From Thermoplasmata archaeon (GTDB lineage Archaea > Thermoplasmatota > Thermoplasmata > Thermoplasmatales > Thermoplasmataceae), in NCBI GenBank assembly GCA_021826795.1, contig JAKAYM010000010.1, forward strand, positions 1 to 24,126: a DNA stretch of 24,126 bases, written 5' to 3'. The position numbers and the translations under genes are program-made. The notes below the pieces were generated by a model, which had not been told where the DNA came from, did not search any database, and saw nothing but the letters and a program-made list of their open reading frames with translations. Within the stretch, counting starts at the first letter, position 1, and each line of letters starts with the position of its first letter. Shown one piece after another: positions 1 through 24,126 of this stretch.

Positions 1-2091
1 GAACATTCATGCTATAAATCATCGAAGCTATACCTGAAAAAATATCTTTCAGGGCTAAAAAGCGATTATACAATACTTACCATGGAGGATGATGCCGGTG
101 TTATTTCATTTGATGATGAAAATGCATATGTTGTGAAAATGGAGAGCCATAACCATCCCAGTGCTATTGAGCCATATGGAGGGGCTGCAACCGGTGTAGG
201 TGGTATAATCAGGGACGTATTATGCATGGGTGCGCAGCCTGTGGCACTGGTTGATTCCCTGTATTTCGGAGACCCGGATAGTACAGGGGGACAGCTAACC
301 GAGCGTTTTATCATTAACCGTGTTGTGGCAGGTATTAGAGATTATGGGAACAGGGTAGGAATCCCTACCGTAGCAGGTTCTGTAAATTTCAACAGCATAT
401 ACAACGGGATTCCACTGGTAAACGCAGGCTGCATAGGCATTGTAAGAAAAGACCAGGTTGTAAGGAGCAGGATAAGCATCGAGGGAGACCTTCTCATTGT
501 TTGCGGTGGCAGAACAGGCAGGGATGGGATACACGGCGTTAATTTTGCATCAAAAATACTCAATACGGGAGATGAATCAAACAGGAATGCCGTGCAGCTG
601 GGAAACCCAATTATAAAGGAGCCACTGATCCATGCCATACTGGAGGCAAACGACGCTGGAATCATAGATGGTATGAAGGACCTGGGTGGTGGTGGATTAT
701 CCAGTGCAGTAAGTGAGATGCTATTTGCTGGGGGAATGTCTGGGGTAATAGAGCTGGATAAGGTGCTCCTGAAGGATACCAATATGGAGCCTTGGGAAAT
801 ATGGGTGAGTGAATCCCAGGAAAGAATGTTCCTTGCAATAAACCCCTCGAGGCTCCGGGAAATTGATGATATATTCAATAGATGGGGAATAGAGTACTCC
901 ATCATAGGAAAAACTGTGAAAAGCCCTAATCTTGTAATTAAATACAGAGATGAAAAAATACTGGACATGGAGCTTTCTTTCCTTACCGGTGGACCTGTTT
1001 ATGCCAGAAATTTCAAAAAACCTGAGATAGAAAAGAAAAGTATAATGGATAGAGAGCCGGAAAATTATAGAAAATTTATTTTTGATTTTCTTTCAAAACC
1101 AAATATATGCGCCAGGTTCAATATAGTTAGACAGTACGATTTCACAGTGCGAGGTTCAACCATTGTTAAACCATTTACCGGAATCCCCAACATGGAAACC
1201 CATTCTGATGCGACAATAATCAAGCCGCTGGAAAATTCATTCCAGGGGCTATGCATAACATCCGGATCCAGGCCTGAAATGGTGGGTATAGACGCATATA
1301 ATGGAACAATGCACACACTTTTCGAGGGGTATAAAAATATACTGAGCAGCGGCGGGATTCCACATTCTATCGTTGATGCGCTAAATTTCGGAAACCCGGA
1401 AAATCCTGAAACAATGTACAGATTTATAGAAACTCTCAGGGCAATTTCTGACTTTTGCAGAACCACAGGACTTCCACTTGTATCGGGAAATGTGAGTTTC
1501 TATAACGAAGCTGAAAAGGAAATACTTCCCACTCCCAATATGCTATTACTTGGAAAAATAAAGGATATCCGGGATTCCAAGACCGTGGAAATAAAAGGAG
1601 AAGGAAATCCATTATACCTTATAGGTACCGTTATACCGGATCTTGCCGGAAGCCAGTATTCATCTGAAATGGGCAATGTGCACACCATGCTTCCTGAAGC
1701 GAATATAAAGGAACTTATGGCCCTGCGTGATGGCATAGTTAAATCAATGGATTATATAAAATCAATGCATGATATATCCGGAGGCGGATTAATAGTTGCA
1801 CTTCTGGAAATGGCATTCGGAAGCAGCTTCGGTATTGATGTTGATATTACCGAAATACCGGGAAGGACAAATGAAAAACTATTTTCAGAACTGGGAACAG
1901 GCATGCTCATAGAAGTGGCTTCAGAAAACGAGGAAAAATTCCTGAAATCATTCCCGGGAATACCATTAAGAAAGATAGGCAGGACTTCAAAAAATGGAAT
2001 AAAATTGAAAGAAAAGGGCAGATATATACTTTCAGAGGAGATTGAAACACTGAGGGGGCTTTGGGAAACCGGGCTGGATAAATACCTGTGA
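1..2091 (+). CDS. purL: Phosphoribosylformylglycinamidine synthase PurL, 5' truncated by window edge
   Basis: Catalytic subunit of the ATP-dependent conversion of FGAR to FGAM with ammonia delivered by PurQ, the fourth step of purine synthesis in the cytosol. The frame is open from base 1, before the first ATG at 82, and already encodes the family's EHSCYKSSK-type N-terminal motif, so the true start lies outside the window. Next come the ATP/Mg-binding signature MESHNHPSAIEPYGGAATG, the loop GRTGRDGIHG, the glycine-rich DLGGGGLSSAVSEM, a SESQERM motif and, in the second half, DISGGGLIVALLEMAF, the paired AIRS-like repeats of small-type PurL. 696 residues are visible, close to the usual 700-760. 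purB lies 2.9 kb downstream, but the transposase relic and hypothetical genes between them argue against one operon. The family assignment is firm. Confidence 0.96.
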   Translation, partial: EHSCYKSSKLYLKKYLSGLKSDYTILTMEDDAGVISFDDENAYVVKMESHNHPSAIEPYGGAATGVGGIIRDVLCMGAQPVALVDSLYFGDPDSTGGQLTERFIINRVVAGIRDYGNRVGIPTVAGSVNFNSIYNGIPLVNAGCIGIVRKDQVVRSRISIEGDLLIVCGGRTGRDGIHGVNFASKILNTGDESNRNAVQLGNPIIKEPLIHAILEANDAGIIDGMKDLGGGGLSSAVSEMLFAGGMSGVIELDKVLLKDTNMEPWEIWVSESQERMFLAINPSRLREIDDIFNRWGIEYSIIGKTVKSPNLVIKYRDEKILDMELSFLTGGPVYARNFKKPEIEKKSIMDREPENYRKFIFDFLSKPNICARFNIVRQYDFTVRGSTIVKPFTGIPNMETHSDATIIKPLENSFQGLCITSGSRPEMVGIDAYNGTMHTLFEGYKNILSSGGIPHSIVDALNFGNPENPETMYRFIETLRAISDFCRTTGLPLVSGNVSFYNEAEKEILPTPNMLLLGKIKDIRDSKTVEIKGEGNPLYLIGTVIPDLAGSQYSSEMGNVHTMLPEANIKELMALRDGIVKSMDYIKSMHDISGGGLIVALLEMAFGSSFGIDVDITEIPGRTNEKLFSELGTGMLIEVASENEEKFLKSFPGIPLRKIGRTSKNGIKLKEKGRYILSEEIETLRGLWETGLDKYL

Positions 2092-2177
2092 TTATATTAG
2101 GCTATTTATAATAATAAATCATCTTCTTTAAGCGGGTATTGTGGTTGTATACAATAAATTATGTGTAAATATAAACC

Positions 2178-2213
2178 CCCTGTTAATAATGAAATGATCA
2201 TTAAATAACAGGG
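2178..2213. repeat. 8-bp inverted repeat downstream of purL
   Basis: CCCTGTTA (2178-2185) is matched by its exact reverse complement TAACAGGG (2206-2213), with 20 bases between that include the palindrome TGATCA. It begins 86 nt after the purL stop and has no T-run, so it is a weak terminator candidate. It could equally be an end of the vanished element whose transposase relic follows. Confidence 0.4.
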
Positions 2214-2249
2214 AGAAATACCTCTTTTGAATCCAGGAGGTAATAAAAT

Positions 2250-2477
2250 ATGGAATATTGGTTATAGATACTTTAAACTTATACTAAGATAAAAGAAAAG
2301 GAGTTGGAAATGATAGATAAGTGTACCGGTAAAATATTTAAATGTAGCAATATAAAGGAGGCTATAAACAAATTCAATTAGCTTAAGAATAAGTGGAATG
2401 GCAGGCATCCCGATGAAATATACAATACTGAGAGAAAGATGATTAGTACAATACTTATCAACATAATTAACCGGTAA
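2250..2477 (+). pseudogene. Relic of an IS256/mutator-type transposase C-terminal region
   Basis: One frame reads through this stretch with in-frame stops at 2265, 2274 and 2379 and a final stop at 2475. Between the stops the text is protein-like: TYTKIKEKELEMIDKCTGKI, then FKCSNIKEAINKFN, then LKNKWNGRHPDEIYNTERKM after the internal TAG. The order (basic helix, a short x-I-F-x step, an A-x-x-x-F/L-x-x-L-K-x-K-W unit, then a YP-like motif and acidic helix) resembles the region of IS256-family transposases just before their C-terminal catalytic part. A piece from 2310 to 2381 could still be translated (23 aa after a GGAG-like site) but is probably meaningless. No DDE catalytic residues remain. 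The family call is from pattern memory and is moderately sure; the decay itself is directly visible. Confidence 0.5.
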
Positions 2478-2485
2478 AATATTTA
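2325..2485 (+). repeat. 16-bp direct repeat pair spanning the transposase relic
   Basis: ACCGGTAAAATATTTA occurs at 2325-2340 and again, perfectly, at 2470-2485, a start-to-start distance of 145 bp. The first copy is inside the relic reading frame (TGKIF) and the second covers its last stop, so the pair may reflect recombination or slippage during decay of the element. Confidence 0.6.
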
Positions 2486-2502
2486 CTAATATTGTTACCG
2501 AA

Positions 2503-2510
2503 ATATATAT
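2503..2510 (+). promoter_or_regulatory. TATA-like box for the 2561 gene
   Basis: ATATATAT lies in an A/T-rich context with its centre about 25 nt before base 2532. A transcript starting there would begin at or next to the ATA codon at 2531, which heads the better signal-peptide reading of the gene. Confidence 0.35.
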
Positions 2511-2560
2511 AGTCATGCATTAATTTCATTATAAATAAAAAGGCCATTTTAGGGATAGTT

Positions 2561-3199
2561 ATGTCAGCCATATTTATAGCCTCTGGATTTGCCATTACTG
2601 TTAACAGTTCAGGCAGCAGTAGTCAGGTAGTTAGAAGTCCATCATATGCTGCAACTGTAAATATTACTGAAAACGTGTTTGATGTTAACCTTAGGGAAAA
2701 GGCATTTTATAATTCAATCTATAAAAATTATTTTCAGAATCATCAGAAAAATTGCATAAGCAAGATGATAAATGCAGTTAATGCGGCAACGTTGTTCCTT
2801 AATACTATACTTGCGGTAACAGGTATATCAATACCCAACCTGTCATGGTTATTTTCAACAACACAGGAGACTAACGCAAATAAAATAAGTAATGGCTATG
2901 AAATAACAGTAAATGCAGGAAGAGTAATAAGGGCCGAAGTCAGTGTATACTGGCCATCAATCTCTTATGGTTACTGGACATTTTTATGGGGATTCATACC
3001 GGAATATCACACAAGAAATGTCTATGAATTTGGAAGCTGCTTTGATGAATACTTTGAACAAAATGAGGGTGGCACTATTAATAATCCTCATTACAATTGG
3101 ATACAGTATTCCAGTACATTCAAAATTACAGATAGTGACCTAAAGCTGACAGAATTTGAAAATGGTAAGTACGAAATTCAAATAAGTGAGGTGTTTTAA
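2561..3199 (+). CDS. Hypothetical exported protein
   Basis: I do not recognise this 212-residue protein. From the ATG at 2561 it opens with a short hydrophobic stretch (MSAIFIASGFAITV) followed by a Ser-rich segment, as in a signal peptide. The in-frame codons just upstream, 2531-2560, encode IN-KKAILGIV, which would supply the missing basic n-region and extend the hydrophobic core, so the true start may be a non-ATG codon at 2528-2533; the alternative is ATG 2561 with a weak AGGGA five bases upstream. A second hydrophobic helix is seen at about residues 66-95 (NAVNAATLFLNTILAVTGIS), then an aromatic-rich part with SVYWPSISYGYWTFLWGF at about 127-144. Two cysteines are visible (NCISK, GSCFD). 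The C-terminal third looks beta-rich. Its neighbour at 3344 is also membrane anchored, suggesting related cell-surface roles; this is inference. Confidence 0.6.
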   Translation: MSAIFIASGFAITVNSSGSSSQVVRSPSYAATVNITENVFDVNLREKAFYNSIYKNYFQNHQKNCISKMINAVNAATLFLNTILAVTGISIPNLSWLFSTTQETNANKISNGYEITVNAGRVIRAEVSVYWPSISYGYWTFLWGFIPEYHTRNVYEFGSCFDEYFEQNEGGTINNPHYNWIQYSSTFKITDSDLKLTEFENGKYEIQISEVF

Positions 3200-3343
3200 C
3201 TTGGACAATATGAAGTATACTAGAAATAGCCATGAATATATTACATCTATTTCCTCAATATCCTTATCTTTCCTTACCTCAAATAAAGAAATAATTTAAT
3301 ATTCCAGATGATAGTGTATAATCTATAAACTGGAGGTGGTTGG

Positions 3344-3916
3344 TTGATTGATAAAAAACAAAAAAAATTTATAAAAATATTAACAGTATTGATCATAATA
3401 AGTATTACTGTAGCCTATATAGGATATAATTTAAGCACAGAACCAAATAATATAAAGACGGTTAATTCTAATAATATACCCAAAATTATGGAGGAAGATC
3501 AATGCATAATGGGTAAATTCTATGATAATATTACGCAGCACGGTATCAAATCTGAATTCCTCATAATAGCACATATCCCAAACAGGTACTATCACCCTAA
3601 AGTTCAGGTATTCCTCACAATCTCGACTTATAAAATTGGGCAAAAGTTGAATTTTCCTATAAGCGATACATCAATTGTTATTAACAATATAAATATGCAC
3701 ATAAATAATAATAAAACCAGTGATACAAGCTCCACATATATTTGCAATTATTCCATAGGGCAACCTATTGGCTTCAATTTGCCCAGGTATGGAAATAATA
3801 GCATAAACTTAAGCTTCAGCATAACACCCGTTTATGAAATAAATTTCGTACATTACAGTGGTAAGGCAAAACAAGTTGATTTTAGATTCAATCTCACTGG
3901 TATAAGAACCACGTGA
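3344..3916 (+). CDS. Hypothetical membrane-anchored protein, TTG start
   Basis: I do not recognise this 190-residue protein. The start is TTG at 3344, supported by a strong GGAGGTG Shine-Dalgarno at 3332-3338 with 5-nt spacing; no ATG exists in frame near the N-terminus. Residues 1-9 are lysine-rich and are followed by one hydrophobic helix (ILTVLIIISITVAYIGY, about 12-28), giving a signal anchor with the rest outside the cell. The outer part has several N-x-S/T sequons (NIT, NKT, NYS, NLS, NLT) and beta-strand-like patterning. The architecture, short basic N-terminus, single helix ending in a tyrosine and an Asn-rich ectodomain, is like that of the proteins at 18171 and 18995, but no clear sequence identity is visible, so kinship is only a guess. 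Confidence 0.65.
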   Translation: MIDKKQKKFIKILTVLIIISITVAYIGYNLSTEPNNIKTVNSNNIPKIMEEDQCIMGKFYDNITQHGIKSEFLIIAHIPNRYYHPKVQVFLTISTYKIGQKLNFPISDTSIVINNINMHINNNKTSDTSSTYICNYSIGQPIGFNLPRYGNNSINLSFSITPVYEINFVHYSGKAKQVDFRFNLTGIRTT

Positions 3917-4044
3917 AAATAATTGTCATTATGGGAAATCTGTAATGTCTATTATATGTGTGGTTTCTGGATTTGATGCACATGCCCATGACCATAAAGT
4001 ATGAAACTTGACGTTGTATGCTGTAGCATCAGTATCCATGGAAA

Positions 4045-4052
4045 TTTATAAT
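4045..4052 (+). promoter_or_regulatory. TATA-like box for the 4074 gene
   Basis: TTTATAAT is centred 25-26 nt before the ATG at 4074, the spacing expected for a leaderless archaeal transcript, and no Shine-Dalgarno precedes that ATG. It is the main reason for choosing 4074 over upstream start codons. Confidence 0.55.
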
Positions 4053-4073
4053 ACTATTAGTCGATACTGGATT

Positions 4074-4328
4074 ATGTCTGATTATATACACAAATTAAAA
4101 TTCATGGAGGAAAAAAACCTGACTCTGGAAATAAGCTACAGGCTCAATTATGAGGATAAGGCATGTGGCTCAATAAGGATATTCTCCGGTGAGATTGATC
4201 CGGAAAAGGATAATTATGAACTTTACATGGAATTAATTGAGTGTGGGCTAACAGAAGAAGCGGTTAATAAAAGAGTTGAGAAGATGGAAGAGGAAATCAA
4301 CCAGAATAAAATAGACCTGTCGCTTTAA
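4074..4328 (+). CDS. Small acidic hypothetical protein
   Basis: I do not recognise this 84-residue protein (MSDYIHKLKFMEEKN...). The frame is open further upstream, with a TTG at 4008 and an ATG at 4038, but a TATA-like box at 4045-4052 would place the transcript start at about 4074, after both, so I take the ATG at 4074. The product has no signal peptide or membrane segment. A beta-rich middle (LTLEISYRLNYEDKACGSIR) is followed by an acidic, probably helical C-terminus with many Glu/Lys (LTEEAVNKRVEKMEEEI). It looks like a soluble cytosolic protein, unlike its exported neighbours. The membrane protein at 4364 begins 35 nt after its stop. Confidence 0.6.
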   Translation: MSDYIHKLKFMEEKNLTLEISYRLNYEDKACGSIRIFSGEIDPEKDNYELYMELIECGLTEEAVNKRVEKMEEEINQNKIDLSL

Positions 4329-4363
4329 CAAAAAACTAAATAACAATCTTAAATGTGAAATAA

Positions 4364-4882
4364 ATGATAAGCAGGAAAGTCCTGGTGGGAATTGTTCTAA
4401 TAATAGCTGGAATAGCACTGGTAATACCTGGAGTTGCGGTTATTACGTCAGAGCCATCAGGAAATACCGTAATACATTACTCAGGAGATATTTATACATC
4501 GCCTGAGTTCAATTTTACCGAAAGCAAAATTCTCATAATAGTTTCTTCTGATACATCCTCTGCAGGGCTTGTCAACTGTACAGATTTCAAAGCCGACGCC
4601 GGTAAATTTAACTCTTCCAGCATTCATAATTACACTGTACCACCTGCAAGACAGATTGATGGAGAACCCATGTATGAAAATCTTAACGGAACCTACAGGT
4701 ATGTAGTGGTTTCTGGCAGCAGACCTACATTAGACTACAATTTTATTTCGCATTCCGAAATCAGAAATGTTACAGATGCCAGTTACATAACTGCTGCGGG
4801 ATCACTTCTTACAGGTGCAGGCATAATAATTACAATGGTTACAATACTTTTCGCAAAAATAAATTCCCGGAAGCCTAGATGA
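4364..4882 (+). CDS. Hypothetical membrane protein with two terminal helices
   Basis: I do not recognise this 172-residue protein. It begins MISRKVLVGIVLIIAGIALV, a basic start plus one hydrophobic helix (about 6-28), and ends with a second helix (about 143-164, LLTGAGIIITMVTILFA) followed by the basic tail KINSRKPR. The roughly 115 residues between are hydrophilic, contain several N-x-S/T sites (NFT, NCT, NSS, NYT, NGT, NVT) and should face outward if both termini are inside. Most of that loop looks beta-rich. There is no Shine-Dalgarno; an A/T-rich CTAAATAA about 25 nt upstream could serve as TATA box. A surface-exposed hairpin-topology protein is the most that can be said. Confidence 0.65.
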   Translation: MISRKVLVGIVLIIAGIALVIPGVAVITSEPSGNTVIHYSGDIYTSPEFNFTESKILIIVSSDTSSAGLVNCTDFKADAGKFNSSSIHNYTVPPARQIDGEPMYENLNGTYRYVVVSGSRPTLDYNFISHSEIRNVTDASYITAAGSLLTGAGIIITMVTILFAKINSRKPR

Positions 4883-4948
4883 GTTCATTATTTATCTCAT
4901 GAAATGGTATATGTATATTCTACCGGATCGCCATAGCAACAAAAAAAA

Positions 4949-4956
4949 CTTTAAAC
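4949..4956 (+). promoter_or_regulatory. TATA-like box of purB
   Basis: CTTTAAAC is centred about 23 nt before the purB ATG at 4975, and no Shine-Dalgarno is seen, so a leaderless transcript is likely. Confidence 0.4.
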
Positions 4957-4974
4957 TAAATGTAATAGGCTTAC

Positions 4975-6342
4975 ATGATAGTTTCACCACTGGATTACAG
5001 ATATGGTAGGGAAGAAGTAAAATCCATATTTTCGGAGAAAACAAGATTAAACATAATGCTTAACGTAGAGAGCGCCATTGCACAGGCAGAATCATATTAT
5101 GGGCTTATACCTGAGAAGGCATATCTTGATATTAAAAAAGTGGTGGATTCAAATGAAGTGCAGCTTTCAAGGGTTAAGGAAATTGAGAGCTCCATAAACC
5201 ATGACGTAATGTCCATAGTCGAGGCACTCACAGAAAAATGTACAGAAGGGAGGAATTATGTTCACTTTGGTGTTACATCAAATGATATAAATGACTCCGC
5301 TTCAGCAATACAAATAAAGAGGACAATAAACATCGTTGTATCAGACCTGGTAGGTCTCAACAGGGTCCTGATAAAACTAATAAGGGAGAACATGGAAACA
5401 ATTATGGTTGGAAGAACACACGGGCAGCATGCGTCGCCCATAACACTGGGATTGAAGTTTTCGGTTTACCTTACCGAGGTCAACAGGCATCTTGAACGTA
5501 TAATGGAAGCCAGAAAGCGAATGATTGCCGGAAAAATTCTTGGTCCAGTGGGTACAGGTGCTGCTCTCGGACCAATGGCACTCCAGATACAGGAAAAGGT
5601 ATGTGAAATCCTGGGTATCACGCACGAAACTGCATCGACCCAGATAGTGGGGAGGGATAGGTATATAGAATTTTTATCCATAATTAACAATATATCTGTA
5701 TCCATGGAGAAATTTGCCACAGAGATTAGAAATCTCCAGAGACCGGAGATATATGAACTTTCTGAGTATTTCGATAGTGATAAGCAGGTAGGCTCCAGCT
5801 CTATGCCATCCAAACGCAATCCAGTCGTGTCAGAAAACATTGTAAGCCTTGCAAGGTTACTGCGCTCGTTTATAATACCGGAATATGAAGCCGGTGTACA
5901 GTGGCATGAAAGAGATCTGACAAACAGTGCACTTGAGAGATTTACAATTCCCTATGCTTCCATACTTGCCGATGATATAATAACAAAGATGACAGGCGTA
6001 TTTTCACATTTGTTCATCAACAGGGAAGAAATGAGACATAGAGTGTACGAAGACCAGTTCATAATGTCTGAAAGTGTAACAATTGCCCTGACAAGAAATG
6101 GAGTTCCAAGGCAGGAATCCCATGAATTCGTTCGAAAATCTTCTATGTTTGCATACGAGAATAAAGTAACATTTAAGGAAGCGTTATTAAAAAACGGCAT
6201 ATTGAACTATATAAATAAGGATAAACTGGATGAGGCAATGAATCCTGAGAAATTCACAGGAAGTTCAAGGGAAATCTGTGAAATTGCAATTAAAAATTCA
6301 GAAAATTTTGAGAAATTTTTATCGGGTGAATTATATGATTGA
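4975..6342 (+). CDS. purB: Adenylosuccinate lyase
   Basis: Releases fumarate from adenylosuccinate (giving AMP) and from SAICAR (giving AICAR), two steps of purine synthesis. The 455-residue length is normal for the short archaeal/Bacillus type. The fumarase/aspartase-superfamily signatures are present in order: TSNDINDSA near residue 100, GRTHGQHASPIT with the conserved His pair near 145-152, and the flexible catalytic loop GSSSMPSKRNP near 275, containing the serine thought to act as base. The N-terminus SPLDYRYGREE also matches PurB. The start at 4975 fits a TATA-like box 23 nt upstream. The 3' end overlaps the next gene by 8 nt, so the two are probably co-transcribed. Confidence 0.97.
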   Translation: MIVSPLDYRYGREEVKSIFSEKTRLNIMLNVESAIAQAESYYGLIPEKAYLDIKKVVDSNEVQLSRVKEIESSINHDVMSIVEALTEKCTEGRNYVHFGVTSNDINDSASAIQIKRTINIVVSDLVGLNRVLIKLIRENMETIMVGRTHGQHASPITLGLKFSVYLTEVNRHLERIMEARKRMIAGKILGPVGTGAALGPMALQIQEKVCEILGITHETASTQIVGRDRYIEFLSIINNISVSMEKFATEIRNLQRPEIYELSEYFDSDKQVGSSSMPSKRNPVVSENIVSLARLLRSFIIPEYEAGVQWHERDLTNSALERFTIPYASILADDIITKMTGVFSHLFINREEMRHRVYEDQFIMSESVTIALTRNGVPRQESHEFVRKSSMFAYENKVTFKEALLKNGILNYINKDKLDEAMNPEKFTGSSREICEIAIKNSENFEKFLSGELYD

Positions 6343-6919
6343 GAATTTTGAAGAAACGCAAAAATACAAACTTATATTAAATGAAATTAACGGAGAGGAA
6401 AAATCAATAACAGGTATCCAGAAATCTCTGGAGGATAAGGGAATAAACATGCACAGACTGGTGCTCACAGGCTATCTCAATGCCATGGTAGAACTGGGTA
6501 TGTTGAAGGAGAAAGCGATAAAACCCGCAAGAATATTTTCCTATACAGGGCAGAACAAACATGATATTTACAGCATTGTTGGTTCTACAATGAAAAAAAT
6601 GGATGAGCAGAATTCTGGATACAACTCTCTTCTGGTGCTTTATTATTTATTCGAAAGGCCTATATTCACAAGGGAACTGGAAAAATGCAATGTAAATATC
6701 CCTGCTAAAGATGTGCGGACCATCAATTCTCAGTACAGAAACGAATATATTAAAAAACTGGGAGAGTTGAACATAAAGATACCCCAGAGCAGCGTGCTTC
6801 TGGAACCTGTTGATTTAGACAGAACTGGTGTTACAAAACTTCTTAACTATATACTATCAAATGAGTATGATCTGAAAAAATATATGATAGTAAATACCAA
6901 TCAGAAAACACTTGATTAA
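6335..6919 (+). CDS. Possible winged-helix DNA-binding protein, function unknown
   Basis: The start is taken as ATG 6335, overlapping the purB stop by 8 nt with a GGGTGA site nearby in purB; an in-frame ATG at 6278 would lie well inside purB and encodes only low-complexity residues. The 194-residue product has no membrane segment. Residues 10-60 read as three helices with a helix-turn-helix-like arrangement (KLILNEINGEEKSITGIQKS, then NMHRLVLTGYLNAMVELGML) and end in a basic hairpin (EKAIKPARIFSYT), which resembles a winged helix. Residues 95-145 (LLVLYYLFERPIFTRELEKC...) could be a second such unit. I do not recognise a named family. The overlap with purB suggests a role tied to purine metabolism or simply shared transcription; both are inference. 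Confidence 0.6.
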   Translation: MIENFEETQKYKLILNEINGEEKSITGIQKSLEDKGINMHRLVLTGYLNAMVELGMLKEKAIKPARIFSYTGQNKHDIYSIVGSTMKKMDEQNSGYNSLLVLYYLFERPIFTRELEKCNVNIPAKDVRTINSQYRNEYIKKLGELNIKIPQSSVLLEPVDLDRTGVTKLLNYILSNEYDLKKYMIVNTNQKTLD

Positions 6920-6960
6920 TAAAAGTTATATCCAGCGAATCAATTATTAAGTTGATATCT

Positions 6961-7617
6961 ATGACGATATATACATATGTTCTGGCTTACAAGCTGAATG
7001 GCAGATTCTGGTCACTTCCCATGGATGAGAGGAAAAATATAAATAAAAATATTATGGATTTCATAGATAATTATCGTAAAAATTTAATCAGCATAAAATA
7101 CTACAAATCAATAAGACACGATAATGATGTATTGTTCTGGTCTGCATCCGAGGACCCGATCAAGCTTGAAAGATTAAAGGAGGGGCTTAACTCGGTTTTC
7201 GGGATTTATGGAAAGACCCAGTACAGCATGTTTTCTCTTTACGAGCATTCTCCGTATACCAATGCAAGCAAGAGTCTGGAAGATACACTTAAAACGGAAC
7301 CAAAAAAATATTTTGTGGCATATCCAATGAGCAAGGATCGTGAATGGTATCTGATAAACTACGAAGAAAGAAAGAAAATCCTTGCCGGCCATATCGGCAC
7401 TGCAAGAAGCGATAAGGAAAGCCCAGGGATAATATCCTATACCACTTATTCATTTGGTTTGGGTGATCAGGAATTCGTGGTACTCTATGAGCTTGATGAT
7501 CTAAGCGCCTGGTCACATGTTACGGAAAAATTACGGGAGGTAATGGCCAGAAAATGGATAATAAACGAGGCCCCCATATTCGTAGGCATATATAATGGAA
7601 ATGATCTGGTGACTTAA
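6961..7617 (+). CDS. Chlorite dismutase-family heme protein (HemQ/ChdC-like)
   Basis: The C-terminal half carries the family pattern in order: YPMSKDREWY, an EERKKILAGHIGTAR helix, FGLGDQEFVVLYELDDLSAW and a final PIFVGIY. H144 (in AGHIGTAR) is at the place of the proximal heme ligand; Y121 and K125 of YPMSK match the tyrosine and lysine that coproheme decarboxylases of Gram-positive bacteria use around the propionates. The usual length is about 220-250 and this protein has 218 residues. True chlorite dismutation is unlikely; coproheme decarboxylation or another heme or peroxide role is more probable, and archaeal members remain poorly assigned. I chose ATG 6961 over the in-frame TTG at 6952. 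The rhodanese starts one base after its stop, so the two are surely one operon, perhaps with purB. Confidence 0.85.
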   Translation: MTIYTYVLAYKLNGRFWSLPMDERKNINKNIMDFIDNYRKNLISIKYYKSIRHDNDVLFWSASEDPIKLERLKEGLNSVFGIYGKTQYSMFSLYEHSPYTNASKSLEDTLKTEPKKYFVAYPMSKDREWYLINYEERKKILAGHIGTARSDKESPGIISYTTYSFGLGDQEFVVLYELDDLSAWSHVTEKLREVMARKWIINEAPIFVGIYNGNDLVT

Positions 7618-7618
7618 T

Positions 7619-7975
7619 ATGGGAATAAAAGATTATTTTAGGGGGTCTGACTATTTCAATCAGCCGGAAGAGTTAAAAAATCTTTCACCTCAGCAACTAT
7701 CACAATTAAAGGAGCAGTATGCAGTGGTGGATGTACGTACCGGGTTTGAATACAGGCATGGACATATAAAAGGGGCGGTGCATTACAAACTGGGAAGAGA
7801 AGATGAAATTGTAGGTAAATTTCCAAAGGAAGAACCCATTATACTTGTATGCAAAACGGGGCACAGGAGCAGAGCCGCTGCAAATCGACTTGTACGGAGA
7901 GGCTATAAAAATCTCTACCACCTTGAGGGCGGGATGAATAAATGGAGATCTGAAAAATTCGCAGAAGAAAAATAG
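7619..7975 (+). CDS. Single-domain rhodanese-like protein
   Basis: This 118-residue cytosolic protein has one rhodanese domain. It shows the CH2A-like VVDVRTGFEYRHGHIKGAVH near residues 36-55, the active-site loop CKTGHRSRAA with Cys78 as persulfide carrier, and the closing GYKNLYHLEGGMNKW near 95-109. It should transfer sulfane sulfur to a thiol or cyanide acceptor; the physiological acceptor is not evident. The ATG at 7619 follows the stop of the chlorite dismutase-family gene by a single base, indicating translational coupling and suggesting a joint redox, heme or sulfur function (inference). The first 25 residues (YFRGSDYFNQPEELKNLSPQ) precede the core, as is common in this family. Confidence 0.92.
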   Translation: MGIKDYFRGSDYFNQPEELKNLSPQQLSQLKEQYAVVDVRTGFEYRHGHIKGAVHYKLGREDEIVGKFPKEEPIILVCKTGHRSRAAANRLVRRGYKNLYHLEGGMNKWRSEKFAEEK

Positions 7976-7987
7976 AATCTATTTTTT
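7968..7987 (+). terminator. A/T palindrome with T-run at the end of the rhodanese gene
   Basis: AAAAATAGA and TCTATTTTT form a perfect 9-bp inverted repeat around one central base (7968-7986), followed by a further T, giving a T6 run. It overlaps the rhodanese TAG stop and lies between convergent genes. A T-rich stretch at a gene end fits archaeal termination; the hairpin itself may be incidental. Confidence 0.45.
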
Positions 7988-8025
7988 GGATAAATATTGA
8001 TTTATAGAAACTACCTACTATCTAA

Positions 8026-8256
8026 TTACGCTAATCCAAGCTGCTCCAGTTCATTTTTTTCCTTGGATTTTTTCTTGAGGATGTATCTCGTTATATATCC
8101 GGCTATTGCATTTGCGGTCTTCTTGGTTACAGTTTTCCCTATGAAGCTGTGAAGAATTTCCTTATTATGGTTAAAATCCGCATTGAACAGATCCTTATTA
8201 TTATCAACTAGTTCTTCTGATATTCTTTTTATATTTGACGGTCTTATACTTCCCAT
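8026..8256 (-). CDS. rps17e: 30S ribosomal protein S17e
   Basis: Small-subunit ribosomal protein found in archaea and eukaryotes but not bacteria. The 76-residue protein matches the family from its first residues: MGSIRPSNIKRISEELVDNN, then the DFNHNKEIL segment, then AGYITRYILKKKSKEK, equivalent to the conserved AGYVTR motif near the C-terminus of other archaeal members. It is basic and about the expected length (60-75). It has its own TATA-like box about 25 nt upstream of the ATG and no Shine-Dalgarno, and is separated from uspA by 64 nt. Its presence is one of the best domain-level markers in the window. Confidence 0.93.
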   Translation of the reverse strand: MGSIRPSNIKRISEELVDNNKDLFNADFNHNKEILHSFIGKTVTKKTANAIAGYITRYILKKKSKEKNELEQLGLA

Positions 8257-8277
8257 TATCAGGTTATTTTAAAAGAT

Positions 8278-8285
8278 TATATAAA
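8278..8285 (-). promoter_or_regulatory. TATA-like box of rps17e
   Basis: Read on the minus strand this is TTTATATA, centred 25-26 nt upstream of the rps17e ATG (8256). It implies a leaderless mRNA separate from uspA. Confidence 0.6.
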
Positions 8286-8320
8286 GAATTTCATTTTTAG
8301 ATTTTTAAAACCCAGAAAAA

Positions 8321-8758
8321 TCATTCCTTTGGTGGAACGACAGTAACGGGTATATCTGAATGCGCGATTATGCCTGAACTGACAGAGCCAAGTATTAGCT
8401 TACTGAATCCGTGCAGTTTTCTGGTTCCTGTTACAATCAAATCCACACCTTTATCCTTGGCAGTTTCAAGAACTATTTTGGCAATTTCCTCACCATTGGA
8501 GTTTGCCTTGATCAGCTCATATTTTACACCTTCTTTTTCCAGAATTTTTTTGGCCTTTTCAAGGATTTCAGTGGCCGTTTTATCCTGCCCTTCATAGACT
8601 GATTGGGGTATATAAGAATCAAAGCTGGCGCTTATCCCAACTATTGTTGGAATTACATACAATACATAATATTCATCACATGTGCATTTCAATTCAAGTG
8701 CATATTTAAGAGCCTCTTTTGCTCCTTCCGATCCATCATATGAAACTAAAATTTTCAT
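8321..8758 (-). CDS. Universal stress protein, UspA family
   Basis: A single Usp domain of 145 residues, cytosolic and usually a dimer that binds ATP. It begins MKILVSYDGSEGAKEALKYA, with the conserved Asp8 of the first strand, and ends with the nucleotide-binding signature GTRKLHGFSKLILGSVSSGI followed by SDIPVTVVP. The family pattern G-x2-G-x9-G-S/T is kept except that the second glycine is lysine (Lys114), so ATP binding is probable but not certain. The gene has its own TATA-like box about 25 nt upstream and is leaderless. The role is presumably in stress adaptation; no partner is indicated by the neighbours. Confidence 0.93.
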   Translation of the reverse strand: MKILVSYDGSEGAKEALKYALELKCTCDEYYVLYVIPTIVGISASFDSYIPQSVYEGQDKTATEILEKAKKILEKEGVKYELIKANSNGEEIAKIVLETAKDKGVDLIVTGTRKLHGFSKLILGSVSSGIIAHSDIPVTVVPPKE

Positions 8759-8778
8759 ATAAAATAATACAAAAGGCT

Positions 8779-8786
8779 TATATAAA
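8779..8786 (-). promoter_or_regulatory. TATA-like box of the UspA gene
   Basis: Read on the minus strand this is TTTATATA, centred about 25 nt upstream of the ATG at 8758, the spacing for a leaderless transcript. Confidence 0.6.
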
Positions 8787-8999
8787 TTTATTCAAATTCA
8801 TGATTATATATGAACTTAAAAATTATTCATACTTAGCATGATTTTTAGCTACAGGTTTGAGTTGTACAGGACTATTTTCAGTAATTTAGTTATCCATAAT
8901 TATATTATAAAAATATATTTTTTATTCACCGCCTGTGTAGTCCATAATGATAAAAACAAAGGATATGGTTATAATAATAACTCAATTATAAAATAGGTA
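8787..8999. other. AT-rich intergenic region between uspA and rpl41e promoters
   Basis: About 210 bases of very AT-rich DNA between two divergent promoters. I see no convincing open frame, tRNA or paired-stem RNA here. Only short degenerate palindromes are visible, as expected from base composition. Confidence 0.5.
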
Positions 9000-9007
9000 T
9001 TTATATT
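9000..9007 (+). promoter_or_regulatory. TATA-like box of rpl41e
   Basis: TTTATATT would place the transcript start near 9029, leaving a leader of about 20 nt. That leader contains the GAGGTGA Shine-Dalgarno at 9039-9045, 4 nt before the GTG start. Confidence 0.5.
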
Positions 9008-9049
9008 AAAAAATAATACCAAATATACATTTACACTTGAGGTGACATA

Positions 9050-9157
9050 GTGAAACGAAGTTCAAGAGACTGGAAAAAAAGAGGAAATATGCGTTGGAAA
9101 TGGAGAAAAAAGAAAATAAGAAGATTAAAAAGAGCCAGAAGGGCAAGCAAGCAGTAA
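9050..9157 (+). CDS. rpl41e: 50S ribosomal protein L41e
   Basis: A 35-codon gene. Starting at GTG 9050 the product begins MKRSSRDWKKRGN and then gives MRWKWRKKKIRRLKRARRAS, which matches the pattern of L41e (MRxKWRKKRxRRLKRKRRK), the tiny, almost wholly Arg/Lys helix that sits at the large-subunit interface in eukaryotic and some archaeal ribosomes. A good Shine-Dalgarno (GAGGTGA, 9039-9045) precedes the GTG, and a TATA-like box lies further upstream. The internal ATG at codon 14 would give the canonical-length L41e of 22 residues, but no Shine-Dalgarno of similar quality precedes it, so the N-terminal extension may be real. A hairpin directly follows the stop. Such short genes are regularly missed by gene finders. 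Confidence 0.88.
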   Translation: MKRSSRDWKKRGNMRWKWRKKKIRRLKRARRASKQ

Positions 9158-9158
9158 T

Positions 9159-9177
9159 GCTATAGGCTTTCTATAGC
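9159..9177 (+). terminator. Stem-loop after rpl41e
   Basis: GCTATAG (9159-9165) pairs perfectly with CTATAGC (9171-9177) around the loop GCTTT, one base after the rpl41e stop. No long T-run follows, so it may act in 3'-end formation or mRNA stability rather than as a classic terminator. Confidence 0.5.
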
Positions 9178-9292
9178 GGACTTTCACAGTTTGATTATTA
9201 ACTGTTTTTCTATTGTTTGATTATAAAAATTCAGGATTATTTTGCAATTTAAATTATACAATATAATATTATTTTGAATATTGGATAGACTA

Positions 9293-9300
9293 TTTATAGT
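9293..9300 (+). promoter_or_regulatory. TATA-like box of the glutamate decarboxylase gene
   Basis: TTTATAGT, in the context CTATTTATAG, is centred 23-25 nt before the ATG at 9319; no Shine-Dalgarno is present, so a leaderless transcript is expected. Confidence 0.5.
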
Positions 9301-9318
9301 ATCGCCCGATCCATTTAT

Positions 9319-10698
9319 ATGGTATCTGAAAAAATGAACAAAGATAAGAAGATTTACGGTACATACAGTAACAGAGACTTTAACAGGCCAATACCCGAAT
9401 TTGAATTTCCCGAGGAGGGAATGGATGCACGAGCTGCATATGAAATGATTCATGAAGAGCTGAATCTTGACGGAATTCCTGAATTGAATCTCGCAACGTT
9501 TGTTACAACGTATATGGAGCCAGAGGCAAAAACACTCTTTATGGAAAATGCACACAAAAATTTTATTGATAGCTTTGAGTATCCCCAGATCAAAAAGGAG
9601 GAAATAAGGATTGTAAATATACTATCAAGATTATATAATGCCCCTGAAAATACAGAATTTACTGGAGCTTCGACTATAGGATCTTCTGAATCAATAATGC
9701 TTGCGCTTCTTGCACATAAGTGGAACTGGAAGGAGAAAATGAAAAAACAGAAAAAGGACATTTCACATCCTAACATAGTGTTCGGTGCTGATACACATGT
9801 GGTCTGGGATAAATTCGCTAAATACTTTGATGTGGAGCCCCGTGTGGTACCACTTGATTCAAAAACACTTGTTGCAGACCCGGAGAGGCTTGTAAGCATG
9901 GTTGATGAAAATACTATAGCGGTGGGAGCCGTTATGGGTACAACATTTACAGGCGCTTTCGATAATGTAAAGAAGATAAATACCCTTCTCGAGAAACTGA
10001 AGGCCGATAGGGGACTGGATGTTCCCATACATGTAGATGCAGCCTCTGCGGGATTTATTACACCGTTTATAGAGCCAGATCTTGAATGGGATTTCAGGCT
10101 GAGCCATGTGAAGTCCATAAACGTATCAGGACATAAATTCGGCCTTGTTTATCCGGGAATAGGCTGGCTTCTGTTCAAAGATAAATCAGATCTGCCGGAA
10201 GACCTTGTTTTCTATGTAAACTATCTGGGCAACGACATGCCCACATATACACTGAATTTTTCTAAAAGCTCATCAAACATTGCACCCCAGTATTACAATA
10301 TAATAAGGCTGGGAAAATCAGGCTACAGGCAGATAGCAGAAAATATGATGGCAAACGCCAGATACCTGGGAGAAAAACTTAAAACAATAAGGAATTTAGA
10401 GATTGTCAGCAATGCAGAGCATATCCCGGTTGTTACCTTTAAACAGAAAAATAAGGATGTTTATGACCTGTTTGACCTGTCATCTGCAATAAGAAGCTAT
10501 GGATGGATAGTCCCTGCATATTCACTTCCAGCAGATGCATCTGATACAGTGCTTATGAGAGTGGTGGTCAGGGAAAGCTTCAGCAGGGACATGGCGGAAT
10601 TATTCCTTGATAGTTTGAAGAGAGCCATGGATACCTTATCCGGGCATTCTACTAGAAAATCCAGTGTGTCGCCAAGGAAGGGGCACTCGGTTTCATAA
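9319..10698 (+). CDS. gadB: Glutamate decarboxylase (PLP-dependent)
   Basis: Decarboxylates glutamate to GABA and CO2, using up one proton. The 459 residues align along the whole length with GadB-type enzymes (about 466): an N-terminal part with DAYxxIHEEL-like AAYEMIHEELNLDG, NLATFVTTYMEPEA, the cofactor phosphate motif GSSES at 121-125, HVDAASAGF with Asp240 against the pyridine nitrogen, and SGHKFGLVYPG with Lys273 as the Schiff-base lysine. The C-terminus ends KGHSVS; E. coli GadB closes its active site at neutral pH through His465 near its own end, and His455 here might do likewise (inference). No glutamate/GABA antiporter is in the window. In an acidophile the enzyme may serve pH homeostasis or a GABA shunt. 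Its stop is 3 bases from the end of convergent hisIE. Confidence 0.93.
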   Translation: MVSEKMNKDKKIYGTYSNRDFNRPIPEFEFPEEGMDARAAYEMIHEELNLDGIPELNLATFVTTYMEPEAKTLFMENAHKNFIDSFEYPQIKKEEIRIVNILSRLYNAPENTEFTGASTIGSSESIMLALLAHKWNWKEKMKKQKKDISHPNIVFGADTHVVWDKFAKYFDVEPRVVPLDSKTLVADPERLVSMVDENTIAVGAVMGTTFTGAFDNVKKINTLLEKLKADRGLDVPIHVDAASAGFITPFIEPDLEWDFRLSHVKSINVSGHKFGLVYPGIGWLLFKDKSDLPEDLVFYVNYLGNDMPTYTLNFSKSSSNIAPQYYNIIRLGKSGYRQIAENMMANARYLGEKLKTIRNLEIVSNAEHIPVVTFKQKNKDVYDLFDLSSAIRSYGWIVPAYSLPADASDTVLMRVVVRESFSRDMAELFLDSLKRAMDTLSGHSTRKSSVSPRKGHSVS

Positions 10699-10701
10699 AA
10701 A

Positions 10702-11313
10702 TTATTTTTTATTCCTTCTTGAAAGCTCGTTCATAATATCTGCAAATTTTATTCCTTCATATGCGAGGTATACAGTGAGGTGATATATCAGGTCGGCAGT
10801 TTCGTATATTATTCTTTCCCTACCCTGTGCAAGTACTGTTTCTACCGCTTCTTCTCCTACTTTTTTGCGTATATTCTCCTCACCGGAATTAAAAAGTTCG
10901 GTCGTGTATGAATTGTTCCTGGGAGTATACTTTGTTCTATTAACAAGTTCTTCCAGTTCCAGTAAAACTTCCATGGAATAATCAATATTTCCCACAGGTG
11001 CCGGAGTGCCAATTTTTCTGAAACAGCTTCTGGTGCCCAGGTGGCATGCACTGCCTTTCTGGTCAACCAGAAATAGAAGGGAGTCTCCATCGCAGTCCAC
11101 CATAACTTCCCTGATTTTCTGGGTGTTTCCACTGGCTTCTCCCTTCATCCTAATCCGCTGCTTGCTTCTGGAATAATAATGCATTAATCCTGTTTCCATG
11201 CTTTTTTCATAGGCTTCCCTGTTCATATACCCAAGTGTTAAAACTTCCCTGTTGCTATAATCCTGTACAATCACAGGAAGTATCCCATCAAAATCAAAAT
11301 TATATTCTGACAT
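10702..11313 (-). CDS. hisIE: Bifunctional phosphoribosyl-AMP cyclohydrolase / phosphoribosyl-ATP pyrophosphatase
   Basis: Catalyses steps 2 and 3 of histidine synthesis: PR-ATP is hydrolysed to PR-AMP by the C-terminal HisE domain, then its ring is opened by the N-terminal HisI domain. The HisI part (about 1-110) has LTLGYMNREA, YYSRSKQRIRMKGE and the metal-binding DCDGDSLLFLVDQKGSACH with GTRSCF. The HisE part (about 112-203) has the MazG-like GEENIRKKVGEEAVETVLA with the acidic metal ligands and ETADLIYHLTVYL. The 203-residue length is normal for the fusion. It is the last gene of the operon, with its start overlapping hisF by 14 nt. Confidence 0.97.
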   Translation of the reverse strand: MSEYNFDFDGILPVIVQDYSNREVLTLGYMNREAYEKSMETGLMHYYSRSKQRIRMKGEASGNTQKIREVMVDCDGDSLLFLVDQKGSACHLGTRSCFRKIGTPAPVGNIDYSMEVLLELEELVNRTKYTPRNNSYTTELFNSGEENIRKKVGEEAVETVLAQGRERIIYETADLIYHLTVYLAYEGIKFADIMNELSRRNKK

Positions 11314-12052
11314 TTATACCATTCTCCTTCAAATATCTCTTTATATCCAATGCACTGTATATGCCCCTGTGAAATATGGATGCTGCCAGCGCACCATCAG
11401 CCCCGGCATTGAATATCTCCAGAAAATCTTCTGGACTGCCTGCCCCTCCTGATGCTATTACAGGTATATCCACGGCACCTGCAATGCCCCTTATTAAATT
11501 CACATCGTAGCCTTTCATTGTGCCATCTGTATTGATAGACGTAACCAGCAATTCTCCGGCACCCAGTGATGCTGCAGTTCTGGCCCACTGGATGGCACCA
11601 AGTCCGGTGTCGCTGGAGCCACCATTTATATATACAGTGTATTTTCCATTCTTTAACATGGCATCTATTGCTATCACAGTATTTGCAGTTCCTATACGTT
11701 CTGAAATATCCTTTATAATTTCAGGATGCTTAATTGCGTATGTATTTATAAAAATTTTATCTGCACCGTTTCTGATTATGGATATCATATCATCCAAGTC
11801 GGTCAGGCCGCCACCAACGGTAAATGGTATGCTTATCTCCGATGCTACCCTTTTCACGAGATCTGAAAGTATCTTTCTTTTATCTTGTGTTGCCTTAATA
11901 TCCAGAAATACAAGCTCATCCATTCCTTCAGATACATAACGTTTCGCAAGTTCTACAGGGTCTCCGGAATCCTTCATATTCTCAAAGTTTACGCCCTTTA
12001 CCACCCTTCCACCGGCTATATCCAGTGCTGCGATTATTCTTTTTGCAAGCAT
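11300..12052 (-). CDS. hisF: Imidazole glycerol phosphate synthase, cyclase subunit HisF
   Basis: With HisH it converts PRFAR plus ammonia to imidazole glycerol phosphate and AICAR, the latter feeding purine synthesis. It is a 250-residue TIM barrel with the two half-barrel catalytic aspartates visible: ALDIAGGRVVKGVNF near residue 10 (the usual CLDV is ALDI here) and AIDAMLKNGKY near residue 130. Phosphate-binding loops SINTDGTMKGYD and ASGGAGSPEDF are in place. The start overlaps the 3' end of hisA by 19 nt, indicating coupled translation. Confidence 0.97.
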   Translation of the reverse strand: MLAKRIIAALDIAGGRVVKGVNFENMKDSGDPVELAKRYVSEGMDELVFLDIKATQDKRKILSDLVKRVASEISIPFTVGGGLTDLDDMISIIRNGADKIFINTYAIKHPEIIKDISERIGTANTVIAIDAMLKNGKYTVYINGGSSDTGLGAIQWARTAASLGAGELLVTSINTDGTMKGYDVNLIRGIAGAVDIPVIASGGAGSPEDFLEIFNAGADGALAASIFHRGIYSALDIKRYLKENGINVRI

Positions 12053-12723
12053 ATTAAATCCTCCACTGAAATGCTTCCGTTATACAGTGCTTTTCCGATA
12101 ATAGCGCCATTAAATCCTGCCCGAGCAAGTTGCTTCAGATCATTTATTGAATTGACACCCCCGGCATACATAAAATAGCCGGTATCCCAGAATTTTGTGG
12201 TTCCGCTTATATTCCCTGTTCCATCTCTGTCAATAGATGTAAATATAAAACGATCCGCAAAAGCACTCACTTCAGAATAAAAATCTTTATAGTTAATTGT
12301 GGTGCTGCTATTCCATCCGTTATATTTGACCTTCCCATGATATGCATCTATGCTTACCGTTATATTTTTGAATTTTGTTGTTATGTCTTCCAGCAGTCTT
12401 CTGTCCAGTGCTGCGCTGCCGATAATAACACTGTCAGCCCCCGATAGGTAACCGGTTTCTACAGATTCCGTACTTCTGAATCCGCCCCCGATCTGAATGA
12501 AAGATGCAACAGATTCCCTTATTTTTTTCAGTGCAGAAATGTTTACAGGGCTTCCTGTAAATGCCCCGTCAAGATCAACTATATGCAGTTTACCGGAAAT
12601 TTTAGAGAATTGTTCTGCAAATGCAGCCGGATTTCCGTATTCCTGTTTTGTGGCTATGTCTCCATTGGTCAGTGATACAGCCTGCCCATTGTAAATGTCA
12701 ATAGCCGGGTATATGTCTATCAA
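12034..12723 (-). CDS. hisA: ProFAR isomerase HisA
   Basis: Amadori isomerase converting ProFAR to PRFAR. It is a 229-residue TIM barrel, slightly shorter than the usual 240-245. The N-terminal catalytic aspartate is in IYPAIDIYNGQAVSL, the second in VSIDAYHGKV, and the phosphate loops are QIGGGFRS and ASIDRDGT-like TSIDRDGTG. The segment SLTNGD replaces the common RLxQGD, a small divergence. The start is TTG at 12723, within a TTGA overlap with the hisH stop; there is no other start codon giving the IDIYPAID N-terminus, so this assignment is firm. Confidence 0.94.
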   Translation of the reverse strand: MIDIYPAIDIYNGQAVSLTNGDIATKQEYGNPAAFAEQFSKISGKLHIVDLDGAFTGSPVNISALKKIRESVASFIQIGGGFRSTESVETGYLSGADSVIIGSAALDRRLLEDITTKFKNITVSIDAYHGKVKYNGWNSSTTINYKDFYSEVSAFADRFIFTSIDRDGTGNISGTTKFWDTGYFMYAGGVNSINDLKQLARAGFNGAIIGKALYNGSISVEDLICLQKE

Positions 12724-13289
12724 GAAATCGCCCCGAAATTTTTTAACAGGCGAATTCCAGCATCGCCGGACTTTTCAGGATGGAACTGCACACCGTATAT
12801 ATTATTATATCTTATTCCGGAGGTGAAATATCCACCATAGTCCGTTTCCATGGCTGTATATACAGTATCCGGCGCATAGTAAGAATGCATGAAATAAAAA
12901 AATGAGTTGTCCTGGATGTCTTCCATTATGGGTATATTCGTCAGATTCTTTACCTGGTTCCAGCCCATGTGCGGAGTTTTCACACTGGTAAATTTCTTTA
13001 TTCTTCCGGGGATGATGCCGAGGCCTTCGCCATTTCCCTCCTCACTGGAATCAAACAGCATTTCCAGTCCAAGGCATATTCCGAGGTATGGAATTCCGGA
13101 TTTTATCCTTTCTCTCAATATTTTTTGCACAGGTTTGATAATGCCTGATACATACTGAAAAGACCCCACCCCCGGAAATATTATCTTGTCTGCGTTTTCA
13201 ATTTCCTGTGAATCCAGTGTAATTTTTCCCCCTGTTACTCTTGCTATGGTAGATAGATTTCCAGCTCCGATATCTATAATTGCAATCAT
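12720..13289 (-). CDS. hisH: Imidazole glycerol phosphate synthase, glutaminase subunit HisH
   Basis: Class I glutamine amidotransferase that feeds ammonia to HisF. In 189 residues it shows IIDIGAGNLSTIARV at the N-terminus, the nucleophile in YLGICLGLEMLFDSSEEGN (Cys near residue 75), GIIPGRIKKF, PHMGWNQV, and the His-Glu of the triad in GVQFHPEKSGD near residue 170. This is slightly shorter than the usual 195-215. It overlaps hisB by 4 nt (ATGA) and hisA by 4 nt. Confidence 0.97.
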   Translation of the reverse strand: MIAIIDIGAGNLSTIARVTGGKITLDSQEIENADKIIFPGVGSFQYVSGIIKPVQKILRERIKSGIPYLGICLGLEMLFDSSEEGNGEGLGIIPGRIKKFTSVKTPHMGWNQVKNLTNIPIMEDIQDNSFFYFMHSYYAPDTVYTAMETDYGGYFTSGIRYNNIYGVQFHPEKSGDAGIRLLKNFGAIS

Positions 13290-13816
13290 ATTGTTCCCTT
13301 TGTACTTCTCAGGTATTGATTATCCTGTATTGCAATCCCAAGGGCAACTCCTAATGACTTGAATATGTTTTCCGTGATATGGTGTGCATTTTTCCCGTTC
13401 ATCATTATAACATGAAGTGTTAATGGCATTGTTCTGGCAAGCGCCCATAAAAATTCATATACAAGATTTATTTCAAAACCTTCAGAATCGGCAAAATCCA
13501 CATGGAAGTTTATGTATGCCCTGGAAACATCCAGCGAAACCATCACCAGCGATTCGTCCATGGGCATTGTTGCGGTTCCGAACCTTTTAATGTGCCTTTT
13601 CCCTGCATATGCAGATAGCTCCTCGGCCACAGTGATTCCCAGGTCCTCCCACAGGTGGTGCCTGAGATCGTATGTACACTTTATTTTCACGCTCTTTTCC
13701 ATGTAAAAGAATAATGTTTTCATCATATGGTCCAGGATAGGGTCGCCGGTAGCCACGGAAGTTGTTTCCGTGTCAAGTGAAACTTCTATCTGCGTTTCCT
13801 TGGTATTCCGTATCAT
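13286..13816 (-). CDS. hisB: Imidazoleglycerol-phosphate dehydratase
   Basis: Dehydrates IGP to imidazole acetol phosphate. This is a monofunctional dehydratase of 176 residues without the N-terminal histidinol-phosphate phosphatase domain found in E. coli HisB. The manganese-binding histidine motifs are seen in order: DPILDHMMKTL, HHLWEDLGITVAEEL, and NGKNAHHITENIFKSLGVAL. N-terminal TKETQIEVSLD corresponds to the TxET-I-V start of the family, truncated a little (usual length 190-200). It overlaps hisD by 4 nt (ATGA) and hisH by 4 nt. Confidence 0.97.
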   Translation of the reverse strand: MIRNTKETQIEVSLDTETTSVATGDPILDHMMKTLFFYMEKSVKIKCTYDLRHHLWEDLGITVAEELSAYAGKRHIKRFGTATMPMDESLVMVSLDVSRAYINFHVDFADSEGFEINLVYEFLWALARTMPLTLHVIMMNGKNAHHITENIFKSLGVALGIAIQDNQYLRSTKGTI

Positions 13817-14940
13817 GACCTCACCTCCATGGATCTTCTGTGCAATGGCATATTTTCCATATTTGCCAGTGCAATCCCGAGATCAACATCATCCATAAAA
13901 TCAGATCTGGAAACACTGGCAAAAGATGTCCTTTTCATAAAGTCATCAACTGTCAGAACAGATGAAAATCTTGCTGTACCTCCTGTGGGAAGCAGGTGGT
14001 TTACACCCAGGAAATAATCTCCTGCAGGCACCGGTGCATAGTCTCCAATATATATGGCACCGGCATTTTTTATTTTGCTGAATATTTCCAGGGGATTAGC
14101 AGCCAGTATTTCTAGATGCTCTGGAGCGATTTCATTTGCCTTGGAAATCATCTCATCCACATTCCTGCAGATGGTAACTTCAACCCTGCTATTCTTCATA
14201 TTCTCCTGCTTTCTTGAAGTTGTCAGAAGCCAGGCTTTCGAAGTTAGTCCGTGCTCTAGCTGGGAGTCCAGATCTGCCATAATATATTCATTACTGGATG
14301 TTCCATCAGATATGACCATAATTTCCGATGGGCCATAAAGGCCATCTATGCCGGTTATGCCGAATACCTGCCTCTTTGCCTCATTCACATATGAATTTCC
14401 GGGCCCGAATATTTTATCTACACGATCCATCCCGATGCCAAATGCCATGGACCCTATAGCCTGGATTCCTCCGAGTTTATATACTTCCTTTATACCCAGC
14501 ATATCGGCAATATAAAGGGTATATGGATTTATTTTCCCGTTATCCATGGGAGCTGATGTTATGATAATATCCTTAACGCCTGCTATCTTTGCCGGTGCGC
14601 CTATCATCATGACTGTGGATGGTAGGGCTTTTTTGCCGGGTATATACATTCCAATACGCTCCAGTGGCGTGTACCTTATACCGTAAATAGAACCTCTGGA
14701 AAAGCGCATACGATCCCTGTTCATCTGCATCATATGATTGTCGAATATGCGTTTGTATGATCTTTTTATTATATCTTTATCATACTCCGGCACAAGCTCT
14801 ATAGCCTCTGCAAATTCATCCCGGGAGACCTTAGTGTTTCCCGAGTATTGATCAAATTTCATGGAGTACTCTTTTACTGCATCCATTCCACGATTTTTAA
14901 TATCTGTTAGTATTTCCTTCACATAATTTTCTGTTTCCAT
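13813..14940 (-). CDS. hisD: Histidinol dehydrogenase
   Basis: Oxidises histidinol to histidine with 2 NAD, the last two steps of the pathway. Conserved blocks are present: MYIPGKKALPSTVMM, GIDGLYGPSEIMVISDGT, ADLDSQLEHGLTSKAWLLT, and GVNHLLPTGGTARFSSVLTV, which include zinc and substrate ligands. I chose the ATG at 14940 (375 residues) because GGTGA lies five bases before it; a TTG at 14952 would add four residues. Either way the enzyme is short compared with the usual 420-440: the leading roughly 25-30 residues common in bacterial HisD are absent, where the gene overlaps hisG by 44 nt (56 nt from the TTG). Confidence 0.95.
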   Translation of the reverse strand: METENYVKEILTDIKNRGMDAVKEYSMKFDQYSGNTKVSRDEFAEAIELVPEYDKDIIKRSYKRIFDNHMMQMNRDRMRFSRGSIYGIRYTPLERIGMYIPGKKALPSTVMMIGAPAKIAGVKDIIITSAPMDNGKINPYTLYIADMLGIKEVYKLGGIQAIGSMAFGIGMDRVDKIFGPGNSYVNEAKRQVFGITGIDGLYGPSEIMVISDGTSSNEYIMADLDSQLEHGLTSKAWLLTTSRKQENMKNSRVEVTICRNVDEMISKANEIAPEHLEILAANPLEIFSKIKNAGAIYIGDYAPVPAGDYFLGVNHLLPTGGTARFSSVLTVDDFMKRTSFASVSRSDFMDDVDLGIALANMENMPLHRRSMEVRS

Positions 14941-15535
14941 CCAATTCACCAACCTTTTCTATAAAGTTATTTATTTCTTCGTATTTTGTCTTCTGGGAAA
15001 CCCTGTTCACAATAAGGGTTGCCTGTATGTCCATAATTTTCTGGATTTCAACCAGGTGATTTTTCCTCATTGTTTCCCCGGTCTGTATTATATCTACAAT
15101 TGCATCTGCTATCCCGGTTTCAGGAGCAAGCTCCAGTGAACCATGTAAACTTATAACGTTTGCACGGATTCCCATTGAGTTCAGATATTTTTCAGTTATC
15201 ACCGGATGTTTTGTGGCTATATCCATGCCCTCCATATCTGAGATATCATACCCTTCCGGGGCAATTATACTCAATCTGCATTTTCCGAATCCCAGAGCAA
15301 GAGGGGCAAACAGGTCTGTACCACTTTCCAGAAGTGAGTCTGTTCCACATATTCCAACATCCCCGGCATATTCTGTGTAAACCGGCACATCCCTGGGCCT
15401 CGGCAATATGATTTCATTTCCGTTTTTTCTGAATATCAATTTTCTTTCATCATCGATACTAATATCGATTCCGGCCTTGCACAGAAGGGCCAGAGAATCG
15501 TCCATTAATCTACCTCTCGGTATAACAAATTTCAC
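14897..15535 (-). CDS. hisG: ATP phosphoribosyltransferase, short-form catalytic subunit HisG
   Basis: Condenses ATP with PRPP, the committed step of histidine synthesis. The protein has KFVIPRGRLMDDSLALL at the N-terminus, YAGDVGICGTDSLLE, and the PRPP-binding EIGIADAIVDI-type motif as ETGIADAIVDIIQTGETMR. At 212 residues it is the short form, lacking the C-terminal allosteric ACT-like domain, and such enzymes need HisZ, which is encoded directly upstream. GTG start within a GTGA overlap with the hisZ stop; the 3' end runs well into hisD. Confidence 0.96.
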   Translation of the reverse strand: MKFVIPRGRLMDDSLALLCKAGIDISIDDERKLIFRKNGNEIILPRPRDVPVYTEYAGDVGICGTDSLLESGTDLFAPLALGFGKCRLSIIAPEGYDISDMEGMDIATKHPVITEKYLNSMGIRANVISLHGSLELAPETGIADAIVDIIQTGETMRKNHLVEIQKIMDIQATLIVNRVSQKTKYEEINNFIEKVGELDGNRKLCEGNTNRY

Positions 15536-16308
15536 TTTTCCACCTCCGTATTTTTAATGTACATTCTGTATACTGCTGCTAGATCGAGGGCAAATCCGCA
15601 TGCGTCTGTGTTCTGGATCCGGTAATTGCCACCACCCCCGAGAAACCCGGAATCACCATATATCTCGAATATAGGGCCATTGTAGTAATCGGGCTGCCTC
15701 ACGGTACCGAGATCTATGATAATCCTCGGATCGTCTAATTCCTCGATTATACTGTCCAGTATTTTTATTCCACTATATCTGGTTCTTGTGCCCATGGTTT
15801 TAATGATTTCATCCTTTTCCTTGGTCCCTATTTTATCAAGTACAGAATAATCCCTATTTTTTACCGCCTTTTTTATTTCAGACCAGTGTTTGCTGTCAGA
15901 ATACATGTTAAATATCCCGGAAAGTCCGATATCAATCTTGAAGTCCGGCAATCCCAGATCATCCAGAACCTTGATTACTGTTTTTAAAATCTTGATGCTA
16001 CCGGCCATCGAATCGCCACCTATTATTTCTCCTCCTGCTTTCAGAGATTCCATCAGATTTCTGTCGGTCTGCTGTGATATGTAGAATATGGAAGAGTTAT
16101 GTTGAATTTGCCTGTCCATTAGCCTGACAGTTATATCCGGCTCCAGAACGTAGACTTCATTGCGGTAAAGAAATTTAAATCCATCAATATCCTCAGACTT
16201 TAGAAATGAAGCGGGAAAGACTTCATAAAATCCTGAGCTATAAAATGATTCTCGAACCTTACGGGCTACTTCACTTAGCTTTCTTTCCAGAGTTTTCAAG
16301 GTAACCAC
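15532..16308 (-). CDS. hisZ: ATP phosphoribosyltransferase regulatory subunit HisZ
   Basis: A paralogue of the histidyl-tRNA synthetase catalytic domain that pairs with short HisG and carries histidine feedback. In 258 residues it shows the class II fold landmarks: YEVFPASFLKSEDI, the motif-2-like VYVLEPDITVRLMDRQ, FYISQQTDR, a middle insert with DIGLSGIFNMY, and GPIFEIYGDSGFLGGGGNYR with the motif-3-like CGFALDLAAVYR. The anticodon-binding domain of HisRS is absent, and it is shorter than bacterial HisZ (about 300-390). The start is a GTG at 16308; a TTG three codons inside is an alternative. It is the first gene of the operon, and a weak CTATTAAG about 18-26 nt upstream on the minus strand (16323-16330) may be its TATA box. 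Confidence 0.9.
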   Translation of the reverse strand: MVTLKTLERKLSEVARKVRESFYSSGFYEVFPASFLKSEDIDGFKFLYRNEVYVLEPDITVRLMDRQIQHNSSIFYISQQTDRNLMESLKAGGEIIGGDSMAGSIKILKTVIKVLDDLGLPDFKIDIGLSGIFNMYSDSKHWSEIKKAVKNRDYSVLDKIGTKEKDEIIKTMGTRTRYSGIKILDSIIEELDDPRIIIDLGTVRQPDYYNGPIFEIYGDSGFLGGGGNYRIQNTDACGFALDLAAVYRMYIKNTEVEK

Positions 16309-16599
16309 GGGTGGATAGGGAACTTAATAGCATATCGTTTGTAATGCCTGTCCTCCCATGATGATGTATATGCCTAAGACTAACAGTAAATACCGAAAAG
16401 CTGGCATTAGGTTTTATATACATCTCCTTTTCCATAAAAATTGAATAATAATATAATATATAACCGTTATTGATAAAAGTTATGATGTTAATATTAATTT
16501 TGATATTAATATTTTCAATATATAAAAATTGTAGTAGTTTATATGTATATATTTAATAATGAAACAAAGATTTATATGTAGTAACTTTATATATTTATT
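16309..16599. other. AT-rich divergent promoter region between hisZ and the 16600 gene
   Basis: About 290 bases without a convincing gene. The half nearest 16600 (16420-16599) is extremely AT-rich and contains two short palindromes, TTAATATTAA (16488-16497) and ATATTAATAT (16503-16512), possibly operator-like but also expected by composition. Two TATA-like stretches, GTTTTATATAC near 16411 and TTTATATG at 16571, face the plus strand. Confidence 0.5.
16571..16578 (+). promoter_or_regulatory. TATA-like box of the secreted-protein array
   Basis: TTTATATG is centred 25-26 nt before the ATG at 16600, and no Shine-Dalgarno precedes the start, so the first gene of the array is probably read from a leaderless mRNA. 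Confidence 0.55.
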
Positions 16600-18174
16600 A
16601 TGAAGAATAAGATTAAGGTCTTATTTGCCCTGATTATCCACCTTATGATGGTATTACTCTCATATGGTAGTATTAACAGTGATTCTTCCAATAGCTACCT
16701 GTTTATTAACCCAGATCATGAAGTTAATTGCATGTGTGGAGGGGGTGGAGGAGGGTCCGGTTCAGGTGGTGGATCAGGTTCAGGCGGGTCTCCCCCTACT
16801 GCATCTATTTCAATGCAGTCATTTCCAGGTGTCTTTGGGTATGGAAAGAGATTAAAGATATGCGTGGATGTTACATCCACGGGTTCTGGAAGCGATACAA
16901 TGCATGTATTTCTTCACAAATATGAATCTAATGGTGTCACCAAATGCCAAATAGGCACAAAGACTATCGATAGTGCTGGGGAATACATAGTGTACTACAC
17001 TCCACCAGCTGGTTATTACAATTCCCCATACATATCAGCATATATATGCAATTCATGGGGTGTTTCATGTCCAGTAGTGTTTACACATTCATTTTATGTA
17101 GCAAAGGCATTGTATTCCTCCATAGGCTATGACGGGAATGATACTATTTATCTATCTAACACATGCCAGCCCACAGAAAGCATATACGGAAACATCAACC
17201 TCCCTGGTGCCAACAAGTCCAGCACACCTTCAAGCGATGTATGCCCAAATGTCATTATCGGCAATGAATCCTATACAGAATTTGAAAGTGGAAGCAAGCT
17301 TATCATTGAGGTAAATGTAGGTGAAACCGGTGCAGGGAAGATTGATTGTATAAGGGAGGTAACGAATGGCGGTGATATATGCGCATCTTCATACCCTGAT
17401 AAAATGACATTCTCCATAGAGATGTCAGGCAATGGCCCTGAGGTAGACATGCTCAAACACAATGGAAACGGATATGGGATGAACATAACATCCGATGGCA
17501 AGGCATTAAAGGAGAGTAACGATATTGCATCCCTTATGCTGGACGGCATGTCCCTTCTTCCTGTCGCTGGCTATGCAGTTACAGCCTATGAAGCATCAAT
17601 GACAGCATACAACCTTATACACTGCCTAACATCAAAGGATACATCATGCAGCAACAATGAGGCAGGTGTAACATTCCACATAAAAGGCGGGAATTACTCC
17701 ACATCTGATAAATGCAGCTATGTAAAATCCGGACAGAATGTATACTCAGCTGGCACCTGTGCATACATATGCATTCCTAATTCAGACCTTTCTGTGAACA
17801 GGACACTGACACTGACATACCAGAATTACTATGTGCAGGGGTCCAGCGCGCCGGGGTTAAAGGCAGGTGCAGAGGCAAAAGAGACGATAAATGCTGTTAC
17901 AGCATCTGCTATATACGGCCATGTTGATTATACAGGCACACATAATGTAGACAGGGTCAATAACAGGCACGTGTACATAAAGGATACAGAAAATGGCGAA
18001 TACTACCAGGTTCCAATAGTCAATGGACATTACCTTTTCTATGCAGAACCTGGAACTGAATATTCAATATATACACATTCATCAAAAAAACTTAACAAAT
18101 TAACAACAATTAATGGGAGTGAACTGAAGGATGGAGGCAGTAAACGTTATGTAATAAATAGTGACGACTTATGA
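16600..18174 (+). CDS. Cysteine-rich secreted protein with Gly/Ser linker and C-terminal beta domain
   Basis: I do not recognise this 524-residue protein. Visible parts are: a signal peptide (KNKIKVLFALIIHLMMVLLS, 2-21); a Cys-Met-Cys pair at 44-46 followed directly by a Gly/Ser linker (47-64); a large beta-rich region (about 65-300); a hydrophobic helical stretch at about 308-341 (ASLMLDGMSLLPVAGYAVTA is its core); a further Cys-rich part; and a C-terminal domain (437-524) starting AIYGHVDYTG and containing NGHYLFYAEPGTEYSIY, which resembles carboxypeptidase-regulatory-like beta-sandwiches. Fifteen cysteines and several N-x-S/T sites point to an exported, disulfide-bonded glycoprotein. The last residues (KRYVINSDDL) and part of the C-terminal domain are shared with the next gene, which it overlaps by ATGA. 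A surface or adhesive role is a guess. Confidence 0.7.
   Translation: MKNKIKVLFALIIHLMMVLLSYGSINSDSSNSYLFINPDHEVNCMCGGGGGGSGSGGGSGSGGSPPTASISMQSFPGVFGYGKRLKICVDVTSTGSGSDTMHVFLHKYESNGVTKCQIGTKTIDSAGEYIVYYTPPAGYYNSPYISAYICNSWGVSCPVVFTHSFYVAKALYSSIGYDGNDTIYLSNTCQPTESIYGNINLPGANKSSTPSSDVCPNVIIGNESYTEFESGSKLIIEVNVGETGAGKIDCIREVTNGGDICASSYPDKMTFSIEMSGNGPEVDMLKHNGNGYGMNITSDGKALKESNDIASLMLDGMSLLPVAGYAVTAYEASMTAYNLIHCLTSKDTSCSNNEAGVTFHIKGGNYSTSDKCSYVKSGQNVYSAGTCAYICIPNSDLSVNRTLTLTYQNYYVQGSSAPGLKAGAEAKETINAVTASAIYGHVDYTGTHNVDRVNNRHVYIKDTENGEYYQVPIVNGHYLFYAEPGTEYSIYTHSSKKLNKLTTINGSELKDGGSKRYVINSDDL
17912..17939 (+). repeat. 28-bp direct repeat, copy A, in the C-terminal domain
   Basis: Identical to 18739-18766 in the next gene (827 bp downstream). 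It encodes the YGHVDYTGT start of the C-terminal domain in both proteins. The flanks are divergent, so this is an isolated patch of identity. Confidence 0.8.
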
Positions 18175-18262
18175 CTCTTAAAAAATCATATAAAATAATA
18201 ATTTCGATAATAATAGCAGTAATATTAATCTCCACTGCAGTAATATACTTCTATCCACATAA
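18137..18262 (+). repeat. 126-bp near-identical repeat, copy 1, at a gene junction
   Basis: Matches 18961-19086 at 125 of 126 positions, offset 824 bp. It covers the last 12 codons of the upstream gene, the ATGA overlap and the first 31 codons of the downstream gene. The one mismatch changes Tyr7 to Asn7 in the downstream products. Confidence 0.95.
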
Positions 18263-18998
18263 TGATACACAGTACTACAATGAAGGAAAGAACATAGATT
18301 TAAAATATTCTCCTGTGCACATGTGTGATGTTGGGTACCATTGTGGCAAATACCCTCTGTCATCATATTCAATTGATAATGGAAAACAGTCCTATCTAAA
18401 TTCTACATTATTGGCATGCAGGTACAACGATTTTGCTAAACCAGAACCATATAATTACCATTTTTCCCTGAACATAATAACACACAACCTGAAATCAAAC
18501 AAAATAAATATAATTCTGCAGGACAGAAAAGCATATGGATTTATTAATTATAAAAATACTGAATACTGTTACAATGAAAAATTGGGAAGGATAGAGGTAA
18601 ATGCAAAAAATACAGGGAATATAAGTGTGGTAGGGTTGGTATATAATTTCAATGCCACAAACTGCAATATTAATCTAGAGGTATCATCAGGGAAATTGAC
18701 AAATACATACTACATAACAACACAGGTACAGAGTGCATTATACGGCCATGTTGATTATACAGGCACTGGAAACATAGACAGGGTAAATGGTGAGTTTATT
18801 ATAGAAAACGAAAACAATTCACATATGAATATAGTAAATGTACATAATGGATACTATTATTATTTTGTACATCCTGATACTGCATATACACTGTATTCAC
18901 TGAACAATGGCACTTTGAAGGAAATAGGGACAATAGGCAATAGAACAATATCGAGTGGAAGCAGTAAACGTTATGTAATAAATAGTGACGACTTATGA
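18171..18998 (+). CDS. Membrane-anchored ectodomain protein, second gene of the array
   Basis: I do not recognise this 275-residue protein. It has a basic N-terminus, one hydrophobic helix (about 8-28, IIISIIIAVILISTAVIYF), and an ectodomain of about 245 residues with five cysteines (52, 58, 83, 133, 165) and numerous Asn-x-Ser/Thr sites. Residues 188-275 form a C-terminal domain like that of the upstream gene (ALYGHVDYTGTGNIDRVN, then NGYYYYFVHPDTAYTLYS) and end in the same KRYVINSDDL. Residues 1-30 differ from the next protein at one position only, while the region from about 45 to 170 is unlike it. It starts within an ATGA overlap and ends in another, so translation of all three genes is coupled. 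Its function is unknown; a secreted or surface complex with its neighbours is inferred. Confidence 0.7.
   Translation: MTLKKSYKIIISIIIAVILISTAVIYFYPHNDTQYYNEGKNIDLKYSPVHMCDVGYHCGKYPLSSYSIDNGKQSYLNSTLLACRYNDFAKPEPYNYHFSLNIITHNLKSNKINIILQDRKAYGFINYKNTEYCYNEKLGRIEVNAKNTGNISVVGLVYNFNATNCNINLEVSSGKLTNTYYITTQVQSALYGHVDYTGTGNIDRVNGEFIIENENNSHMNIVNVHNGYYYYFVHPDTAYTLYSLNNGTLKEIGTIGNRTISSGSSKRYVINSDDL
18739..18766 (+). repeat. 28-bp direct repeat, copy B, in the C-terminal domain
   Basis: Second copy of the 17912-17939 sequence, perfectly conserved and encoding the same YGHVDYTGT peptide. Confidence 0.8.
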
Positions 18999-19086
18999 CT
19001 CTTAAAAAATCAAATAAAATAATAATTTCGATAATAATAGCAGTAATATTAATCTCCACTGCAGTAATATACTTCTATCCACATAA
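18961..19086 (+). repeat. 126-bp near-identical repeat, copy 2, at a gene junction
   Basis: Partner of 18137-18262. The 824-bp offset equals the start-to-start distance of the two genes, so the unit of duplication was one whole gene. Confidence 0.95.
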
Positions 19087-19849
19087 CAGTACAGAGTACT
19101 ACAACAATGGAAGAAGCATTACATTAAAGTATTTCAATAAGGACCCTGCCCTGCTAAAACACAATCATTACCATGTATCATCATACTATGATAATGGTAA
19201 ATTTGTTTACCTTAATACAAGTGTTGATCCTTTAGCCTATAATGAGTCAGGATATTTCTCATGTGCATGCATGCCTGTAAACCTGACAGGCAGTACAGTA
19301 AATGCAAAATATGTATATGTTACAGTTACAGGGAAAGATACATGTGTTATTTACGGCCATTACAACGGTACAATAAAACAGACATGCACTGTAAACCGTA
19401 ATACTGCTAGGCTGAACTACAGCAGCAGCATGTGCTTTATTGTAAAGGTTATTGGAATAGACGGGTATTTAAATGACAATTATTACAATTTTACTGTTAA
19501 GATATCTGCCGGTAAGCTGTATAATGTATACTATATTGACACTGTTCAGGAGAGTGCTGTATACGGTTTTGTAAATGAAACAGGTACAACAGGTGCTGAT
19601 CCAGGATTGAATAGTGAATTCTTTGCATATGACATGAATAATTCCAGGATATATGATATTAATATAACAAATGGCTATTATTATTTATTTACAGTTCCTG
19701 GAAATGAGTATGAATTCTATTCGTATTATAATAATACAATGAATAAAATATTTATAAACAATTCAACAGAGCATAATATCTACACTATGAATGCCCCTGA
19801 GGGGTCTATGTTTACAAATGTATATCTTAATACCCTGCTGGGTAAATAA
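18995..19849 (+). CDS. Membrane-anchored ectodomain protein, third gene of the array
   Basis: This 284-residue paralogue of the preceding protein begins with the same basic segment and hydrophobic helix (29 of the first 30 residues identical). Its ectodomain differs strongly after about residue 45 but again has five cysteines (90, 92, 117, 131, 147) and more than ten N-x-S/T sites. Similarity returns at about 170-195 (SAGKLYNVYYIDT, then SAVYGFVNETGT), the start of the C-terminal domain, and at NGYYYLFTVPGNEYEFYS. The extreme C-terminus (VYLNTLLGK) does not carry the KRYVINSDDL ending. It starts in the ATGA overlap with the previous stop. The function is unknown. Confidence 0.7.
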   Translation: MTLKKSNKIIISIIIAVILISTAVIYFYPHNSTEYYNNGRSITLKYFNKDPALLKHNHYHVSSYYDNGKFVYLNTSVDPLAYNESGYFSCACMPVNLTGSTVNAKYVYVTVTGKDTCVIYGHYNGTIKQTCTVNRNTARLNYSSSMCFIVKVIGIDGYLNDNYYNFTVKISAGKLYNVYYIDTVQESAVYGFVNETGTTGADPGLNSEFFAYDMNNSRIYDINITNGYYYLFTVPGNEYEFYSYYNNTMNKIFINNSTEHNIYTMNAPEGSMFTNVYLNTLLGK

Positions 19850-19865
19850 ATATTAAGGCGTTAAT

Positions 19866-20030
19866 GTGAATATTAAATCCCATTACAAAATAATAATTTC
19901 GATTATAATTGTGGTAATATTAGTCTCATCTGTAGTTATATACTTCTATCCCCATAACAGTACAGAGTACTACAACAATGGAAAGAGTGTTGATGTAAGG
20001 TACTTCAGCAGTAATTGTACGATTCGATAA
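19866..20030 (+). pseudogene. Truncated further copy of the array's membrane-anchor gene
   Basis: From GTG 19866 the frame encodes 54 residues: a basic start, the hydrophobic helix (KIIISIIIVVILVSSVVIYF) and YPHNSTEYYNNGKSVDVRYF, clearly homologous to the first 47 residues of the two preceding proteins, then six unrelated residues and a stop. Bases 19953-19983 are identical to 19082-19112. The copy ends 6 bp from the 3' end of the convergent gene at 20037, so a deletion probably removed its ectodomain. There is only a weak AAGG-like site before the GTG. A functional single-pass micropeptide cannot be excluded. Confidence 0.75.
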
Positions 20031-20036
20031 AATAAA

Positions 20037-21077
20037 TTAATGGGCTCCGGGAGGAAAAACTATATCGTCGAACTTTCTGTAGTTTTCCTCATCAAATCTC
20101 AATAAATCAGGATTGATATTATTTTCAACGGCCAGATAGTATGCCAGATAATATAGGGGTACAATGTTCAACAGGGCATTGAGATATTCGTCTCCTAAAT
20201 CTGCTACATCAACGTGGTAATCACCTTCCCCATTAATTGTAAGTGTTTTTGTCCCCACAACCTTGCATGCCTTTACTATATCCATTGAACGGTTTTCCAC
20301 TGTTCTAGAGTTGATTATTATAACAAGTGACTTTTCATCTATAAGTGATGTGCAGCCGTGAATGAATTCTTCAAGCTCGATTCCTTCGGCATGTATATGG
20401 GTAGCCTCCTTTATCTTCTGTGCTGCTTCCCTTGCCACAGGTTCCTCCGGTCCCGCACCTAGTACAAATATCCTGTTTACATGTGCAAGTTCATGGGCAA
20501 GCTTTCTTATCTTCGAATCCATTGATACGATCAGGTCCTTAACAGCTCCCATTACAGCGTTAATATCAACCGGAAGATGAGAATACTGCGATCCTATGTA
20601 CATTGCCGCTATTGCATTATCAAAAAATGACTTGGTGTTGCAGAGAGATTTATCATCAGAATCGATTACGATGCTTTTATCTGAGATGTGTTCCATTGGT
20701 GTTCCATGATAATGTGTTATCCCTGCTATATATGCAAATTTTTTCTGATATACCAGTGAGTCTATAGTGGATTTTGTTTTCCCGCTGTTCGATATACCTA
20801 CAACTGTGCCATGCACCGGCATATAATAATTTAATAGTTCAAAGGACTGCACAAATGAATATTTTAAATCGGATTTATAAAGAAATCCTGTCCCTATTTG
20901 TGCAGCGTGGTACGCAGTACCGTTGCCTGTGAACAACAATGGCCTGTTAAGCAGAAATGAATAATCCAGATTTTCCATAGTCTTTTTAGTTATGTTCAGC
21001 GAATCCGGGGTTTCTCTCATCATATCATACATAAAATATGGATGTTTTACCCTTTTTTCAGGTACTGTATCTGTCAT
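20037..21077 (-). CDS. Two-SIS-domain sugar-phosphate isomerase-like protein
   Basis: This 346-residue protein has two SIS domains and resembles the isomerase half of glucosamine-6-phosphate synthase (GlmS), without the glutaminase domain. The first SIS (about 45-165) has LLFTGNGTAYHAAQIG and GISNSGKTKSTID, the phosphosugar-binding serine motif. The second (about 195-320) has RIFVLGAGPEEPVAREAAQK, then EGIELEEFIHGCTSLIDE, matching the GlmS E-x-x-H-G block (Glu232-His240 region). The end, NNINPDLLRF, corresponds to the GlmS G-x-NPDxPR tail. Candidate reactions are amino-sugar-phosphate deamination or isomerisation (GlmS-like, AgaS or NagB-II type); the exact substrate cannot be read from sequence. 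It is convergent with the truncated array gene and divergent from the esterase. Confidence 0.85.
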   Translation of the reverse strand: MTDTVPEKRVKHPYFMYDMMRETPDSLNITKKTMENLDYSFLLNRPLLFTGNGTAYHAAQIGTGFLYKSDLKYSFVQSFELLNYYMPVHGTVVGISNSGKTKSTIDSLVYQKKFAYIAGITHYHGTPMEHISDKSIVIDSDDKSLCNTKSFFDNAIAAMYIGSQYSHLPVDINAVMGAVKDLIVSMDSKIRKLAHELAHVNRIFVLGAGPEEPVAREAAQKIKEATHIHAEGIELEEFIHGCTSLIDEKSLVIIINSRTVENRSMDIVKACKVVGTKTLTINGEGDYHVDVADLGDEYLNALLNIVPLYYLAYYLAVENNINPDLLRFDEENYRKFDDIVFPPGAH

Positions 21078-21189
21078 ATGTGAATAATGCTTACAGGCAT
21101 ATAGTTATTTTTGTGTAGCTATCATTATAAATTTAAAGTTGAATGTGGCCAGCTCATAAGGTTAAAATATTATAACATACTGGATATAC

Positions 21190-22101
21190 ATGGTAGATCC
21201 AGATTTTAAAACATTGATAGAAATGTCGAAAAATGCAGGCGATATAACAAAAATAAATCCAGCAATGCTCAGAAACTTTATGGATGAAACGTCTATAAGT
21301 TCCCAGGGTGAAAAGATTGATATTAAAGAAATCAAAGATTATGAAATAGAACTCAGGGGAAGATCGTTGAAGGCTAGAATGTACAGTGATGGAAAACCAA
21401 AATCTGCCCTGGTGTATTACCATGGAGGGGGTTTCCTTTTCGGCAATTTAGAAACATATGATAATTTCTGCAGATTTCTTGCAAAGGAGTCTGGAGTAAA
21501 AATTATATCTGTTGAATACAGGCTTGCTCCAGAAAATAAGTATCCTGATGCATTCAATGATGCCTATGATTCTTTCCACTATATAATACAGAATATGGAT
21601 AAATTCGGCATAGATGGAAAAATAGGAGTAGGCGGTGACAGTGCAGGTGCAAATCTTTCAGCTGGTCTTTGCCTTAAATCCAGGGACATGAAAACAGAGA
21701 TGCCGGTGGTTCAAATTCTGTTTTATCCCAGTCTGGCACCGGATAACTTTTCACGATCGTTTATAGAATATGGGGATGATTATGTAATTACCGGAAAAAT
21801 GATAAGCTATTTCGGTTCTCTCTATTCCCGGGACATGAAGGACTATATAGACCCTTATTTTTCTCCTGCAACTGCAGATAACCTGTCCGGACTTCCACCT
21901 GCCATAGTAATATCCAACGAATATGACCCATTGAGGGATCCTGAAGAGAGCTATGTTAAAAAATTAAGGCAGGCAGGTGTAGCCGCAGTTGGAATACGGG
22001 GAATAGGCATGATCCATGGTTCTGCTACAGATTTTGAAATTTCTGATAGTGCAAAAACAATTGTAAAGATGGTGGCCAGAGTCATACCTGACTATTTATG
22101 A
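21190..22101 (+). CDS. Alpha/beta-hydrolase esterase, hormone-sensitive lipase family
   Basis: A 303-residue cytosolic carboxylesterase-type enzyme. It has an N-terminal cap region (1-60), the oxyanion-hole motif YYHGGGF at 76-82, YRLAPENKYPDAFNDA at 110-125, the nucleophile in GDSAGANLS (Ser151), the acid in NEYDPLRD (Asp246) and the base in MIHG (His276): the full HSL-family triad in the usual order and spacing, at the usual length. It should hydrolyse short- to medium-chain acyl esters; the natural substrate is unknown. The start at 21190 has an A/T-rich TTAAAATATTATA about 20-28 nt upstream. Its stop overlaps the stop of the convergent gene at 22096 by 6 nt. Confidence 0.93.
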   Translation: MVDPDFKTLIEMSKNAGDITKINPAMLRNFMDETSISSQGEKIDIKEIKDYEIELRGRSLKARMYSDGKPKSALVYYHGGGFLFGNLETYDNFCRFLAKESGVKIISVEYRLAPENKYPDAFNDAYDSFHYIIQNMDKFGIDGKIGVGGDSAGANLSAGLCLKSRDMKTEMPVVQILFYPSLAPDNFSRSFIEYGDDYVITGKMISYFGSLYSRDMKDYIDPYFSPATADNLSGLPPAIVISNEYDPLRDPEESYVKKLRQAGVAAVGIRGIGMIHGSATDFEISDSAKTIVKMVARVIPDYL

Positions 22102-22563
22102 TGTTACCTCAAAACCATCGTCAGTCTTCTTCAGGAGCCTGGAATATATCCCCCACTCAATCAGTATTACCTCCAAGTCATGGGATCCGTCAGGATTGTT
22201 AAATGTGGGAACGTCATTCTCCTTTAACCTATCAATTATATCATCCAGGCTGAATGATCCCATGGAAAGTGCCGTTTTAAATGGCTCTATGTTTTTTAAT
22301 GATTCACGTATAATCTGTTTTCTCTGATTCATGCCTGATTTTATGTATTCTATTCCCTTCTGTGATATGCTTATATCTCCGGATTCTGCATTTACAAGTC
22401 CAAGATTAGAAGCGGTATAAACTATAGGCATCAAATCGTCAAGATCTACTTCCATTTCCTTTTCCAGCTGGTAGAGATCTGTTTTTCCGTCGAATATATT
22501 GTTCAGTACATAGAGGAGCCCCAGAAGATCTGCTATTCTGGCATCAGGGTCTATTACATCCAT
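22096..22563 (-). CDS. Stand-alone AAA-associated C-terminal domain protein
   Basis: The start is taken as ATG 22563 (155 residues); a longer frame to 22767 runs into the permease gene and an AT-rich promoter-like stretch, and is rejected. The product reads DPDARIADLLGLLYVLNN, then DLYQLEKEMEVDLDDLMPIV, then ISISQKGIEYIKSG and a RKQIIRESLKN helix. This resembles the AAA_assoc_C domain (Pfam PF09821 in memory) usually attached to the C-terminus of nitrate/sulfonate-type ABC ATPases. Here it stands alone, downstream of the permease of such a transporter, so it may regulate or stabilise that system's ATPase; this is inference. An A/T box near 22589 suggests an own promoter. The stop overlaps that of the esterase by 6 nt. 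Confidence 0.75.
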   Translation of the reverse strand: MDVIDPDARIADLLGLLYVLNNIFDGKTDLYQLEKEMEVDLDDLMPIVYTASNLGLVNAESGDISISQKGIEYIKSGMNQRKQIIRESLKNIEPFKTALSMGSFSLDDIIDRLKENDVPTFNNPDGSHDLEVILIEWGIYSRLLKKTDDGFEVTS

Positions 22564-22649
22564 AATAAAGTATATACATATTGTATTAATAATATTAATG
22601 TTATTTGATGGATATAAAAATACAGTGGCATAATATATATCATAACGGA

Positions 22650-24126
22650 TTATGCCGCATACACACCTTCCTCTGCTACATATTTCTTCTGGGCTAGGTC
22701 CATCATCTTTCTGGTGAATAGCACTGAGTATACTGCAACTATTATTCCGAATATTAGTGACCCCCATGCAGCAAGTGCGATATCACCGGTGGCGGTCGCT
22801 ATATCAATAGTTTTCATCAGACCCGTTTGTACGGTCAATGAATGGGTGCCGTATATGGCCGGCCAGTATTCGCCTATCATAAGACCTCCCCACGCACTGT
22901 TTATTGTGGATGAAATACCACTGATGAGATATGGAAATGTTGATGGCAGTATCACCTTTCTCATCTTCCTGAAATATCCCAGATTCAGGTTTCTGGTAAT
23001 TTCCCAGTATTCAGATGGCATTGCCTTTACACCCATCCAGAATGAATAAAATACATAATAGAACGTACTTATGAATCCCAGAGATAAAACGTAAAGCTCA
23101 TTTGTGTATACACCGAATATACTGAATATAAAAGGTTCTGTCAGTATAAAAAGAAATGGAAAATATATTGGTGCAGGATACGCACTTAGTGACTGGATTA
23201 ATGGAATTCCATATTTTTCTGCCCTTCTATTTACTGCAAGGTAGTATCCAAGGAAGATGGCAATTATCATGGATACGAGCAATATTGTTCCAACCCGGAG
23301 ATAATCGTATCCAAGGCCAATGAGGAGTGATGGTGTTTTACCTATAAGAACCCCCCACTCACTCAATTTCACAGATGTAATAAGTGATATGGCTTCGTAA
23401 AGTATTGCTATTAAAATAATTATACCTATTACCGCATATACATATTTAAATCTCTTCTGTTTTTTTTCCTTCTTTTCATATGTTTCTTCGTGTTTGTCCC
23501 CTTCCCTGTACTTGTAATATCTGGCTAGCCTGGTGAGTGGATTTTTGGAAAGAACAGCAAATACTCTGGTAGTTTCCTTGAGATTTAATCTACCACGTTT
23601 CATTACAGGAGCATCCGTATCCAGTGTGTATCTCCCGACGGCATATTTACTGAACTCCCGTAGTATTATTATAATTGCAACTATTGCAATGCCCATTATG
23701 AGCAGTGCCATTTCTATGTTGAATAATTGCCCATCTGCAACAAAGGTGTCCAGAACAGAACCTATTCCGAAAGTCTGGTAAGTATGTATTCCAACCTCGA
23801 ATACCTCGCTAACTGTAATATAAAAAAAACCATCGGAGACGCTGGGAAAGAGATTTGCAGTAATTCTTGGCACGGAAAATGGAATATAAAGATATCTCAA
23901 TTTGGAAAATAATCCGAAACGGGAATTTTCAACCACTTCAACCATTTCCCTTGGAACGGTCTTAAATGCCTGGTATTCACCCATCCATATGTTCCATACC
24001 ACCGCGGTGAAAACAAGAAAATCAGCTGCAAGTTCCACACCAAGCGTTCCCCCGATTCTGGTAATAAAAATAATCAGAACTATGGGAAAGAACGTAATTA
24101 CTGGAACCGATTCAAATATTTCAATG
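22650..24126 (-). CDS. Fused double permease of a nitrate/sulfonate/taurine-type ABC importer, 5' truncated
   Basis: An inner-membrane importer subunit with two binding-protein-dependent permease domains in one chain. The frame is open to the window edge, 29 codons beyond the first possible GTG (24038), and that stretch is hydrophobic permease-like (VPVITFFPIVLIIFI), so the start is outside. The first domain has its ATPase-coupling EAA-like loop at EYQAFKTVPREMVEVVEN plus the YIPFSVPRI continuation; the second at AMPSEYWEITRNLNLGYFRK with VILPSTFPYLI. A lysine/glutamate-rich cytoplasmic linker (EETYEKKEKKQKRFKY) joins them. About ten or more hydrophobic helices are visible. It resembles SsuC/TauC/NrtB permeases; the substrate is unknown. 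The ATPase and binding protein are not in the window and may lie upstream, beyond 24126. Confidence 0.9.
   Translation of the reverse strand, partial: IEIFESVPVITFFPIVLIIFITRIGGTLGVELAADFLVFTAVVWNIWMGEYQAFKTVPREMVEVVENSRFGLFSKLRYLYIPFSVPRITANLFPSVSDGFFYITVSEVFEVGIHTYQTFGIGSVLDTFVADGQLFNIEMALLIMGIAIVAIIIILREFSKYAVGRYTLDTDAPVMKRGRLNLKETTRVFAVLSKNPLTRLARYYKYREGDKHEETYEKKEKKQKRFKYVYAVIGIIILIAILYEAISLITSVKLSEWGVLIGKTPSLLIGLGYDYLRVGTILLVSMIIAIFLGYYLAVNRRAEKYGIPLIQSLSAYPAPIYFPFLFILTEPFIFSIFGVYTNELYVLSLGFISTFYYVFYSFWMGVKAMPSEYWEITRNLNLGYFRKMRKVILPSTFPYLISGISSTINSAWGGLMIGEYWPAIYGTHSLTVQTGLMKTIDIATATGDIALAAWGSLIFGIIVAVYSVLFTRKMMDLAQKKYVAEEGVYAA

What the first reader, a model, noticed from the sequence alone, without database searches (positions are those of the whole stretch)
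16600..20030. Translationally coupled array of secreted and membrane-anchored paralogues with constant ends and variable middles
Three genes are joined by 4-nt ATGA overlaps and followed by a truncated copy. Proteins two and three share 29 of their first 30 residues; proteins one and two share the last residues KRYVINSDDL and parts of the C-terminal domain; the central ectodomains are strongly divergent, though both anchored proteins keep five cysteines. The pattern looks like a cassette system in which anchor and C-terminal module are held constant while the exposed part changes. Conserved overlap implies coordinated amounts, perhaps a surface complex with the 15-Cys lead protein. I know of no named system with this layout.
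Basis: partly seen in the sequence, partly recalled or inferred. Interest (0 to 1): 0.75.

Follow-up and report, generated by a model that had tools for sequence, protein, structure and literature searches.

The report
Shuffled surface-protein gene arrays in Ferroplasma
In wall-less acid-loving archaea, short runs of genes for secreted and membrane-anchored proteins have swapped their outer parts by recombination at a few fixed points, which looks like a way of changing the cell surface.

Summary
In detail: three genes with two ATGA overlaps, a near-identical 126-nt block across both gene junctions, a truncated fourth copy, 15/5/5 cysteines. The anchor is near-constant, but the C-terminal module is not: 24% identical in proteins 2 and 3. 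Among 63 non-redundant relatives there are 25 ectodomain types, 26 C-module types and 52 combinations, with 19 four-gamete quartets; 138 of 184 strong change points lie at or beside the SAGKL...ESAVYG linker. The lead is mosaic too. A sharp chimera in a genome of the size of the F. acidiphilum Y(T) isolate argues against assembly artefact. Arrays lie at several loci; the window's locus holds only a decayed remnant in two related genomes. Noticed and tested on the same nine arrays: lead and gene 2 carry type-matched C-module starts (0.74 within, 0.31 between; 0 of 50,000 permutations); gene 2 and gene 3 do not (287 of 720). Best reading: recombination-shuffled surface proteins. Purpose (virus evasion, or recognition by the matched pair) is untested. 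Eight paper searches listed no description.

The parts
16571..16578 (+). TATA-like box (TTTATATG) about 29 nt before the lead ATG; suggests a leaderless transcript
   Evidence: read by eye from the sequence; inference
16600..18174 (+). lead gene, secreted protein, 524 aa, 15 Cys, Gly-rich linker at about residues 47-63, hydrophobic hairpin SLMLDGMSLLPVAGYAVTA
17920..18171 (+). C-module of the lead (residues 441-524), DYTGT type
17912..17939 (+). 28-nt tract identical to gene 2 (18739-18766) at the start of the C-module (TATACGG...)
18137..18262 (+). constant junction block, copy 1 (end of lead, start of gene 2)
18171..18998 (+). gene 2, signal-anchored protein, 275 aa, 5 Cys
18747..18995 (+). 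C-module of gene 2 (residues 193-275), same DYTGT type as the lead
18961..19086 (+). constant junction block, copy 2 (end of gene 2, start of gene 3)
18995..19849 (+). gene 3, signal-anchored protein, 284 aa, 5 Cys
19568..19846 (+). C-module of gene 3 (residues 192-284), NETGTTG type, not that of gene 2
19866..20030 (+). truncated fourth copy (anchor and 23 further codons, then stop); a stub like those that end most arrays

Best explanation
The array encodes exported proteins of a mosaic family of Ferroplasma-like archaea: a secreted lead and signal-anchored proteins made of an Ig-like ectodomain and a distal CarboxypepD_reg/CnaB-like beta-sandwich (C-module). Diversity arises by recombination between family members at conserved blocks: the anchor and gene junction, the SAGKL...ESAVYG linker and, in the lead, the GYDGN..IYLS motif. 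A crossover exchanges an ectodomain, a lead core, or a C-module together with the following gene junction. The truncated last copy is what is left of a further unit and keeps the downstream homology. Shown: mosaicism, preferred breakpoints, presence at several loci, loss at this locus in relatives, matched lead/gene 2 modules. Inferred: homologous recombination by the host's own enzymes (RadA/RadB type), translational coupling, surface exposure. Most likely use: changing what viruses or neighbouring cells meet on a cell without a wall.
For: Ectodomain and C-module identities are uncorrelated; 54 of 116 pairs with ectodomain >=85% have C-module <=45%, and 43 of 94 the other way round (76 proteins, duplicates not removed). 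63 non-redundant proteins: 184 of 1,953 pairs have a strong single change point, 138 of them in residues 160-199; 19 four-gamete quartets. In G063 (contig length 1,826,943, = genome size of the F. acidiphilum Y(T) isolate) genes 2 and 3 are identical over about 550 nt and fall to 55-63% at the C-module; protein ectodomain 100%, C-module 33%. In G069 (a single-contig MAG) two leads are 90-100% identical from about 510 bp upstream to about codon 175 and then about 40%. Near-identical proteins differ in blocks: P0001/P0034 only in residues 48-65 and 495-520; P0044/P0045 identical to 330. Model of protein 3: helix 3-27, beta 40-185, beta 187-277, pLDDT 77.8; most first Foldseek hits are two-domain Gram-positive pilins. 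7 of 9 array-bearing contigs of fragmented assemblies end within 626 bp of the array, as expected of a region that is repeated or varies between strains.
Confidence: 0.7

Rival explanations
1. Ordinary tandem duplication followed by divergence; the constant ends are simply the slow parts.
For: The genes are paralogues in tandem; G044 genes 2 and 3 look like a fairly recent duplicate.
Against: Divergence is stepwise and the parts are uncorrelated; identical ectodomains carry unrelated C-modules. The junction DNA of genes 2 and 3 differs at 1 of 126 nt, while ectodomain and C-module are 22% and 24% identical.
Confidence: 0.07
2. The mosaics are assembly chimeras made at shared conserved blocks in metagenomes.
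For: Most proteins are from ENA/JGI sources, many on short contigs; arrays break assemblies. G069 itself is labelled a MAG.
Against: Within-genome chimera in G063, which has the size of the F. acidiphilum Y(T) isolate genome; two leads and C-modules of single-contig G069. The window and G069 also differ as mosaics.
Confidence: 0.1
3. The lead and gene 2 form a specificity-matched pair (secreted or displayed ligand and anchored partner), used in self-recognition; shuffling then creates new specificities.
For: Lead and gene 2 C-module starts (22 residues) match within 9 arrays: 0.74 against 0.31, 0 of 50,000 permutations; one array per type 1 of 720; without the two whole-module copies 4 of 5,040. 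Controls in six arrays: gene 2/gene 3 287 of 720, lead/gene 3 135 of 720. Two genomes with two arrays each match own, not cross. A two-gene core is also in the genome of the size of C. divulgatum S5.
Against: The pattern was noticed in these arrays and tested on them. Local gene conversion alone could copy the tracts: about 20-75 nt (or whole modules) of high identity beginning at or just before TATACGG. 9 arrays, 6 types by eye; with 4 types (whole-module copies left out) the starts reach 1 of 24, the minimum, and the tails only 3 of 24. The own partner is the single best match in 5 of 9 for the starts and 3 of 9 for whole modules.
Confidence: 0.22
4. Polymorphic-toxin-like system: the lead is an effector with exchangeable tip and gene 2 its cognate protection.
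For: Exchangeable C-terminus followed by a type-matched gene; a hydrophobic hairpin is present in leads with otherwise different cores.
Against: Lead tip and gene 2 tip are the same domain (hhalign E 2.4e-20), unlike the usual unrelated toxin/immunity pairs (recalled); no toxin or defence family hit for the window proteins; such systems are reported as absent in most archaeal lineages (PMC3482391, passages).
Confidence: 0.06
5. Diversity-generating retroelement (targeted mutation) makes the variation.
For: Variable exposed ends of surface proteins.
Against: Reverse transcriptase (PF00078) in 2 of 9 array genomes and in none of the single-contig ones G062, G063, G069; variation is by blocks, not scattered sites.
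Confidence: 0.01

Closest known systems
Antigenic variation by segmental gene conversion (VlsE of Borrelia, PilE of Neisseria, Msp2/P44 of Anaplasma; from recall and the listings)
   Same: Surface protein genes exchange segments between homologous copies, with conserved flanks
   Different: No single expression site plus silent cassettes seen; intact co-directional genes; lead and anchored genes share modules; a free-living archaeon with no immune host
TgrB1/TgrC1 allorecognition pair of Dictyostelium (PMC12324515, abstract read)
   Same: Polymorphic pair of surface-protein genes in a rearranging, recombining locus
   Different: No homology claimed or tested; recognition not tested here; matching here is between homologous C-modules of a secreted and an anchored protein
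Polymorphic toxin systems (PMC3482391, passages read)
   Same: 3' end of a long exported protein is exchanged by recombination and followed by a matched gene
   Different: Exchanged tip looks like a CarboxypepD_reg domain, no toxin domain found, partner carries the same domain
Divergent surface glycoproteins of Haloquadratum walsbyi (PMC3119063, passages read)
   Same: Archaeal surface proteins replaced in a conserved context, virus evasion proposed there
   Different: There long deletion-coupled insertions and giant or S-layer proteins; here exchanges at domain borders in a short array
Gram-positive pilins and MSCRAMM adhesins (Ig-like plus CnaB domains)
   Same: Two-domain arrangement by fold comparison
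   Different: No sequence match in the PDB; signal anchor at the N-terminus instead of a sortase motif (recalled feature)

Membership tests
Recombination-driven surface antigen variation | Mosaic alleles with breakpoints in conserved blocks | tested here: met
Recombination-driven surface antigen variation | Donor copies elsewhere in the same genome | tested here: inconclusive
   G069 and G002 each have two arrays; no silent donor set found; the window's own genome is not held
Recombination-driven surface antigen variation | Switching within a clone | not testable with these tools
   needs culture and long reads
Recombination-driven surface antigen variation | Surface location | tested here: inconclusive
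   N-terminal helix 3-27 in the model reads as a signal anchor; no experiment
CarboxypepD_reg (PF13620) domain, C-module | Profile match above cut-off | tested here: inconclusive
   window proteins: no hit; the distant lead of G094 46.3 bits against 32.3 over a stretch that lies inside its match to the lead profile
Diversity-generating retroelement | Reverse transcriptase in the genome | tested here: not met
   no match in 7 of 9 array genomes, among them three single-contig ones
Polymorphic toxin system | Recognisable toxin domain at the exchanged C-terminus | tested here: not met
   C-module aligns with that of the anchored family
Allorecognition pair (Tgr-like) | Matched variability of neighbouring partner genes | tested here: inconclusive
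   matched in 9 arrays by permutation, but noticed on the same arrays and gene conversion not excluded
Allorecognition pair (Tgr-like) | Specific binding of own type | not testable with these tools
   needs binding assay

The most novel reading that the evidence does not exclude
An archaeal self-recognition system: a secreted or membrane-associated lead and the next, anchored protein dock through C-modules of the same type, recombination keeps making new matched types, and extra anchored genes (gene 3) carry further specificities; the trailing stub is a retained homology arm that lets the last C-module be exchanged.
Probability: 0.18. Interest if true: 0.9.

Novelty: new variant of a known kind. 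Interest (0 to 1): 0.7.

Why it matters
Block-wise, domain-border shuffling of surface proteins is well known from pathogens facing antibodies. Finding it in wall-less acidophilic archaea points to other pressures (viruses, neighbours), gives a marker for strain variation in mine-drainage communities, and offers a cultivable species (F. acidiphilum) in which the rate and use of shuffling can be measured. The matching of lead and gene 2 makes a specific docking hypothesis testable.
Full report
WHAT IS THERE. Between a his operon (minus strand, hisZ starting at 16308) and a SIS-domain gene (20037-21077, minus) lie three plus-strand genes: lead 16600-18174, gene 2 18171-18998, gene 3 18995-19849, joined by two ATGA overlaps, and 16 nt later a GTG-started truncated copy of 54 codons (his and SIS names are mine from the sequences). 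The start of gene 3 repeats the start of gene 2 together with the end of the gene before it: 34 nt upstream identical, then 1 mismatch in 92 nt. So the conserved block is a gene junction, not only an anchor. Outside it proteins 2 and 3 are 22% (ectodomain) and 24% (C-module) identical.

RELATIVES. Protein 3 finds 31 relatives (one is the window's protein 2), the profile of 32 sequences 69, the lead 19 (only the 7,986 candidates sharing most words were scored), among 5.8 billion proteins; those with an organism name are Ferroplasma or Candidatus Thermoplasmatota. The anchored profile matches 11 of 117 genomes of the order; in G061 and G094 it meets only the C-module of a lead, so 9 of 117 hold an anchored gene, fragment or stub. 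The lead profile matches 20 of 400 genomes of the class, many only in part. Array layout (lead of about 510-700 aa, one or two anchored genes of 258-295 aa) is the same in window, G069 (two arrays), G063, G065, G062, G044 and G002 (two arrays, one lead cut by the contig end). G063 has the contig length of the F. acidiphilum Y(T) genome, 1,826,943 bp (PMC5473848, passages); G050 that of C. divulgatum S5, 1,938,699 (PMC5155288, table passage). G069 is labelled a MAG of Ferroplasma sp.. In G050 a lead is followed after 24 nt by a 329-aa protein that aligns with the anchored family (hhalign E 5.8e-5, probability only 65.5), so the two-gene core may be older than the Ferroplasma arrays. The partners in G061 and G094 could not be shown to be homologous.

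MOSAICISM. 83 family proteins were collected and 76 of 225-310 aa used; 7 shorter ones were dropped. Over 2,850 pairs, duplicates included, ectodomain and C-module identity are uncorrelated (Spearman -0.02). Of 116 pairs with ectodomain >=85%, 54 have C-module <=45%; of 94 pairs with C-module >=85%, 43 have ectodomain <=45%. After removal of sequences >=97% alike, 63 remain: 25 ectodomain and 26 C-module types at 70% single linkage, 52 combinations, 19 quartets in which all four combinations of two ectodomain and two C-module types exist. Of 1,953 pairs 184 show one strong change point; 72 fall in residues 192-199, right after SAVYG, 138 in 160-199, and 46 elsewhere, 22 of these at 208-215 and 10 at 230-249. 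The anchor was left out of that scan, and pairs share sequences, so these are not independent events.

NOT ONLY ASSEMBLY ARTEFACT. In G063 genes 2 and 3 are identical at DNA level over about 550 nt and fall to 55-63% and then lower after the linker; ectodomain and linker 100%, C-module 33% in protein. In single-contig G069 the two leads are 90-100% identical from about 510 bp upstream to about codon 175 (GYDGN) and about 40% beyond, until gene 2 begins. Window protein 3 pairs with one G069 gene over the ectodomain and with its neighbour over the C-module and the following spacer; window protein 2 shares its C-module and ATGA junction with a G069 gene of another ectodomain. Block differences between near-identical proteins: P0001/P0034 residues 48-65 and 495-520 only; P0003/P0005 residues 2-87 plus two; P0006/P0010 identical from 4 to 189, then replaced. 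Seven of nine array-bearing contigs of fragmented assemblies end within 0-626 bp of the array; the contig with only a stub (G002:C19) was left out of this count and does not.

LOCUS HISTORY. Arrays sit at several loci: his-SIS in the window, between a membrane gene and purB in G063, others elsewhere; in the flanks fetched only G062/G064 and G069b/G066 share a place. At the his-SIS interval G069 and G002 have no array but a decayed anchor remnant, preceded by a reading-frame end, chosen by eye, that matches the tail of lead P0038 (0 and 1 of 300 shuffles reach its score). They look like deletion remnants. In G063 and G062 no anchor matched there at E 0.01. Of 11 arrays with a readable 3' end (window, G069a, G069b, G063, G065, G062, G064, G044, G002a, G002b, G066), 10 end in a truncated next copy of 12 to 67 codons or a frame-shifted one, G002a does not (counted by eye; G062 and G064 are the same locus). 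Deletion debris or a retained homology arm would both fit.

MATCHED PAIR. In the nine arrays with lead and gene 2 readable, the C-module of the lead looks to be of the same type as that of gene 2 (by eye). The pattern, and the choice of 22 first and 20 last residues, came from looking at these same arrays. First 22 residues: 0.74 within arrays, 0.31 between, 0 of 50,000 permutations; one array per type 1 of 720; leaving out G063 and G044, whose (nearly) whole module is copied, 4 of 5,040; four types only, 1 of 24, the minimum. Last 20 residues: 0 of 50,000, 3 of 720, 10 of 5,040, 3 of 24. The six arrays with a gene 3 give, for the first 22 residues, 2 of 720 for lead/gene 2, 287 of 720 for gene 2/gene 3 and 135 of 720 for lead/gene 3. 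G069: own 0.45 and 0.95, cross 0.23; G002: own 0.41 and 0.59, cross 0.27. The own partner is the single best match in 5 of 9 for the starts and 3 of 9 for whole modules; several arrays share a type. At DNA level the shared tracts begin at or just before TATACGG and run about 20-75 nt, with some mismatches, or the whole module. This is what recent conversion would give; that it joins lead and gene 2 and not gene 2 and gene 3 is what a docking constraint would give. The data do not separate the two. A tenth pair (P0038/P0058, placed on one 2,588-nt contig by length) matches at the tail only; P0039/P0055, perhaps on one contig, do not visibly match; P0035/P0009, perhaps on one contig, match at the tail by eye.

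HOW IT PROBABLY WORKS. One transcript from a TATA-like box next to the lead start, coupled translation (inference), export of lead and anchored proteins. Recombination between copies, of the same or another cell, crosses over in anchor/junction, linker or GYDGN block, giving new combinations. Ferroplasma recombines readily: high recombination is reported for types I and II and mosaic genomes for type II (PMC2704941, passages), and RadA/RadB are annotated in Y(T) (PMC5473848). A retroelement is not a general cause. The pressure is unknown; virus evasion is the default, recognition of own type the bold reading.

Noticed in passing
L052:1175-3634: A distant lead homologue in G094 carries two CarboxypepD_reg stretches and ends in a stretch starting CVNGTTEILLANG that looks to me like a Hint (autoprocessing) domain; Pfam did not call it at E 0.1.
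   Followed up: partly
window 2561-4882: Further exported or membrane proteins of unknown function (2561-3199, 3344-3916, 4364-4882) between purL and purB, the place where G063 carries its array beside a homologue of the third.
   Followed up: partly
L062:7666-8181 and L063:8210-8725: About 510 bp before both leads of G069 are almost identical and read, in reverse, like a fragment of an unrelated protein; possible remnant of a mobile element.
   Followed up: no
leads P0034-P0052: A hydrophobic hairpin around P[VYG][AYL]GY is kept in leads whose cores are otherwise unlike; it may insert into or lie on a membrane.
   Followed up: partly
window 18171-19849: Genes 2 and 3 have 31-32% G+C against 42% for the lead and 41% for the gad-his region.
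   Followed up: no
window 16600-19849: 7, 7 and 13 N-glycosylation sequons in proteins 1, 2 and 3.
   Followed up: no
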